Assembly: GCF_003955735.1 (NCBI RefSeq)
Contig: NZ_CP034464.1
Span: 3,162,001 to 3,226,000, forward strand
Direction: 5' to 3'
DNA from: Undibacterium parvum
GTDB lineage: Bacteria; Pseudomonadota; Gammaproteobacteria; Burkholderiales; Burkholderiaceae_D
Length of the DNA stretch: 64,000 nt
The position numbers and the translations under genes were made by a program. Below are positions 1 to 64,000 of this stretch, one piece after another (within the stretch, counting starts at the first letter, position 1; every line of letters starts with the position of its first letter). The notes under the pieces were generated by a model. It was given only the letters and a program-made list of their open reading frames with translations, made no database searches and was not told where the DNA came from.

Positions 1-1
1 C

Positions 2-1249
2 AGTCTGGTGCTCGCTTTCGTCCTCATGGCCTTGATCTGGCAAATACTGCTCAATAGTCCGCGCTATTTCAAGCTCAATATGGAACATTTTTCGCAGATA
101 GCGACCGATGTCTTGCCGGCCTCCGGTGTTTCTAAGGAGCGCCAATTAGTGACGCTAAAACGTTGGGGGACGTGGATGGATTCCGATCTCTCGCTGTATG
201 CGCCAGACGGAACCTTGCTGAACTCGACAAAAAGCGATGCGCCAGCGCGCGTTCCGGATAATGTTAAACAAGGCTGGTTCTTTGGGTTTCCTTTTAGCGT
301 GATCGGCCACTTGTCGGATCAACGCTGGCTGCTCATGCAGAGTAATCGCGTCTTTTTTGCTCCGACTTTAGGACAAGTTCTACTGGCGCTGTTGGTGGCA
401 TTGGCACTGGCGCTTGGCTCCTACCCGATTGTCCGGCGTTTGACCAAGCGACTGGAGCATTTGCAAGAGAGCGTCCATGCCTTGGGACAGGGAGCGTTGG
501 CGACCCGGGTGGCGGTCGAAGGGGATGACGAAGTGGCGCATTTAGCGATGAGTTTTAACCAATCGGCAGCGCGTATCGAGGCCTTGATGGCGGCGCAAAA
601 ATCTTTGTTGGCGAACGCCTCGCACGAATTGCGCTCGCCGCTGACGCGCTTGCGCATGGCGGTAGAGTTGATGCAAGAGCAGGCTGCGCCTGCCATCCGG
701 CTAGAGCTGAGCCGCAATATCAACGAGTTGGATCAGCTGATAGAGGAGATCTTATTGAGCAGCCGCCTGGAGGCGAACATGGCGAATCCGCACACCAATG
801 AGGAGCTCGATCTGACCGGTTTACTGGCCGAAGAGTGCGCGCTGACGGATGCCTTGTTAACGATACAGGTTCAGCACGGAGCCGCTGAGGGGGGCGCGTT
901 ATTGCAAGGTGATCCGAAATTGCTCAGGAGGCTATTGCGTAATCTGCTGGAAAATGCCCAGCGTTACGGTGGCACTGCGGCGCCCGAAGTGTTACTGCTG
1001 ATCAGCCCACAACAGCTGCAAGTAGATGTTTGTGATCGCGGTGCCGGGATCCCCCTGGAGCAGCGCGAGCGTATTTTTGAGGCTTTTTATCGCGTGCCTG
1101 GTGCCAGCGAAAGCCATGGCGGTGTCGGGCTAGGCCTGAGTCTGGTCAGACAAATCGCACAGCGACATGGCGGTCAGGTGCAATGCCTGGCGGGTGAAGG
1201 CGGCGGCAGTTGTTTTAGAGTAATCTTACCTCGGGCCGTAAGACTTTAG
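2..1249 (+). CDS. Sensor histidine kinase (C-terminal part, truncated by window start)
   Basis: This is an inner-membrane two-component sensor kinase that autophosphorylates on histidine and passes the phosphate to a response regulator, presumably encoded just outside the window. The frame is open to the window edge, so the N-terminus is missing. Numbering from the first GTG at base 8, a transmembrane stretch at about 120-140 is followed by a HAMP-like linker (about 140-195). The HisKA H-box HELRSPLTRLR carries phospho-acceptor His206. The HATPase domain shows the N-box LLRNLLENAQRYGG, the G1 box DRGAGI, an F-box (IFEAFYR) and the G2 box GGVGLGL. The layout resembles CpxA/RstB-type EnvZ-class kinases, but the ligand cannot be told. 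The kinase assignment is secure. Confidence 0.93.
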   Translation, partial: SLVLAFVLMALIWQILLNSPRYFKLNMEHFSQIATDVLPASGVSKERQLVTLKRWGTWMDSDLSLYAPDGTLLNSTKSDAPARVPDNVKQGWFFGFPFSVIGHLSDQRWLLMQSNRVFFAPTLGQVLLALLVALALALGSYPIVRRLTKRLEHLQESVHALGQGALATRVAVEGDDEVAHLAMSFNQSAARIEALMAAQKSLLANASHELRSPLTRLRMAVELMQEQAAPAIRLELSRNINELDQLIEEILLSSRLEANMANPHTNEELDLTGLLAEECALTDALLTIQVQHGAAEGGALLQGDPKLLRRLLRNLLENAQRYGGTAAPEVLLLISPQQLQVDVCDRGAGIPLEQRERIFEAFYRVPGASESHGGVGLGLSLVRQIAQRHGGQVQCLAGEGGGSCFRVILPRAVRL

Positions 1250-1270
1250 CTGCTGCGCTGAAGCTTTAAT

Positions 1271-1351
1271 GCAGGCAGGCTCAGTGCGCATATACCATGC
1301 GCCTCTCCAGCCTGCCTAGCCTGCAGGCCGCATGGGATATGCGCGTGGGCG
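1271..1351. repeat. Dispersed palindromic repeat, copy 1
   Basis: Left arm GCGCATATACCATGCGC (1286-1302) and right arm CCGCATGGGATATGCGC (1328-1344) are near-complementary around a C/T-rich loop containing CTCTCCAGCCTGCC. The same element recurs at 7188, 9797, 31191, 51771, 60828 and 61687. It fills the gap between the kinase and the DUF1272 gene and can fold into a stable hairpin in RNA or single-stranded DNA. Confidence 0.8.
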
Positions 1352-1549
1352 GCACTGCCATTTCAAAATCAATCTACTCGTCTTCGCACCCGTCGTCAGC
1401 TATCGAGATCCGACGAGGTGTGGCGAAGTGTGGCAATGTATGGCCAGATATGACCGTAATCTGTCGCCTTCCTGCCTTGTGACAGACCAGCGCTCTGCTA
1501 AACTTGAGCTCGTCTACCTTCACTGTAACCCTCTCACGAAAGGTCTCCC

Positions 1550-1858
1550 ATGCTTGAACTACGCCCTAGCTGCGAACATTGCGATAAGCTTCTGCCACCG
1601 AATTCAAGCGAAGCGCGAATATGCAGTTACGAATGTACATTTTGCGCCGATTGCGTAGCGCAAGTCTTGCTCAATGTCTGCCCTAATTGTGGCGGCGGCT
1701 TCGTGGCGCGCCCGATACGGCCGTCACATAACTGGAAAGGCGATAATTTTCTAGGTAAAGATGGTGCCGGTACGCGTCGTGTCTTCAAGCCCGTGGATGC
1801 GAGCGCGCACGCAGCCCTAGTCGCCAGCCTAAATGGTTTGGAACCGCAAGATCGCTAG
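1550..1858 (+). CDS. DUF1272 domain-containing small cysteine-rich protein
   Basis: A 102-residue protein beginning MLELRPSCEHCDKLLP, typical of DUF1272. Cysteines occur as CxxC (residues 8-11) and then CSYECTFCADC, plus a second CPNC knuckle followed by GGGFVARP. These pairs suggest one or two bound zinc ions, though the family has no established function. It is usually a stand-alone cytoplasmic gene, as here, lying between a repeat and a regulator gene. An AGGTCTCCC sequence before the ATG gives a weak ribosome binding site. Family assignment is by motif recognition and is fairly sure; the role is unknown. Confidence 0.85.
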   Translation: MLELRPSCEHCDKLLPPNSSEARICSYECTFCADCVAQVLLNVCPNCGGGFVARPIRPSHNWKGDNFLGKDGAGTRRVFKPVDASAHAALVASLNGLEPQDR

Positions 1859-1890
1859 GCTTTGGTATATTGTATTTATATCAAAGTATG

Positions 1891-1920
1891 ATGTCCTTAA
1901 ATGTCCTTAAATGTCCTCAG
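1891..1920 (+). repeat. Three tandem 10-bp repeats
   Basis: Two perfect copies of ATGTCCTTAA (1891-1910) are followed by ATGTCCTCAG (1911-1920). Each unit carries an ATG, so the longest possible frame of the downstream regulator (from 1911) starts inside the third unit. No Shine-Dalgarno sequence precedes any of them. Confidence 0.75.
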
Positions 1921-1964
1921 ACGTTTTTGAAAAAAGATCAAAGTTAACTATAGTCGGAACTGTC

Positions 1965-2939
1965 ATGCGCAAGCAAAGTATCTACTTTCTCTTATTGCCT
2001 GAGACCATGCTGTCGGATCTGGCAGGGCCCGCCGATGCATTTTTGTTTGCCAATCGCCATCAAACTGAGGTCGAATTTGAGCTGGAGTTTATTAGCGCCT
2101 TGCCAGAAATCCGCTGTTCTATCGGTCTCTCGCTCGGACCCTTGAGTGCTCTGCCTGACACTTTGGCCGAGGATGCGATTGTGGTCTTGCCCGGGCTAGT
2201 CGGCATGCAGTTTGATTATGCAGGCGCAGCCGACCAGCTCAGTCTGAGCTGGTTGAAAAATATAATACAGCCGCAGCACCGCTTGATCTGCATTTGTTCG
2301 GGCGCGCTCACCGCTGCCCATGCCGGCTTGTTGCGCGGACGGCGCGCCACCACACATCATAGCCACTGCGCCGATCTGGCCGCTATCGACGCCTCTATTC
2401 TGGTGGAAGAAAATCGTATCTTTGTCGAGGATGGGAATATCTGCAGCAGTGCCGGGGTCACGGCAGGCGTCGATTTGGTACTACACCTGATTAGTGGCAT
2501 TACCTCGCCACAAACCGCAATTGCGGTGGCGCGTGCCATGGTGGTGTATATGCGGCGCAGTGGCAACGATACGCAGTTATCACCATGGCTAAGGCACCGT
2601 AATCATGTACATCCTGTGGTGCATAAAGTGCAGGAAGTACTGATCAAAGATCCGGCGCATGCCTGGGATTTGACACAACTGGCCGAACTGGCCTGCACCA
2701 GCACGCGCCATCTGAGCCGCTTATTTAGTTTGTATGCCGAAATTTCGGTGCAAGAGTATCTGAGTAGTTTGCGCTTAAGTCTGGCTGATCAATTGTTAAG
2801 TCAAACTGATTGGTCGGTAGAACGGGTCGCAGAGGCTGCCGGTTTTGGCTCGCCCCGGCAATTTCGTCGCGTATGGCAAAGCGCCTATGCCACGCCACCG
2901 TCTGCACATCCACACAGACGGCTTACGACCAGACACTGA
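1965..2939 (+). CDS. GlxA-family AraC-type transcriptional regulator
   Basis: A 324-residue regulator with an N-terminal DJ-1/PfpI-like (class I amidotransferase fold) domain and a C-terminal AraC double helix-turn-helix. The N-terminal half starts QSIYFLLLPETMLSDLAGPADAF and contains the nucleophile-elbow-like CICSGALTAAHAGLLRGRRATTHH. The C-terminal part shows LAELACTSTRHLSRLF and WSVERVAEAAGFGSPRQFRRVW. Such proteins often control catabolism of amines or quaternary ammonium compounds, but no target operon adjoins it here. The start at 1965 is preferred over 1911 because it matches the family N-terminus and has a weak GGA upstream; the 1911 start lies in tandem repeats. Confidence 0.88.
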   Translation: MRKQSIYFLLLPETMLSDLAGPADAFLFANRHQTEVEFELEFISALPEIRCSIGLSLGPLSALPDTLAEDAIVVLPGLVGMQFDYAGAADQLSLSWLKNIIQPQHRLICICSGALTAAHAGLLRGRRATTHHSHCADLAAIDASILVEENRIFVEDGNICSSAGVTAGVDLVLHLISGITSPQTAIAVARAMVVYMRRSGNDTQLSPWLRHRNHVHPVVHKVQEVLIKDPAHAWDLTQLAELACTSTRHLSRLFSLYAEISVQEYLSSLRLSLADQLLSQTDWSVERVAEAAGFGSPRQFRRVWQSAYATPPSAHPHRRLTTRH

Positions 2940-3138
2940 GTACGCATAGGGAGCGTGTCGCGACCAGCCTAATCTCCGCTGGATACGGTATTGAATTAAT
3001 TGGAAAATTAAGTTCAAATCAAAATTAAATTTTGCATCCATCTAACTTATCCGCATAAAGTATAATTCTGACTCATGCTTAGACGCACTACTACATGACG
3101 TGTCTGGCAAATTCGCTATTTTGATCTGTTTATACTCT

Positions 3139-4257
3139 ATGCATTCTGTTATTCAAAACGCCAAACGATTAATTATTAAAGTAGGTTCCTCGTTGGTTAC
3201 CAATGACGGTAAAGGCTTGGACCGGGTCGCGATCGAGAAATGGGCGGCCCAGATCGCCCAGCTGCGCCAGATGGGTAAGGAAGTGGTGCTGGTCAGTTCC
3301 GGTGCCATCGCCGAAGGGCGCCAGCGCCTCGGGTTTGAGAAACGCCCGACCGGTATCCATGAATTACAAGCCTGCGCGGCCGTTGGACAAATGGGCTTGG
3401 CGCAGATTTACGAAACCAGTTTTCGTGCGCATGGTTTGGGGACCGCACAAATTTTGCTGACGCACGCCGATCTGGCCGACCGCGAACGCTATCTGAACGC
3501 CCGCTCCACCTTAGTGACGCTGCTCGGTTTTGGCATCGTCCCTGTGATTAACGAAAACGACACCGTGGTGACCGATGAGATTAAATTCGGCGACAACGAT
3601 ACCCTCGGCGCCTTGGTAGCGAATCTGATCGAGGCCGATGCCCTGATTATTTTGACCGACCAAAAAGGCCTGTACACGGCTGATCCGCGTAAAGATCCCA
3701 ATGCCCAGTTTGTGCATGAAGCCAGAGCCGGCGATCCGGCGCTGGAAGCGATGGCCGGTGGTGCTGGTTCCAGTCTGGGTAGCGGTGGCATGCTGACCAA
3801 GATTCTGGCCGCTAAACGTGGTGCCAGCTCTGGTACCCACACCGTGATCGCTTGGGGCCGCGAAGACAATGTGCTGGTGCGCCTGGCGCAAGGTGAGGCA
3901 ATCGGCACGCAATTGGTGTCGCAAATGGCACCACTGGCGGCGCGCAAGCAATGGATGGCTGATCATTTGCAAACGGCAGGACAGATCGTGCTGGATGCCG
4001 GTGCGGTGCAAAAACTCACGGCCGAAGGCAAGTCTTTACTCCCTATCGGCGTGTTGGAAGTAAAGGGCGAATTTGGCCGCGGTGCCGTGATTACCTGCTT
4101 CAATGAAGCGGGCGTGGCAATCGCGCGTGGCCTGAGTAATTACACCAGCAGCGATGCGCGCCGCATCAAGCGGCATGCCTCTTCCGAAATACTGGGAATT
4201 TTGGGTTTCGTGGTCGAGCCGGAGTTGATACACAGAGATAATCTGGTACTGCTGTAA
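3139..4257 (+). CDS. proB: Glutamate 5-kinase
   Basis: Phosphorylates L-glutamate with ATP, the first and feedback-inhibited step of proline biosynthesis, in the cytoplasm. The 372-residue protein (from 3139) has the amino-acid kinase fold: [18 protein letters not shown] near the N-terminus, the substrate loop [35 protein letters not shown] and [17 protein letters not shown]-terminal PUA domain of about 75 residues follows. Length matches full ProB. The longer frame from GTG 3100 has no family support. In many Burkholderiales proB follows obgE; here it stands alone and faces the arginine-to-proline catabolic genes across a shared terminator. Confidence 0.96.
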
Positions 4258-4272
4258 TTCCATGTCTAAATC

Positions 4273-4351
4273 ATTCGTGTCGTTGTTGCCTTCGCCTCGA
4301 CGCCTAAACACAAATGATTTGGAAATGGAATAAGCCAACAGCGACACGAAT
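4273..4351. repeat. Nested inverted repeat downstream of proB
   Basis: ATTCGTGTCGTTGTTG (4273-4288) and CAACAGCGACACGAAT (4336-4351) are complementary with one mismatch. Inside lies a second pair, AAATCATT (4268-4275) and AATGATTT (4313-4320), overlapping the first. It lies between the proB stop codon and the U-rich terminator. It could be mRNA 3'-end structure or a relic of a small mobile element; no other copy was seen in the window. Confidence 0.55.
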
Positions 4352-4372
4352 AAAAATTAATAGTGGAAAATA

Positions 4373-4405
4373 AAAAAGGCTGAACATCTGAAGTTCAGCC
4401 TTTTT
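4373..4405. terminator. Bidirectional intrinsic terminator between proB and rocF
   Basis: The stem AAAAAGGCTGAAC / GTTCAGCCTTTTT encloses the loop ATCTGAA. A-tract and T-tract on opposite sides make it a Rho-independent terminator in both directions, serving proB on the plus strand and the arginase operon on the minus strand. Confidence 0.88.
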
Positions 4406-4442
4406 GCATTTGCCATACCCGCAAATTAGAGTAAATATGTCT

Positions 4443-5360
4443 TTAGTCTTTCAGCCTGACCAGGGTCGATTTGCCGAACAGACTTTCTATCAAATCTACC
4501 GCTAACACCGCAGTCTGATTGCGTAAATCGAGTGCCGGATTAAGTTCGACCACGTCTAAGGACGCAAGCATACCGGTGTCGGCGATCATTTCCATGCAGA
4601 GCTGTGCTTCACGGTAAGTCGGGCCGCCCAATACTGCGGTACCTACGCCAGGCGCAATCGCAGGATCGAGGCAATCGAGATCAAAACTGACGTGCAAATG
4701 GGTGTCGGCATCGATACCTTCCAAAGCGGAAGTCATGACTGCGCGCATGCCATGCTCGTCGATGTAACGCATATCAAACACTTGCATCCCCATCTCGTGG
4801 ATGAAGCGGCGTTCGCCTTCATCGACGCTGCGGATGCCGATCAGACGAATCTCGCTAGGCAGCATGGCCGGTGTGTGCGCACCGTAACTGATCAACTCTT
4901 TCGGGCCATGCCCCATCAAACAAGCTACTGGCATGCCGTGGATATTGCCGGTAGGGCTAATGGTCGAGAGATTGCTGTCGGCATGCGCATCAAACCACAA
5001 GACGCGCAGTTTTTTGCCGACCTTGCGGCAATGATTGGCAATCGCACTGATAGAACCTATCGCTAAACAATGATCGCCACCCAGCATCATAGGCATCTGG
5101 CCAGCTGCCAAGGCGGCTTCCACGGCGTTATACACCGCTTGGTTCCAGTCTATGGCTTCTTTCAGATGACGCAAGCCATTTACCGGTTCCAGCCAAGGGT
5201 TAGCGGGGCCGTGTAAATTGCCGTGATCGATGACCGTCAAAGAGCGCGCTTCTAGCGCCTCGACCAAGCCAGCTACACGTAATGCGTCCGGGCCCATGCC
5301 CGCGCCTCTGACACTTGCGCCCACATCGGTAGGCGCTCCAATTAAGGAAATTGTTTTCAT
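4443..5360 (-). CDS. rocF: Arginase
   Basis: Hydrolyses L-arginine to ornithine and urea with a di-manganese centre. The 305-residue protein has all three arginase signatures: GGDHCLAIGS (His97), WFDAHADSN (Asp124, His126, Asp128) and SFDLDCLDP (Asp227, Asp229). Length and the N-terminal SLIGAPTDVGASVRGAGMGP fit RocF-type arginase rather than agmatinase. It lies 29 bp downstream of ornithine cyclodeaminase on the same strand, so the two are probably one transcript that turns arginine into proline. The divergent Lrp-type regulator is the likely controller. No strong ribosome binding site is visible before its ATG. Confidence 0.95.
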   Translation of the reverse strand: MKTISLIGAPTDVGASVRGAGMGPDALRVAGLVEALEARSLTVIDHGNLHGPANPWLEPVNGLRHLKEAIDWNQAVYNAVEAALAAGQMPMMLGGDHCLAIGSISAIANHCRKVGKKLRVLWFDAHADSNLSTISPTGNIHGMPVACLMGHGPKELISYGAHTPAMLPSEIRLIGIRSVDEGERRFIHEMGMQVFDMRYIDEHGMRAVMTSALEGIDADTHLHVSFDLDCLDPAIAPGVGTAVLGGPTYREAQLCMEMIADTGMLASLDVVELNPALDLRNQTAVLAVDLIESLFGKSTLVRLKD

Positions 5361-5389
5361 TGTTTTAGCGTTTCAATCTATCTAAAGTA

Positions 5390-6472
5390 TTAAGCTGATA
5401 TTGGTACGGCATTCTCGGTCGCAATCGGACTACTCGGGCTACTCGGTTTGCTGGTTTCTGCAGCAGCACCCATGCCGAACAAGTCCTTAGGATTTTGCAA
5501 TTCTGGGATCAAATCTAAAATACGCGAATCTTTTTGTACTACGTATTTTTCTACGTAACGCATGGCAGAAAAATCTTCCAGCGCAAATCCTACCGAATCA
5601 AACACCGTCACTTGCTGCGCGTTCTCACGACCAGCGGCACTACCGTCTATCACGCGCCATAGTTCTGTGACGACAAAATCGGCCGGCATTTGCTGCAATT
5701 CGCCTTCTATGCGGGATTGCGGCTCAAACTCAACGATCACGCGCGCATTTTCCAGTATTGCCGGATGCAGCTCGGTTTTACCCGGGCAATCACCACCGAC
5801 ACCATTAATATGCGTACCAGGGCTAATCATTTCTGGCAGCAAGATCAAGGCATTGGTCTTGTCCGCAGTGACTGTGGTGATAATGTCGGCACCCTTGGTC
5901 GCCTCTGCAGTAGAGCCGGCACGTATGATACGCAAGTTTGGATAAGCACGCAGATTGTTGATTAGTTTATCGGTGGCAGCCGGATCGACGTCATACACGC
6001 GCAATTCTGTGATGCCCAATATGCAGTGGAAGGCAATCGCCTGAAATTCGCTTTGCGCGCCATTCCCGATCAAGGCCATGCTGCGGCTGTCTTTGCGTGC
6101 CAGATATTGCGCTGCCAGCACCGAAGTGGCGGCGGTGCGCAGTGCGGTGGTCAAGGTTAATTCGGATAAAACCCGTGGGTAGCCAGTATTCACATCCGAC
6201 AATACGCCAAATGCGGTGACGGTAAGTAAACCGGCCTGGGTGTTTTTAGGATGACCGTTGACGTATTTAAACGAGTATTGCACGCCGTCGGAAATCGGCA
6301 TTAATTCGATCACACCTACATCAGAGTGGCTGGCGACGCGCGCACATTTGTCAAAACTATTCCATCGCAAATAATCTTCCTTGATCATGCCGGACAGAGT
6401 CGCAATCGCGTTCTCGTGGCGGGTTTTAGTCAAGTGTGCTTGCATTTCTTGTGTGCCGATAAACGTCACCAT
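5390..6472 (-). CDS. Ornithine cyclodeaminase
   Basis: Converts L-ornithine to L-proline and ammonia in one NAD-dependent step. The 360-residue protein belongs to the OCD/mu-crystallin family: GVIELMPISDGVQYSFKYVNGHP for substrate binding, then a Rossmann segment MALIGNGAQSEFQAIAFH, and later GGDCPGKTELHP and VFDSVGFALEDFSAM. The long form beginning MVTFIGTQEMQAHL resembles true OCDs rather than alanine dehydrogenase-like homologues. The ribosome binding site ACGGAG sits 7 bases before the ATG. It is first in an operon with arginase, giving a complete arginine to ornithine to proline route. The C-terminal tail is rich in Ser, Pro and Thr. Confidence 0.93.
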   Translation of the reverse strand: MVTFIGTQEMQAHLTKTRHENAIATLSGMIKEDYLRWNSFDKCARVASHSDVGVIELMPISDGVQYSFKYVNGHPKNTQAGLLTVTAFGVLSDVNTGYPRVLSELTLTTALRTAATSVLAAQYLARKDSRSMALIGNGAQSEFQAIAFHCILGITELRVYDVDPAATDKLINNLRAYPNLRIIRAGSTAEATKGADIITTVTADKTNALILLPEMISPGTHINGVGGDCPGKTELHPAILENARVIVEFEPQSRIEGELQQMPADFVVTELWRVIDGSAAGRENAQQVTVFDSVGFALEDFSAMRYVEKYVVQKDSRILDLIPELQNPKDLFGMGAAAETSKPSSPSSPIATENAVPISA

Positions 6473-6594
6473 AATAATCTCCGTGGGTTTTTTGATGTAC
6501 TACACGCCGCAATGCCAAACCAGACCTGATGCAAATAGTCGGGGTAAGGAATCTGCTGCGATATAAGGAGTATAGGCTGGCGGAAAAACATTAG

Positions 6595-6640
6595 ATTTCG
6601 AAATTTAACGCTGCATTGTAAAAATATGAAATTAAATTTC
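6595..6640. promoter_or_regulatory. AT-rich palindromes in the ocd/lrp divergent promoter region
   Basis: The 244-bp gap between the divergent genes contains ATTTCGAAAT (perfect 10-bp palindrome, 6595-6604) and GAAATTAAATTTC (palindrome with a central A, 6628-6640) in a very AT-rich stretch. Lrp/AsnC proteins bind short AT-rich palindromes, and they commonly control the gene next to their own. That these are the operator sites is inference. Confidence 0.45.
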
Positions 6641-6715
6641 TATTTTGTGCTTTATGTGGATTTATCTTTCCTTAATCGTATAATTGATAAAACATATGAT
6701 TTTTAATGAGATAGC

Positions 6716-7171
6716 ATGGATAACTACGACAAGAATATTTTGAAGCATCTGCAAGAAGACGGGCGCATGAGTAATTTGCTGCTGGCCGAGCGCATCCACC
6801 TGTCGGCTCCGCAGACTCTGCGCCGGGTCCGTAGTTTGGAAGAGCAGGGCGTAATACGCGGCTATGTGGCGCAGGTTTCGGCCGAAGCTATAGGCTTGGC
6901 GGTGATGGCCTTTGTCAGTCTGTCGCTAGACCGCGAGCAGTTTCGTAATGTGCGCGAGGTGGAGCGCAACATCATGGCTTTCCCCGACATCATAGAGTGT
7001 CACACCATCTCCGGCGATTTCGATTATCTGCTGAAGGTAGTCGCGCCCGACTTAAAAAGCCTGTCGCAGTTTTTGACCGATAGCCTGATGCAAGTACCGG
7101 GTGTCGCCACCCTGCGCTCTATGATCTGCATGGAAGAGATTAAACCGGTGAGCAGTTTGCCTATCGTCTAA
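6716..7171 (+). CDS. Lrp/AsnC-family transcriptional regulator
   Basis: A 151-residue feast/famine regulator. The N-terminal winged helix (DNYDKNILKHLQEDGRMSNLLLAERIHLSAPQTLRRVRSLEEQGVIRGY) is typical, and the C-terminal RAM/ligand domain contains the expected turn FPDIIECHTISGDFDYLLKV. It is transcribed away from ocd-rocF, a layout seen for regulators that sense an amino acid and switch on its breakdown. Ornithine or arginine is the probable effector, by context only. It could also act on distant genes as a global Lrp. Confidence 0.92.
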   Translation: MDNYDKNILKHLQEDGRMSNLLLAERIHLSAPQTLRRVRSLEEQGVIRGYVAQVSAEAIGLAVMAFVSLSLDREQFRNVREVERNIMAFPDIIECHTISGDFDYLLKVVAPDLKSLSQFLTDSLMQVPGVATLRSMICMEEIKPVSSLPIV

Positions 7172-7187
7172 AATTTTTAAAGTCATC

Positions 7188-7264
7188 CCTGCCAACGCGC
7201 ATATCCCATGCGCTTCTCCAAGCACACTGGCCTGCAGCCCGCATGGGATATGCGCGCTGGCAGG
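7188..7264. repeat. Dispersed palindromic repeat, copy 2 (best preserved)
   Basis: Arms of 25 bp (7188-7212 and 7240-7264) pair with one mismatch. They begin CCTGCCAACGCGCATATCCC and end GGATATGCGCGCTGGCAGG, with a 27-bp loop starting CTTCTCCAAGCAC. The stem is flanked on the right by a run of eight Gs. It lies directly after the lrp stop codon and could also act as a transcription-blocking or mRNA-stabilising hairpin. Confidence 0.85.
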
Positions 7265-7301
7265 GGGGGGGCGTTGAAATATCAATAGAGGCAAGCGCCA
7301 T

Positions 7302-7466
7302 TCAAGCTACTTGCTCCTCCCCAGGCTCAGGTTCTGGCTCAGCTGCTGGCGTAGTCGCTAGCGGGGGTAGTTTTTTATTGATCAGCGGCAGATTGCTAAT
7401 TTCTGTGCCGTCTGGTCTTACCGCCTGTTGCGCCGATAACCAATCGCCGTTGTCTGTGTTTTGCAT
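7302..7466 (-). CDS. Predicted 54-residue acidic, proline-rich small protein
   Basis: A short minus-strand frame beginning MQNTDNGDWLSAQQAVRPDG, with NLPLINKKLPP in the middle and ending in an acidic tail with EPEPEPGEEQVA. It has a good ribosome binding site (AAGGAA, 6 bases before the ATG). No transmembrane segment, cysteine or known domain is visible. It stands in a 776-bp gap otherwise without a clear gene. The ribosome binding site and the low-complexity Pro/Glu tail argue for a real gene. I do not recognise the family, and the frame could be chance. Confidence 0.5.
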   Translation of the reverse strand: MQNTDNGDWLSAQQAVRPDGTEISNLPLINKKLPPLATTPAAEPEPEPGEEQVA

Positions 7467-7490
7467 ACCGTTTCCTTATTGTGGGGCTGG

Positions 7491-7520
7491 TTTTCTGAGC
7501 CTATGGGATAGGCGCAGAAA
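7491..7520. promoter_or_regulatory. Hairpin upstream of the 54-residue ORF
   Basis: TTTCTGAGCCTAT (7492-7504) and ATAGGCGCAGAAA (7508-7520) pair with one mismatch around a GGG loop. It lies 25 bp upstream of the small minus-strand ORF and would form in its 5' leader. The core GCGCCTATCCCATAGGC faintly resembles the arms of the dispersed palindrome, but the stem is much shorter. Confidence 0.45.
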
Positions 7521-7946
7521 TTCAGGGCAAGTAGATTTACTGGTGATCATAAACCCCCATCTTCGCCACGCAACAACATTGCTGTATTGCTTGCGCTAGC
7601 TCAAGAAAAATCAGGATCATGCCCGCGCCAGGCGTTGCTGTTGCTGCTTGCCTTGGTTCCCAGCTTGAGGCTAAAAAGTACCGCAGCTCAGTACTAAACA
7701 GTGCGCGTTCTAATACTTTTTCTAAAAAATTGGCAGGCAGTGCGCTAGACCAAGTATGGTCGCCAGCGTTGCAAGGTTTTGAGTACTTATACCAAGCCAT
7801 CGCCTATCGGCCCGCTGGTTACCAGCTAGATGCCAGCTTTGTGGCCGATCTACAGACCAAAAAATACAAAACAGTTTCCGATTTTCCGGCCGCCTGCTGG
7901 CTGGCTTTTTCTATCGCAGCATTTTTTACCGCTCTTCAGATCTAAT
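7521..7946. other. Gap upstream of the glycosyltransferase with two doubtful overlapping ORFs
   Basis: This stretch has an 87-codon minus-strand frame (7537-7800, beginning MAWYKYSKPC) and a 108-codon plus-strand frame (7619-7945, beginning MPAPGVAVAACLG). They overlap almost fully, so at most one is real. Neither has a convincing ribosome binding site or a recognisable domain. The minus frame would sit upstream of the 54-residue ORF and could be co-transcribed with it. The plus frame ends 1 base before the glycosyltransferase ATG. I cannot decide between them. Confidence 0.25.
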
Positions 7947-9722
7947 ATGTTTTCAAATCCCGCTACTGCGCATGCTGTAAGACCACTATGGGGTGCCAGC
8001 GCGGCTGATGCAATTTCATTTTTTGCTGCGCGCGCGCGGGCTGGCGCACTGCTGCCCTTATGCCTGGTGTGGGCGCTGGCGCTGATCATGGTCGGTGCCG
8101 GTCTTGGCAGCTATGGGATACTCGATAATAACGAAGGTCTGTACTCAGAAATTCCGCGTGAAATGCTGCGCTCAGGTGATTGGCAGCATTGGATTATTCC
8201 GCACCTGAACGGTCTTTTGTACATGGAGAAGCCGCCCTTGCTGTATTGGCTGACCGCGCTTTGCTTCGCTATTTTTGGTGAGAATGAGACCGCGGCGCGG
8301 CTGGTGCCCGCCTTGTCTTCGCTGGCATGCGTGGGTGCTTTGCTGTGGTTCGGCGCGCGCCTGGGACGGGCCCGTGACGGGCGTGTGGCGGCTCTGTTGT
8401 TTATCAGCGGACTTGGCGTCACGCTGATGTCGCGCACTCTGATGTTTGATATGTTGTTGACCGCTAGTCTGACTAGCGCCTTGTTTTCTGCGTATTTATT
8501 TAGCACTGAGGGCAAGCTGAGTTGTTTGCGCTGGGCCGCCGTTTTTTTGGCCTTGGCGGTGTTGACCAAGGGCTTGGTCGCCTTGATTTTGTTTGGCTTA
8601 ATCATGGGCAGTTTTAGTCTTGTCAGCGCGACCTCGGGTGCTAATTTTTGCGCGCGTCTCAAGGCCTATTTTGATGTGAAGGCCTTGCTGATTTTTCTGG
8701 CGATCGCAGCACCCTGGCATCTGATTGCTAGCTACATAGAGCCAAATTTTGCCTGGTTTTATTTCATCAATGAACATGTCTTACGCTTTTTAGGACAAAG
8801 GCTGCCGCACGATTATTATGCCGGGAGTTGGTGGTATTACCTGCCTCGTATGTTCTTGTATTTATTCCCTGGTTCATTGCTGATACCGGTATTGTTGTTT
8901 GCTAAGAAAAAAAATCGTGCGAGTGTAAAAATACCTACAGCGCACACTAAGCACAAGCATTTGCAATGGTTTTTATTGCTGGCCTGGTTACTGCCACTGC
9001 TGTTTTTTTCTTTCTCCAAGGCCAAGGCGAATTACTATTTAATCGTGGTCATGCCTATGGCGGCGCTGCAATTTTCACTGGCTTTGCAACAGCGCAGAAT
9101 GACGCGCAGCGTGCGGGTCGCACCTGGTCTGATTTTGAGCGCTGTGCTGTTGTTACTGGCATGGGGTGCGACTGAACTAGGTGAGTCGCAACTCGATGCG
9201 ATACAGATAGGCGCTTGGCCGGCCAGCGTGTTTCTGGCATATGCGCTGGTGGCCATGGCGTGTTTGAGTCTGCTCTGTAGCGTCCTGACATGGCGCTACC
9301 CGAGAACCGGTTTACTCAGTTATCTGCTGTTGCCATTGGCTCAGTTGTGCTTGTGTCTGAGCTTATTGCAAGCGGCCGAGCCTGTGCTCTCAACCAAGGG
9401 CATGGCGAGTCTGCTACAAGAGCAGCATGGCGAGCGCAGCGTGTTTTTATATCGCGGATATGAAGAGCATTCTTCTTTGCCGTTTTATCTGAAGAAATCT
9501 TTGCCGCTGGTGGATTCGCGTAGTAGTGATTTATTCTGGGGCAATAAGCTGCGCGTCAATGATATCGTGTTGAGCGACCACGGTTTTGACGGCGCCTCGG
9601 ATAATGGCGCGATCGCGCTCTTGGTGCAGCACGCCGATGTGCATCATTTTTTACTCAAAGACTATAGTAAGAAATTTTCCAGCATCAAAAAATATAGCAA
9701 CGCCACTCTGTTTATTAACTAA
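7947..9722 (+). CDS. ArnT-like (GT39/PMT family) membrane glycosyltransferase
   Basis: A 591-residue polytopic inner-membrane protein of the PMT/ArnT superfamily (GT-C fold), which moves a sugar from a polyprenyl-phosphate donor to lipid A, protein or another acceptor in the periplasm. After the first membrane helix comes the catalytic loop GILDNNEGLYSEIPREML, with the DxE-like acidic residues, then MEKPPLLYWLTAL, the typical ArnT 'KPPL' motif. About 11-12 hydrophobic segments follow, and the soluble C-terminal part is about 100 residues. The start is set at 7947 (MFSNPAT), because upstream codons lack a membrane-topogenic pattern. The sugar cannot be told: aminoarabinose genes do not adjoin, and the next gene is a PEP-CTERM protein. 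Confidence 0.85.
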   Translation: MFSNPATAHAVRPLWGASAADAISFFAARARAGALLPLCLVWALALIMVGAGLGSYGILDNNEGLYSEIPREMLRSGDWQHWIIPHLNGLLYMEKPPLLYWLTALCFAIFGENETAARLVPALSSLACVGALLWFGARLGRARDGRVAALLFISGLGVTLMSRTLMFDMLLTASLTSALFSAYLFSTEGKLSCLRWAAVFLALAVLTKGLVALILFGLIMGSFSLVSATSGANFCARLKAYFDVKALLIFLAIAAPWHLIASYIEPNFAWFYFINEHVLRFLGQRLPHDYYAGSWWYYLPRMFLYLFPGSLLIPVLLFAKKKNRASVKIPTAHTKHKHLQWFLLLAWLLPLLFFSFSKAKANYYLIVVMPMAALQFSLALQQRRMTRSVRVAPGLILSAVLLLLAWGATELGESQLDAIQIGAWPASVFLAYALVAMACLSLLCSVLTWRYPRTGLLSYLLLPLAQLCLCLSLLQAAEPVLSTKGMASLLQEQHGERSVFLYRGYEEHSSLPFYLKKSLPLVDSRSSDLFWGNKLRVNDIVLSDHGFDGASDNGAIALLVQHADVHHFLLKDYSKKFSSIKKYSNATLFIN

Positions 9723-9796
9723 ACGCTAATGCTGGTAACAGCATGGCTTTGCCCACTCTAAAGCGCAAGCATACCAGCCAAAAGCTGAATAGCCGC

Positions 9797-9875
9797 CCTG
9801 CCAAGGCGCATATACCATGCGCTTCTTCAAGCACCTAGGCCTGCGAGCCGCATAGAATATGCGCGCTGGCAGGGG
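9797..9875. repeat. Dispersed palindromic repeat, copy 3
   Basis: CCTGCCAAGGCGCATATACC at 9797 and GAATATGCGCGCTGGCAGG at 9856 form the outer stem. The loop CTTCTTCAAGCACCTAGGCCTGC closely matches that of copy 2. The inner part of the right arm (CATAGAAT) no longer pairs perfectly with the left (ATACCATG), giving a bulge. It lies 75 bp after the glycosyltransferase stop codon, same orientation as copies 1 and 2. Confidence 0.82.
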
Positions 9876-10017
9876 AGGTCGTTTATATCTTGCAATTCTT
9901 AGTCGTTTTAGCAATGTCGAATATTTTTACACTCTTGCGATTTGTGGAGTGCATCCTAAGCCTAGTTGCGCAATTAAGTATTTGATTTTACTTAGCTAAT
10001 ATTTTACATGCATGATT

Positions 10018-10033
10018 TGGTATGTAATTTGCT
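10018..10033 (+). promoter_or_regulatory. Sigma-54 (RpoN)-type promoter of the PEP-CTERM gene
   Basis: TGGTATGTAATTTGCT matches the -24/-12 consensus TGGCACG-N4-TTGCW at all but two defined positions, with the exact 10-base gap between the GG and GC dinucleotides. It would give a leader of roughly 190 nt before the ATG at 10232. PEP-CTERM genes in betaproteobacteria are known to be driven by RpoN with the PrsK/PrsR pair, so the context fits. Upstream activator sites were not identified. Confidence 0.65.
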
Positions 10034-10231
10034 TGAACATTTCTTGATAATTACTGGATAGATACGGGCTCGTTTAAACGGAAACTGCGTTGTTGTGGCT
10101 AAGTATTTGGTTTCCTGAGATTAATATTTTAATTTGTTTCGTTTTAAGTTTTTTTTTCTTCTGTGTTTCGATTATGTAGGTCCTGTTTTGGATGATGTGA
10201 TTGTTTCAATAAATCAAACTTTGGGAATAAT

Positions 10232-11077
10232 ATGAAAATGTTAAAATCAAAAATCTTAGCCGGGCTCGTGCTCGCGGCTTCCTGTCTTAGCGCCCATGCG
10301 AGTTATATCGTTGGCGGAGCAACTAATTCTCTCATATCTGATAGTGGGGGATGGGCTTGGGATGGCGCCTATATGGCTGGCTTTCGTGGTGCACTGGAAA
10401 ATACTAGTAATTTTGGTCCGGCTGGTATCGTCAATCGCACTATTTCCACCACCAATCTGAACGCGGTGAATAGCGGCACTCTGGCTGGTGTGAATATGTT
10501 TGTCGGAACTTGGGTATCGGATGCGCAAGGTGCAGGTTTTTCTGCCGCAATGATGAGTTTTTTCTTGGGCGGTGGTGATCTCTTTTTACTACAAGACGAT
10601 TCCAGTCACGACATCTTGGGAACCACGTTGGGCATCAGTACCACGGCCAGCGACGGCTCAGATTCAAATGGCAGTGCCCCGCTATTTAGTGGCCCCTTCG
10701 GCAACGCCAGTAACGTCAAACAATTCTACAATGTCGGGCAATTAGATGAAACCGCAGTTCTGGCAAAACATGGCCACGTTGGTGGTAGAAACGCCAGCAA
10801 TCAAGTGACCTCTGCATATTGGCATGCGGGTGAATATGCCGCTGGTGCTGGGTCTTTGTTTATCATCGCTGACATCGATATGATTGCAACAACCAGCGCG
10901 TGCGGAAGTCCGGTGTGCGGGGCAAGTTATGCGCCGCTGAACGACAATGGTATCTATGCTTTAAATACTTTTAGCTTCTTGCAAGCGAATAGCGGTAGCA
11001 AAGTGCCAGAGCCAGGCAGCATTGCTTTATTTGGTGGCGCCTTGGTGTTGCTGGCCTTACGCCGCCGCGCCATGTAA
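10232..11077 (+). CDS. PEP-CTERM sorting domain protein (secreted/cell-surface)
   Basis: A 281-residue exported protein. An N-terminal Sec signal (MKMLKSKILAGLVLAASCLSA, cut near AHA-S) is followed by a soluble domain. At the C-terminus (about 258-281) is the sorting signal VPEPGSIALFGG, a hydrophobic helix, and the basic end RRRAM, which exosortase EpsH recognises and cuts. The middle (about 85-140) has GVNMFVGTWVSD and an alternating strand/helix run ending FLGGGDLFLLQDD, reminiscent of a GATase-like Rossmann fold, but this is a weak impression. GGGAA precedes the ATG by 6 bases. The exosortase gene is not in the window. A sigma-54-type promoter lies upstream. Confidence 0.87.
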   Translation: MKMLKSKILAGLVLAASCLSAHASYIVGGATNSLISDSGGWAWDGAYMAGFRGALENTSNFGPAGIVNRTISTTNLNAVNSGTLAGVNMFVGTWVSDAQGAGFSAAMMSFFLGGGDLFLLQDDSSHDILGTTLGISTTASDGSDSNGSAPLFSGPFGNASNVKQFYNVGQLDETAVLAKHGHVGGRNASNQVTSAYWHAGEYAAGAGSLFIIADIDMIATTSACGSPVCGASYAPLNDNGIYALNTFSFLQANSGSKVPEPGSIALFGGALVLLALRRRAM

Positions 11078-11101
11078 TTTGTTGGTGCTAGTTTGACTCG
11101 C

Positions 11102-11139
11102 AAAATGGGCGCACTCTGTGAATTGGCGCCCATTTTTTA
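11102..11139. terminator. Bidirectional terminator between the PEP-CTERM gene and benE
   Basis: AAAATGGGCGC and GCGCCCATTTTTT pair around a 13-base loop; T-tract on the plus-strand side, A-tract on the other. It serves the PEP-CTERM gene and probably the convergent benE transcript. Confidence 0.85.
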
Positions 11140-11155
11140 TGCCTCTCTTGTTCTG

Positions 11156-12430
11156 TTAACTAGCTTTTGGTCGCAGCACAAAATAACTCAGTAAACCTAT
11201 ACCTATGCCCCAACAGGCTGAGCCCAATCCCAGCACAGTGACGTTGGAGGCGGTAACGATGAAGGTCAATAAAGCCGCTTCTCTTTCGCTAGCTTCCTGC
11301 ATGGCATTGACTAGGCCATTCTGGATCGCGCCTAGTAAGGCCAGCCCTGCAACGGTGCCCACCAGTGCCGGTGGCAAGTGCATGAAGCTGTCGGTCAAGG
11401 AACCTGCAAAGCTGCCGATTAGCAGATAAAATGCACCGCAGGCGAGGCCCGCCAGCCAGCGTTTTTCGGGCTGGTGATGGGCTTCCGGGCCGGTGCAGAT
11501 GGCGGCCGTGATCGCTGCCAGGTTAATGCCATGTGAGCCGAACGGCGCAGTGATCAGGCTGGCCAGTCCAGTGGTACTGATCAGTGTATCGACCGGAGCG
11601 TTATAGTCGGCGGCACGCAGTACCGCGACCCCCGGTACCTGTTGGCCAGTGAGGCAAAGTACCGCCAGCGGCAGGCCTATGCTAATGATGGCGCTCAGTG
11701 AAAACTCTGGAGTGGTCCAGACTGGCTGGGTTAAGGAAAATTGCATGACACTACCGCTGGCGCTGTTGACCGCGCTGCCGCCCCAGCCCAAACCCAGCCA
11801 CAGGGCGATTCCCAGTAACAAGGTCAGGACGATGGCATAGCGTGCCGAACTGCGCTTGAAGAGTAGATAGCCGACAAACATCGCCGCCACCAGTAAAGGC
11901 GCACCAGCCACAGAACTGCGCGCGCCAGCAAAAACTTCGACCCCAAACTTAAACAAGATACCGGCCAACATGGCGGCGCACAGACTCTTTGGAATCAGGA
12001 CCATCAGGCGTTCGAATACGCCGCTCAGGCTGATGAGCAACATCACGGCTGCTGCAAACAGATAGGCAGCGATGGCCTGGTTATACGGTATTGTGGCTAA
12101 GGCGCTTACCAGCAGAGCAGCGCCCGGTGTATTCCAGGCGCAGATCACGGGGATCTTGTGACGCCAGCTCAGCCAGACACAGCAAACACCGGCCCCGATA
12201 GAGATGGCCCAAACCCAGGACGCCATTTGCGCCTGGCTCAGCCCGGCCGTTTGACCTGCCTGCAAAATGAGTAGCATAGGCCCGGTGTAGGAAATGAGCA
12301 CTGCGATGAAACCGGCCAGCACCGCCGGAAATACATCGTGGGCCTGACGCCATGTTATTCGACTTAGCAAAGAACTGTCCGCAAGAGTGCCGGCAGGCTG
12401 TGAGAGGGGGATAGGTTTGGAAGTAGTCAT
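11156..12430 (-). CDS. benE: Benzoate/H+ symporter family (BenE) transporter
   Basis: A 424-residue polytopic membrane protein of the BenE family (NCS2-like fold), about 12 hydrophobic helices. Typical stretches include FPAVLAGFIAVLISYTGP near the N-terminus, ICAWNTPGAALL, and PFGSHGINLAAITAAICTGPEAH in the pore region. The family includes BenE of Acinetobacter and E. coli YdcO; the true substrate of most members is untested, and no benzoate catabolic genes are near. The ATG at 12430 (MTTSKPIPL) is chosen over 12448 because it leaves room for the divergent regulator's promoter. The adjacent MocR-type gene is probably its regulator. Confidence 0.87.
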   Translation of the reverse strand: MTTSKPIPLSQPAGTLADSSLLSRITWRQAHDVFPAVLAGFIAVLISYTGPMLLILQAGQTAGLSQAQMASWVWAISIGAGVCCVWLSWRHKIPVICAWNTPGAALLVSALATIPYNQAIAAYLFAAAVMLLISLSGVFERLMVLIPKSLCAAMLAGILFKFGVEVFAGARSSVAGAPLLVAAMFVGYLLFKRSSARYAIVLTLLLGIALWLGLGWGGSAVNSASGSVMQFSLTQPVWTTPEFSLSAIISIGLPLAVLCLTGQQVPGVAVLRAADYNAPVDTLISTTGLASLITAPFGSHGINLAAITAAICTGPEAHHQPEKRWLAGLACGAFYLLIGSFAGSLTDSFMHLPPALVGTVAGLALLGAIQNGLVNAMQEASEREAALLTFIVTASNVTVLGLGSACWGIGIGLLSYFVLRPKAS

Positions 12431-12461
12431 GTGCTCAGTGTAGGGCAAGCGGAGAGACTAT

Positions 12462-12490
12462 TTGCCTACAGTTGCGAACTGCCTTATGCT
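12462..12490 (+). promoter_or_regulatory. Sigma-70-type promoter of the MocR gene, with possible operator
   Basis: TTGCCT (12462-12467), a 17-base spacer, then TATGCT (12485-12490). The predicted transcript would begin very close to the ATG at 12497, so translation may be leaderless or start at the ATG at 12518. CTGTACAG (12489-12496) and ACTGT-N8-ACAGT (12512-12529) are small dyads that could be MocR or self-regulatory sites. Confidence 0.5.
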
Positions 12491-12496
12491 GTACAG

Positions 12497-13972
12497 ATGA
12501 AAAAATCTGAAACTGTAATGCAGCACAGTTACCGTCAGCTGGCAGATCACCTGGTGCGCGCGATCAAGGCTGTCGATTATCAGGTGGGGGAGCGGCTACC
12601 GTCGGTGCGTGCCTATGCCTTGGCGCACGGCGTGAGTGCCTCCACCGTGATCCGCTGCTACCGTTATCTGGAGTCCTTAGGCCTGGTCGAGGCGCGCTCT
12701 AAATCGGGCATGTACGTAACAGACTGGAAGGCGCAGAGTGTCAGCCGTAGCGCGCGGCAAACGCATGGTGCAATGAGTGCGCCGCTTATGGAATACGATA
12801 AGCTGATGTCGCACCAGCATCGCATGATGCAGTTGTATGCGCTCACCTCTCAACCTCTGCATCTGGGTCTGCACCTGGCCAATGCGGCACCGGCCTGGTA
12901 TCCGTGCGACGCCTTGGCGAAAATAGGCCAGCGCTTGCTACGCAGCGATCCGCAAGCCATAGGGCTGTACCCAACCGGCACTGGTTTGCCGGCCTTAAAG
13001 AGTGCCTTGATTCATCATCTGGCCAGTTTCGGCGTCGATCTGCAAGCGGCGGATTTACTCATCACCAATGGCAGTACCGAGGCCCTGAGCGTGGCTTTGC
13101 GGGCGGTGGCGCAAGCGGGCGATACCGTGATAGTCGAGTCTCCGGTGTATTTCGGGCTGCTGCAAATGATAGAGAATTTAGGTTTGAAAGCGCTGGAAGT
13201 GCCTTGTGTGCCGGGTCTGGGTCTCAGCCTGGAAGCACTGGAATATGCGCTGGAACATCATGCCGGGGTAAAGGCGATCGTGGCGATGCCCAATTTTCAG
13301 AATCCTCTCGGTTGCCCCATGAGCGAGAAAAATAAGCGGCGCTTACTAAAATTGGTCGAGCAATATGATATTGCCCTGATCGAGGATGATGTGTTTGGCG
13401 ATCTCGCGCATCAGGGTGAACGTCCGCAGCCGGTCAAGGCCTGGGATAAACATGGACACGTGATCTATTGCGGCTCTTGCAGTAAAAGTATGGCACCGGC
13501 GTTTCGCCTGGGCTGGATCTCAGGTGGTCGCTACCACGGTCGCATCGCCGCATTAAAATTAAGTAACTCCTTAGTCACGCCTTTGTTTGAGCAAGCGGTG
13601 CTGGCCGAGTTCTTGCATTCCGGCGCGCTGCCATCGCATCTGCGCAAGCTGCGTGAACGGCTGGTGGCAAATATTCCGCTGGTGCTGGCGGCGGTGCAGC
13701 GCTATTTTCCTGCTGGGACGCAAGTGCTCAGTCCGGCTGGCGGCTGGTGGTTGTGGTTGCAACTGCCAGACAATATCGACAGTCTGGCTTTATTGCGCTT
13801 GGCAGTCGCTGAGGGTATCGCGTTTACGCCGGGTGTGATGTTTTCCAATTCGAGCAAATATGCACACTTCATGCGCATGAATATTGGACGTCCCTGGGAT
13901 AAGGAGTTGGAGCAGGGCATGCAGACCTTGGGGCGATTGCTGGCGCAGTTGATGGCGGCACGCTTGGCGTGA
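12497..13972 (+). CDS. MocR-family (GntR-HTH plus aminotransferase domain) regulator
   Basis: A 491-residue MocR/PdxR-type protein. An N-terminal GntR winged helix (YRQLADHLVRAIKAVDYQVGERLPSVRAYALAHGVSASTV) is joined to a fold-type I aminotransferase domain. The latter shows YPTGTGLPALKSAL, ITNGSTEALSVALRA, AMPNFQNPLGCPM, EDDVFGDL and the PLP-lysine motif CGSCSKSMAPAFRLGW. Such proteins usually do not catalyse transamination but use PLP or an amino-PLP adduct as effector. It is divergent from benE, an arrangement that suggests direct control. The ATG at 12497 or 12518 is likely; the frame is open back to 12431. Confidence 0.9.
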   Translation: MKKSETVMQHSYRQLADHLVRAIKAVDYQVGERLPSVRAYALAHGVSASTVIRCYRYLESLGLVEARSKSGMYVTDWKAQSVSRSARQTHGAMSAPLMEYDKLMSHQHRMMQLYALTSQPLHLGLHLANAAPAWYPCDALAKIGQRLLRSDPQAIGLYPTGTGLPALKSALIHHLASFGVDLQAADLLITNGSTEALSVALRAVAQAGDTVIVESPVYFGLLQMIENLGLKALEVPCVPGLGLSLEALEYALEHHAGVKAIVAMPNFQNPLGCPMSEKNKRRLLKLVEQYDIALIEDDVFGDLAHQGERPQPVKAWDKHGHVIYCGSCSKSMAPAFRLGWISGGRYHGRIAALKLSNSLVTPLFEQAVLAEFLHSGALPSHLRKLRERLVANIPLVLAAVQRYFPAGTQVLSPAGGWWLWLQLPDNIDSLALLRLAVAEGIAFTPGVMFSNSSKYAHFMRMNIGRPWDKELEQGMQTLGRLLAQLMAARLA

Positions 13973-14068
13973 GCGCACCAGGGTAAAAATGCACTTGTGA
14001 TAATGCCCTAAATAAGGAATACTTCGCCAGCAAGCTGTGAACTTTTTATCCTGAATGTGGACTAAGTT

Positions 14069-14097
14069 TTGACGGCCTTACACGGCCGGCCTATACC
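14069..14097 (+). promoter_or_regulatory. Sigma-70-type promoter of the mrp operon
   Basis: TTGACG (14069-14074), exactly 17 bases, TATACC (14092-14097); five of six -35 positions match consensus. Predicted start near 14104 gives a leader of about 64 nt. The spacer contains GGCCGGCC. The short sequence ATCCTGAAT occurs both upstream of it (14048) and just before the start codon (14155). Confidence 0.65.
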
Positions 14098-14167
14098 TAG
14101 ACTTCTACCCAGGATGTCTACGCAGCTTGGTAAGCACCTCCAACATTCACTACTATCCTGAATATCC

Positions 14168-17100
14168 ATGACGCTACAGTTAGCGAGCTACCTTAGTTTT
14201 TTTCAGCATTTTGGGCTGATTAGCCTGGTGGCTCTGCCGTTTTTGGCGAGTTTGATTGCGGCTTTTTTGCCTAGCAATGCGCGCAATGCAGAATCGACTT
14301 TGGCGGGACTGGTCGCGCTATTTTGCGTGGTGCAGGCGGCACTGTATTTTCCTGAAGTGGCCGCTGGTGGCGTGATACGGCAAGAATTTAGCTGGCTACC
14401 CTCGTTGGGCTTGAATTTTGTACTGCGCATGGATGGCTTTGCCTGGATGTTCTCTATGCTGGTGCTGGGGATGGGCGCCTTGGTGGTGCTGTATGCACGC
14501 TATTACATGTCGCCATCCGATCCGGTGCCACGGTTTTTCTCTTTCCTGCTAGCCTTCATGGGCGCCATGAGTGGCGTGGTGTTGTCGGGTAACCTGGTGC
14601 AACTGGTGCTGTTCTGGGAACTCACCAGCCTGTTTTCGTTTTTGTTGATTGGTTACTGGTACCACCGCATGGATGCACGGCGCGGTGCGCGCATGGCCTT
14701 GACGGTGACAGGCGCCGGCGGCCTGTGCCTGCTGGCCGGGGTACTGGTGTTGGGGCATATCGTCGGCAGTTATGATCTCGATGTGGTGCTGGCCTCAGGT
14801 GCGCTGGTGCGCGCCCATCCGCTCTATGTCAGCGCCTTGGTGCTGGTGCTGCTGGGCGCACTGACCAAGAGTGCACAATTTCCGTTTCACTTCTGGTTAC
14901 CGAACGCGATGGCAGCGCCGACTCCGGTCTCGGCTTATCTGCACTCTGCCACCATGGTGAAGGCAGGCGTGTTCTTGCTGGCACGCTTGTGGCCGGTGCT
15001 GGCCGGTAGTGAAGAATGGTTTTGGATCGTGACCGGCTCGGGCTTGATTACCTTATTGCTAGGTGGCTTTGCGGCGATTTTTCAACAAGACTTGAAGGGC
15101 GTGCTGGCTTATTCGACCATCTCGCACCTGGGCTTGATCACGACATTATTAGGTTTGAATAGTCCGTTGGCCGCGGTGGCCGCAGTGTTTCACATCATGA
15201 ACCACGCCACTTTTAAAGCTTCTTTATTTATGGCGGTCGGCATCATCGACCACGAAACCGGCACGCGTGACATCCGTCGTCTGAGTGGATTGATGCGTAG
15301 TATGCCAGTTACCGCCACGCTGGCGATGGTGGCTAGCGCGGCCATGGCTGGAGTGCCCTTGCTCAACGGTTTTATTTCCAAAGAAATGTTTTTTACCGAG
15401 GCGGTCTTCGTCACTAGCGTGCCCTGGTTTCAAGTGCTGTTGCCGGCTGTGGCAGTGTTGGCGGGCATTTTTAGTGTGGTGTACTCACTGCGTTTTACGG
15501 TCGATGTGTTCTTTGGTCCGGATACCAGCGCGCAATTGCCGCGCCATCCGCATGAGCCGCCGCATTGGATGCGGGTGCCGGTAGAGTTGCTGGTGCTGGC
15601 ATGTTTTGTGGTTGGTACTTTGCCGCAATGGACTATGCAGTCTGTGCTGGAAACCGCTGCCGCACCGGTAGTGGGGGGGCAACTGCCAGACTTTGATCTG
15701 GCGCTGTGGCACGGCTTCAATACGCCCTTAATCATGAGTTTGCTTGCGCTGTTTGGCGGGATTGCTTTGTACTGCGCACTACGTGGAGCACTGCGGCGTG
15801 AGCGTTTTAGTCGCACGCCGTTATTGGGTATTTTAAATGGGCAAAAATTGTTTCAGTCTAGCTTGGCCGCTTTGACCATGGGCGCGCGTCAGCTGTTACG
15901 ACTACTCTCTAGCCGGCGTTTGCAGACGCAGTTATTGCTGTTGGTGAGCGTGCTACTGATTGCCGCAACGCTGGCCACGCAAGGGCAGGACATCCAAGCA
16001 GGTGAGCGCACGCTGTTGCCGTTTTCACCTATCTTCGCGCTGCTCTGGCTGATCGGTGGCAGTGCGGCACTGGCCTGTGTCTGGGCCAGCAAATTTCACA
16101 GATTGACGGCGCTGGCATTGATGGGTGTCGCAGGACTTTGTACCGTGATTACTTTTGCCTGGTTCTCGGCACCGGATCTGGCATTGACCCAGTTATCGGT
16201 AGAGACTGTCACGACGGTGTTGATCTTGCTAGGATTGCGCTGGTTACCCAAGCGTATCGCCGCTTTGGAGGCGCTTGAAGTAAACTCTGAGAGTTTAACT
16301 TCCAGGGCCAGGCGCATGGGCCGACGCGGGCGCGACCTGCTGCTGGCGCTGATGGCGGGCGCTGGCATGACGTTGCTGTCGTATGCCATGATGAGTCGCG
16401 ATTTTCCGCAAAGTATTTCGCCGTTTTTCCTGGAACGTGCTTTACCCGAGGGCTTCGGCACCAATGTCGTCAATGTCATGCTGGTTGATTTTCGTGGCCT
16501 TGATACTCTGGGTGAAATCTCGGTGCTGGGCATCGTGGCATTGACAGTGTATGCGCTGCTGCGACGCTTTCGTCCGGCACCAGAGAGTAAGCAACTACCT
16601 TTGCAGCAGCGCCTGTTAGCCGCTGATATCGCCACCGATCTGGTGCATGCCAATACTGCGACCGATACAGCCAGTGGTTATCTGCTGGTGCCTGCGGTGC
16701 TGGTGCGCTTGCTGCTGCCGATCTCGGTGCTAATTGCCGTACATTTATTTATGCGTGGTCACAATCAACCGGGTGGCGGTTTTGTCGCAGGATTGGTTTT
16801 ATCTACCGCATTTATTTTGCAATACATAGTCTCAGGCACTTTGTGGGTAGAGGCAAATATACGGCTAAGGCCGCAACGCTGGATCGCTTTTGGTTTGCTG
16901 ATGGCAACCACTACCGGGCTGGGTTCTTTTTTCTTCGGCTATCCTTTCCTGACCACCCATACCGCGCATCTGCATTTACCTTGGTTAGGTGAAATCCATA
17001 TCGCCAGCGCCTTGTTTTACGATATAGGCGTGTTTAGTCTGGTGGTGGGGGCGACCTTATTGATACTCACTGCTCTGGGCCATCAGGCGGTGCGCGGTCA

Positions 17101-17194
17101 TCGCGGTAAATTGCGTGCAGCAGAAACAGAAGCAGACGTCGATGCGCAAGTTGATGCGGGCTATCACACACCAACTACCGAAGGGAGCGCCTAA
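14168..17194 (+). CDS. mrpA: Mrp-type Na+/H+ antiporter, fused subunit A/B
   Basis: Largest subunit of the multi-gene Na+(K+)/H+ antiporter, a membrane complex related to respiratory complex I and used for pH and salt homeostasis. The 1008 residues comprise an MrpA part (NuoL-like, about 16 or more helices) with the conserved ion-path glutamate in LVLFWELTSLFSFLLIGYW and lysine in GALTKSAQFPFHFWLP, then HSATMVKAGVFLLARL. A C-terminal MrpB-like domain (from about 830) contains FMRGHNQPGGGFVAGLVLSTAF. A/B fusion is the usual form in many proteobacteria (PhaAB). It heads a six-gene operon with overlapping start/stop codons. Confidence 0.95.
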   Translation: MTLQLASYLSFFQHFGLISLVALPFLASLIAAFLPSNARNAESTLAGLVALFCVVQAALYFPEVAAGGVIRQEFSWLPSLGLNFVLRMDGFAWMFSMLVLGMGALVVLYARYYMSPSDPVPRFFSFLLAFMGAMSGVVLSGNLVQLVLFWELTSLFSFLLIGYWYHRMDARRGARMALTVTGAGGLCLLAGVLVLGHIVGSYDLDVVLASGALVRAHPLYVSALVLVLLGALTKSAQFPFHFWLPNAMAAPTPVSAYLHSATMVKAGVFLLARLWPVLAGSEEWFWIVTGSGLITLLLGGFAAIFQQDLKGVLAYSTISHLGLITTLLGLNSPLAAVAAVFHIMNHATFKASLFMAVGIIDHETGTRDIRRLSGLMRSMPVTATLAMVASAAMAGVPLLNGFISKEMFFTEAVFVTSVPWFQVLLPAVAVLAGIFSVVYSLRFTVDVFFGPDTSAQLPRHPHEPPHWMRVPVELLVLACFVVGTLPQWTMQSVLETAAAPVVGGQLPDFDLALWHGFNTPLIMSLLALFGGIALYCALRGALRRERFSRTPLLGILNGQKLFQSSLAALTMGARQLLRLLSSRRLQTQLLLLVSVLLIAATLATQGQDIQAGERTLLPFSPIFALLWLIGGSAALACVWASKFHRLTALALMGVAGLCTVITFAWFSAPDLALTQLSVETVTTVLILLGLRWLPKRIAALEALEVNSESLTSRARRMGRRGRDLLLALMAGAGMTLLSYAMMSRDFPQSISPFFLERALPEGFGTNVVNVMLVDFRGLDTLGEISVLGIVALTVYALLRRFRPAPESKQLPLQQRLLAADIATDLVHANTATDTASGYLLVPAVLVRLLLPISVLIAVHLFMRGHNQPGGGFVAGLVLSTAFILQYIVSGTLWVEANIRLRPQRWIAFGLLMATTTGLGSFFFGYPFLTTHTAHLHLPWLGEIHIASALFYDIGVFSLVVGATLLILTALGHQAVRGHRGKLRAAETEADVDAQVDAGYHTPTTEGSA

Positions 17195-17565
17195 TGGAAA
17201 TCGTCATGGCCTGTGCCATCGGCCTGCTTACCAGTTGCGGGGTCTGGCTACTACTCAGAGCGCGTACCTATCAAGTCATCATCGGCCTCGCTTTGTTGGG
17301 CTATGCAGTCAACCTGTTCATCTTCAGCATGGGGCGTTTAGCCGTCGATAAAGAACCGGTGCTGGCGGCTGGGGTACCGACCACGCTGCAACATTACATC
17401 GATCCTATGCCGCAGGCCCTGGTGCTGACCGCGATCGTGATCGGTTTTGCCATGACAGCCTTATTTTTGGTGGTGATGCTGGCGCAGCGCGGTTTCTTTG
17501 GCAACGATCATGTGGATGGCACGCCAGATCCAAGTCCGGAACCAGAACCGGAGCAGCAGTCATGA
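17194..17565 (+). CDS. mrpC: Mrp-type Na+/H+ antiporter subunit C
   Basis: A 123-residue NuoK-like subunit with three transmembrane helices, including GVWLLLRARTYQVIIGLALLGYAVNLFIF and ALVLTAIVIGFAMTALFLVVML, the two most conserved helices of MrpC. It ends in a polar Pro/Glu tail (DPSPEPEPEQQS). TAATG overlap with mrpA and a GGGAG ribosome binding site show translational coupling. Confidence 0.94.
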   Translation: MEIVMACAIGLLTSCGVWLLLRARTYQVIIGLALLGYAVNLFIFSMGRLAVDKEPVLAAGVPTTLQHYIDPMPQALVLTAIVIGFAMTALFLVVMLAQRGFFGNDHVDGTPDPSPEPEPEQQS

Positions 17566-19322
17566 TGGCCTTGCTTAATGAATGGGCCTTGATCGCGAAT
17601 GCGGCTTTGATGCCGCATCTGACCATGGCACCTATCCTGGTACCGCTGATCGCTGCCAGTTTATTGTTGATGTTGGGCGAGAAGCGGCATAAACGCAAGG
17701 TCTTGCTGTCGCTGCTGGCCACTGTCTGTAATTTGGCGGTGGCGGTGTTCCTGATGCTCAGCGTGGCAATAGACAAGGCGCAGCCGCAGGGCTTTGGCGT
17801 GTATCTGCCCTCTAACTGGGATGTGCCGTTTGGGATTGTGCTGGTGCTCGATCACTTGTCGGCGCTGATGCTGGTGGTGGCGGGCATAGTCGTCTTACTC
17901 GCCTTGCTATTTTCGGTGGCGCGCTGGCATAAGGCTGGTGCACATTTTCATGTGTTGTTGCAGTTTCAGATCATGGGTTTGAATGGGGCGTTTTTGACCG
18001 GCGATTTGTTCAATCTATTCGTGTTTTTTGAGGTGATGCTGGCCGCTTCGTATGGTTTGCTCTTGCATGGTAGCGGGCCGGCACGGGTCAGGGCAGGACT
18101 ACATTATCTGGGAATTAATCTGGCCGCATCCTCCCTGTTTTTGATAGGCGCGGCCTTGATCTACGGTGTTGCAGGTACTTTGAATATGGCTGATCTGGCA
18201 GCCAAGATACCGACGGTGTTGAGTGCGGATAGGGGCTTACTACACGCCGGTTGCGCTATTCTGGCGGTGGCTTTTTTGGCTAAGGCAGCCTTGTGGCCGC
18301 TGAACTTTTGGCTGGTGCCCGCCTACAGTGCGGCGAGTGCCCCGGCCGCCGCCGTGTTTGCGCTGTTGACCAAGGTCGGGATTTTCGTGCTGTTGCGGCT
18401 TTCTACTTTACTGTTTTCAGCCGAGGCGGGCGCATCGGCTGGCTTTGGTAAGGACTGGCTGCTGTGGGGCGGTATGCTGACGCTGGCCTTCGGCGCTGTC
18501 GGTATGCTCAGTGCGCAAAGACCGGCGCGTCTGGCCGCCTTTGCGGTGATCGTATCGGCTGGTACCTTGATGAGCGTACTCGGTTTTGCCAACCCCGCGC
18601 TGACTGCAGGGGCGCTATATTATTTGCCTAGCTCGACCTTTGCGGTGGCAGCTTTTTTCTTGCTGGCCGAGCTGATGGAGCGCTCACGCAACCCGGATCC
18701 AGCGCTGCAACGCGCGCCAGAAGATGAGGAAGATAAGCTGCCCTTTGCTTTAGGGGAGCAGGATATCGCCTATACAAGTCAACTTGAAAAACAGCACAAT
18801 AGTAATCTTGACGACAATGAAGAACTCTTGGTGGGGCGGGTGATCCCCGCTTCAACGGCTTTATTAGGTCTGGCCTTTGTGTGCTGTAGCGTGTTGCTGG
18901 CAGGCTTGCCGCCGCTGTCTGGTTTTGTCGGAAAATTTGCCATGTTGACTGCGCTATTCCAGAACAGCGATACGGCGCAAACGATAGCACCAGCGGCTTG
19001 GGTATTCTTAAGTCTGCTGATCATCTCAGGTTTATTTGCCTTGATTGCGCTGTCACGCACAGGCATGCGTTTTTTTTGGACGCCGCAAGGACGTCAGGCA
19101 CCAGTGCTCAAGCTGCTAGAGTTTGCGCCTATCATGATCTTGGTGGCAGTGTGCGTGAGCATGACTATACACGCAGAAGCGCTGACCCAATATGCGCGCG
19201 CTACCGCGGCTTTACTGTATCAGCCGCAAGCCTATATTGCCGCTGTACTCAGCACTCAGCCGATACCCACCAAGACCAATGCCGAGCGTTTGCAAGCGGC
19301 ACCTATAGCGGTGAAGCCATGA
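17562..19322 (+). CDS. mrpD: Mrp-type Na+/H+ antiporter subunit D
   Basis: NuoN/NuoM-like ion-translocating subunit, 586 residues, about 14 helices. Conserved sites visible are the glutamate in LFVFFEVMLAASYGLLLHG, the lysine in AFLAKAALWPLNFWLVPAY, and the second lysine in FALLTKVGIFVLLRL. A hydrophilic insert of about 60 residues (around 375-435, acidic, with EDEEDKLPF and DDNEELLVG) lengthens it beyond the roughly 500 residues of Bacillus MrpD; similar inserts occur in proteobacterial PhaD. ATGA overlaps link it to mrpC and mrpE. Confidence 0.95.
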   Translation: MMALLNEWALIANAALMPHLTMAPILVPLIAASLLLMLGEKRHKRKVLLSLLATVCNLAVAVFLMLSVAIDKAQPQGFGVYLPSNWDVPFGIVLVLDHLSALMLVVAGIVVLLALLFSVARWHKAGAHFHVLLQFQIMGLNGAFLTGDLFNLFVFFEVMLAASYGLLLHGSGPARVRAGLHYLGINLAASSLFLIGAALIYGVAGTLNMADLAAKIPTVLSADRGLLHAGCAILAVAFLAKAALWPLNFWLVPAYSAASAPAAAVFALLTKVGIFVLLRLSTLLFSAEAGASAGFGKDWLLWGGMLTLAFGAVGMLSAQRPARLAAFAVIVSAGTLMSVLGFANPALTAGALYYLPSSTFAVAAFFLLAELMERSRNPDPALQRAPEDEEDKLPFALGEQDIAYTSQLEKQHNSNLDDNEELLVGRVIPASTALLGLAFVCCSVLLAGLPPLSGFVGKFAMLTALFQNSDTAQTIAPAAWVFLSLLIISGLFALIALSRTGMRFFWTPQGRQAPVLKLLEFAPIMILVAVCVSMTIHAEALTQYARATAALLYQPQAYIAAVLSTQPIPTKTNAERLQAAPIAVKP

Positions 19323-19834
19323 TTTCTACAGTGTTAAAGAGATGGATAGCGCGCCTGCTGCCAGCACCTGTTCTGAGTCTGGCTTTGATTGCCATGTGGC
19401 TGTTGTTGAATAATTCTTTTAGCCTTGGGCAATGCTTGCTGGCCGTGTTGGTCGGTGTGCTAGCACCATTTCTGACGGCGTCCTTGCGTCCAACGCCTGT
19501 GAGTTTCAAGAAACCAGGCGTGGCGCTGCGTCTATTCTGGCAAGTCGGTTATGACGTTTTGATTTGGAATTGGCGCGTGTTGCGCGGCACCCTGGCGCGC
19601 ACTGATCAATTGCCTGAAGGCGGCTTTGTGATTGTGCCTTTAGAGTTACGCGACCCCAATGGCCTGGCTGTGTTAGCGGCCATCATGTGCGTAATTCCTG
19701 GCACCATCTGGTCCGAGCTGGCGCTGGATCGCAGTGCGCTGCTGGTGCATATGTTTGAGGTCGACAACGTAGAGGCTGAAATTGCCTTGATCAAGTCGCG
19801 CTACGAGCGCCCATTGCAGGAGATTTTCGAATGA
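19319..19834 (+). CDS. mrpE: Mrp-type Na+/H+ antiporter subunit E
   Basis: A 171-residue subunit with two N-terminal transmembrane helices and a cytoplasmic C-terminal domain containing FVIVPLELRDPNGLAVLAAIMCVIPGTIW, the MrpE signature. The start at 19319 is fixed by the ATGA overlap with mrpD; the reading frame is open much further upstream, but that part is out-of-frame mrpD sequence. Required for complex assembly; has no complex I counterpart. Confidence 0.93.
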   Translation: MISTVLKRWIARLLPAPVLSLALIAMWLLLNNSFSLGQCLLAVLVGVLAPFLTASLRPTPVSFKKPGVALRLFWQVGYDVLIWNWRVLRGTLARTDQLPEGGFVIVPLELRDPNGLAVLAAIMCVIPGTIWSELALDRSALLVHMFEVDNVEAEIALIKSRYERPLQEIFE

Positions 19835-20109
19835 GTTCATTTCTATTTGGCGCCATTGCCATTACCCTGGGTTTATACGTGGCAGCGATGGCCTTATGTT
19901 TGCTGCGCATGATACGTGGCCCCGCCTCGCAAGACCGGGTGTTGGCGATGGACGTCATCTGCACAATCGCCATGCTAATCTTGATGGTGCTGGCGATACG
20001 CTATCGCAGCGCGATGTACTTCGAAGCGGCGCTCTTGATCGCTTTGTTTGGTTTTGTGAGTTCTAGCGCCATGGCCAAGTTTTTACTGCGTGGTGAGGTG
20101 ATCGAATGA
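19831..20109 (+). CDS. mrpF: Mrp-type Na+/H+ antiporter subunit F
   Basis: A 92-residue protein of three transmembrane helices. The loop MIRGPASQDRVLAMDVICTIAM is the family signature (RGP...DRV.A.D). ATGA overlaps couple it to mrpE and mrpG. It is among the smallest subunits and essential for antiport in studied systems. Confidence 0.94.
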   Translation: MSSFLFGAIAITLGLYVAAMALCLLRMIRGPASQDRVLAMDVICTIAMLILMVLAIRYRSAMYFEAALLIALFGFVSSSAMAKFLLRGEVIE

Positions 20110-20474
20110 TAGCGCCGCAAGCACTCTCTTTATGGATAGAAATACCGGTGGCTTTGCTATTGATTGCTAGCGGTATATTTACGCTGGCAGCTGCGATAGG
20201 CATGCTGCGCTTCAAGAGTTTTTTTATGCGCATGCACCCACCGGCCATGACATTTACCATTGCCTCCTGGTGTGTGACTTTGGCCACCATCATTTACTTT
20301 TCGGCGCTGGAGCAAAGCCTGGCGCTGCATGCCTGGCTGATCATCATTTTGTTGTCACTGACGGTGCCGGTAACGACCATCATGCTGGCGCGGGCTGCCT
20401 TATTTCGGAGTCGGACCAATCCTCCGAATGAGGTAGAGCAGCCGGTGCCACCAGCCCTGTCCAAGCCTTCTTAA
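20106..20474 (+). CDS. mrpG: Mrp-type Na+/H+ antiporter subunit G
   Basis: A 122-residue last subunit with three helices. It contains ASGIFTLAAAIGMLRFKSFFMRMHPPA, matching the MrpG pattern G.LRF.D...R.H, and ends in a polar Pro-rich tail. It closes the operon; the next gene (dacB) converges on it with a 22-bp gap and no clear terminator between them. Confidence 0.93.
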   Translation: MIAPQALSLWIEIPVALLLIASGIFTLAAAIGMLRFKSFFMRMHPPAMTFTIASWCVTLATIIYFSALEQSLALHAWLIIILLSLTVPVTTIMLARAALFRSRTNPPNEVEQPVPPALSKPS

Positions 20475-20496
20475 GATATTAGGGGTCTTAAATTTT

Positions 20497-21930
20497 TTAA
20501 GGTTGGCCTGCGGCGACCCAGGCGATCAGTTCATCTAAGGCTGGCCTACCCTTGCCGGCATTCTCGCCGTTGATGATGCCGACCAGGATCCAATTGGCGC
20601 CATGGATGTCACGCACATAGCCAGCGATAGAAATGGCATCCTTGATGCTGCCGGTTTTAATTCTGGCGTTGCCACCGTTTAAACCGTTCTTTAGACGTTT
20701 GCGCATGGTGCCGTCGAGCGCCACGATAGGCAAGCTGCTGGCAAATTCCGGATACCAATTGCTACGCGCTGCAGCTTGTAACACGCCAGCCAGTTGCGCG
20801 GCACTGATGCGCTCTATGCGTGATAAACCCGAGCCATTTTCCAAGACCAGCCCTTGCTCATTAATCCCCTGTAAAACTAGCCAGCTACGTATCCGCGCTT
20901 GTGCCGCTTGCAGATGATCGGGATAGGTTTTTGCCGCCACCGATTCAGCGCCCAGCGTCAAATACAATAAACGCGCCATGCTGTTATCTGAATACTTATT
21001 GATGATGCGTAGTGTGTCCGCCAGTGAGTCGGATAGTCGTTCGCCCAGCAAAATAGCGTTGGCAGGGGTGATGCCATCGACTACCTCACCCTGCCAACTG
21101 CCACCCATTTCCTGCCACAATAAACGCAGCATGTGGGCGATGTAGAGATTGCGATCTAGGAGATTTAGATAGGTGGTTTTCTCGCAGCGGCGTGGAAAAC
21201 TACCATTTAGTGTGATTTCGATTTGCTGTGCCTGGCCGCTTTCTATAGTCGGCGGCAACCAGGTTTTTTCCCAATCGGCGCAGGGCTTGTTATTGAGTTG
21301 CAGGCGGTTATTGATCGTTATTTTATCCAGCGGTGTCATCAAGCGTACGCTCAGTTTGCTGGCATCTGCTTCCAATGCGAATGCGATGATATTGCTATGG
21401 ACCAGCAGGGCGTCTGGCACTACGTTGTAATAGGCATCCGGGGCTTCGTCAAACAACGGGGCATTCAGGTCGGGCCGGGTGGGCTGCAAATAACTGCGGT
21501 CTAGTACGATGTCGCCCTCGATTTTTCGCAGGCCTTGCTGACGTAGTTTGCGCAGCATGATGGCCAGTTTATCCCAGGTCAGATTCGGGTCGCCACCACC
21601 ACGGAGATACAGCTTGCCGGATAAGATTTCTTGCTTGACCGGAATATCACTGAGGAACTGAGTCTTCCAACGGAAATTTGGCCCCAACTCTTCCAGCGCC
21701 ACCTGTGTCGTCAATAGTTTCATAGTGGACGCCGGATTCATCGAGCGTTCGGCATACTGGCTCAATATTGCGCTACCACCGACCGCGGGCAGCACCATCA
21801 GACTGAGATTGCTAGGGGCGATGTTGGCTTTTTTTAAGGCCGCATCGACACTAGGTGGCAGCTCGGTTTGTGCGTAGCCAGGCAAACAAAAAAAGAAGAA
21901 GGGCAGCAGCAGGGAGGGAAGTTTCAACAT
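20497..21930 (-). CDS. dacB: D-alanyl-D-alanine carboxypeptidase/endopeptidase (PBP4)
   Basis: Periplasmic class C low-molecular-weight penicillin-binding protein that trims and cleaves peptide cross-links in peptidoglycan. The 477-residue precursor has a signal peptide (cut after about residue 20, GYA-Q). The three serine-peptidase S13 motifs are present: SxxK as S68-T-M-K71, SDN in NKYSDNSMARLL, and KTG in ARIKTGSIKDA. Length is as in E. coli DacB. It is convergent with the mrp operon. A long AT-rich gap lies upstream, before the tmRNA. Confidence 0.95.
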   Translation of the reverse strand: MLKLPSLLLPFFFFCLPGYAQTELPPSVDAALKKANIAPSNLSLMVLPAVGGSAILSQYAERSMNPASTMKLLTTQVALEELGPNFRWKTQFLSDIPVKQEILSGKLYLRGGGDPNLTWDKLAIMLRKLRQQGLRKIEGDIVLDRSYLQPTRPDLNAPLFDEAPDAYYNVVPDALLVHSNIIAFALEADASKLSVRLMTPLDKITINNRLQLNNKPCADWEKTWLPPTIESGQAQQIEITLNGSFPRRCEKTTYLNLLDRNLYIAHMLRLLWQEMGGSWQGEVVDGITPANAILLGERLSDSLADTLRIINKYSDNSMARLLYLTLGAESVAAKTYPDHLQAAQARIRSWLVLQGINEQGLVLENGSGLSRIERISAAQLAGVLQAAARSNWYPEFASSLPIVALDGTMRKRLKNGLNGGNARIKTGSIKDAISIAGYVRDIHGANWILVGIINGENAGKGRPALDELIAWVAAGQP

Positions 21931-22404
21931 GGGCGGGCTTAAAAGTCTGAGCAGACGCTATTTTAAAGGACTCATCGCGCTGCGACCGAAAAATGCCTAG
22001 CGTTAGCGGGTTTTGTATAAAGAGTTGTTAAGCCAAGTCTAAGCATACGATGTGCTGCTCAAGAGCACAAAACATGCGCATTCGAAGAATAATCAATATA
22101 CTCCCCAATTTTTAGGAGAAAAACCCTCATTTACGCACATGTAATATGCGCATCCGAAAAATACTAGGGTGGAGTATCAATAAGCTGACGGGTATCCAGG
22201 TAAAGCTAGCAAGCTGGAATTTCAATGAGCAGCCAAAATACCTGCTAAGCACGCGAACTCAAAAAACCCAGATTCTTGGGAAATTGAAGGGCGCACAGCG
22301 TTCGCTCTAGATACCGCTAGGGCGCGACATCCCCGCTCGCCACTTCACAACAGGTATGCGGCTCAGATTCGTGCGGCGGCGGCTTCGAGTCCCACCTAAG
22401 CAGC
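21931..22404. other. Intergenic region between dacB and ssrA
   Basis: No gene seen. It contains two similar blocks, ATGCGCATTCGAAGAATA (22074) and ATGCGCATCCGAAAAATAC (22149), each followed by a TACTCCCC- or GGAGTAT-type segment that could pair, giving a loose hairpin. Near 22373 the sequence GCGGCGGCGGCTTCGAGTCC resembles a tRNA T-arm, perhaps the relic of an integration event next to the tmRNA gene. Confidence 0.4.
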
Positions 22405-22407
22405 AAA

Positions 22408-22446
22408 ACAAAAGGCCACCCGATGAAACTGGGTGGCCTTTTGTTT
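22408..22446 (-). terminator. ssrA: Intrinsic terminator of ssrA
   Basis: AAGGCCACCC and GGGTGGCCTT form a 10-bp stem around GATGAAACT. In the minus-strand transcript it is followed by TTGTTTTG. It lies 14 bp past the tmRNA CCA end. Confidence 0.85.
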
Positions 22447-22454
22447 TTCGATTC

Positions 22455-22815
22455 TGGTGGAGACGGCGGGAATCGAACCCGCGTCCAGAAGCACTCTACA
22501 GACAGTTCTACATACTTAGTGCTGTTATTTAATTTAATCTTTACGACGCGAACGCACACGCTGCGCAAAAACGAGTCACCTATTATTTAGTCTTAAGCCA
22601 AGTAACCCGACTTAATACGATTCCCTATAAATGACTCTACTGCTGTTGCCAGCCCGCCCTAGGGAAGAGGCGGTGTAGAGTTAGCAAGCAATTAAGCTGC
22701 TAATGCGTACGAGTTATCGTTTGCAGTTATATATTTCTGATTGTATTTACGAGGTAGTCAGGCCTCGGTATGCCCTGCGCTGCTTTGCAACCCCTGTCGA
22801 AGCCAGGTCGTCCCC
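22455..22815 (-). ncRNA. ssrA: tmRNA (transfer-messenger RNA)
   Basis: About 361 nt. The RNA starts GGGGACGACCUGGCUUCGAC and contains GGGCAUACCGAGG, the conserved betaproteobacterial 5' domain. It ends in the alanine tRNA-like T-arm GGUUCGAUUCCCGCC and an encoded CCA (22455-22457). The tag frame lies at 22692-22724 on the minus strand and reads ANDNSYALAA then UAA. It rescues stalled ribosomes with SmpB and marks the nascent peptide for proteolysis. Ends are set by the acceptor pairing of GGGGACG with the 3' CGUCUCCACCA. Confidence 0.96.
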
Positions 22816-22826
22816 AAAGCTTGTTC

Positions 22827-22856
22827 AGTATACCCTAATAAATAGGGGCTTGTCCG
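22827..22856 (-). promoter_or_regulatory. ssrA: Probable ssrA promoter
   Basis: On the minus strand CGGACA (plus 22851-22856), 18 bases, then TATACT (plus 22827-22832), 11 bases before the RNA 5' end. The -35 match is only four of six and the discriminator is long, so this is tentative. Confidence 0.4.
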
Positions 22857-22862
22857 CTAGTT

Positions 22863-23546
22863 TCAAGAGGCGCTACTGGCTAAATGTTTGCCTTTTACCA
22901 GTTCGAGTAACTCTAATGGGGCATCCAGGATGGCATCCGCCTTCCAGTGGGTGGGTTCGATTGCCCCACAATAGCCCCAGGCTGCGGCAATTGAGGTCAT
23001 GCCAGCGGCATGTCCTGCTTGGATGTCGCGTAAGTCGTCGCCTATGTACCAGCATTGCGCTGCTGGTATATTCAGACGCCTAGCGGCTTCAAACATGGGT
23101 TCTGGATGTGGTTTTGCATGCGCAGTGGTGTCGCCAGAAATAACACAGACTGCTTTTTGCAGGCCTAGTAATTGAATTAAAGGCGTCGTGAATCGTGACG
23201 CTTTATTGGTCACGATACCCCAGGGAATATTCAGTTTATCTAAGCCATTCAATAGGGTAGCAATATGCTCGAAGAGTTGGCTGTGTAGCGCGATCGAGGC
23301 TTCGTAATTATTTAGAAATTCGATGCGCATTGCTTCGTAGCCCGGATGTTCTGGACTAATATCAAAGCCAGCACCGAGCAAGCCACGCGCACCGGCAGAG
23401 GCGTGTGGTCGTAAGCTTAGGTAGGGAGATGGCGTTAAGCCGCGCTTGATCTGCATCAGATTGACAGCTGCAGCCAGATCTGGCGCGGTGTCGGCAAGTG
23501 TGCCGTCGAGATCAAACAGTATGGCGAGCGGAGTTGGCAAATTCAT
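22863..23546 (-). CDS. gph: Phosphoglycolate phosphatase (HAD family)
   Basis: Hydrolyses 2-phosphoglycolate, formed during DNA repair and oxidative metabolism. The 227-residue HAD hydrolase has motif I ILFDLDGTLADTAPDLA (nucleophile Asp in DxD), motif II IVTNK (Thr), the conserved Lys in AKPHPEP, and motif IV YIGDDLRDIQAG. The ADTAPDLAAAVN cap start is typical of Gph. It follows ubiG on the same strand by about 60 bp, a pairing conserved in Burkholderiales (UbiG-Gph). Other HAD phosphatases are possible but less likely. Confidence 0.92.
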   Translation of the reverse strand: MNLPTPLAILFDLDGTLADTAPDLAAAVNLMQIKRGLTPSPYLSLRPHASAGARGLLGAGFDISPEHPGYEAMRIEFLNNYEASIALHSQLFEHIATLLNGLDKLNIPWGIVTNKASRFTTPLIQLLGLQKAVCVISGDTTAHAKPHPEPMFEAARRLNIPAAQCWYIGDDLRDIQAGHAAGMTSIAAAWGYCGAIEPTHWKADAILDAPLELLELVKGKHLASSAS

Positions 23547-23605
23547 GGCTTAGAAAAAAGTACACGCCAAACACAATGCAAATCATGACGTGTGGTGTTA
23601 AGGGA

Positions 23606-24310
23606 TCAGACCGGGCGGGTGCAGGCAACCAGGTAGTTGACGCTTGTATCTTGATTGAGTGAGTAAATTTTACTAATGGGATTGTAGCCCATGCCTTTAA
23701 TCGCATTTACCTGTAAATTCGCATTGCGTATAGCTTGTGCTAATTCCGCAGGCGTAATGAATTTTGCATAGTCATGTGTGCCCTTCGGCAACAGTTGCAG
23801 CAGATATTCTGCGCCTATCACCGCATATAAATATGACTTGGGATTGCGGTTAAGAGTGGAGAAAAACACGTGCCCACCTGGTTTAACCAGTTTTGCGCAG
23901 GCACGAATAATCGAGGCAGGGTCGGGCACATGCTCCAGCATTTCCATGCAGGTGACCACATCATATTGCGCGGCCTCCCTTTCTGCCATCTCTTCAGCGG
24001 AAATTTTCTCATAGTGGACGCTGATGCCAGACTCTAATCCATGTAGATCTGCGACTTTGAGTGCTTTATCGGATAAGTCTATGCCTGTCACTTTGGCACC
24101 TTTTTTTGCCATTGATTCTGCCAGTATCCCGCCGCCGCAACCGATGTCGATGACTTTTTTTCCTGAGAGAGCAATGCTGTTGTTGATCCACTCCAAGCGC
24201 AAAGGATTTATTTCATGTAGGGGGCGAAATTCTGAACTTGGATCCCACCAGCGATGCGCTAAGTCGCTGAATTTTTTGATTTCTGCTGGGTCTGCGTTAA
24301 TAGTGGTCAT
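23606..24310 (-). CDS. ubiG: Ubiquinone biosynthesis O-methyltransferase
   Basis: SAM-dependent methyltransferase that makes both O-methylations of the ubiquinone head group. The 234-residue protein has [38 protein letters not shown] at the N-terminus, diagnostic for UbiG. SAM motif I is [16 protein letters not shown] and motif II contains [23 protein letters not shown] and [15 protein letters not shown] follow. The ATG at 24310 (MTTINADP) is chosen; the longer frame would begin with TTG and adds residues not found in the family. Confidence 0.95.
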
Positions 24311-24458
24311 TGGATGTCGATAGAGAAGGGCTGCTGAAAGCGGCAAATCAGTATTTTATGCCACTTTCACAAGTTCCCTGTTTGAATTCTTTATTTAGAA
24401 TGCAGAAATAAATGTAGGCTTGCTTATGTATCTGGTGCATCTGTTTTTTTGAGGATAA

Positions 24459-24486
24459 TAAAAAACCCCGCCGTGGCGGGGTTTTG
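24459..24486 (-). terminator. ompA: Intrinsic terminator of ompA
   Basis: A strong stem, AAAACCCCGCC / GGCGGGGTTTT, with a short GT loop and flanking A and T tracts. It lies 26 bp past the ompA stop and would work in both directions. Confidence 0.88.
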
Positions 24487-24511
24487 TTTAAACACACTAA
24501 AGTGTATTTAA

Positions 24512-25177
24512 TTATTTTGCTACAGCGCGTGTACCAACAACTTCGATTTCTACGCGACGGTTTTTAGTGCGGCCATCGGCAGTTTTGTTGTCAGCAACAG
24601 GTTGTTTTTTGCCTTTGCCTTCAGTGTATACGCGGCTAGCTTCGATGCCGCCGTTGCTTACCAAGTAAGCTTTAACAGCTTCAGCACGCTTGATAGATAA
24701 TTTTTGGTTGTAAGCATCAGAGCCAACAGAGTCAGTATGACCAACAGCGATCACAACTTCCAGGTTAATACCTTTCAGTTTAGATGCCATGTCATCCAAT
24801 TTTGATTTCGCTTCTGGCTTCAGAACTGCTTTGTCGAAGTCAAAGAATGCATCAGCTGCGAATGTTACTTTTTCTGATGTAGGTGCAACTGGAATAACTT
24901 TAGCTGCAGCAACTGGTGCTACGACTGGTGCAACTACTGGTGCAGCGACAACTTTTTCAACAACACCGTCGCAACCTACGACTGCATCTGAATCTGCAGG
25001 TGTCCAGTAGCCAGTTCTCCAGCACAGACCGAAAGGATCGCGAGCGATCACGCCACGAGCATCTTGAACATAAGCGCTGTGTGGAGTTCTTGCTTTGATA
25101 TCCGTGATTGTTTGTGCGGATGCGGAAAAAGCGGCGACTGCGGACGCTGCAATAACGAGTTTGACTAAAATTTTCAT
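24512..25177 (-). CDS. ompA: OmpA-family outer membrane protein
   Basis: A 221-residue exported protein. Signal peptide MKILVKLVIAASAVAAFSASA, then a short domain with FGLCWRTGYWTP and two cysteines, a low-complexity Val/Ala/Pro linker (about 78-98), and a C-terminal OmpA/MotB peptidoglycan-binding domain (about 105-215). The latter includes FFDFDKAVLKPEAKSKLDD, VGHTDSVGSDAYNQKLSIKRAEAV and DGRTKNRRVEIEV. There is no eight-stranded beta-barrel, so the protein is the small periplasmic/lipid-anchored-like type common upstream of gyrA in Burkholderiales. A GAGAAGAG ribosome binding site precedes the ATG. Frequent codons suggest high expression. Confidence 0.93.
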   Translation of the reverse strand: MKILVKLVIAASAVAAFSASAQTITDIKARTPHSAYVQDARGVIARDPFGLCWRTGYWTPADSDAVVGCDGVVEKVVAAPVVAPVVAPVAAAKVIPVAPTSEKVTFAADAFFDFDKAVLKPEAKSKLDDMASKLKGINLEVVIAVGHTDSVGSDAYNQKLSIKRAEAVKAYLVSNGGIEASRVYTEGKGKKQPVADNKTADGRTKNRRVEIEVVGTRAVAK

Positions 25178-26043
25178 ATTTCTCTTCTCGAGTGAGATTA
25201 CCGCAGATTAACTGCGCAAAAAGACTGCATAAAATCGGATATTACCACGTGCTTGATGACAATACTGTGTCATGTCGTTAAACAAATATTCAATTAGTAT
25301 CGTACTTGTGCAGCATTTTGACATAAAAATCGAGCCTATGCTAGTGCTTGAAGTTGGTAAAGTGGCATTCTGTAAGGACTGTCGTATTTTTGCGACGGCT
25401 GCGGCTACTGCCATTCGAGTTCAGCCCCTTTATGTTTTGAGGCTTATTTTCCTGTGTTTCTAATATGAAGCTAAGCTTTGTGCGCTGACGATGCTGACGA
25501 TCGAAATGTGCGGTTTTCTAGGATTTTGCCTTGGTGCTTAATGCGAGCGCCAGGTACTGGTTGATGTTCGTTTATGGTGTTTTAATGATAAATATCTTGG
25601 TAGTTTTTTCTATAATTTAGAATATTCTATCAAGATTTTTCATGCTTTTTTTTCTTTAGTTTGCTAATTTGTGCGTTTGCAGCAAATTGTAGAATTGAAT
25701 GCGGCTTTGACTTACTTTTGGCGCTATTTTAAGTGTCTATTCTTTAATGTAATTTCCGATTTGTTGATCTGAGTCTAATCTTGTTGAAGTCTGGTTAGAG
25801 TTTTGGCGCAAGGCTGGCTTTTGTAAATATTTGGAGCTGGGGTATTTTTGCTATGTGTAAAAACGATGTTGTCACTGTATAGACATGTTAGAATCAGAAG
25901 TTCAGCGCCAAATAAAGTTAGTCGCAGAATTCATGTGATTTAATAGAATTCAGAGACCGCTTTTTTGGACTCGATGGCAACATACTGTAGTCGTATCGTT
26001 CCCTCGTTATTATCAACCAAGCTCTAAATCTGCCGGCCCGCCA
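25178..26043. other. Long intergenic region between ompA and gyrA
   Basis: 866 bp without a credible gene. The ompA end holds its leader and presumably its promoter (TTGTCA-like sequence near 25252-25257 on the minus strand, -10 unclear). The middle is strikingly T-rich. Near the gyrA end TTGTCA (25871) and TAGAAT (25891) could be promoter elements, but their spacing (14 bases) is short. No hairpin or repeat copy was seen. Confidence 0.4.
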
Positions 26044-28749
26044 ATGGATCAATTCGCAAAAGAAACACTCCCGATTTCCCTTGAAGAAGAAATGCGCAAG
26101 AGCTACCTCGATTACGCCATGAGCGTGATTGTTGGTCGAGCCTTGCCAGATGTTCGTGACGGTTTGAAGCCTGTGCACAGACGCGTGTTGTTCGCGATGC
26201 ACGAGATGAATAATGTGTACAACCGTCCGTTTGTTAAGTGCGCCCGTGTGGTCGGTGAGACCATGGGTAAGTACCATCCCCATGGTGATGCCTCAATTTA
26301 CGATACCTTGGTACGGATGGCGCAGGATTTTTCTTTGCGTTACACCTTAGTAGACGGTCAAGGTAACTTTGGTTCTGTCGATGGCGATAATGCCGCTGCG
26401 ATGCGTTACACCGAGTGCCGACTGGATAAAATCGCGAATGAGATACTCGCCGATATCGATAAGGAAACAGTCGATTTCGTTCCTAACTACGATGGCAAAG
26501 AAAAAGAGCCGTCGGTATTGCCGACGCGCATCCCTAATCTGTTGATCAACGGTGCATCCGGTATTGCTGTCGGTATGGCGACCAATATTCCGCCGCATAA
26601 TATTACCGAAGTTATTAATGGTGCTTTGCACGTCTTGCGTAACCAAGATTGTACGATCGATGAGTTGATTGAAATTATTCCGGCTCCGGATTTCCCAACC
26701 GCCGGTATTATTTATGGTGTGTCTGGTGTGCGCGATGGTTATCGCACCGGTCGTGGCCGTGTGGTGATGCGCGCCAAGACCCATTTTGAAGAGTATGGCA
26801 GAGAAGGCCGCACCGCCATCATCGTGGATGAATTGCCTTATCAGGTGAATAAAAAATCCCTGCTAGAGCGTATCGCCGAGAACGTGCGTGACAAGAAGCT
26901 AGAGGGTATTTCTGATATTCGTGATGAGTCAGATAAATCCGGTATGCGCGTCGTGATCGAATTGAAACGCGGTGAAGTGCCAGAAGTGGTCTTGAATAAT
27001 CTGTATAAGCAGACGCAGTTGCAAGACACCTTTGGTATGAATATGGTGGCGCTGGTGAACGGTCAGCCGAAGTTGTTGAACCTTAAACAGATGCTGGAAT
27101 GCTTCTTGTCGCATCGTCGTGAAGTCGTGACACGTCGTACCGTATTTGAACTGCGCAAAGCACGCGAACGCGGCCATGTATTAGAAGGTCTGGCGGTTGC
27201 ACTAGCTAATATCGACGATTTTATCGCCATCATCAAGGCCGCGCCTACGCCACCTTTGGCGAAACTCGAGTTGATGAATCGTGCATGGGATAGCTCTATG
27301 GTGCGCGAGATGTTGACGCGTACTGCTGCGGATAATCCTGCCGGTATCGAAGCTTTCCGTCCTGAGAGCCTGCCTAAGCATTACGGTATCCAAACTGACG
27401 GTCTGTATAAATTGTCAGACGATCAGGCGCAAGAAATTTTGCAAATGCGTTTGCAACGCTTGACTGGCTTGGAACAAGACAAGATCGTCAATGAATACAA
27501 AGATGTGATGTCGGAGATTGCCGACTTGCTGGATATTTTGTCCAAGCCTGAGCGCGTTACCGTCATCATTACTGACGAATTGACTGCCTGCATGAACGAA
27601 TACGGTGCAGGTAACAAGGATGTTCGTCGCTCTGAGATTGTTCATAACGCGACCGATTTGGAAACCGAAGATTTAATCACGCCGCTTGACATGGTAGTGA
27701 CCTTGTCGCACACCGGTTATATGAAGTCCCAACCAGTTTCTGAATACCGTGCGCAGAAGCGCGGCGGTCGCGGTAAACAAGCGATGGCGACTAAAGATGA
27801 TGACTGGATAGAGCAATTGTTCGTCGCCAATACCCATGATTACATTTTGTGTTTCAGTAATCGCGGTCGCCTGTACTGGTTAAAAGTGTGGGAAGTGCCA
27901 CAAGGCTCGCGCAATTCGCGCGGCAAACCTATCGTGAATATGTTCCCGCTCTTGGATGGCGAAAAAATTACCGTGATTTTGCCTTTGTCTGGCGCAAATC
28001 GTAGTTTCCCTGAAGATCATTACATCTTCATGGCGACCAGTCTCGGAACGGTGAAGAAATCCCCTCTGAATGACTTTAGCAATCCACGTAAGGCCGGCAT
28101 TATTGCGGTGGCGCTGGATGAGGGCGATTTCCTGATCGGTGCGGCGCTGACCGATGGCAAGCATGACGTGATGTTGTTCTCCGATTCCGGCAAGGCGGTG
28201 CGCTTCGACGAAAACGATGTTCGTCCTATGGGCCGTACCGCACGTGGTGTGCGTGGTATGAATCTGGAAGAGGGTCAGCAAGTGATCGCTTTACTGGTTG
28301 CTGAGAACGAGCAGCAATCGGTATTAACTGCGACTGAAAACGGTTACGGTAAACGTACCCCTATTTCTGAATACACGCGCCATGGTCGCGGCACTAAGGG
28401 CATGATCGCGATTCAAACTTCCGAGCGTAACGGTAAAGTTGTTGCCGCAACCTTGGTCGATCCAGTTGATGAAATTATGCTGATTACTACCGGTGGCGTT
28501 TTAATCCGTACCCGGGTGGCGGAGATTCGTGAAATGGGTAGGGCAACTCAGGGCGTGACTCTGATCGCGGTAGAAGATGGGACTAAGTTGTCCGGGCTAC
28601 AGCGTATCGTTGAAACGGATGTCGATACTGAGATTGAAGGCGAAGTCGATGCCAGTGCAGTCGTGACCAATGTGGCGACTGATGCCGGTAGCGATTTAGC
28701 AGATGACGCAGCGAATGATGCAGGCACCGATACTGGCGCTGCGGAGTAA
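26044..28749 (+). CDS. gyrA: DNA gyrase subunit A
   Basis: Breakage-rejoining subunit of DNA gyrase, acting with GyrB to introduce negative supercoils. The 901-residue protein carries the catalytic tyrosine Y122 in [10 protein letters not shown] and six-bladed C-terminal GyrA-box regions including [10 protein letters not shown]. The quinolone-resistance region reads [12 protein letters not shown] at 78-89, so position 83 (E. coli numbering, aligned without gaps) is alanine, and 87 is aspartate. An acidic Asp/Ala/Thr tail of about 35 residues ends the protein. serC begins 4 bp after its stop, so the two are probably co-transcribed. Confidence 0.98.
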
Positions 28750-28753
28750 GCTG

Positions 28754-29857
28754 ATGACGACGATTTACAATTTTTCAGCCGGTCCTGCGGTTTTGCCTAA
28801 AGAAGTATTGCAGCAGGCTGCCGCAGAAATGCTTGATTGGCACGGTAGTGGTATGTCGGTCATGGAAATGAGTCATCGTGGTCCCGAGTTCATGTCCATC
28901 ATGGCAGCAGCGCAAAGTGATTTGCGCGAGCTGCTGGCAGTGCCAGCCAACTATAAAATCTTGTTTCTGCAAGGCGGTGGTTTGGCCGAGAATGCCATCG
29001 TCCCCATGAATCTGATGGGGCGCAAGCCGCAACCGGCGACCGCTGATTTTATCCATACTGGTTCATGGACTGCAAAATCGATCAAAGAAGCGCGCAAATA
29101 TGGCAACGTAAATATTGCTGCCTCAGCGGAAGCTAGTGGTTTTAACGTTGTGCCAGTGCGTGCCAGCTGGAATTTATCCAAGGATGCTGCTTACGTCCAT
29201 ATTTGCAGTAACGAAACCATCGATGGCGTCGAGTACCATTTCACGCCCGAGGTTGGAGACGATACGGGCGAGGCGCCTATCGTTGCCGATATGTCGTCGC
29301 AGATTTTGTCGCGCGTGATCGATGTCTCTAAATATGGTGTGATTTTTGGCGGGGCGCAAAAAAATATAGGCCCGGCCGGTTTAACTATCGTCATCGTACG
29401 TGATGATTTGTTGGGGCATGCCTTGCCATGTTGCCCATCGGCGTTTGACTGGAAAATCGTGGCCGACAATGATTCCATGTACAACACCCCGCCTACTTAC
29501 GCGATCTATATTGCAGGCTTGGTGTTTCAGTGGTTGAAACGTCAGGGCGGTGTCGCCGCTATTGAACAAAAAAATATTGCGAAAGCCAAGCTGCTTTACG
29601 ATTTTCTCGATGCCTCTGATTTTTACCTCAATCGCATTGAAAAGGATTGCCGTTCGCGCATGAATGTCCCTTTCTTTTTGCGTGATGAGACGCATAATGC
29701 GGCTTTTCTGGCAGCAGCCAAAGAGCGCGGCTTATTGCAAATAAAAGGACATAAGTCAGTAGGCGGCATGCGCGCTTCTATCTATAACGCCATGCCTATA
29801 GAAGGTGTGCAAGCATTGGTGAACTTCATGCAGGAATTTGCCAGTAGCCACGCTTAA
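28754..29857 (+). CDS. serC: Phosphoserine aminotransferase
   Basis: PLP enzyme converting 3-phosphohydroxypyruvate to phosphoserine (serine synthesis) and acting in pyridoxine synthesis. The 367-residue protein begins with the diagnostic [16 protein letters not shown]. The PLP lysine is K203 in [12 protein letters not shown], and MSHRGPEF and [13 protein letters not shown] are conserved. The start at 28754 is set by the family N-terminus; the open frame extends back into gyrA. Order gyrA-serC-pheA is typical of Burkholderiales. Confidence 0.97.
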
Positions 29858-29877
29858 GCGCCTTACGCTAAGTGTGT

Positions 29878-29901
29878 AGACTGGACTCGAAAATCCAGTC
29901 T
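29878..29901 (+). other. Hairpin in the serC-pheA gap
   Basis: AGACTGGA and TCCAGTCT form a perfect 8-bp stem around CTCGAAAA, 20 bp after serC. There is no U-tract, so it is not a standard terminator. A second, shorter stem (CCAAG/CTTGG) lies near 29997. No Phe-rich leader peptide was found, so attenuation of pheA is not supported. Confidence 0.45.
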
Positions 29902-30089
29902 CTGGCTTCAGATGTAAAATTTAGTCTCCTCTCTTCGTTAGCCCTTTCTTTGCATGGAATCATCCATCACCTGGAAACCGTGGCGCTGACGAACCAAGTC
30001 AAAAGCTTGGCGGGAGCAGGTAAGATGTCCAGCGTTAACTGAGATTGTTGTTAGCGGCCTTGTGATGCAAAACGGTTTTTAGGTTACTT

Positions 30090-31160
30090 ATGAGCGACAA
30101 TAAATTACTCCCCTTGCGTCATCAGATAGACGCGATCGATGCCCAGATTCTTGATTTACTGAACCAGCGTGCCCGCGTAGCGGAAGCGGTTGGCCATCTG
30201 AAGGCAGAGACGAATGCGCCGGTGTTTCGTCCCGAGCGTGAGGCGCAAGTCTTGCGCGGCGTTGCCGAGCGCAACCCTGGTCCTTTAAATAGCGACGATG
30301 TGCAATTGATTTTCCGTGAAATTATGTCGGCCTGTCGCGCTTTAGAGCGCCGCGTGGTCGTAGCATTTTTGGGGCCGGTCGGCACCTTCAGTGAGCAAGC
30401 GGTGTACCAGCAATTTGGTCATGCGATTCAGGCTTTACCCTGTGTTTCTATCGACGAAGTGTTTCGCGCTACCGAGGCCGGGACTGCCGATTTTGGCGTG
30501 GTGCCGATAGAGAATTCATCCGAAGGCGCGATTAATCGCACCCTGGATTTATTATTGCAAACGAGTCTGGCGATCAGCGGTGAATTGGCGATTCCAGTAC
30601 AGCATAGCTTGATGAGTAAATCTGGCAATATGGAAGGCATTACCCGTATCTGCGCTCATTCTCAGGCACTGGCGCAGTGTCAGGCCTGGCTCAATCAGCA
30701 TTATCCGCACGTCGAACGACAGGCGGTTGCCTCGAATGCAGAAGCGGCGCGCATGGCCAGCGGCGACTTTAGTGTGGCGGCAATTGCCAGTGAAATCGCC
30801 GGGCATCAATATCATCTGGGTATAGTTAGTGCCCACATTCAAGACGATCCGCATAACCGTACTCGTTTTGCAGTCATTGGTCGTCTGCAGACTACACCTA
30901 GTGGCAAGGATCAAACTTCCTTGGTATTGGCGGTGCCTAATAAGGCTGGAGCGGTGTATGACTTATTGGCTCCGCTTGCCAAACACAGTGTCTCCATGAC
31001 GCGCTTTGAATCGCGCCCAGCACGCACCGGCAATTGGGAATACTATTTCTATGTCGATGTGGAAGGTCATGTGATGGATGCCAAGGTGGCCGCTGCCATG
31101 GCTGATCTCAATGACAATGCCGCCTTCTTTAAAGTATTGGGCTCTTATCCTTGTACCTAG
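30090..31160 (+). CDS. pheA: Bifunctional chorismate mutase/prephenate dehydratase (P-protein)
   Basis: Makes phenylpyruvate from chorismate for phenylalanine synthesis. The 356-residue protein has an N-terminal AroQ chorismate mutase (about 1-85, LPLRHQIDAIDAQILDLLNQRARVAEAVG), a prephenate dehydratase domain (about 90-270, FLGPVGTFSEQAV and the catalytic NRTRFAVIG), and a C-terminal ACT domain (about 275-356) with the Phe-binding ESRPARTGNWEYYFYVD motif. The ACT domain provides feedback inhibition. The next gene is tyrA, but 240 bp of repeat DNA lies between. Confidence 0.97.
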   Translation: MSDNKLLPLRHQIDAIDAQILDLLNQRARVAEAVGHLKAETNAPVFRPEREAQVLRGVAERNPGPLNSDDVQLIFREIMSACRALERRVVVAFLGPVGTFSEQAVYQQFGHAIQALPCVSIDEVFRATEAGTADFGVVPIENSSEGAINRTLDLLLQTSLAISGELAIPVQHSLMSKSGNMEGITRICAHSQALAQCQAWLNQHYPHVERQAVASNAEAARMASGDFSVAAIASEIAGHQYHLGIVSAHIQDDPHNRTRFAVIGRLQTTPSGKDQTSLVLAVPNKAGAVYDLLAPLAKHSVSMTRFESRPARTGNWEYYFYVDVEGHVMDAKVAAAMADLNDNAAFFKVLGSYPCT

Positions 31161-31190
31161 GCGCATAGTGTCGCTAACTCAATTTAGTCT

Positions 31191-31250
31191 GCGCAATATC
31201 CATGCGGCTTTGCAGCCATTTTCGTGCCAGAAGGCGCATGGATATTGCGC
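31191..31250. repeat. Dispersed palindromic repeat, copy 4 (variant)
   Basis: GCGCAATATCCATGCG (31191-31206) and CGCATGGATATTGCGC (31235-31250) are perfectly complementary. The arms differ from the usual ones at several paired positions, so changes on one side are matched on the other. Loop orientation (GGCTTTGCAGCC...CCAGAAGGCGC) is inverted relative to copies 1-3. It lies 30 bp after pheA. Confidence 0.75.
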
Positions 31251-31259
31251 AATGGTTTT

Positions 31260-31381
31260 GGGAACTTCTAAAAAACCGTTAATCGGGATGCAGCGCAAGG
31301 CGCAAACCGGAGCAATACGTCGGTATTGCGAGGATTTGCAACGCCGCGATGCGCTCGAGTATGGGTTTTTTAGAAGTTCCC
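31260..31381. repeat. 122-bp inverted-repeat element between pheA and tyrA
   Basis: Perfect 18-bp terminal inverted repeats, GGGAACTTCTAAAAAACC (31260-31277) and GGTTTTTTAGAAGTTCCC (31364-31381). The inside has further self-complementary blocks (GCGCAAGGCGCAAA with TTTGCAACGCCGCG; GCAATAC with GTATTGC). This fits a MITE-like or structured repeat with no coding capacity. The right end followed by TTTTT could also work as a transcription terminator inside the aromatic operon. No second copy is in the window. Confidence 0.8.
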
Positions 31382-31415
31382 TTTTTAGATTTGTAAAAAC
31401 GTGAATGGCCTAGTG

Positions 31416-32345
31416 ATGGTAAACGATAGCAAACCAGGTTCACATGTATTTAAGCGTATCGCCATCTTCGGGGTAGGTTTGATAGGCGGTTCTTTTGCTT
31501 TGGCTTTAAAGAAAGCCGGTGCGGTGCAGCAGGTGGTGGGGGTAGGGCGCAGTCAGGCTTCGCTGCAGCGCGCGCAAGAACTGGGCATTATCGACCAGAT
31601 CGCCAGTTCTGTTGAAGATGCGGTGTGTGGCGCTGATCTGATTTTGATTGCTGCCCCAGTGGCGCAGACGGCTGCCATTTTGATGGCAATGCAGCCTTAT
31701 TTACAGACGGGGACGGTAGTCACCGACGCCGGTAGTACCAAGGCCGATGTGGTGGCTGCAGCAAGACAGGCGATGGGCCAGAAATTAGCCCAATTTGTGC
31801 CGGCTCATCCGATTGCAGGTCGTGAGTTAAATGGCCCCGATGCCGCCTTAGTCGATTTATATGCGGGCAAAAAAATCGTCATTACGCGTTTGCCGGAAAA
31901 TTCGGCAGACGATGTCAATCTGGTGGCAAATGCCTGGCAGCAATGCGGCGCCATCATTCACCATTTAAGCCCTGCAGAACACGATGCGGTGTTTGCCGCT
32001 GTTAGCCACTTGCCGCATTTGTTGGCATATGCACTGGTCGACGATATTGCCAGAAAACCGCATGCCGAACGCTTGTTTCAATATGCGGCTAGCGGCTTTC
32101 GAGATTTCACGCGTATCGCCGGATCTTCGCCAGAAATGTGGCGCGACATTAGCCTGGCGAACCGCGATGCCATGTTGCAGGAACTTGATTCGTATACTGC
32201 TCAATTGGGACGCTTGCGCGCGCATTTATTGGCGGGCGATGCGCAGGCAATTGAAGCCATATATTCAAACGCGCAATTGGCTAGGCATAATTGGATTACT
32301 GCGATCGAAACGGCAGAGAAGCAGCGCAAGGACGGCGGCGATTGA
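31416..32345 (+). CDS. tyrA: Prephenate dehydrogenase
   Basis: NAD(P)-dependent oxidative decarboxylation of prephenate to 4-hydroxyphenylpyruvate for tyrosine synthesis. The 309-residue protein (314 if GTG at 31401 is used) has the Rossmann motif IAIFGVGLIGGSFALALKKAG, then VTDAGSTKADVV, FVPAHPIAGREL and HDAVFAAVSHLPHLLAYALV, all standard for TyrA. There is no chorismate mutase or ACT domain, unlike enterobacterial TyrA. No ribosome binding site is obvious at either start. The gene is cut off from pheA by two repeats. Confidence 0.95.
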   Translation: MVNDSKPGSHVFKRIAIFGVGLIGGSFALALKKAGAVQQVVGVGRSQASLQRAQELGIIDQIASSVEDAVCGADLILIAAPVAQTAAILMAMQPYLQTGTVVTDAGSTKADVVAAARQAMGQKLAQFVPAHPIAGRELNGPDAALVDLYAGKKIVITRLPENSADDVNLVANAWQQCGAIIHHLSPAEHDAVFAAVSHLPHLLAYALVDDIARKPHAERLFQYAASGFRDFTRIAGSSPEMWRDISLANRDAMLQELDSYTAQLGRLRAHLLAGDAQAIEAIYSNAQLARHNWITAIETAEKQRKDGGD

Positions 32346-32414
32346 GCTTGCTGGGTGCTTGAGTAAAGCAGAGCGCAGCGGCCATACCTATTGTATACAA
32401 GCTAGGGACTAAGC

Positions 32415-33764
32415 ATGACACAACACATGACACAAGCAACCAAACACTATCCGCACTACATCGATTTGCATCCGGCCATGGAGGTGCAGGGCGTGGTGCG
32501 CTTGCCTGGCTCTAAAAGTATCTCGAACCGTATTTTGCTACTGGCCGCCTTGGCCAAGGGCGATACGAAGATCATGGATTTGCTGGCCTCCGACGATACC
32601 CTGGTGATGCTCAATGCTTTGCATGCGCTAGGCGTGCACTGGACCCAAGACGGGGCCAGCCAAAATTACACAGTGCAGGGTGCCGATGGCGCATTCCCCA
32701 AGCATCAGGCCGACCTGTTTATGGGCAATGCCGGTACTGCGATCCGGCCTCTGGTGGCGGCCCTGGCGGTTTTGGGCGGCGACTATACGGTGCATGGTGT
32801 GCCACGTATGCATGAAAGGCCGATCGGCGATCTGGTCGATGCCCTCAATGCTGTGGGCACGCAAATTACCTACACCGGCAATCCTGGCTTTCCACCTTTG
32901 CATATACGCCGTGGCCGCCTGCATGCGCAGCGCATGCAGGTGAAGGGAAATGTATCGAGTCAATTCCTGACTGCAGTCTTGATGGCGGCGCCCTTGATGG
33001 CGCAGCAGCATGACGTTGTCATTGAGGTGGTGGGAGAGCTGATCTCCAAACCATATATAGAAATTACCTTAAATCTGATGCAGCGTTTTGGTGTTGAGGT
33101 CGAGCGTGATGGCTGGCAAGCATTCACCATCAAGGCCGGGCAGCAATATGTTTCGCCGGGTGTGATTCATGTCGAGGGCGACGCATCCTCAGCTTCGTAT
33201 TTTTTGGCGGCCGGGGCGATTGCCGGCGGCCCAATCCGGGTTGAGGGCGTAGGCTTAAACAGCATCCAGGGCGATGTGCGTTTTGCCGAGGCATTGGAAA
33301 AAATGGGGGCGACCATCACCCGTGGCGATAATTGGATAGAAGCCAAATCGAACGGCATATTGCAAGCTATCGATATGGATTTTAATCATATTCCCGATGC
33401 TGCCATGACGATCGCGATCGCCGCCTTGTATGCCAATGGCACCACGGTATTGCGTAATATCGCCAGTTGGCGCGTCAAGGAAACCGATAGAATCGCTGCG
33501 ATGGCCACCGAATTGCGCAAACTTGGTGCGATAGTCGAAGAAGGCGAAGATTATATGACCGTGACGCCACCGGCGCAGATACGGCCTGCAACTATTGACA
33601 CCTATGATGATCACAGGATGGCAATGTGCTTTTCATTGGCAACGCTCGATGGTAAGGCAAGGTGCGGTGCGGCTATGCGTATCAACGATCCAAAATGTGT
33701 GGCGAAGACTTTTCCTGATTATTTTGAAGCCTTTGCCAAGATTAATCATAAGGAGTTATTTTGA
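32415..33764 (+). CDS. aroA: 3-phosphoshikimate 1-carboxyvinyltransferase (EPSP synthase)
   Basis: Joins PEP and shikimate 3-phosphate in the shikimate pathway. The 449-residue protein has [20 protein letters not shown] at the N-terminus, the PEP-loop [17 protein letters not shown], the R-loop [16 protein letters not shown], and the C-terminal [11 protein letters not shown]. It is a class I enzyme by these motifs. Its stop codon overlaps the TTG start of cmk (TTGA), so translation is coupled. Confidence 0.97.
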
Positions 33765-34432
33765 CTGTTCCCGTAATTACAATAGATGGGCCTACCGCTT
33801 CCGGCAAAGGGACGGTGGCACATAGAGTTGCCAAACATTTGGGCTTTCATTACCTTGATTCTGGCGCCTTGTACCGATTGACTGCGTTATCCGCTGCGCA
33901 ACAAGGCATTTCCCTTGAGGATGAAGCTGCTTTGGCAGATTTGGCGCGGGTCTTGCCATGTCAGTTTGTTAAAGGGCACGTCTTACTCGATGGCGAGGAT
34001 GTTACCGATGCTGTGCGTGCCGAGGAAATAGGCGTAGCCGCTTCCAAATTGGCGGTATTGCCTAAGGTTCGCCAGGCTTTGTTTGATTTGCAAGTTGCGT
34101 TTCGTTTTGCCCCTGGCTTGGTGGCAGATGGCCGCGACATGGGGACCGTAATTTTCCCTGATGCACTACAAAAGGTGTACTTAACTGCAAGTGTCGAAGC
34201 GCGCGCTGGCAGGCGTTATAAGCAATTGAAAGAAAAGGGAATTTCTGCTACTATGGAAGACTTGGTAAAAGATTTGGCTGAGCGTGATGCGAGGGATATT
34301 GCCCGAACTGCCGCTCCGCTTAAGCCAGCGCCAGGTGCTGTAATTCTAGATACTTCAGAGTTGACCGTCGATGAGTCGGTACATGCGGTGCTAGCCTTAT
34401 ACGCAGATGCAGTAAAGCTTTCTAATATATGA
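33761..34432 (+). CDS. cmk: Cytidylate kinase
   Basis: Phosphorylates CMP and dCMP with ATP. The 223-residue protein has the P-loop [15 protein letters not shown], then [12 protein letters not shown], the CMP-binding [14 protein letters not shown] and the lid region [20 protein letters not shown]. It starts with TTG at 33761, with a strong AAGGAG 5 bases upstream, overlapping the aroA stop codon. The cmk-rpsA order is conserved across proteobacteria. Confidence 0.96.
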
Positions 34433-34464
34433 ATTAAATCATTTATATGATGAAAGTTGCCGTG

Positions 34465-34487
34465 CCCTTATATGAAAATGATAAGGG
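34465..34487 (+). promoter_or_regulatory. rpsA: Hairpin in the rpsA leader
   Basis: CCCTTAT and ATAAGGG form a perfect 7-bp stem with a 9-base A-rich loop, 62 bp before the chosen rpsA start. In E. coli the rpsA leader is structured and S1 autoregulates translation; no typical strong Shine-Dalgarno is seen here either. A role in autoregulation is inference. Confidence 0.45.
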
Positions 34488-34548
34488 ATTGTTTAATCTA
34501 ACCCGGTAAATAGCGCCTTTGCACTATTCCGGCTCACTCGTGAATATT

Positions 34549-36270
34549 ATGTCTACTGTTTTCATGTCTCAAGGTTTCGATACCGGCGCAGATAGTTTTG
34601 CTGCTTTGTTTGAAGAATCGCTGTCTCGTCAAGATATGCGTTCTGGCGAAGTCATTTCTGCTGAAGTCGTTCGTATCGACCACAATTTCGTGATCGTAAA
34701 TGCTGGCCTCAAGTCTGAAGCATTTATCCCTGTTGAAGAATTCAAAAACGACCAAGGCGAATTGGAAGTTAACATCGGCGATTTCGTTTCCGTAGCGATT
34801 GATTCGCTGGAAAACGGTTTCGGCGACACTATCTTGTCCCGCGACAAAGCAAAACGTTTGGCCTCATGGCTTGCGCTTGAAAAAGCGTTGGAGTCTGGTG
34901 AAATCGTTATTGGTACTGTCAATGGTAAAGTTAAAGGTGGTTTGACTGTTCTGACCAACGGCATCCGCGCTTTCTTGCCAGGTTCATTGGTCGATACTCG
35001 TCCAGTAAAAGACACTACCCCTTACGAAGGCAAAACCTTGGAATTCAAGGTTATCAAGCTCGATCGTAAGCGTAATAACGTGGTTCTGTCACGTCGTGCT
35101 GTAGTTGAAGCATCGATGGGCGAAGAGCGTCAAAAACTGATGGAAACACTGAAAGAAGGCACAGTGGTCGTCGGTATCGTAAAAAATATCACTGACTACG
35201 GCGCATTCGTGGATCTGGGCGGTATCGATGGTCTGTTGCATATCACTGATCTGGCATGGCGTCGTGTACGTCATCCTTCAGAAGTATTGACAGTCGGTCA
35301 AGAGATCACTGCTAAGATTCTGAAGTTTGATCAAGAGAAAAACCGTGTTTCTCTGGGTGTAAAACAATTGGGCGACGATCCTTGGACTGGACTGTCACGT
35401 CGTTACCCACAACACACCCGTTTGTTCGGTAAAGTAACGAACCTGACTGACTACGGCGCATTCGTTGAAGTCGAGCAGGGTATCGAAGGTTTGGTACACG
35501 TTTCCGAAATGGACTGGACTAACAAAAACGTTGCACCAAATAAAGTTGTTCAATTGGGCGATGAAGTTGAAGTCATGGTTCTGGAAATCGACGAAGACCG
35601 TCGTCGTATCAGCCTGGGTATGAAACAGTGCAAAGCTAATCCTTGGGATGATTTCGCGATCAACCACAAGAAGGGCGATAAGCTGCGCGGCGCAATCAAA
35701 TCTATCACTGATTTCGGCGTATTTATCGGCTTGTCCGGTAACATCGACGGTCTGGTACATTTGTCTGATTTGTCTTGGAACGAAACCGGCGAAGAAGCCG
35801 TACGTCGCTTCAAGAAAGGTGACGAGCTGGAAGCCATCATTCTGGCGATCGACGTTGAGCGTGAACGTGTTTCCCTGGGTGTTAAACAACTCGAAGGCGA
35901 CCCATTCAACAACTATTGCGCAATGAATGACAAAGGTGCCATCGTTACTGGTACTGTTAAGTCAGTCGAAGCTAAAGGTGCTGTGATTCAATTGGCTGAC
36001 GAAGTTGAAGGCTACTTGCGCGCTTCCGAAATCTCCCGCGACCGCGTGGAAGATGCTGGTACTCACCTGAAAGTTGGCGATACTGTCGAAACTCTGGTAT
36101 TGAACATCGATCGTAAAGCACGTGGCATCCAATTGTCTATCAAGGCAAAAGATTCTGCTGAAACACAAGAAGCAATGCAAAAGATGTCTACTGACACTAA
36201 TTCTAATGCAGCTTCCGGTACAACTAGCCTTGGCGCGTTGTTGAAGGCAAAGTTCGATAATAAGAACTAA
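34549..36270 (+). CDS. rpsA: 30S ribosomal protein S1
   Basis: Largest ribosomal protein, binds mRNA near the start site and helps unfold it. The 573-residue protein has six S1 (OB-fold) repeats: for example [61 protein letters not shown] and [29 protein letters not shown]. The N-terminus [22 protein letters not shown] matches the family. The ATG at 34549 ([11 protein letters not shown]) is preferred; 34564 is also possible. Codons are strongly biased, as expected of a highly expressed gene. Confidence 0.97.
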
Positions 36271-36311
36271 GCAACAACAGTGTCATTGAGGCTTTTGATG
36301 TTTCAAAAACT

Positions 36312-36617
36312 ATGACGAAGTCGGAGCTAATTGCTCGGCTGGCAGAGCGATATCCGCAACTGATTGCAAAAGATGTGGATGTCGCGGTCAAGGCCATACT
36401 CGATGCGATGGCAGATTCATTGTCTAGTGCGCAGCGTATCGAGATACGTGGTTTCGGCAGCTTTTCACTGAATAGCCGGCCGCCACGTATTGGTCGTAAT
36501 CCTAAGTCAGGTGACAAAGTAATGGTTCCCGAAAAGCGGGTGCCACACTTCAAGCCAGGCAAAGAATTGCGCGAAAGAGTCGATGCAATGGTGGGGCAAC
36601 CCATCCTTGATGATTGA
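36312..36617 (+). CDS. ihfB: Integration host factor subunit beta
   Basis: DNA-bending HU/IHF-family protein that forms the IHF heterodimer with IhfA. The 101-residue protein begins [17 protein letters not shown] and has [21 protein letters not shown], the DNA-inserting beta-arm region with the RxGRNP motif, and [13 protein letters not shown]. It follows rpsA by 41 bp, as in most proteobacteria. IHF also assists sigma-54 promoters, one of which is predicted at 10018. Confidence 0.97.
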
Positions 36618-36648
36618 GTGGTAGCTGGCATCTAAAGCAACAAAATTG

Positions 36649-36688
36649 AAAACGGCATAGCGGATTTCCGATATGCCGTTTTTTTTCA
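36649..36688 (+). terminator. Intrinsic terminator after ihfB
   Basis: AACGGCAT and ATGCCGTT form a stem around AGCGGATTTCCGAT, followed by eight or more Ts. It separates the rpsA-ihfB transcript from lapA. Confidence 0.88.
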
Positions 36689-36778
36689 CGTACAATTTCA
36701 TATCTACATATAAATTCTTTGCGCGCACGCCGTATATAGCGCTACGCGAGGTCTGACTTCTTTAGTTAAGGTATAAAT

Positions 36779-37093
36779 ATGAAATTTATTTCAAGAGCAT
36801 TAGCGCTAGTTTTGTTCATCCTATTTTTTGGATTTGCATTAAAGAATGATCAGATAGTTACCCTACAATATTTTTGGGGGTATGCACAATCGGCTCCTTT
36901 AGCTATTTTGTTGCTCGCATTTTTTGTCACAGGTGCCGTTCTTGGTATCTTAGCTATGGTCCCTATCGTTTTTCATCATCGTAAGGATATCTCCAAGCAC
37001 AAAAAAACCATCGCGGAAATTGAGGCCGAGCGCGCTGCTGAGCAGCGCGCCAGTACGCAGGCACCTCAGATCGACAGCGTTCGAAATATCTGA
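36779..37093 (+). CDS. lapA: Lipopolysaccharide assembly protein A-like (LapA, DUF1049)
   Basis: A 104-residue inner-membrane protein with two transmembrane helices (about 4-22 and 39-62) and a charged cytoplasmic C-terminal helix (HHRKDISKHKKTIAEIEAERAAEQ) likely to form a coiled coil. FALKNDQIVTLQYFWG between the helices is the family signature. With LapB it controls LpxC stability and LPS synthesis in E. coli. lapB follows 32 bp downstream. Confidence 0.9.
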   Translation: MKFISRALALVLFILFFGFALKNDQIVTLQYFWGYAQSAPLAILLLAFFVTGAVLGILAMVPIVFHHRKDISKHKKTIAEIEAERAAEQRASTQAPQIDSVRNI

Positions 37094-37125
37094 TTCATCA
37101 GTAAAATATAAACGAATATAAAAAT

Positions 37126-38301
37126 ATGGAATTAGAAATCTGGTGGTTACTCGGTATTCCCTTGTTTTTCTCCTTAGGTTGGGTTGCCGCGCGGGTCGAT
37201 ATACGGCAATTGCTCGCAGAGTCACGTAGCCTGCCTAATGGTTACTTCAAAGGTTTAAATTACCTGCTCAACGATCAGCATGATAAGGCGATCGATGCCT
37301 TTATCGATATCGTAAAACTTGATCCCGAAGCGGTAGAGTTACACTTCGCCTTAGGTAATTTGTTTCGCCGTCGTGGTGAAACAGAGCGTGCGATTCGCGT
37401 CCATCAAAATCTGTTATCGCGCCCCGATTTACCCTTAGAGCAGCAAACCCAGGCTATGTTCGAACTGGGCCAGGATTATTTGAAAGCCGGCTTACTCGAC
37501 CGTGCCGAAGAAACCTTTAATCAACTGGTGGCAGGCACTTATGCGATACAGGCACGGCGCTCCTTGCTGGAAATTTATCAACGCGAAAAAGAATGGGCGC
37601 GTGCCATTGATGCTGCACACGCACTGCAGGAGTCCGGTGCTGGTGGCAGGCAAAAAGAAATTGCTCAGTTTTATTGTGAATTGGCGCAGGACGAATTGGT
37701 CCACACAAATTCGGACGCTGCTCTGGCTATGTTAGACAAGGCGCTAGCGACAGATAGACATAATGTCCGTGCCGCGATTTTATTGGGTGATGTGCAGCTC
37801 AGTAAAGGCGATACTGAAAATGCCTTGTTGTCATGGCGCAGGGTAGAGCAGCAAAGTGTGCCGCATGTTGCCTTGGTCGCACAGCGTCTGATGGATGGCT
37901 ACCGCTCGCTTGATAGACCGCAAGAAGGTTTAAACCTTTTAAAAGGCTATCTTGCGGAGGCTCCCTCTATCGATTTGTTGGAAGTGGTTTTTAAAGCGAC
38001 GCTAGAACTTGATACTGTTGAATTGGCCAATCAGTTGGTCAGCGATGAGTTGCGCCGCACCCCAACTTTGCTCGCATTAGATAAGCTGTTGGACGCTCGT
38101 CTAATGGTGGCGCAGCCCGAGATTAGACCTGAATTATCGGTCGTTAAAAACTTGGTACATGGCTATGCGCAAAAACTGGCACGTTATCAATGCTCGCATT
38201 GCGGTTTTAAAGCGCGCCAATTTTATTGGCAGTGTCCGGGATGCAGTCGATGGGAAACCTATCCACCTCGACGCACCGAAGAATTGAGTGTCATGAATTA
38301 A
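37126..38301 (+). CDS. lapB: Lipopolysaccharide assembly protein B (LapB/YciM)
   Basis: A 391-residue protein with an N-terminal membrane anchor (WWLLGIPLFFSLGWVAARVDI), a cytoplasmic TPR array (about 50-340) and a C-terminal rubredoxin-like metal knuckle, CSHCGF ... CPGCSRWETYPP. The two CxxC pairs bind iron in E. coli LapB. It regulates LpxC proteolysis by FtsH and so balances LPS with phospholipid. Length matches E. coli (389 residues). It is coupled to lapA and followed by sugar-precursor genes. Confidence 0.95.
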   Translation: MELEIWWLLGIPLFFSLGWVAARVDIRQLLAESRSLPNGYFKGLNYLLNDQHDKAIDAFIDIVKLDPEAVELHFALGNLFRRRGETERAIRVHQNLLSRPDLPLEQQTQAMFELGQDYLKAGLLDRAEETFNQLVAGTYAIQARRSLLEIYQREKEWARAIDAAHALQESGAGGRQKEIAQFYCELAQDELVHTNSDAALAMLDKALATDRHNVRAAILLGDVQLSKGDTENALLSWRRVEQQSVPHVALVAQRLMDGYRSLDRPQEGLNLLKGYLAEAPSIDLLEVVFKATLELDTVELANQLVSDELRRTPTLLALDKLLDARLMVAQPEIRPELSVVKNLVHGYAQKLARYQCSHCGFKARQFYWQCPGCSRWETYPPRRTEELSVMN

Positions 38302-38358
38302 GTCTGAAGTTATTTCAATGGCGTGTAGTAGAAACTTATCTTTGAACGTGAATAAGCA

Positions 38359-39732
38359 ATGAAAATTACAATTATTGGTACCGGCTACGTCGGTTTGGTT
38401 ACGGGTGCTTGTCTTGCAGAGTTAGGCAACGACGTATTTTGCCTTGATCTTGATCAGCAAAAAATTGACATTTTGAATGGCGGTGGCATCCCTATCCATG
38501 AGCCCGGCTTAGAAGAAATCGTTGCACGTAATCGTAGCGCTGGGCGATTGGTATTTTCAACCGATATCGCGGCCAGTGTCGCGCACGGTGATGTACAGTT
38601 TATCGCGGTCGGTACACCTCCTGATGAAGATGGTTCAGCTGACTTGCAATATGTATTGGCAGCGGCACGAAATATCGGCAAACACATGCAGGGCTTTAAA
38701 GTGATTGTAGTCAAGTCCACAGTTCCAGTGGGGACGGCGGAACGAGTTGGCGCTGCAATCGAAACTGAGTTAAAACTACGAGGCTCGAACGCGACTTATT
38801 CTGTAGTGTCAAATCCTGAATTTCTCAAAGAAGGTGCGGCAGTTGAGGATTTCATGCGTCCTGATCGTATTGTGATTGGTTGCGATGATAATTCGTTCGG
38901 CAATATTGCTAGAGCACAGATGAAAAAATTGTATACGCCATTTAATCGCAATCACGAGCGGACTTTTTGGATGGATGTGCGTTCTGCCGAGTTCACTAAG
39001 TATGCAGCGAATGCCATGTTGGCGACGCGTATTTCATTTATGAATGAATTAGCAAATCTGGCGGATAGAGTTGGTGTTGATATTGAAGCGGTGCGGCATG
39101 GAATAGGCTCGGATCCGCGTATCGGACATAGTTTTTTGTATGCCGGCTGTGGTTATGGCGGATCTTGCTTTCCTAAGGATGTTCAGGCACTAGAGCCTAC
39201 CGCGCAAGACTATGGACAGGATTTATTGATATTACATGCCGTTGAGGCGGTCAATACCAAACAAAAACAAGTCTTAGGTGCAAAAATTATGGCGCGTTTT
39301 GGTGATGATTTGAGTGGAAAGCATTTTGCCGTTTGGGGACTCGCATTTAAGCCAAATACCGATGACATGCGGGCGGCATCCTCGCGTGTGCTATTGGGGG
39401 AACTGTTGCGCGCTGGTGCTACGGTCTCGGTTTATGATCCAGTTGCTATACCAGAAGCCAAACGTGTGTTCGCACTTGATTTCGCAGAGAATCCGGAGTT
39501 ACTCGAAAACATTAATTATGCCGCCACGCCGATGGGCGCTTTGGATCAGGCCGATGCCTTGGCCATCGTGACGGAATGGAAGGCCTTCCGTAGCCCTAAT
39601 TTCGAGCAAGTTAAAACTAGATTGAAGCAAGCTGTCATTTTTGATGGGCGTAATTTGTTTGAGCCAGCGCTGATGACAGATTTAGGGCTGGAATACCACG
39701 GTATCGGCCGCTCAATATTGACGCGTAGTTGA
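38359..39732 (+). CDS. ugd: UDP-glucose 6-dehydrogenase
   Basis: Oxidises UDP-glucose to UDP-glucuronate with two NAD+, supplying capsule, exopolysaccharide or aminoarabinose pathways. The 457-residue protein has the N-terminal Rossmann motif [58 protein letters not shown], and the catalytic C270 in [16 protein letters not shown]-terminal UDP-binding domain contains [17 protein letters not shown]. It lies between lapB and hldE1, an envelope-precursor cluster. Confidence 0.97.
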
Positions 39733-39740
39733 AAACTCCT

Positions 39741-40670
39741 ATGGAATCTACAATAGCGCAAGCAAAACGTATGTTGGTGGTGGGCGATGTGATGTTGGAT
39801 CGCTATTGGTTCGGGGAGGTCAATCGTATCTCGCCTGAGGCACCGGTACCTATCGTTCGGGTTGAACGACGCGAGGAGCGTTTGGGCGGCGCCGCCAACG
39901 TAGCACGCAACGCAGTGGCTTTGGGTTTGTCGGCTGGTTTACTAGGTGTTATTGGTCAAGATGAGGCAGGCAATATTGTTGAGGAATTATTGCAAGAGTC
40001 TGGAATTGAAAGTTATCTTAATCGGGATAATGCAATTTCTACGATTATTAAATTACGTGTGATTGGTCGGCAACAGCAATTGTTGCGGATAGACTTTGAA
40101 CAGAAGCCTAGCGCTAGAGTTTTACAAGACAAGTTGACCCGTTTTAATGGGCTGATTGCTGATTATGATGTAATTGTCATGTCAGACTACGCCAAGGGAA
40201 GCTTGGTTAATGTCGCGACGATGATCGCTGCAGCCAAACAATTAGGCAAGCTAATACTGGTCGATCCTAAGGGGAGTGATTTCTCGCGCTACAAGGGAGC
40301 GAGCATGCTGACACCAAACAAATCAGAGATGCGCCAAATTATAGGTGACTGGGATAGTGAAGAGGAGTTAACCGAAAAAGCGCAAAGCCTAAGAGTTAAA
40401 CTGGATTTGCAGGCATTGCTGTTGACACGCTCAGAAGAAGGGATGACGCTTTACACTGATACCGAGGTCATCCATGTGCCAGCCATGGCGCGTGAAGTTT
40501 ATGATGTCTCTGGTGCGGGGGATACTGTGATTGCCACGATGGCAGCCATGCTGGCCGAGGGGAAAACTATGCGAGAAGCTGTGATGCTCGCGAATCAAGC
40601 AGGTGGTATTGTCGTTGGGAAATTAGGAACTGCCACCGCATCGAGAGCAGAATTATTTTCAAATTTGTAA
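39741..40670 (+). CDS. hldE1: D-glycero-beta-D-manno-heptose-7-phosphate kinase
   Basis: PfkB-family kinase that phosphorylates heptose 7-phosphate for the LPS inner core. The 309-residue protein equals the N-terminal (RfaE1) domain of E. coli HldE: MLVVGDVMLDRYWFGEVNRISPEAPVPIV, RLGGAANVARNAVALG, VDPKGSDFSRYKGASMLTPNKSE and the catalytic VYDVSGAGDTVIATMA. The nucleotidyltransferase domain is absent, so a separate RfaE2 is expected elsewhere, as usual in betaproteobacteria. TTG at 39729 would overlap the ugd stop; the ATG at 39741 is chosen. hldD, which often follows, is not here. Confidence 0.94.
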   Translation: MESTIAQAKRMLVVGDVMLDRYWFGEVNRISPEAPVPIVRVERREERLGGAANVARNAVALGLSAGLLGVIGQDEAGNIVEELLQESGIESYLNRDNAISTIIKLRVIGRQQQLLRIDFEQKPSARVLQDKLTRFNGLIADYDVIVMSDYAKGSLVNVATMIAAAKQLGKLILVDPKGSDFSRYKGASMLTPNKSEMRQIIGDWDSEEELTEKAQSLRVKLDLQALLLTRSEEGMTLYTDTEVIHVPAMAREVYDVSGAGDTVIATMAAMLAEGKTMREAVMLANQAGGIVVGKLGTATASRAELFSNL

Positions 40671-40857
40671 ATAGTTGTTATTTTTATGGTAAGTTGCTTT
40701 TATCTGTCAACCATCACTTAAAATCAACGTTATCTTGAGTGCGCAGACAGATGAGGTAGTTGATCAAGCAAGCGAGTAAGAATGATTGCATGATACAAAG
40801 TTTTGTCGCAAACAGGAACTCGAGGGATTTCTTATTTAACACTTTTGGAGTATTTAC

Positions 40858-41433
40858 ATGTTCAAGAAACTATTTCTAGCGTTAGCGGTTTTCATTGGTA
40901 CCATGGGTTTCGCGTTTGCTGCTGTGGAGGTCAATAAGGGCGATCAGGCGGCTTTGGATGGTATCAAGGGCATAGGCCCCGCAACATCGAAAGCGATTAT
41001 CGATGAGCGTAGTAAAGGTGGTAATTTCAAGGACTGGGCTGATTTTGAAACCAGAGTCAAAGGTGTGGGCGAAAAAAATTCAGTTAAATTTTCTGAGGCT
41101 GGATTGACAGTGAATGGCCAAGCCAAAGCCGGAGCTGCTGCTGCGGCGGCAAAACCAGTGGCTGCAGCTACAACTAAAGCCCCGGCAACTGTCGCACCAA
41201 AAGTGGTAGACAAACCAATAGCCGCGAGCGCTGCAACTACAGAAAAAACAAAAGCGGAAATCAAAGCAGAAAAAAAGGCCGCGAAAGCCGAAGCTAAAGC
41301 CAATAAAGCGGCTGAGGATAAGGCCGCTAAGGATGCTAAGGATGCTAAATCTAACGCAGCAAAGTCGGTTGTTGACGCGCCGGCGGCTTCTGCTAAAGCA
41401 AGCACTGCTTCCAAGCCTGCAACAACTAAGTAA
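40858..41433 (+). CDS. ComEA-like helix-hairpin-helix protein with Ala/Lys-rich tail
   Basis: A 191-residue exported protein. A signal peptide (FKKLFLALAVFIGTMGFAFA) is followed by a ComEA-type double helix-hairpin-helix DNA-binding domain (about 23-85) with VNKGDQAALDGIKGIGPATSKAII and KGVGEKNSVKF. From about 90 to the end it is a low-complexity tail of Ala, Lys, Thr and Pro, with AEIKAEKKAAKAEAKANKAA resembling histone H1-like or TolA-like sequence. ComEA binds incoming DNA in the periplasm during transformation. The basic tail could bind more DNA or wall polymers (inference). A clear terminator follows. Confidence 0.88.
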   Translation: MFKKLFLALAVFIGTMGFAFAAVEVNKGDQAALDGIKGIGPATSKAIIDERSKGGNFKDWADFETRVKGVGEKNSVKFSEAGLTVNGQAKAGAAAAAAKPVAAATTKAPATVAPKVVDKPIAASAATTEKTKAEIKAEKKAAKAEAKANKAAEDKAAKDAKDAKSNAAKSVVDAPAASAKASTASKPATTK

Positions 41434-41467
41434 CTCGATGCCTATTCAGCAATCCTGAATAGGTGAT

Positions 41468-41500
41468 AAAAATCCTCTCATAATTAGTGAGAGGATTTTT
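41468..41500. terminator. Intrinsic terminator after the ComEA-like gene
   Basis: AAAAATCCTCTCA and TGAGAGGATTTTT form a 13-bp stem around TAATTAG. A second stem, CCTATTCAG / CTGAATAGG (41441-41463), stands directly upstream, so the transcript has tandem hairpins. Confidence 0.9.
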
Positions 41501-41599
41501 CATTTTTATTTTCTTCGTCTTATCTTTTGATAGCACGCAAGCATGAAAATGCCTCAGCGTTTAGAATGATGCTCTAATCCCCATTCTCACTAGACACTT

Positions 41600-42502
41600 A
41601 TGCCTTACTTGACCATTGAAGACACCATAGGAAATACCCCTTTGGTAAGATTGCAACGACTTCCCGGTGAAGACGCTAAGCGTAGAAATAATGTGATTTT
41701 GGGGAAGCTGGAAGGGAATAATCCTGCAGGTTCAGTCAAGGACAGGCCAGCTTTGTCTATGATTAAGCGCGCTGAAGAACGCGGACGTATCAAGCCCGGT
41801 GATACCTTAATCGAAGCTACGAGTGGAAATACTGGGATCGCGCTGGCGATGGCTGCAGCGATGCGTGGCTATAAAATGCTACTCTTGATGCCAGAAAATC
41901 TAAGTATAGAGCGTCGTCAAAGTATGGCCGCCTATGGCGCGCAGATTATCTTAACGCCAAAGACCGGAGGGATGGAGTATGCCCGGGATTTGGCTGAGCA
42001 AATGCAAAAAGAGGGAAAAGGAACTATTCTTGATCAGTTCGCAAATCCAGATAATCCCCTAGCGCACTATGAAACTACAGGGCCAGAAATTTGGCGCGAT
42101 ACAAAAGGACAGATTACGCATTTTGTCAGCGCGATGGGAACTACTGGAACTATTATGGGCGTTTCGGCTTTTCTAAAAGAACAAAATCCGCTGATACAAA
42201 TTGTTGGCGCGCAACCAGAAGATGGTTCTCAAATACCTGGCATTCGAAAATGGCCAGAAGCCTATATGCCGAAAATATTTGATAAATCCAGAGTCGATCA
42301 GGTTGCCTCGGTCAGCCAATCGGATGCTGAACACATGACGAGACGATTAGCTGTGGAGGAAGGCATATTTTGCGGAATATCAGCCGCCGGAGCCTGCGAA
42401 ATCGCATTACGATTATCACAAAAAGTAGAGAACGCGACGATAGTATTTATTGTCTGTGACCGAGGTGATCGTTATCTTTCTACGGGCGTGTTTCCTGCTT
42501 AA
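41600..42502 (+). CDS. cysM: Cysteine synthase B (O-acetylserine sulfhydrylase)
   Basis: PLP enzyme making cysteine (or S-sulfocysteine from thiosulfate) from O-acetylserine. The 300-residue protein has TIGNTPLVRLQRL, the PLP lysine K47 in NNPAGSVKDRPALSMI, the PLP-phosphate loop ATSGNTGIALAMA, and HFVSAMGTTGTIMGVS. GSQIPGIRKWPEAYMPKI and CDRGDRYLSTGVFP are CysM rather than CysK features. It has its own 100-bp upstream region after a terminator. Confidence 0.96.
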   Translation: MPYLTIEDTIGNTPLVRLQRLPGEDAKRRNNVILGKLEGNNPAGSVKDRPALSMIKRAEERGRIKPGDTLIEATSGNTGIALAMAAAMRGYKMLLLMPENLSIERRQSMAAYGAQIILTPKTGGMEYARDLAEQMQKEGKGTILDQFANPDNPLAHYETTGPEIWRDTKGQITHFVSAMGTTGTIMGVSAFLKEQNPLIQIVGAQPEDGSQIPGIRKWPEAYMPKIFDKSRVDQVASVSQSDAEHMTRRLAVEEGIFCGISAAGACEIALRLSQKVENATIVFIVCDRGDRYLSTGVFPA

Positions 42503-42892
42503 ATGTCGCTTGGTTATTTGTGAAAATTTTTAATCGAGACATTTTGAGTTTTTGAAATATACCGATATTCACCAGGAAATCCCTTCTATAAACAGGGGAC
42601 ATGAACAGTCATGTTTATACTCACTAGTAACTCGCGATGCCTAAGCTCCGCCTCGGCTTCTATATATTTCTCTTTTTAGATCTGTTTGGATTCGCTAGTT
42701 TAGATTGCTGGAATGAGTATTTCCCTTTGTGGTTTAATTCGCTCAAGTAACAAATTTTTAAAAAAATCGTTACCATTCTTACTAATATCACCTATAGTAA
42801 AATCGTAACGTGCTGGAACATCATGAATCTCTGGCATGTGCAAAAATAGTTTTGGCATGTGGTTTTGATTATCGCTTTCAAAGGAGATCACG
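42503..42892. other. Intergenic region upstream of prkA
   Basis: 390 bp holding the presumed prkA promoter. TGGCATG-N5-TTGA at 42854 looks like a sigma-54 box but has one base too many between GG and the -12 element. In E. coli yeaGH depends on RpoN and RpoS, so the near match is noted without being called. A minus-strand 52-codon frame is described separately. Confidence 0.35.
42700..42858 (-). CDS. Possible 52-residue ORF upstream of prkA
   Basis: A minus-strand frame beginning MPKLFLHMPEIHDVPARYDF and ending in KPQREILIPAI. Composition and codons look protein-like. No ribosome binding site is seen, and it would run divergently from prkA through its promoter region. It may be chance or the relic of a lost gene. 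No domain recognised. Confidence 0.25.
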   Translation of the reverse strand: MPKLFLHMPEIHDVPARYDFTIGDISKNGNDFFKNLLLERIKPQREILIPAI

Positions 42893-44815
42893 ATGAAAAT
42901 TTTTGACAATTACGCGGCACGTTATGAACGCACTCGTGAGGAAGAATATTCCCTCTCTGAGTTCTTGGAATTGTGTAAAAAGGAACCGCTCGCTTATGCA
43001 ACCGCCGCTGAGCGTATGCTGGCAGCGATCGGTGCGCCAGAGCAAATCGATACCCGTCACGACTCTAGACGCTCTCGTATCTTCTCGAATAAAGTCATTA
43101 AAATCTATCCGGCCTTCCGTGAATTTTACGGTATGGAAGAAGTGATAGAACAGGTTGTCTCCTACTTCAGACATGCCGCGCAAGGCTTGGAGGAACGCAA
43201 ACAAATACTCTATTTATTGGGACCAGTGGGTGGTGGTAAATCGTCCATTGCAGAACGTCTCAAGTATTTGATGGAAAAAATTCCCTTCTATTGTATTAAA
43301 GGCTCGCCTATTAATGAATCGCCTCTTGGATTATTTAGCGAGGACGAAGATGGCGCTATCCTTGAAGAGGATTTTGGCATTCCCCGGCGTTATCTACGCG
43401 GTATTCCCAGTCCTTGGGCGGTCAAACGTCTACATGAATTTAATGGGGACATTAATCAATTTCGGGTAGTGCGGCGTTACCCTTCGGTTTTGAAGCAGGT
43501 CGCAGTTTCAAAAACTGAGCCGGGTGATGAAAATAACCAAGACATTTCTTCCTTGGTTGGTAAGGTCGATATCCGTAAACTAGAGGACTATGGTCAAGAT
43601 GATCCGGATGCATACAGTTTTTCTGGAGGGCTTTGTTTATCGAACCAAGGCTTGATGGAATTTGTGGAAATGTTTAAGGCACCTATCAAAGTTTTGCATC
43701 CACTGTTGACAGCGACTCAAGAAGGTAATTTTAAAGGAACCGAAGGCTTTGGCGCGATACCGTTTGAAGGAATTATTTTGGCTCACTCGAATGAGTCTGA
43801 ATGGAAAACCTTTAAAAACAATAAAAATAACGAAGCGTTTCTGGATAGGATATATATCGTTAAAGTGCCGTACTGCCTGAGAGTTTCCGATGAAATAAAA
43901 ATATATGAAAAGCTGATACGTACATCATCGTTGGCCGAGGCGCCTTGCGCTCCCGGCACTTTAAAAATGATGTCGCAATTTGCGGTGCTCTCCAGGCTCA
44001 AGGAGCCAGAAAACTCTAGTATTTACAGCAAAATGTTGGTGTACGACGGTGAAAACTTAAAGGATACCGATCCGAAAGCAAAATCTCGCCAAGAGTATTC
44101 TGACTATGCTGGTGTTGACGAAGGTATGAATGGTCTATCAACTCGTTTTGCCTTCAAAATTTTATCCAAGGTGTTTAACTTTGATAATACCGAAGTCGCG
44201 GCCAACCCTGTACATCTATTGTATGTCTTGGAGCAACAAATAGAGCGCGAGCAATTTCCTGCCGAGTTGGAGCAGAAGTATTTTTCGTATATCAAAGAAT
44301 ATCTGGCTCAGCGTTATGCTGAGTTTATTGGTAAAGAAATCCAAACTGCCTATTTAGAAAGCTATTCTGAATATGGTCAAAATATTTTCGATCGTTACGT
44401 TACTTTTGCTGATTTTTGGATACAGGATCAAGAGTTCCGAGATCCGGATACCGGTGAAAGTTTTGATCGGGACGCCTTAAATAATGAGCTAGAAAAGGTA
44501 GAAAAACCAGCTGGAATTTCTAATCCTAAAGATTTTCGCAATGAGATCGTCAATTTTGTCTTGCGCGCCAGGGCGCAAAACGCTGGAAAAAATCCTACCT
44601 GGACCAGCTACGAAAAACTAAGGACGGTGATAGAGAAAAAAATGTTTTCTAATACCGAAGAGCTGTTACCCGTCATTTCATTTAATGCTAAAGCCAGCGC
44701 GGATGACGTCAACAAGCATCAGGAGTTTGTCGATAGGATGGTTGCCAAGGGATATACCGCGAAACAGGTTAGGTTGTTGTGCGAGTGGTATTTGCGAGTC
44801 AGAAAGTCGTCCTAG
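42893..44815 (+). CDS. prkA: PrkA-family serine protein kinase (YeaG)
   Basis: A 640-residue cytoplasmic stress protein with an AAA+ ATPase module (Walker A GPVGGGKSS at 110-118) and a C-terminal PrkA kinase-like domain. Family stretches are DTRHDSRRSRIFSNKVIKIYPAF, YPSVLKQVAVSKTEP and LLTATQEGNFKGTE. E. coli YeaG acts in nitrogen starvation and stationary phase. AAGGAG 6 bases before the ATG is a strong ribosome binding site. It heads the conserved prkA-yeaH-spoVR trio. Confidence 0.96.
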   Translation: MKIFDNYAARYERTREEEYSLSEFLELCKKEPLAYATAAERMLAAIGAPEQIDTRHDSRRSRIFSNKVIKIYPAFREFYGMEEVIEQVVSYFRHAAQGLEERKQILYLLGPVGGGKSSIAERLKYLMEKIPFYCIKGSPINESPLGLFSEDEDGAILEEDFGIPRRYLRGIPSPWAVKRLHEFNGDINQFRVVRRYPSVLKQVAVSKTEPGDENNQDISSLVGKVDIRKLEDYGQDDPDAYSFSGGLCLSNQGLMEFVEMFKAPIKVLHPLLTATQEGNFKGTEGFGAIPFEGIILAHSNESEWKTFKNNKNNEAFLDRIYIVKVPYCLRVSDEIKIYEKLIRTSSLAEAPCAPGTLKMMSQFAVLSRLKEPENSSIYSKMLVYDGENLKDTDPKAKSRQEYSDYAGVDEGMNGLSTRFAFKILSKVFNFDNTEVAANPVHLLYVLEQQIEREQFPAELEQKYFSYIKEYLAQRYAEFIGKEIQTAYLESYSEYGQNIFDRYVTFADFWIQDQEFRDPDTGESFDRDALNNELEKVEKPAGISNPKDFRNEIVNFVLRARAQNAGKNPTWTSYEKLRTVIEKKMFSNTEELLPVISFNAKASADDVNKHQEFVDRMVAKGYTAKQVRLLCEWYLRVRKSS

Positions 44816-44878
44816 TACAGCGCAGCGCTGGGTGTTTATGCTAAGAAGGTTTGCGCTGGCTTTGACAGGGAGACTATT

Positions 44879-46147
44879 TTGGTACACTTAATTGATAGGC
44901 GAGTTCAAGGGAAAAATAAATCTGCACCGAATCGTGAGCGTTTTTTACGTCGGTATAAAGGACAGATCAAGGAGGCTGTGGCACGCGCGATTAAAGGACG
45001 TTCTATTACCGACATAGAAAGTGGTGAGAAGATCACAATACCAGTCAAAGACGTCAATGAACCCACATTCGGCCATGCGCATGGAGGTGTTTGGGAAACG
45101 GTGCAACCCGGCAATCAGGAATACCTGAAGGGCGATCAAATCGCCAGACCCAAAGGTGGCGGTGGTTCCGGAAAAGGACAGGCTGGAAATAGCGACGATT
45201 TGAGCGAAGACGAATTTGGTTTTCAGCTTAGTCGTGAAGAGTTTCTCAATTATTTTTTTGAAGACTTAGAGCTGCCAAATTTAGTCAAGACTCAACTTGC
45301 CTCAACAACGGATTTTAAGAGCCAAAGGGCAGGCTATACGACATCCGGCACCGCTTCGAGTTTGCATGTGTTGCGCTCCCTGCGTGGCGCTCTGGGACGG
45401 CGGATCGCGGTTGGAGGAAGATCAGCTCGACGTCTTAAAGAAGCCGAGACGGAAATGACCGCGCTGCTCGATTCTGGCTTAGACATGGCTGATCTGCGCA
45501 TTCTTGCATTGAAGCAGGAAATCCATCATTTGCGCACCCGCTTGTTGGCGATCCCTTTTATTGATCCTTTTGATTTGCGTTACAACAATCGTATCAAGGT
45601 TCCCAAACCATCCACCAAGGCAGTCATGTTTTGCTTACTTGATGTCTCAGGTTCTATGGATGAGCAGAAAAAAGATATGGCCAAACGCTTTTTTATTTTG
45701 CTATATCTTTTTCTGACCAAGGCCTATGACAAGATAGAGGTAGTGTTTATCCGGCACCATACCGCGGCCGCAGAAGTCGATGAAAACGACTTTTTTCACT
45801 CGCGTGAGTCGGGTGGCACCATCGTTTCTTCAGCCCTACATCTATTGACTAAGATCATTAAGGAGCGCTATCCAGCTGCTGATTGGAATGCTTATGTGGC
45901 GCAAGCATCAGATGGCGATAACTGGGACAACGATTCTGTCGCTTGCCGTGATTTGTTGATTAATACCATCATGCCCTTGGTTCAATATTATGCCTATGTT
46001 GAAATTACCGAAGGAGATCCACAAAACTTGTGGGAGGAGTACACACAAGTGCCGGCGCATCACGGACATTTTGCGATGCAAAGGATAAGGACACAGGCCG
46101 ATATTTACCCTGTGTTTAGAGAGTTGTTCAAGAAACAAAGCAAATGA
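44879..46147 (+). CDS. yeaH: YeaH/YhbH family protein (DUF444)
   Basis: A 422-residue protein always paired with PrkA. N-terminus VHLIDRRVQGKNKSAPNRERFLRRYK matches E. coli YeaH. A Gly-rich linker (KGGGGSGKGQAG) is followed by a C-terminal von Willebrand A-like domain whose metal-binding MIDAS motif is D255-V-S-G-S in CLLDVSGSMDEQKK. The start is TTG at 44879, with GGAG 6 bases upstream. With PrkA and SpoVR it forms a stress module of unknown biochemistry. Confidence 0.95.
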   Translation: MVHLIDRRVQGKNKSAPNRERFLRRYKGQIKEAVARAIKGRSITDIESGEKITIPVKDVNEPTFGHAHGGVWETVQPGNQEYLKGDQIARPKGGGGSGKGQAGNSDDLSEDEFGFQLSREEFLNYFFEDLELPNLVKTQLASTTDFKSQRAGYTTSGTASSLHVLRSLRGALGRRIAVGGRSARRLKEAETEMTALLDSGLDMADLRILALKQEIHHLRTRLLAIPFIDPFDLRYNNRIKVPKPSTKAVMFCLLDVSGSMDEQKKDMAKRFFILLYLFLTKAYDKIEVVFIRHHTAAAEVDENDFFHSRESGGTIVSSALHLLTKIIKERYPAADWNAYVAQASDGDNWDNDSVACRDLLINTIMPLVQYYAYVEITEGDPQNLWEEYTQVPAHHGHFAMQRIRTQADIYPVFRELFKKQSK

Positions 46148-46155
46148 GGTAAATC

Positions 46156-47700
46156 ATGAACAGCCCTGAAGGTATCGCTAAAAAAGTTAATCCAAATCGG
46201 TTGCCGGAACAATCTGAGTGGACCTTTGAATTGATTGAGCAGGCGCATGAGGAAATTCGTCGGGTAGCACAAAATTTCGGTTTGGATACTTACCCAAATC
46301 AACTAGAAATCATCACTGCAGAGCAAATGATGGATGCCTATGCATCGGTCGGTATGCCTGTGTCTTACCATCATTGGTCCTTCGGCAAACATTTTGTCGC
46401 CACCGAAAAAAGTTATAAACGCGGGCAGATGGGTTTAGCGTACGAGATTGTCATCAACTCAAATCCATGTATTGCCTATTTGATGGAAGAAAATAGTCTG
46501 ACTATGCAAGCTCTGGTGATCGCGCATGCCGCTTATGGGCATAATTCATTTTTTAAAGGAAACTACCTTTTTCGCACATGGACCGATGCCGATGCGATTA
46601 TCGATTACATGGTGTTTGCAAAAAATTATGTCAACGAATGTGAGCAGCGTCACGGGGTCGAGGCTGTTGAATTATTGCTTGATTCTTGCCATGCACTTCA
46701 AAATTATGGCGTAGATCGTTACAAACGACCGGCTAAATTATCTTTAGCTGAAGAGCGTGAAAAGCAAGAGGATCGTGAACGCTATATGCAGTCTCAAATC
46801 AACGATCTTTGGCGCACTTTGCCACGGCGAGAGGATGCAGAAATCAGCCCGGAGGAAAAACGATTTCCACCTGAACCACAGGAAAATATTTTGTACTTTA
46901 TAGAAAAATATTCTCCGCTATTACAACCATGGCAGCGTGAATTAGTACGCATTACCCGAAAAATTTCACAATACTTTTATCCGCAACGTCAGACTCAGGT
47001 GATGAACGAAGGTTGGGCTACCTTCTGGCATTACACCATCTTGTACCAGTTGTTTGAAGAAGGAATAGTCGGCGATGGTTTTATGATGGAATTTTTGCAG
47101 AGCCATACCAATGTCGTGTATCAGCCTCCGGTGACCAGTCGCTACTTTAACGGGATTAATCCCTATGCTCTTGGTTTTGCCATGATGCGTGACATCCGGC
47201 GTATCTGTGAAAATCCTACAGAAGAGGATAGGGCTTGGTTTCCTGATATTGCCGGTTCTGACTGGCTCGCTACTTTAAACTTTGCGATGCGCAATTTTAA
47301 GGATGAAAGTTTTATTGCTCAGTTTTTGTCACCGAAATTAATACGGGATTTTCATTTTTTTTCGGTTCTTGATGATGATAGTAGGGAGAATTTGAGTATC
47401 TCTGCGATTCATGACGAAAGTGGTTATCAGGCTATTCGTCAGCAATTGGCGGGGCAATATAATTTGGGTAATCGGGAGCCTAATATACAGGTGTGGGCAG
47501 TTGATATGCAGGGCGATAGGGCGCTGACCTTGCGGCATAATCAATATCTTCGCCGTCCCTTAAATGCACAAAGTAGCGATATGCTAAAGCATGTGGCGCG
47601 ACTCTGGGGTTTTGATGTTTATCTCGAAATCGTTGATGAAAACAGTCACGTATTGAGTACCCAAGAATGCAAATGGGAAAAACGCAGCCGTATACGCTAG
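46156..47700 (+). CDS. spoVR: SpoVR family protein (YcgB)
   Basis: A 514-residue SpoVR-family protein, 8 bp downstream of yeaH. Conserved stretches include YHHWSFGKHF, YGHNSFFKGNYLFR, and QVMNEGWATFWHYTI with PPVTSRYFNGINPYALGFAMMRDI. The conserved His/Glu residues suggest a metal site, untested as far as I know. In Bacillus SpoVR affects spore cortex; in non-spore-formers the trio is linked to stationary-phase stress. Confidence 0.95.
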   Translation: MNSPEGIAKKVNPNRLPEQSEWTFELIEQAHEEIRRVAQNFGLDTYPNQLEIITAEQMMDAYASVGMPVSYHHWSFGKHFVATEKSYKRGQMGLAYEIVINSNPCIAYLMEENSLTMQALVIAHAAYGHNSFFKGNYLFRTWTDADAIIDYMVFAKNYVNECEQRHGVEAVELLLDSCHALQNYGVDRYKRPAKLSLAEEREKQEDRERYMQSQINDLWRTLPRREDAEISPEEKRFPPEPQENILYFIEKYSPLLQPWQRELVRITRKISQYFYPQRQTQVMNEGWATFWHYTILYQLFEEGIVGDGFMMEFLQSHTNVVYQPPVTSRYFNGINPYALGFAMMRDIRRICENPTEEDRAWFPDIAGSDWLATLNFAMRNFKDESFIAQFLSPKLIRDFHFFSVLDDDSRENLSISAIHDESGYQAIRQQLAGQYNLGNREPNIQVWAVDMQGDRALTLRHNQYLRRPLNAQSSDMLKHVARLWGFDVYLEIVDENSHVLSTQECKWEKRSRIR

Positions 47701-47792
47701 TACAGCAGATTCGAAACATCAGGCGCGCTAATGATAGCTGTTGCCGGACAGATCAGATAGAATGAAGTAAATCGACTAGACGGAGAATGACG

Positions 47793-48107
47793 ATGTATCT
47801 GGATCATGCGAAAATTTCTGCAACACATAGCGAAACAGAACCGGATCGCTTAGAGCGCCTATACCGTGTTTACGGATATGCGATTGCGATGGCAGATGTC
47901 GATGGGAATACCGAGTGCATCGTCAAATTAGCCAAGTTACACGATCACAAAGGCACCTTGATGGCGATCTGGCACGTGGCACCGACAGAAAGAGAGAAAA
48001 CCTATTTTCTCAAGGCATGGAAGAGTAAAATCGGTGACGAAACTAGTCATGTAGAGCATGCCTTGATGCTTCAGGATGAAGATGTCTCTGAAACGCTTGA
48101 AACTTGA
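47793..48107 (+). CDS. Hypothetical protein downstream of spoVR
   Basis: A 104-residue soluble protein beginning MYLDHAKISATHSETEPDRL, with ERLYRVYGYAIAMADVDGNTECIVKLAKLHDHKGTL-type sequence in the middle and an acidic end. Ribosome binding site GGAG stands 7 bases before the ATG at 47793 (an ATG at 47787 is too close to it). No signal peptide, cysteine cluster or known domain. It lies 92 bp after spoVR and may be part of that stress operon. Its last 37 bases overlap the 3' end of the convergent cadA gene. Function unknown. Confidence 0.72.
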   Translation: MYLDHAKISATHSETEPDRLERLYRVYGYAIAMADVDGNTECIVKLAKLHDHKGTLMAIWHVAPTEREKTYFLKAWKSKIGDETSHVEHALMLQDEDVSETLET

Positions 48108-50344
48108 TAGCGTAATAAACGTAAACCGTTCAAAACCACTAATAGGCTGGTTCCGGTATCGGCGAATACTGCCATCCACATACTCGAGTGCCCAGTCAGA
48201 GTTAGCGCAAAAAACAGGATTTTGACACTGATCGCAAATCCTATGTTTTGCCATAAGACTCTGGCAGTCTGCTTTGAGATGCGAATGAACTCTGGCAGTT
48301 TGCGTAAATCATCTTGCATCAAGGCGACATCAGCCGTTTCCAATGCGGTATCAGAGCCGGCAGCCCCCATGGCGAAGCCTATATGAGCGCGCGCTAAGGC
48401 CGGTGCATCATTAACACCATCGCCCACCATGCCAGTAATCTGTTTGTCGCTAAATTGTGTGATGGCGAGTAACTTCTCTTCTGGTAGCAGTTGGCTGCGA
48501 ACCTCAGAAATACCAACTTGTGCAGCGATCGCCTTAGCCGTTTGTGCATTGTCGCCGGTGAGCATGACCAGATCGATGCCCATAGTTTGTAATTCACGAA
48601 CTGCAGTTTGACTGCTAACACGAAGCTTATCAGCGACCGCCAGCAAGGCTAGTACGTGGCGCGTATCGGCAAGGATTAAGACAGTCTTGTTTTGCTGTTC
48701 CAGTTGTGCCAGATTTTCATCGAGTATTTTTTTTACCTCTGGCGCTAGCGTCAAGTTGAGCGACTCGAACATGCGTAGGTTGCCAAGGGAATAGCGCTGC
48801 CCGTTTATTTCACCGTTAACACCGCTGGCAGTGATCGATGAAAAATGCAGCACCGGCATCAGGTTTTCACCTGATTCAGCGTGGCGCGATAAGATCGCAT
48901 ACGCTACCGGATGTTGTGAGCCGGCCTCAAGGCTAGCTGCAATCTGCAAAATTTCAGCTTGACTAAGATGCGCCAAGGCGATGACATCCGTCAGACTTGG
49001 TTTTCCTTCGGTCAGTGTACCGGTCTTGTCCAACGCAATCAGCCGCAAGTTCTTACCTTGTTCCAGATACAGGCCCCCCTTGATTAAAATTCCGCGCTTT
49101 GCGGCCAATGCCAATCCGCAGACCACGGTCACTGGGGTCGAAATGACCAAGGCGCAAGGGCAGGCGATCACCAACAATACCAGGGCTTGATACAGACTGT
49201 CATGCCATGAATTTGTGCCCAGTAGCGGCGGCAATACGGCAATCAGGAGCGCGACCACAAAAACGACAGGCGTGTAGTAGGCCGCGAATTGATCGACCAG
49301 ACTCTGGGTTGGCGCGCGCTGGCTTTGCGCTTGCTGCACCGAGCGGGCAATTCGAGACAACATGGTATCCGCCTGTAGCGAGCTAACCCGCAATTGCAGA
49401 GTGCCAGATTGATTTAGTGTGCCTGCATAGACTTGATCACCAGTGCGTTTTTCTACCGGCATACTTTCTCCGGTGATGGCGGCCTGATCAACGCTAGAGT
49501 GGCCACTCGCAACGATGCCATCGAGCGCAATCCGCTCACCAGCACGCACCCGTATCATTTGGTCTAGCGTAATTTCATTGACGGGGCTATCTTTCCACTC
49601 GCCATTTGTTTGCAAAGTATTCGCGGTTTCAGGTGCATGTGCCATTAAACCGGCAATTGCGTTGCGGGCGCGATCTAGGCTGGCCGCTTCTATCAACTCG
49701 GCAATCCCAAACAAGACGATGACGACCGCCGCTTCTGGCCATTGACCTATCGCGACCGCACCGATGACGGCAGTCGCCATCAGCAAATAGATGTTTAAGC
49801 TTAGGTGACGTAGCGCAACCCAGGCTTTTTTCAATGTGGGAATTCCACCGGCAAAGACGGCAATCAAGGCCGTCATTATGACTGGCAGCGAATCGTTAGC
49901 AGCGCCACGCCAGGCCAGAAACTCGGATGAAAATGCCGCCACAGCAGCGATGCTCATGGTGATGATTTGTCGCCGGGAAACTGAAGGTGTTTGCGTCTGA
50001 GTAGTCGCCGAGGCTGTTGTCGTCGCAGGCAAGGGCAGAGCAGACATGCCTATTTCCTTGAGCTTACTAAATATGATGTCGGTATTGCTGAGCGTGTGAT
50101 GTACCGTCAGTATCCGATTGAGCAAGTCAAAATCGAGGGCTGCGATCCCAGCGACAGTTTTGAGACTCAGACGTATGAGTTTTTCCTCGGTTGGGCAATC
50201 CATATTTTGAATTTTGAGCGCCAATGATTGAGTATCCTGACCGCCAGTCGACTCATTTTTTGCTAAATTATGTGGCGCTGCTGCCTTATCGTTGGCTGCA
50301 TCAATAGGGGCGTGCTCACACGCGCAGGAGGATTTTTCTGACAT
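48071..50344 (-). CDS. cadA: Heavy-metal P1B-type ATPase (Cd2+/Zn2+/Pb2+ exporter)
   Basis: Inner-membrane pump that exports soft divalent metals. The 757-residue protein has a Cys/His start (SCACEHAP) and an HMA-type domain with the single-Cys motif NMDCPTEE (C50). The actuator TGES lies at about 291-294, and the transmembrane metal site CPC at 395-397. The phosphorylated D439 is in DKTGT, followed by GDGVNDAPALARA. MDCPTEE and CPC mark the Zn/Cd/Pb class (P1B-2), not copper. A divergent CadR-type regulator and a MerR operator in its promoter support metal induction. Confidence 0.94.
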   Translation of the reverse strand: MSEKSSCACEHAPIDAANDKAAAPHNLAKNESTGGQDTQSLALKIQNMDCPTEEKLIRLSLKTVAGIAALDFDLLNRILTVHHTLSNTDIIFSKLKEIGMSALPLPATTTASATTQTQTPSVSRRQIITMSIAAVAAFSSEFLAWRGAANDSLPVIMTALIAVFAGGIPTLKKAWVALRHLSLNIYLLMATAVIGAVAIGQWPEAAVVIVLFGIAELIEAASLDRARNAIAGLMAHAPETANTLQTNGEWKDSPVNEITLDQMIRVRAGERIALDGIVASGHSSVDQAAITGESMPVEKRTGDQVYAGTLNQSGTLQLRVSSLQADTMLSRIARSVQQAQSQRAPTQSLVDQFAAYYTPVVFVVALLIAVLPPLLGTNSWHDSLYQALVLLVIACPCALVISTPVTVVCGLALAAKRGILIKGGLYLEQGKNLRLIALDKTGTLTEGKPSLTDVIALAHLSQAEILQIAASLEAGSQHPVAYAILSRHAESGENLMPVLHFSSITASGVNGEINGQRYSLGNLRMFESLNLTLAPEVKKILDENLAQLEQQNKTVLILADTRHVLALLAVADKLRVSSQTAVRELQTMGIDLVMLTGDNAQTAKAIAAQVGISEVRSQLLPEEKLLAITQFSDKQITGMVGDGVNDAPALARAHIGFAMGAAGSDTALETADVALMQDDLRKLPEFIRISKQTARVLWQNIGFAISVKILFFALTLTGHSSMWMAVFADTGTSLLVVLNGLRLLRYQVSSVSETSSS

Positions 50345-50384
50345 AAATGACTCTCTTTTTCTTTCTTTTCCTAAGAATGAAGTC

Positions 50385-50415
50385 AGTGTAGACTCTGTAG
50401 CGACTACAGAGTCAA
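50385..50415 (-). promoter_or_regulatory. cadA promoter with MerR-family operator in a 19-bp spacer
   Basis: On the minus strand the -35 is TTGACT (plus 50410-50415) and the -10 is TACACT (plus 50385-50390), separated by 19 bases. Between and overlapping them is a perfect dyad, GACTCTGTAG-CGA-CTACAGAGTC (50391-50413). The over-long spacer with an internal palindrome is the hallmark of MerR-type activation by DNA untwisting, and the half-site resembles CadR/ZntR/PbrR operators. Confidence 0.9.
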
Positions 50416-50470
50416 GTGCAATTAGTGTGTGGCTTTTTTTAGTATAGTTGTTATTCGGGAGGGAAAGATG

Positions 50471-50899
50471 ATGCGTATCAGTGAATTAGCAAACGCTACC
50501 GGAGTCGAGATTGAAACCATACGCTACTATGAGAAGCAAGGTTTAATCGCCGAGCCTGAGCGTCAGGCCAATGGCTATCGTAGCTATGCCAATGAGCATT
50601 TGGAGCGGCTAGCTTTTATACGGCATTGCCGTGCCTTGGATATGCCTTTGGCCGAAGTGCGCGCTCTATTGATGTTTATTGATAAGCCGGTTGCCGACTG
50701 TGCCGAGGTCAATCAACTGATCGATGCGCAATTGGGGCGGGTACGGGCGCGCTTAAAGAGTATGAGAGCCTTGGAAAAACAACTAGGGCAGTTACGCAAA
50801 CATTGTACGTATATTGATGCTGGCCAGGCTTGCGGCATCTTGCAAGAACTGGTGGCGGCGGCGCATGGCGAAGCCTGCGCCTGCCATGCTAAGGTGTAA
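50471..50899 (+). CDS. cadR: MerR-family metal-responsive regulator (CadR/PbrR-like)
   Basis: A 142-residue MerR regulator. The winged helix is MRISELANATGVEIETIRYYEKQGLI, followed by a dimerisation helix and a metal loop. The cysteines C77 (ADCAEVN), C112 (KHCTYID) and C121 (GQACGIL) correspond to the Cd/Pb-sensing triad of CadR/PbrR. An extra ACACH lies near the C-terminus. GGGAGG precedes the ATG by 7 bases; an ATG one codon earlier is also possible. It is divergent from cadA and should activate it in response to Cd, Pb or Zn. Confidence 0.92.
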   Translation: MRISELANATGVEIETIRYYEKQGLIAEPERQANGYRSYANEHLERLAFIRHCRALDMPLAEVRALLMFIDKPVADCAEVNQLIDAQLGRVRARLKSMRALEKQLGQLRKHCTYIDAGQACGILQELVAAAHGEACACHAKV

Positions 50900-50913
50900 G
50901 TTGATTGAAATTT

Positions 50914-50940
50914 CAATGAAGCTTCAATGAAGCTTCAATT
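50914..50940. repeat. Tandem 11-bp repeat at the marC 3' end
   Basis: CAATGAAGCTT occurs twice in a row (50914-50935), followed by CAATT. Each unit junction holds the palindrome GAAGCTTC. The second unit covers the marC stop codon, so unit number would alter the last residues of MarC or the cadR-marC gap. Confidence 0.6.
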
Positions 50941-51604
50941 CCTCGATCAAGGCCGATAAACCAGTCCAGCCTATTTCTATTCCTATGCAAAGCAAGATAA
51001 AGGCGGACAAGCGCATTAATACGGTCGCTCCGACAGTGCCCAAGAAGCGTTCCAGGTTACGCGCATAGCGATAGCATAAGTAGATGCTGACGGTGGTCAG
51101 TAACACGCCTAAGGCTGAGGCGAAGCCTGTGAGTAACCAATCGATTGGTTTGGTGGGAAGTTCGGTGCCTATCGTGATGGATGCCGCTATCGTGCCCGGA
51201 CCTACCGTCAATGGAAAACTGAAAGGATAAAAGCTGTGCTGGCGTAATTCGACTTTGCTCCAGGTATTGGCTGATGCCTCTACCGAGGAATGTAATTTAT
51301 CCTGACCATTGTCATTGAGCAGACGCCAGCCAGCCATCGCCACCACGATGCCGCCCGCCACGCGCACTATCGGCAGCGAAATTCCAAAAAAATCTAATAC
51401 GTGCGAGCCGATAAACAAGGCACCCATCAGCAAGAAAAAACAGTTAATCGCAATGCGCTTGGCCAGTCGTGTTGCTACTGCCTGTTCCAGAGGCCCAGTC
51501 ATCGATAAGAAAATAGGCGCAATTGCAATCGGATTCAAGATAGGCAGCAGGGTGATCGGCACCACGATCAGGGCTTTGCTAAAGGCGATTAACTCTATAC
51601 TCAT
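50924..51604 (-). CDS. MarC-family integral membrane protein
   Basis: A 226-residue protein with six predicted helices. Family stretches include TLLPILNPIAIAPIFLSMTG near the N-terminus and FYPFSFPLTVGPGTIAASITIG in the middle. MarC proteins (UPF0056) were once thought to be multidrug transporters, but their function is not established. Convergent with cadR; the stop codons are 24 bp apart, within a tandem repeat. Confidence 0.9.
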   Translation of the reverse strand: MSIELIAFSKALIVVPITLLPILNPIAIAPIFLSMTGPLEQAVATRLAKRIAINCFFLLMGALFIGSHVLDFFGISLPIVRVAGGIVVAMAGWRLLNDNGQDKLHSSVEASANTWSKVELRQHSFYPFSFPLTVGPGTIAASITIGTELPTKPIDWLLTGFASALGVLLTTVSIYLCYRYARNLERFLGTVGATVLMRLSAFILLCIGIEIGWTGLSALIEELKLH

Positions 51605-52121
51605 GAAAGGCTTTCAAAATCGTAAGCATTGATTATGCAATAATTTTGCGTAGGTATGAATGAAAACTATGCGTTTGCAGTTCTGTATGAGCTAACTGAG
51701 CGTGCTGCCTACGCCAAGCTTGGCATAGGGCTTAAAGTTTAGGCTCAAAAGAAATAAAACACGACCACCTCGGAGACGCATATCGGAGACGCATATCCCA
51801 TGCGGCTTAGCGGGCATATGCCTTGGGAAGGCGCATAGAATATGCGCAGTGGCGTACTCGGTTTTTAAAAAATGGAGGCCCTGCTAGCGCTTGATCTGGG
51901 ATGCCGATCAAGCTGGGGGCGGCATTGTACCACTGTCTGTGGGCTTATCAAGGGCGCGCGCACCGCGCTTTAAAATTTCGTCCCTGTGATGCCAATACCA
52001 GTGATTTTGCAGATATTATTACGGTTTTTGATGGCTTCAGCCGCACTATCAGCAGGCATACTCGTCAATAGAATCTGTAGGCTTACGCGCCCACCTAATT
52101 ACAATACGAAGAGGAATTCTC
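51605..52121. other. Intergenic region between marC and the permease
   Basis: 517 bp without a credible gene, holding palindrome copy 5 in the middle. No promoter for the permease was resolved with confidence. GAGGAA at 52109-52114 is the permease ribosome binding site. Confidence 0.4.
51771..51855. repeat. Dispersed palindromic repeat, copy 5 (inverted orientation)
   Basis: Arms GCATATCCCATGCGG (51791-51805) and GCGCATAGAATATGCGC (51831-51847) pair imperfectly. The loop end CTTGGGAAGGCGCAT is the reverse complement of the CTTCTCC-type loop start, so this copy is inverted relative to copies 1-3. Its left flank has a perfect 13-bp tandem duplication, CGGAGACGCATAT (51771-51796). Confidence 0.75.
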
Positions 52122-53597
52122 TTGAGACAAGCAACATTCATACAGCGTCTGTTACGCACTAAACCGGTCGAGAATGCTGATCAAACCGCCTCAGCTGCGC
52201 ATGAGGCGCATAGTCTGCACCGTTCCTTAGGTTTATTCCCCTTGACCATGATAGGGGTAGGCTCCACCATAGGCACGGGAATATTTTTTACTATGGTAGA
52301 GGCGGTGCCTAAGGCTGGCCCATCGGTCATTCTGGCCTTTTTATTGGCGGCGCTGACCGCCGGTTTGACGGCCCTGTGCTACACCGAATTGTCGGCAAGA
52401 ATTCCCTCCTCTGGGTCGTCCTATTCGTTTGCCTATGCCACCGTCGGCGAGTTTTCCGCCTTTATCGTGGCCGCTTGTTTGCTGCTGGAATATGGCTTGG
52501 CCGCCAGCGCCACTGCGATAGGCTGGTCCTCCTATCTGAATCATTTTCTTATGAATACCGTAGGCTGGCAGATTCCTGAAATGTTGCGCTCACCGATGTT
52601 GGTCGCCGGTGTCAAAGGCATGGAAGTGCATGCCGGGCAATTTAATTTGCCTCCGGTCATCTTGGTGGCGATTTGTGGCTTTTTGTTGTTACGCGGTACT
52701 AAAGAATCGGCTACCGTGAATGCGATTATGGTGGTGATCAAGTTAGTGATTTTGAGCTTTTTTGTGGTGATCGCGTTTTCTGGTTTTAATGCAGAACATT
52801 TCACCCCATTTTTTAATCAAGATAATAGTAAGGGGCTGGGCGGTATGGCAGGGGTGACTGCCGCCGCCGGTACCGTGTTCTTTTCATTTATTGGTCTCGA
52901 TGCCGTGGCTACTGCTGGTGCCGAGGTGAAAAATCCGCAACGCAATGTGCCGCTGGGTATTTTGGCTGCGCTCATCATCGTTACGCTGTTCTATTTGCTG
53001 GTATCAGTTGCTGCGGTGGGCGCTCAACCTGCCAGTATGTTCGCCGGGCAAGAAGCCGGTTTGGCGGTGATTTTGCAAAATGTCACAGGCAAGGCCTGGC
53101 CGGGCCTGGTGTTGTCGGCGGGCGCGGTGATTTCGGTCTTTAGCGTCACCCTGGTGACCATCTACGGGCAAAGTCGTATCTTGTATGCGATCAGTAAAGA
53201 TGGCTTGATACCTTCTTCATTTCAAACTGTGCACCCGCGTACCAAGTCGCCAGTCAGCAATACCGTGATTGTCTGTTTGCTGGTGGGTATCGTGGCTGGC
53301 TTGGTTGATTCTGGCTTTTTATGGGATATGGTCAGTATGGGCACCTTAGTCGCCTTCATCGTGGTGTCGGTCGCGGTACCTGTGATGCGTCACAAGGGGA
53401 TAGGCGCTGAGCGCGCTGGCTTTAGAGTGCCGTTTGGGCCGTATCTGGTGCCAGGTTTGAGTATCGCCGCCTGCCTATATATCTTGAAGGATTTATCGGC
53501 AGCGACTTACCATATCTTCTTCATCTGGATGGCAGTGGCCGTTGTGGTGTATTTTGCTTACAGCATGCGCAATTCAAGCCTGAACCGCGATGAGTAA
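52122..53597 (+). CDS. APC-superfamily amino acid permease
   Basis: A 491-residue transporter with about 12-14 helices. The first helix motif [15 protein letters not shown] is the substrate-binding APC signature. AKAGP-like [41 protein letters not shown] and [15 protein letters not shown] [20 protein letters not shown] place it near the cationic amino acid (CAT/YfnA) group. The start is TTG at 52122 with AGAGGA 6 bases upstream. creA overlaps its last 8 bases. Substrate is uncertain. Confidence 0.9.
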
Positions 53598-54063
53598 TCT
53601 TAAGTTACGCGTTTTTCTAGTGGGCAGCTTGATGGCCGGGTTAGCCTCTGGCGAAACCATAGGCAGTGTCGACACAGCCTTTATCTTGCTAGGTCCCGAT
53701 CATAAAGTGGTGGTTGATGCCTATGATGATCCTAAGGTGGCGGGCGTCACCTGCTATGTGTCGCGCGCCAAGACTGGCGGCATACAAGGCGGCTTGGGCT
53801 TGGCGGAAGACAAGGCCGAAGCCTCTATCGCTTGCCGCCAGGTCGGGCCTATCAGCTTTGCCAAGCCGCTCAAGCAACAGGAAGAGGTTTTCAACCAAAG
53901 CCTGTCCGTGTTATTTAAAAAATTGCGGGTAGTGCGCATGGTGGATAAGCAGCGCAATACGCTGGTCTACCTGACGTATTCCGACAAGCTGGTGGACGGC
54001 TCGCCGAAGAACGGCATTACTGCGGTGCCGGTAGATCGCAGCAACCCGATACCGCTGCGATAA
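53590..54063 (+). CDS. creA: CreA family protein
   Basis: A 157-residue exported protein, conserved across proteobacteria but of unknown function. After an N-terminal hydrophobic segment ([14 protein letters not shown]) come the family blocks [55 protein letters not shown] and [19 protein letters not shown]. They match E. coli CreA along the whole length. It starts inside the permease gene (8-bp overlap), so it is probably translated from the same mRNA. The creBCD partners are not here. Confidence 0.92.
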
Positions 54064-54178
54064 TTCCGTAGCACCAGCATGCCACGTTTGCTCGCAATCA
54101 TATCAAGCGTGGCGGTAGCGAGCTTAGACGCTAGCGCACCCTTGGGCCGCCGGCCGTGGGGGCGCTGTCGCTAAGCAT

Positions 54179-56557
54179 TTATTCAGCTGCCAAGCTGTTG
54201 TTCGATGTACTGCTATGCTTTATTTTACTACGCCGTCGTCTCTTGCTTAGGCTGGCGGCAGGGAAGATCCGCATCGCCAACAGCATGCCCATAACGATGA
54301 CTGCAACTGCCGATGTGTAGAGTAGGCACCAGCGTATGAAGAGTGAGATTTCAGAAATTGGCGCTGTGCGATTTTCGCCCAGGATGAATTGTATGCCAGA
54401 GAAAACCAGCCCGTCTTTGACGATCAAGGTATCTATGCCCTGATTGAGTAAATACCAGCTCAGCGGCAACATGGCCAAGCTCATCAGACCAGGTTTTAGG
54501 TAAGTGCGGGCGCGATACAGATGTTCTGCCATCAAGCTGGCATGCAGTGCCAACAGGATGATTATGGCGAACAAAAAGAGATTGCCATTCGGCGCAATCA
54601 ATTCCACCAGATTGTCGGTAATCGCATTATCGATCACTACTAATTTTGCGGCATACCAGAATGGTGCCAGGAACAAGCTATAGCCGATCAAGCGCGCCAG
54701 TCGATTTGTCTTAGGCAATGCCAAGGCAGCTAAGGTCAGCGGTATCATAAACAGCGAGTACAGTGCGCAATAACGCAAGCTAGATTCCAGAGTTTCCACC
54801 AGCGCCTGCGGCAGCACAGAGAAACGCAGACGCCAGACATCACCCCAATAATCTTCTGTGACCACGCGCCGATACAGGTCTGGCGCACCGATGATTTTAT
54901 TCAACATAATCTCTGGAGTAGCAAAATACAGCAGACCTAGGCTAATCAAGGCCATCGCTAGCAATGCCAAAGGAATCCAAAGCAAGATGTGGCGTTTTTG
55001 TGCATTGCGTCGGATGATTGTTTGTGCCAGCCACCAGGGGGCCATGCCCAACCACAGCAGTACCAGCGAAAAAATACTTGCACCCAGCAAGATTTGGTCA
55101 CCAAAAATTTTTTTGAGATTGTAGGGAATGCCCGGCAGATGGAGCAGTATCCAAAGCGCTAGCGTCAGCGTCAGACTGCTGCCCAGCAGCCAGCGCCAGT
55201 GTGAAGCAGCTGTGGCGGAATTAAGCGGAATCGAGGCCTCCACACGCAAATGCGAGTCCGATGTCTGGGGCGACGGTGTTAAATGAGTCGTCGTATTTTC
55301 TCGCTCAGCCTGCGCGGTCGAGGCTGGCAATACGACTTGATCCTCATCCTGAATCATCGCGGTGCTGGCACTCAGCGCAAATGGGCTCAGCACTAATGCC
55401 ACGATTAAGGGCGTGGTATCGCCATGGTAGCCGACAAAGAATACCCTCAATACTTCCAGTAGGCTTAGTAGCGCCAAGATACCCACTACCCAGATCGTCA
55501 AGAATGATTGTTTGCGTCCAGCGCGCAAACTGCCCGACCACATCATGATACCGATTGCCAATGTCTCAAAGGCGACTGGCGGGATGTCTTTGGTGATGCC
55601 ATGCCATAGTAAATTAGAGAAGGGCGTAAAGGTAAAGCTCGCGTCCCAAGGCTGCGCCCGGTAGGGTGTGAAAATCGTAAGTAGGTAAGTGCTTAGTGCT
55701 AGCCAGAAAATCGCGTGACGCGCCTGGTTTTTCAAGCCAATTTCTAAACCATAAGCAGTGCATAGACCTAAACTTATACCTAGCAGCGTCTCTCTGCGCA
55801 AACTGCCATAGGCGACGAACACCTCCATAAAAATTGCCGCAGCGCCGATGACCATTAGATTGAGTCGGCGTGGTCGCAAGCCATGCACTTTCAATGCTGC
55901 GCAGCCAGCCAGTGTGGCGGCCAGCCAATGTTGGCTTAGCCGCATCAATTCAAATGGCGGCGCAAAGACTGCAGATTTCACATGCTCGCGCAGCAGGCCT
56001 ATATCCAAGGTCGGCACAAAGGGAAAGGATTCATAAAAAAACCAACATAGGACCAGCAGCATAGGAAAATAATCCTGTTGAGGCGCAGCTGTATCGGCGT
56101 GTATTAAGCGTTTTTGCAAGGCACGCCAGACCCTGGCGGCAATCAGCAGGCCGACTCCCATGCCTACCGTATTCCAAAAAGCATCCGACAGCGAAGCGGT
56201 GCGACTGGGCAAATATAGTTGAACTAACTGTATGCCGAAAGCCAAGATCAGGATAGAAAAAAAACTGGCGATGATGCGTGCGCGTAGACTACTAAAACAG
56301 GCGTGTAGCGCAATCCCTAAGGGGACGAAGAGTAAAAAATTATCCAGAACATCGGGGATATTTTGAAATAGATGCCACTCATCGAGAAATCGATCAAACG
56401 GTGCGGGTATCGCCTGAAAATCAAAAGGGAACAGCGATCCGTAAATAATAAATACCACTACAGCCCAAAAAAATACCCAGGCTGGTAGTCGGGATGTCGG
56501 TGATTTTTCTTTGAGCACACCGGTATTTTTTTGTGCTGATGGATGCTTGCTAGACAT
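54179..56557 (-). CDS. Large VanZ-family multi-pass membrane protein
   Basis: A 792-residue integral membrane protein. A VanZ-like domain at about 25-160 (FIIYGSLFPFDF, DVLDNFLLFVPLG and FWNTVGMGVGLLI) is followed by a second VanZ-like half and an unrelated C-terminal half, with about 20 hydrophobic segments in all. VanZ members include teicoplanin-resistance proteins, but many are linked to surface polysaccharide genes. ATG at 56557 (MSSKHPSAQ) avoids overlap with ydcF. The DUF218 gene ydcF lies immediately upstream, same strand. Function is unknown; family assignment is fairly sure. Confidence 0.8.
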   Translation of the reverse strand: MSSKHPSAQKNTGVLKEKSPTSRLPAWVFFWAVVVFIIYGSLFPFDFQAIPAPFDRFLDEWHLFQNIPDVLDNFLLFVPLGIALHACFSSLRARIIASFFSILILAFGIQLVQLYLPSRTASLSDAFWNTVGMGVGLLIAARVWRALQKRLIHADTAAPQQDYFPMLLVLCWFFYESFPFVPTLDIGLLREHVKSAVFAPPFELMRLSQHWLAATLAGCAALKVHGLRPRRLNLMVIGAAAIFMEVFVAYGSLRRETLLGISLGLCTAYGLEIGLKNQARHAIFWLALSTYLLTIFTPYRAQPWDASFTFTPFSNLLWHGITKDIPPVAFETLAIGIMMWSGSLRAGRKQSFLTIWVVGILALLSLLEVLRVFFVGYHGDTTPLIVALVLSPFALSASTAMIQDEDQVVLPASTAQAERENTTTHLTPSPQTSDSHLRVEASIPLNSATAASHWRWLLGSSLTLTLALWILLHLPGIPYNLKKIFGDQILLGASIFSLVLLWLGMAPWWLAQTIIRRNAQKRHILLWIPLALLAMALISLGLLYFATPEIMLNKIIGAPDLYRRVVTEDYWGDVWRLRFSVLPQALVETLESSLRYCALYSLFMIPLTLAALALPKTNRLARLIGYSLFLAPFWYAAKLVVIDNAITDNLVELIAPNGNLFLFAIIILLALHASLMAEHLYRARTYLKPGLMSLAMLPLSWYLLNQGIDTLIVKDGLVFSGIQFILGENRTAPISEISLFIRWCLLYTSAVAVIVMGMLLAMRIFPAASLSKRRRRSKIKHSSTSNNSLAAE

Positions 56558-56586
56558 GGGCAGGGTTCTTTTTTGATTTCTAAAGA

Positions 56587-57372
56587 TTAAGGCTGAGGGC
56601 GGCTCTTTGTATGGAAGAGCCAATACTGGATCAAGCCCAGCCATTCGTGCATCGCATAATTTGATCGTCGCAGACCTTCTACCCCGGGGATAAAACTGAG
56701 TAGCCCGAAATCACTGCTGGAAAAAAATAGAGTCGGTGCTGGTATCGCCACTAAACCCGTTTGATCGAAAGCAAATTTTGCGCGCCGCATATGCATGGCA
56801 TCGGTGACTAAGAGTACGCGGGTAATTCCAGCCTGCTGTAAGATGCGCGCAGAAAATTGCGCGTTTTCGTAAGTATTTCTGGCTTGATCTTCCTGCCATA
56901 AAACTGGGATTGCAAATTCATACTGCAAAGCGCTTGCCATGGCGCTGGCGAGCGAGTCTTTGGCCGGCGATTTACTCCCAAAGCCACCGCTCACTAGGAT
57001 AGGCAAAGCGGTATCTCGATAAAGTTTGGCGGCGTAGCGTATGCGGCCTAAACCTATGTAGTCGGGAATCGCTTGGCCGCCGTATTCGGGGCTATGCTCT
57101 AGTGATCCTGCGCTCAGTATCACGATCGCCTGGGCGCCGGTATTTTTGGTGTCGGGTAAAGCACGCTCCAGATGTTCTAGCGGATACACCAAGAGCCAGG
57201 CACCGGCATTGGTACTGATGAGCAAAAAAATAGAAACAAGGCTAAGGCTTAGCGTCTTTGCCAGACGTGGCCTTGTATTTCTGACTGCATAAGCGATGGC
57301 GAACAACAGCAGCAAACTGAGCGGCGGAGTAATGAGGCTACGAAAAACAGCAATCAGCGTGCCACTGCCCAT
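56587..57372 (-). CDS. YdcF/ElyC-family protein (DUF218)
   Basis: A 261-residue membrane protein with two N-terminal helices (about 8-27, 38-60) and a periplasmic DUF218 domain containing AIVILSAGSLEHSPEYGG, ALPILVSGGFGSKSPA, EDQARNTYENAQFSARIL and LLVTDAMHMRRAKFAFDQTG, the four family blocks. ElyC and SanA relatives affect envelope integrity. It is followed by a large VanZ protein 29 bp downstream. Confidence 0.88.
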   Translation of the reverse strand: MGSGTLIAVFRSLITPPLSLLLLFAIAYAVRNTRPRLAKTLSLSLVSIFLLISTNAGAWLLVYPLEHLERALPDTKNTGAQAIVILSAGSLEHSPEYGGQAIPDYIGLGRIRYAAKLYRDTALPILVSGGFGSKSPAKDSLASAMASALQYEFAIPVLWQEDQARNTYENAQFSARILQQAGITRVLLVTDAMHMRRAKFAFDQTGLVAIPAPTLFFSSSDFGLLSFIPGVEGLRRSNYAMHEWLGLIQYWLFHTKSRPQP

Positions 57373-57586
57373 GGAAACTCTTTCTTGGTGAAGTCCTCAA
57401 GCTACGAGTGTTGTTTGATTTTATGCAATTATATCTTAGTAAATTTGCCCTAAACTGTCCTTTATGCATTTGTCGCGATGCTTTGGCATCTGATGTTTAC
57501 TAGGCGTTATTTGATTTTGCTTGAGAACTCAGGTCTAATTACTTAAGTCTGTAAAATTTCCGCATGGAAAGAAAATAAAAATTGCA

Positions 57587-58447
57587 ATGAAGAAAAATGT
57601 CAAAGCGGCCGCGAGCTTAGAATTGTCCATGGATGCCCTGGTCAAGACCATACGGATACCGGCCCGTCCCAGTCTGTTAATCGATATTCAAGCCGAGTTG
57701 GCACAGCCTGAGCCTAGCCCGAAAAAATTGGCGGCAGTGATTGCCAACGATGTTGCCCTGTCTGCCTCTTTATTGAAATTGACTAACTCGTCTTTTTTTG
57801 GCTTGCGTTTAAAGGCCAAGTCTATCGAGCATGCGGTGAATTTGCTTGGCCTTGAGCAGAGCGCAACGCTGGTGATGGGGATACTGGCGCGCCAGGCGGT
57901 CAATGCGCCAAATAGCGCGCACGAGAAATTTTGGGATTTTTCTAGTAAACGCGCTCAGGCCATGACTTATCTGGCGCGCCATATACCAATTTGTTCGGCC
58001 GATACGGCGCATACCTTTGGTCTGTTTTGCGATATAGGGATGCCCTTGTTATCTGAGCGTTTTCCAGATTACGCCAGCACCTTGGGTCTTGCCAATGCCG
58101 AGTTCGAGCGTAGTTTTACCGAGGTCGAGGATCAAAAGCATAATACCAATCATGCTGCAATCGGTGCCTTGATGGCGCGCACTTGGGGCTTGCCAGAGGA
58201 AATCGTCACCGCGATACTCTTGCATCACGCGTATAGCGAGATGGAGGATGGCGCTACCGATGAAATGGTCAGAGGTCTCATCGCCTTGGCGCTTTTGGCA
58301 GAATATGCGATACAAAAATATCACGGGCAGGAATTGTTTGCCGAATGGGAAAAGGGCGGTGAGCAAGCTTGCCAGTTTCTTGGTATCGGCAACGACGATG
58401 CGGCGGATAGGTTTGATGAGTTACAAGACTTGTTCAATCACAATTAA
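57587..58447 (+). CDS. HDOD domain-containing protein
   Basis: A 286-residue soluble protein with an HDOD domain: MDALVKTIRIPARPSLLIDIQAELAQ, then VIANDVALSASLLKLTNSSFFGL, SIEHAVNLLGLEQSATLVMGI, and AIGALMARTWGLPEEIVTAILLHHAY. It lacks the HD-GYP catalytic signature, so it is more likely a protein-interaction module in signalling, as HDOD proteins usually are. No effector domain is fused. Stand-alone; AAAAT leads the ATG with no strong ribosome binding site. Confidence 0.88.
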   Translation: MKKNVKAAASLELSMDALVKTIRIPARPSLLIDIQAELAQPEPSPKKLAAVIANDVALSASLLKLTNSSFFGLRLKAKSIEHAVNLLGLEQSATLVMGILARQAVNAPNSAHEKFWDFSSKRAQAMTYLARHIPICSADTAHTFGLFCDIGMPLLSERFPDYASTLGLANAEFERSFTEVEDQKHNTNHAAIGALMARTWGLPEEIVTAILLHHAYSEMEDGATDEMVRGLIALALLAEYAIQKYHGQELFAEWEKGGEQACQFLGIGNDDAADRFDELQDLFNHN

Positions 58448-58459
58448 AGCCTGAAAATT

Positions 58460-58654
58460 TTAGTTTCTTCCGCGCAATAGGCGTGCCGGTAGCATGATCA
58501 CGGCACGCAATAATTCAAATACCCCATCGACCGCTATCCCCAGTAATCTAAATGGCAGTAACAGTAGCCAAAACAGCGGATACAGGCAGAGCGCCAGCAA
58601 GGCCAAAGGCCAGCATACAAACAGCAAAATCGAGAACAAAAGTAAGCTCAGCAT
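58460..58654 (-). CDS. Small (64-residue) membrane protein
   Basis: A very hydrophobic 64-residue protein beginning MLSLLLFSILLFVCWPLALL, with a second hydrophobic half (FRLLGIAVDGVFELLRAVIM) and a basic end, PARLLRGRN. One long or two short membrane helices are likely; the second half is amphipathic. It begins 7 bp after another tiny membrane-protein gene (58662-58775), suggesting a two-gene operon. No family was recognised. Composition and operon context argue against chance. Confidence 0.65.
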   Translation of the reverse strand: MLSLLLFSILLFVCWPLALLALCLYPLFWLLLLPFRLLGIAVDGVFELLRAVIMLPARLLRGRN

Positions 58655-58661
58655 GGCGAAC

Positions 58662-58775
58662 TCAGTTGACTATTTGTATCAGCAAATGCTGGCTAAGGAA
58701 TACGCTGGTCGATACAATGATGAGTAAGCCTATCGTCGCGATCAGCAGTCCATCCATGTGTTTGCTTAATTCCAT
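58662..58775 (-). CDS. Tiny (37-residue) single-pass membrane protein
   Basis: A 37-residue frame beginning MELSKHMDGLLIATIGLLII and ending in FLSQHLLIQIVN; one transmembrane helix. GGAGAG lies 5 bases before the ATG, a good ribosome binding site. The stop is 7 bp ahead of the 64-residue membrane protein, same strand. It is below the usual size threshold for gene callers and could easily be missed. Function unknown. Confidence 0.55.
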   Translation of the reverse strand: MELSKHMDGLLIATIGLLIIVSTSVFLSQHLLIQIVN

Positions 58776-58980
58776 GATGCTCTCCATATTGTTATGTTAG
58801 GCCATGTGATTTTCTTAGCCAAACTAGCCGATCACAAGCGATCAGATATAGCTACTGTAGGCGGGGCATAACGCAAACTCCAAGGCTTTGCGACGAGCTG
58901 TCAATTCTCGGGTTTAATCAGAAATGTGGCAGGATAAACGGTGTGCCTATTCAAATAGTAGCAAGCGTGCATCAGCTAGT

Positions 58981-60657
58981 TCAATTCAGGCTGTAGCGAG
59001 TAGACGGACTCTCCTGACCTACGCGATTAATTTTAGAAACCTGCACTTCCTTGAGCGCGCCATGGACGCTATCGTCATTCAGGCTGATACCAGCGTTTGA
59101 GGCGGGCTGGCTAGCGAATACCCAGCCATTTTCGTAACGTTTCCAGACCGCTAGCATACTAAAACCCAGTGTTGGGTCGGGCTCAACGCTGAGTAGTTTT
59201 TGCTTCAGATCGGCGACCAATATCGGTGCCGCCATCGCCTCCTGCGTCAGCCAGGGGCTAGCCGGTACCAAGGCCTGGCTCTGATATTTTTCTGCGCTTA
59301 AGCCTTGCCGGATATTCTTGCGGTTTTGCATCAGCGCCGTGATGCTGAAGTGCACATGACCCTGGCTCTGTGTATGCAAGCCGGGTGCGCGGCTCGCCTC
59401 TATCTGTTGCAAAATTTCTTCAGCAGACCAGGATTTATCTTTATGCGCTAGATTATTCGTAAATAGACCCGGCCAGATATGCCTGCCTTGCGGATTCTGC
59501 GCATGCCAGTAGTCGCGCAAGACAGTAAAACTTTGTGCAGTTTGCGCCATAGGCCAATAGAGTTGCGGTACCAGATAATCGACCCAGCCGCGCTCTAGCC
59601 ATAGTTCTACGTCAGCATATAACTGATCATACTGACTGAAGCCTTTAATCCCGGTCGGCAGGCGGCTAGGTTTGCCTATGCCAAACGGGCTGATGCCAAA
59701 TTTTACCCAGGATTTTTCTTGTCTGATGCTTTGCTGCACTGCTTGAACTAGTTGATTGACATTCTGACGGCGCCAATCAGCCCGCGCTAATTTACCGCCC
59801 TGCTGCTGGTAAGCCAGCCAAGTATCATCGTCAGGAAATGGCAGCGGCTTGCCTTTGGCGTTATTTAATGGATAGGGGTAAAAGTAGTCGTCCATTTGTA
59901 TGCCATCGACGTCATAGCGTTTTACTACATCGCGAATCACGGCCAGCGTATGTTGCATCGCCACTGGTTCGGCTGGATCTAGCCACCACAGATCGCCATA
60001 ACGTTTGATGGCATTACCTGCTATTTTTTTGAAATAGGCCTCGGTGACGGGCGCTTTACCACTCGCGGTTTTCGCACGGTAGGGGTTAAACCATGCATGC
60101 AGCTCAAGTCCACGGGCGTGTGCTTGCTGTATCCAAAACAGCAAAGGATCGTAATATGGCTTGGGCGCTTTGCCTTGTTCACCCGTGAGAAACTCTGACC
60201 ATGGCTCTAGTTCAGAGGCGTACAGCGCATCGGCACTGGGGCGCACTTGCAAGACGATGGCATTGAGTTTGAGTTGGGCCGCAGTGTCTAAAATAGCGAT
60301 GATTTCGGCTTGCTGTTGGGCGCTGCTCAGATTTTTTCGACTCGGCCAATCCAGATTCGAAACCGTTGAGACCCAGGCAGCACGAAACTCGCGCGGTGCC
60401 AATGGCGGCAGGGCAGCGTCGTTTGCGGGCGTAAGTATTATCGTTGAGTTGGCAGTCGTCATTGCCGGCCATGCAGCGACTGTTGGCGAAGTAGTGGAGC
60501 GCGCGTTAGTGCTTGATGTGGTGTTGCAGGCGCTAATGCTCAATAGGGCGCTGACGGCAAGCAAGAGCGCAAATAGACGTGCGAATAATCCAAATAATAA
60601 GGGTAGGTGGGCTGACGGATACTGATGCCTACAGTAACAACTTGAGAGTAAATGCAT
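58981..60657 (-). CDS. GHL10/YngK-family lipoprotein glycoside hydrolase
   Basis: A 558-residue putative outer-membrane lipoprotein hydrolase of the GHL10 (DUF187, YngK-like) family, TIM-barrel type. A long N-terminus precedes a lipobox in LLSISACN. The catalytic part starts EFRAAWVSTVSNLDWPS, with LNAIVLQVRPSADALYASELEPWSEFLTG, ELHAWFNPYRAKTA, DGIQMDDYFYPYP and FGISPFGIG, all typical. Related enzymes act on polysaccharide, perhaps peptidoglycan or exopolysaccharide. The ATG at 60657 is chosen for signal-peptide fit, though its N-region is unusually long. Confidence 0.9.
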   Translation of the reverse strand: MHLLSSCYCRHQYPSAHLPLLFGLFARLFALLLAVSALLSISACNTTSSTNARSTTSPTVAAWPAMTTANSTIILTPANDAALPPLAPREFRAAWVSTVSNLDWPSRKNLSSAQQQAEIIAILDTAAQLKLNAIVLQVRPSADALYASELEPWSEFLTGEQGKAPKPYYDPLLFWIQQAHARGLELHAWFNPYRAKTASGKAPVTEAYFKKIAGNAIKRYGDLWWLDPAEPVAMQHTLAVIRDVVKRYDVDGIQMDDYFYPYPLNNAKGKPLPFPDDDTWLAYQQQGGKLARADWRRQNVNQLVQAVQQSIRQEKSWVKFGISPFGIGKPSRLPTGIKGFSQYDQLYADVELWLERGWVDYLVPQLYWPMAQTAQSFTVLRDYWHAQNPQGRHIWPGLFTNNLAHKDKSWSAEEILQQIEASRAPGLHTQSQGHVHFSITALMQNRKNIRQGLSAEKYQSQALVPASPWLTQEAMAAPILVADLKQKLLSVEPDPTLGFSMLAVWKRYENGWVFASQPASNAGISLNDDSVHGALKEVQVSKINRVGQESPSTRYSLN

Positions 60658-60827
60658 GCGCCGTTTCACTGCTAAACAAAAGAGACTAGATGCTACTGCA
60701 TCGCGCAGCACTACACCAGAGTTTTCCTTAACCCGGCTCAGCTTTTTCGGTCACTTGTTTGGCTCACTTGATTGTGCGCGCGTCGGGCTGAGTGGAGCTG
60801 ATTAAAAAAGAGAATTTTAAAACACGT

Positions 60828-60905
60828 CCTGCCAAGGCGCAGTAGCTATGCGCCTGTTGGCGGCATGCATCCGGTGAGCCGCATAGATACTGCGCCTTGC
60901 GGCAT
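60828..60905. repeat. Dispersed palindromic repeat, copy 6 (compensatory variant)
   Basis: Arms GGCGCAGTAGCTATGCG (60835-60851) and CGCATAGATACTGCGCC (60880-60896) pair with one mismatch. Against the common arms (GCGCATATnCC), several bases have changed on both sides so that pairing is kept. CCTGCCAA flanks the left arm as in copies 2 and 3. Confidence 0.75.
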
Positions 60906-60997
60906 GCCCTTATTAAAACCAATTGAAATGGGCTGCGCTCGCTCTGGGTCAACTGATCTGCTCACACTGCGTTAAGGGTAGACGTATAGGAGAACCC

Positions 60998-61600
60998 ATG
61001 AATAAATTTTTCGCACTCTTAGCACCTTGCGCTTTCATTCTAACTGCTTGTGGTGGCGCCGTTGTGGATGTTGATGTGGTGGATAATCGTCCCATCCCGC
61101 CACAGCAAAGAATTGAATATTTAACCCATCCGACGATTTCAGGTCTGGAGTATTTCAATACGAGTACCGGATCAGATCTGCATTTTACGACTGCCGCTGG
61201 GCGCTATACCGGCTACACCGGGAATGACGTAGTGAGCTTTTATTTAGGCAATATCCTGTTATTTACCATGCCAGGTGAATTGCCAGCTGCATACTCGTCT
61301 TTGTACGAGGCCAGCCGTTACACGGTTTCTAGTCTGCGCAGCGCCACTGCGGTTGAAAATTTGATGGCATTTTTGATGGCGATTGACGACGATGGCAATT
61401 ACCTCAACGGCATACAAATCGCCTATCCGGTGCGGGTCGCTGCTCGTGCTTTAAGAGTCGATTTTAACCAATCAGCTTACAATTTTCGCGCAGATCCAGC
61501 CGTGCAATATGCCACCGCTGTGCTATCAGGAAATACCTTATACGGCGCACGATATTTGCCTTCACCAGCAGACGCAGTTTATGCCTTGCAGGTGCCTTAA
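60998..61600 (+). CDS. Hypothetical lipoprotein
   Basis: A 200-residue lipoprotein: signal MNKFFALLAPCAFILTACGG with lipobox LTAC. The mature part contains ISGLEYFNTSTGSDLHFTTA, GRYTGYTGNDVVSFYLGNILLF and AIDDDGNYLNGIQI. This pattern (GL.Y...G......G.Y....V.F.LG) recalls domains of surface lipoproteins in many gammaproteobacteria and betaproteobacteria, but I cannot name the family. AGGAG lies 6 bases before the ATG. It stands alone between two palindromic repeats. Confidence 0.82.
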   Translation: MNKFFALLAPCAFILTACGGAVVDVDVVDNRPIPPQQRIEYLTHPTISGLEYFNTSTGSDLHFTTAAGRYTGYTGNDVVSFYLGNILLFTMPGELPAAYSSLYEASRYTVSSLRSATAVENLMAFLMAIDDDGNYLNGIQIAYPVRVAARALRVDFNQSAYNFRADPAVQYATAVLSGNTLYGARYLPSPADAVYALQVP

Positions 61601-61686
61601 GTCGCTGCTAACTGAAGATTCGTAACGACTTTTCTGTCAGCCGCCTGCGCTTAACATTCACCATTGGTCAGTTTTCAACTCACCAC

Positions 61687-61771
61687 CCGGCCAGCGCGCA
61701 TATTCCATGCGCTTCTCCGGCCTGCCTGTGCTGTAGCCCGCATGGGATATGCGCCTCCAGCCTGCCTGCTT
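61687..61771. repeat. Dispersed palindromic repeat, copy 7
   Basis: GCGCATATTCCATGCGC (61696-61712) and CGCATGGGATATGCGC (61739-61754) pair with one mismatch, with loop CTTCTCCGGCCTGCC as in copies 1 and 2. It sits between the lipoprotein stop and the Fur box, just upstream of the iron operon. Confidence 0.83.
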
Positions 61772-61798
61772 TGGAAACATGCTGAAACTTGCGCCTCG

Positions 61799-61817
61799 TC
61801 AAATGATAATCATTACT
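61799..61817 (+). promoter_or_regulatory. Fur box upstream of fbpA
   Basis: TCAAATGATAATCATTACT matches the 19-bp Fur consensus at 14 positions, including the full core AATGATAATCATTA. It lies 83 bp before the fbpA start and supports repression by Fe2+-Fur. Confidence 0.88.
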
Positions 61818-61899
61818 ATTTATGTTAATATTGCTGGATAGAGCGACTGTGAAGTTGCTCGCATGAAGTATTAAATTAATATTCTTGTGAGGTGTGCCT

Positions 61900-62913
61900 A
61901 TGAAATTGATGACTCCGATTAAAGCTGGGCTATTTGCCGCAAGTGCAGCCGCTATATCCTTAGCCTCTTTTGCGCAAGCCGAAGAAGTGGTGGTGTATTC
62001 GGCGCGTAATGAACAATTGATCAAACCGTTGTTTGATGCCTACACCAAGCAGACTGGGGTGCAAATTAAATTTGTCACCGATAAAGAAGGTCCTTTGATG
62101 GAACGTCTGAAAGCTGAAGCCGCCAATACGCCTGCCGATATGCTGATCACGGTCGATGCTGGTAATTTGTGGCAGGCCGCCAACCAAGGCTTATTGCAGC
62201 CGGTGGTTTCAACTACTTTGAACGCGAACATCCCTGCGCATTTGCGTGATCCTAAGAATCAGTGGTTTGGCTTGTCAGTGCGCGCACGCACTATCTTCTT
62301 CAATTCCCAAAAATTAAAAGCCACAGATCTGTCTAGCTATGAAGATTTGGCTGATCCTAAATGGAAGGGCAAGCTGTGTCTGCGTACTTCCAAAAAAGTA
62401 TATAACCAGTCTTTGACCGCGATGCTGATAGACGAGCATGGTGAAGCCAAGACCGAACAAATTATCAAGGGCTGGGTAGCGAATCTAGCCACCGATGTGT
62501 TTGCCGATGACACCAAAATGCTGGAGGCGATCGCGGCCGGACAATGTGAAGTTGGTATCGCCAATACGTATTACTATGGTCGCTTGATGGAGAAGAAGCC
62601 GACGCTCCCGATTTCTATTTTCTGGGCCAATCAAAACGCCAAAGGTGTGCACGTGAACGTCTCTGGCGCGGGGATCACCAAGTACGCCAAAAATCGCGCT
62701 GGTGCGCAGAAACTGCTGGAGTGGTTGTCCTCAGATAAAGCGCAAAACCTATTTACTGATCTGGACATGGAGTATCCGGCCAATCCTGCCGTCAAAGCCG
62801 ATCCTAAATTACTGGCCTGGGGTCCGTTTAAACAAAATCTGATCAACGTGAATAAGGCTGGCGAGTTGCAGACAGCAGCGGTCAAGTTGATGGATAGAGC
62901 TGGCTACAAATAA
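61900..62913 (+). CDS. fbpA: Ferric iron ABC transporter substrate-binding protein
   Basis: A periplasmic Fe3+-binding protein (FbpA/AfuA/FutA-type, 337 residues) that delivers iron to an inner-membrane permease. Signal peptide to about residue 26 (SFAQA-EE), then [24 protein letters not shown], the family opening. NTYYYGRL holds the adjacent tyrosines used as iron ligands, and [13 protein letters not shown] follows. GAGG precedes the ATG by 7 bases; the frame is open to a GTG at 61894. A Fur box upstream and a permease downstream confirm the role. Confidence 0.94.
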
Positions 62914-62934
62914 AGCGCGGCTGGTAGTCGATTA

Positions 62935-62967
62935 AAAAAGCGGACCTTGTTCTACGGTTCGCTTTTT
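62935..62967 (+). terminator. Intrinsic terminator/attenuator between fbpA and fbpB
   Basis: AAAAAGCGGACC and GGTTCGCTTTTT pair with one G-U, loop TTGTTCTAC. It would reduce read-through, giving more binding protein than permease. Confidence 0.8.
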
Positions 62968-63038
62968 ACACGTTTAGCTTGCATAAAAAATCAAGCTATT
63001 GCAGTCGCTGCATGTTGAAAAAATAGAATAAAAAATTA

Positions 63039-64000
63039 ATGAATACAGTGCTAGCCAACCGCCATGCGCTCACTACTTACTGCTTGTCGCTTGCGCGCTT
63101 CCTGACTGGTTGGCGGCTGGCCGCTTTTTTGGTGTCGCTGATTACCTTAGTCCCATTGCTGGTGGTCCTGTTCTCGCTATTTTCTCCCGAGCCTGAGATC
63201 TGGGATCATCTGCGTCAGTATGTCTTGCCCGATTTGCTGATCAATACTTTCTGGCTGGCGTTGGGCGTGGCGCTAGGAACGGGTTTTCTGGGTGTTAGTC
63301 TGGCCTGGTTGACCGCCGTGTGTGAGTTTCCTGGTCGTCGAATTTTTGCCTGGGCACTGATGTTGCCGCTGGCAATTCCCGCCTACGTGGCTGCTTTTGT
63401 GAATATAGGCCTATTTGATTTTACCGGGCCCTTGCAGACCGCCTTGCGTCTGTGGTTCGGCTCTAGCGCCTGGTTTCCACCGATACGCTCGCGTGGCGGG
63501 GTGATCCTGGTGATGACTTTATCTCTGTATCCGTATGTGTATTTATTGGCGCGCAATGCCTTCATGACTCAGGGTAAGCGCTCGCTAGAAGTGGCGCAAT
63601 CGCTGGGTTTGAGTCGCCTTGCTGGATTTTTTAAGGTGGCTTTGCCGATGGCCAGACCCTGGATTTTTTCCGGCATTATGCTGGCCTTGATGGAAAGTCT
63701 GGCTGATTTTGGCACTGTTGCCGTGTTTAATTACGACACCTTCACCACGGCCATTTACAAAGCTTGGTTCGGTTTATTTTCACTGTCGTCGGCCTCGCAA
63801 TTGGCCTCCATCCTGGTGATGCTGGTGTTGCTACTGGCTTTGGGCGAACAATCCTGGCGCGGCGCCAAGCGCTATCACGCCACCGGCAAATCGAATCAAT
63901 CTCGTTACACTTTGCAGCCATTCTTAGGCTGGATCAGTTGTCTGTATGCGGGCTTAATTTTGGCGTTGGCCTTTGCCTTGCCAGTGGGGCAATTGCTGGT
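63039..64000 (+). CDS. fbpB: Ferric iron ABC transporter permease (N-terminal part, truncated)
   Basis: The first 320 codons of a membrane permease of the FbpB type, running off the window. It starts MNTVLANRHALTTYCLSLAR, has at least seven hydrophobic segments, and contains the ATPase-contact (EAA) loop SLEVAQSLGLSRLAGFFKVALPMARP. FbpB proteins have two such halves; only the first is complete here. The start codon has no clear ribosome binding site. Function follows from fbpA upstream; an ATPase (fbpC) is expected beyond. Confidence 0.9.
   Translation, partial: MNTVLANRHALTTYCLSLARFLTGWRLAAFLVSLITLVPLLVVLFSLFSPEPEIWDHLRQYVLPDLLINTFWLALGVALGTGFLGVSLAWLTAVCEFPGRRIFAWALMLPLAIPAYVAAFVNIGLFDFTGPLQTALRLWFGSSAWFPPIRSRGGVILVMTLSLYPYVYLLARNAFMTQGKRSLEVAQSLGLSRLAGFFKVALPMARPWIFSGIMLALMESLADFGTVAVFNYDTFTTAIYKAWFGLFSLSSASQLASILVMLVLLLALGEQSWRGAKRYHATGKSNQSRYTLQPFLGWISCLYAGLILALAFALPVGQLL

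Follow-up and report, generated by a model that had tools for sequence, protein, structure and literature searches.

The question raised by this locus is what kind of repeat can stand time and again between the genes of a bacterium as a long palindrome, how it was spread and why it is kept. An earlier note on the window, by which is meant here the whole stretch of 64,000 nucleotides analysed from Undibacterium parvum, had described seven palindromic copies, had placed none of them in a gene and had likened them to REP/BIME elements, which are moved by RAYT transposases.

All seven copies are present close to where they had been reported, with 16-base arms that start at 1286, 7197, 9806, 31191, 51789, 60837 and 61696 and with the starts of the two arms 43 or 44 nt apart in every case. 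Their density is above chance, as had been claimed: the arm sequence GCGCATATNCCATGCG, with up to two mismatches, is found 11 times in the window (0.37 expected), a number reached by 0 of 100 shuffled sequences, and these matches are the ten arms of five copies and one stray at 22136. Different arm sequences are seen in the copies at 31191 and 60837 (GCGCAATATCCATGCG and GCGCAGTAGCTATGCG, respectively), with the pairing still kept. None of the seven lies inside a gene predicted by our own script, which also bears out the earlier note. Its statement that most copies directly follow a stop codon holds for five, which have an arm 25-95 nt past a predicted stop, but not for those at 51789 and 60837, which lie between divergent predicted genes. 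RNA folding z-scores range from −6.55 to −3.13 in six copies, and the score is just −1.97 for 51773-51863.

Five copies are of one type, designated A. Copy 1 (1270-1360, minus strand) has arms at 1286-1301 and 1329-1344 with 27 nt between them, both exact to the pattern, and scores 77.3 bits with R1, a covariance model trained on dispersed copies without any fabI leader sequence; as this copy is in the training set of R1, it matches by construction. Copy 2 (7181-7271, minus strand, z −6.55) has arms at 7187-7212 and 7240-7265 with a single mismatch, as previously described, which measure 26 bp rather than 25, and its arm starts 15 nt past the stop codon ending at 7171. Also on the minus strand are copy 3 (9790-9880; arms 9806-9821 and 9849-9864) and copy 7 (61680-61770; arms 61696-61711 and 61739-61754), while copy 5 (51773-51863, plus strand; arms 51789-51804 and 51832-51847), the weakly folding one between divergent predicted genes, has a portion of its left arm duplicated immediately upstream. 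Copy 4 (31175-31266, plus strand, z −5.76) represents type B, with a TGCGCAATATCCATGCGGCTT arm and its complement at 44-nt spacing, and copy 6 (60821-60911, minus strand), again with divergent predicted genes on either side, has the arm GCGCAGTAGCTATGCG and a near-complement at 43-nt spacing. At curated thresholds no Rfam family matches the hairpin repeat in the window, where the only match is a tmRNA gene (22455-22815, minus strand).

The repeat unit comprises ~90 bp of recognisable sequence that form a near-perfect inverted repeat. Type A has the form CCAGC-GCGCATATTCCATGCG-27 nt-CGCATGGAATATGCGC-GCTGG, with weakly conserved T and A columns in its flanks near +75 to +81 and −25 to −17, and in type B the arms, which resemble GCGCA(A/G)TATCCATGCG, are spaced 44 nt apart and the flanks are A/T-rich. 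The hairpin is layered: an outer stem that changes fast encloses an inner stem, ATGCG/CGCAT, followed by a short bulge, which is asymmetric, and by a small hairpin at the apex. The inner part first extends the stem (SCTT/AAGS), and beyond the bulge comes the apical stem, whose five pairs are each retained by 38 to 54 of the 70 copies from the source genome. Since the bulge is asymmetric, the two strands of the repeat can be told apart. A conserved CTTCTCC...GGCCTGC loop, as proposed in the earlier note, is seen in part of the copies, but the inner 27-28 nt are far more variable than the arms and are present in either orientation. Strict calls in 40 stretches of the source genome gave 49 pairs and 8 unpaired arms, the spacing of the 49 pairs being 43 in 40, 44 in six and 41 in three. 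Across species ATGCG/CGCAT is nearly invariant and the outer arms are species-specific, examples being CACGCA in many copies of genome G025 and TGTCCAATA or GTCCAATA in copies of the G015/G035 type.

The source genome (G000), a single contig of 4,910,324 bases, has 309+326 arm matches with up to two mismatches (2+4 for the reversed pattern); the limit of about 20 copies genome-wide, below which the earlier note would have counted itself refuted, is thereby exceeded many times over. In 864 kb sampled as 40 stretches of 20 kb and the window, a script that allowed up to five mismatches per arm and eight in sum found 72 copies, of which two were met again in stretch L047 and removed, leaving 70 distinct copies. 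Because 11 kb of L047 also belong to the window, this DNA enters both the sampled total and the intergenic bases twice. By extrapolation a representative sample would imply ~400 copies per genome. Per 100 kb there are 3.5 copies in the part closest to the presumed origin and 25 in the single 20-kb stretch farthest from it; most of the chromosome has 6.4 to 9.6. A bias to one replication strand was rejected (37 to 33, with origin and terminus guessed from GC skew), as was depletion at the terminus, suggested by a gap at 1.46-3.0 Mb among the exact matches listed, because sampled stretches in that region carry copies (L060, at 13397, and L064). In L064 there are also two arrays of 12-bp tandem repeats of the AGTCAAAAACAG type (3983-4188 and 11013-11266), which lie amid duplicated intergenic DNA holding nine copies of the element.

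Placement was scored against genes called by our own script, in G000 and in other species alike. None of the 68 placeable G000 copies lies in a predicted gene, with genes covering 82% of the sequence; the other two are at stretch edges. Convergent, tandem and divergent gaps hold 21, 35 and 12 copies, respectively, and make up 18%, 56% and 26% of intergenic bases. Of the 35 tandem copies 28 are closer to the upstream stop, and their orientation relative to the gene has no clear bias (13 same, 22 opposite). Of 48 copies from other species, 19 are in convergent and 21 in tandem gaps, none is in a divergent gap, seven are at edges and one was called in a gene.

Base-pair covariation backs the hairpin, most strongly across the genus. 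When the 70 G000 copies are aligned, 76.0% of cells pair in the named structure and there are 106 double changes (shuffled mean 77.9), a number matched in 0 of 500 shuffles. Two of five pairing measures for this alignment, the counts of pairs with a double change and of further pair types, are within the shuffle range (204 and 238 of 500 shuffles), and RNAalifold predicts 8 pairs only. The signal is strong on every measure among 50 copies (49 distinct) from other species, with 81.6% of cells paired, double changes in 26 of 33 pairs (6 of 500 shuffles), 232 double-change cells (shuffled mean 91.5; 0 of 500 shuffles as high; 60-106 for slid structures) and a covariation score of 0.382 (0.163 shuffled; at most 0.128 for slid structures). 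These rows are model hits and include five from fabI leaders (L227, L228, L229, L231 and L249); L230, L240, a copy already represented by L255 and the second match in L250 were dropped. Because the model that supplied the rows carries the same structure and so biases them to it, it is on the slid and shuffled controls that this result rests.

At the sensitivity used the family is restricted to Undibacterium. Arms of the exact type, with up to one mismatch, number 261+271 in G000, 119+130 in G006, 67+76 in G014 and 6+2 in G025, with 0 to 3 in the others of 36 same-genus genomes. The exact two-arm pattern was found in 54 stretches among GTDB r220 contigs, all from Undibacterium sp. E14_maxbin.296, a set in which the source genome is possibly not included. 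At E ≤ 0.001 in 43 genomes, with strands counted apart, R1 gave at least 100 matches in each of G000, G014, G006 and G025, 72 in G011, 57 in G017, 12 each in G020 and G035, 11 in G015, 1-5 in eight others and zero in 26. The covariance-model search of related genomes proposed in the earlier note was run at E ≤ 1e-5 and matched 7 of 294 genomes of the family, all Undibacterium, one genus of 44; as 14 candidates per genome were scored, weak copies may escape it. On a single-gene tree with weak forks (29 rows, without G011) presence of the repeat is clustered, requiring 4 changes where shuffles need 7.9 on average and none of 500 needs so few.

Comparison of close species bears on age and movement. 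Copies 2 and 3 are matched by copies in the equivalent positions of G014 and G006; genes there are ~77-85% identical, and the copies contrast with flanking sequence that aligns poorly. For copy 4, G014 has a diverged equivalent in the same position; for copies 6 and 7 none was found at the matching position of that genome. Copy 1 sits in window 1-1644, which is 100% identical to G014 and points to recent transfer. Blocks of 98-100% identity between G000 and G014, surrounded by genes mostly ~76-91% identical, are recent transfers between species, and include window 1-1644 and 16225-18800, L058:11096-16828 and L194. Among 51 equal-length G000 copies the closest pair is 91% identical and the mean between stretches is 61%, so a recent burst is absent from the sample. 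Copies from the same stretch are more alike than those from different stretches, mostly through two clusters, with which local duplication is likewise compatible. A search for empty sites in G000 against G014, G006 and G025 gave no clean empty site and no target duplication, the differences being blocks of gene plus element or degenerate copies; three elements called with a loose pattern (L058 6426, L214 2497 and L282 12566) were judged false by eye. Since neither an enzyme nor a clean empty site nor a target duplication was found, movement of the element is something that we infer. Two further repeats are a MITE-like one of ~105 bp with ends TAGGACTTACGCAAAA...TTTTGCGTAAGTCCTA (L058:5273-5377, L165 and many places in G006, G014 and G025), which in one case in G014 stands between an Lrp-type gene and the hairpin element, and one of 177 bp (L058:3476-3652) with several copies in G014.

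The reality, number, extragenic position and base-pair covariation of the repeat are established, as are its restriction to the genus at the sensitivity used and the homologous hairpin before fabI described below, and the explanation preferred here, to which we would give an even chance, is that of one family of long-hairpin DNA repeats that spread as a folded single-stranded unit and was retained behind genes and in the leader of fabI. By analogy with what is proposed for REPINs, such a unit would have been moved in trans by some machinery, mostly long ago, and the surviving copies would be those at positions where a hairpin downstream of a gene does no harm or is of mild use, while at fabI the hairpin would be kept as a leader element adjoining the ribosome-binding site. 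Against this explanation, tandem copies of other species are closer to the upstream stop in just 11 of 21 cases.

The leader of fabI carries a hairpin homologous to the repeat in a good part of the genus. Of 30 same-genus fabI loci retrieved, 11 have an R1 match in the 5′ leader at E ≤ 5.1e-6 (G006, G017, G000, G014, G001, G012, G020, G025, G062, G027 and G033), with weaker matches in G021 (0.0058) and G019 (0.012), and the leader of G011 also has the hairpin. The weak R1 hits of element-poor genomes are located directly before fabI, and five of the matched leaders (G001, G012, G062, G027 and G017) are the hits that first pointed to this gene; the G000 leader, near 594.7 kb, is outside every sampled stretch. 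The hairpin stops a few bases short of CTGGAG and ATG, and a promoter-like site, TTGCCC-N17-TACAAT, stands upstream of it in four leaders and in others. Folding z-scores against mononucleotide shuffles (40 each) run from −12.0 (G006) through −10.3 (G017) and −5.0 (G000) to 0 (G009), and the remaining same-genus loci have a different hairpin in some cases and none in others. In 11 leaders chosen as model hits from 31 of the genus, without G012 (near-identical to G001), G021, G019 and G007, double changes occur in 12 of 30 pairs (2 of 500 shuffles) and the covariation score is 0.228 vs 0.119. Rfam gave two matches of ~25 bits on six fabI loci, where thresholds are at least 110, and none at threshold. 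The literature covered, with subscription journals mostly outside it, held no description of the repeat or of the fabI leader hairpin in the genus. In G035 and G015 (L238 and L239, before 1501) an element with a core like that of the fabI leader is located directly before what we take, by sight, to be an XdhC-like gene.

A further reading, compatible with the preferred explanation though less likely than not, is that the hairpin of the fabI leader came first and that the dispersed copies descend from it by amplification. The leader copy is present in G001, G012, G062 and G027, genomes with just 1-3 R1 matches in all (strands counted apart), the leader arms of the G006 type and their 44-nt spacing equal those of type B, and in genus g37 the 3′ half of the leader looks similar by eye, though without forming a good hairpin. 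The same pattern would, however, be expected from an early insertion into the fabI leader. Moreover, outside the hairpin the leader sequence is unlike the flanks of dispersed copies (by eye), and the G000 leader is no closer to the dispersed copies (mean identity 0.70) than the latter are among themselves (0.75 over 300 sampled pairs). In its fullest form, which is somewhat doubtful, a structured fabI leader, present in a good part of the genus, would have founded the family when, in one lineage, its folded strand was copied to ~400 sites, most of them behind genes, with the outer arms changing in step in each species; if so, the hairpin of a gene leader was turned into a mobile repeat.

An alternative to spread as a folded unit is that the copies are transcript-end elements, either two-way terminators or stabilisers of mRNA 3′ ends, that are under selection and owe their spread to descent and gene transfer, not to transposition. 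The bias to 3′ ends and the convergent excess in G000, the 48 copies of other species with none in a divergent gap, and the persistence of copies in equivalent positions whose flanks align poorly all fit such a role. Tracts of at least five T in eight beside the hairpin, found on 51% of sides, are slightly over background (36%), but with the stricter limit of at least six T in eight the values are only 19% and 15%. Against such a role, divergent predicted genes flank 12 of the 68 G000 copies, and congeners range from none detected to ~400 copies; we regard it as rather unlikely to account for the family.

The likeness to REP/BIME elements proposed in the earlier note stands in that the copies are dispersed extragenic palindromes, present in hundreds and similar to REP doublets, but the link to RAYT transposases fails as tested. 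A search with PF01797 (Y1 transposase) found three genes in G000, encoding proteins of 231, 171 and 177 aa, the latter two RAYT-like. The RAYT flanked by the same palindrome that had been predicted was not found, as none of the three has an element on both sides within 1.5-kb flanks; one has a single copy ~0.9 kb off with another gene in between. The 231-aa gene has what we take, by sight, to be chemoreceptor-like and glutamate-synthase-like genes as neighbours in G000, G014 and G006. The flanks of the 171- and 177-aa genes hold hairpins of another kind with a GTAG foot (GTAGGGTGGGCA..GCCCAC and GTAGGCTGGGA), and other GTAG-foot hairpins, of several sequences, are found at 9 of 14 RAYT-type loci in ten genomes (two in G000, G014, two in G006, G025, G009, G011 and G029); the hairpin scan listed none at L202, L204, L206 and L207 and was ambiguous at L203. 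Several types of GTAG hairpin accompany RAYT-type genes of the genus (L195, L196, L199, L032 and L033), and some of these genes are broken.

Strict REPINs, that is, REP doublets mobilised in trans by a RAYT since lost or encoded elsewhere in the genome, are a distinctly unlikely identity. The inverted 16-mers at fixed distance, extragenic placement, doublets far in excess of singlets and a long hairpin with compensatory changes are all as described for REPINs (PMC3116915), and Y1 genes are available, with three in G000 and two in G014. The best remaining argument for a link comes from two RAYT-type genes of G006 with an element 155 and 239 bp upstream, among other repeats, which can be read as shared intergenic space; these two genes have GTAG hairpins of a different kind on their own flanks. 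Genomes in which R1 has no match (G009, G010, G060, G016 and G029) also carry RAYT-type genes. Neither GTAG nor CGTC forms a tag beside the arms: among 51 copies, GTAG is present in one in either outer flank and three in the inner part (1, 1 and 6 for the complement), and CGTC in 1 and 2 in the two flanks (5 and 1 for the complement). A tag might be sought in the GAAG (22 of 51) or GGAG (12 of 51) of the inner part next to one arm, but these are paired positions of the stem, unlike the unpaired GTAG-type tag of REPINs. As both tag and transposase were looked for and not found, the repeat is not filed as a REP or REPIN.

Integron-type attC sites or DNA-uptake signals, which some copies clustered between small genes (L058 and L064) might suggest, are very improbable given that attC-type end boxes are absent by eye, that orientation is independent of the gene in tandem gaps, that copies occur in stretches all round the chromosome and that none is in a gene, in contrast to uptake signals. 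An integron-cassette reading was also dropped, since gene directions and orientation vary.

Palindromic repeats with neither tag nor transposase pose a puzzle over both spread and function. Here a single genus spans genomes with no copies detected, with few and with hundreds, together with a homologous fixed copy before fabI, so that source, route and function become testable by comparison of close species, and it is the fabI leader that lifts the family above a mere list of repeats. Among known systems, ERIC (IRU) sequences are 127-bp intergenic repeats of enterobacteria that form a long imperfect palindrome, for which no transposase is known. Compared by description only, the Undibacterium repeat is likewise a long imperfect palindrome between genes for which no transposase was found, and differs in being shorter and having species-specific arms. 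NEMIS (Correia) elements, again compared by description only, are like the Undibacterium repeat in being small, palindromic and near genes, and differ from it in having terminal repeats of ~26 bp around a variable core. CGTC-tagged REPs are palindromic pairs without a dedicated transposase (PMC3733652), and the Undibacterium repeat resembles them in both respects, but it has no CGTC tag and forms one continuous long hairpin. REPINs or REP doublets (BIME-like, GTAG superfamily) share the most features, namely paired inverted 16-mers at rigid spacing, extragenic location, hundreds of copies, a long hairpin, compensatory changes and a bias to 3′ ends. The Undibacterium repeat differs from them in lacking a GTAG tag at its arms and a RAYT flanked by the repeat, in its arm-start distance of 43-44 nt rather than the 71 bp of GI REPINs (PMC3116915), and in an inner stem that is conserved across species while the outer stem changes. 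On this comparison the repeat appears to act most like a REPIN or an ERIC sequence, as a folded extragenic repeat.
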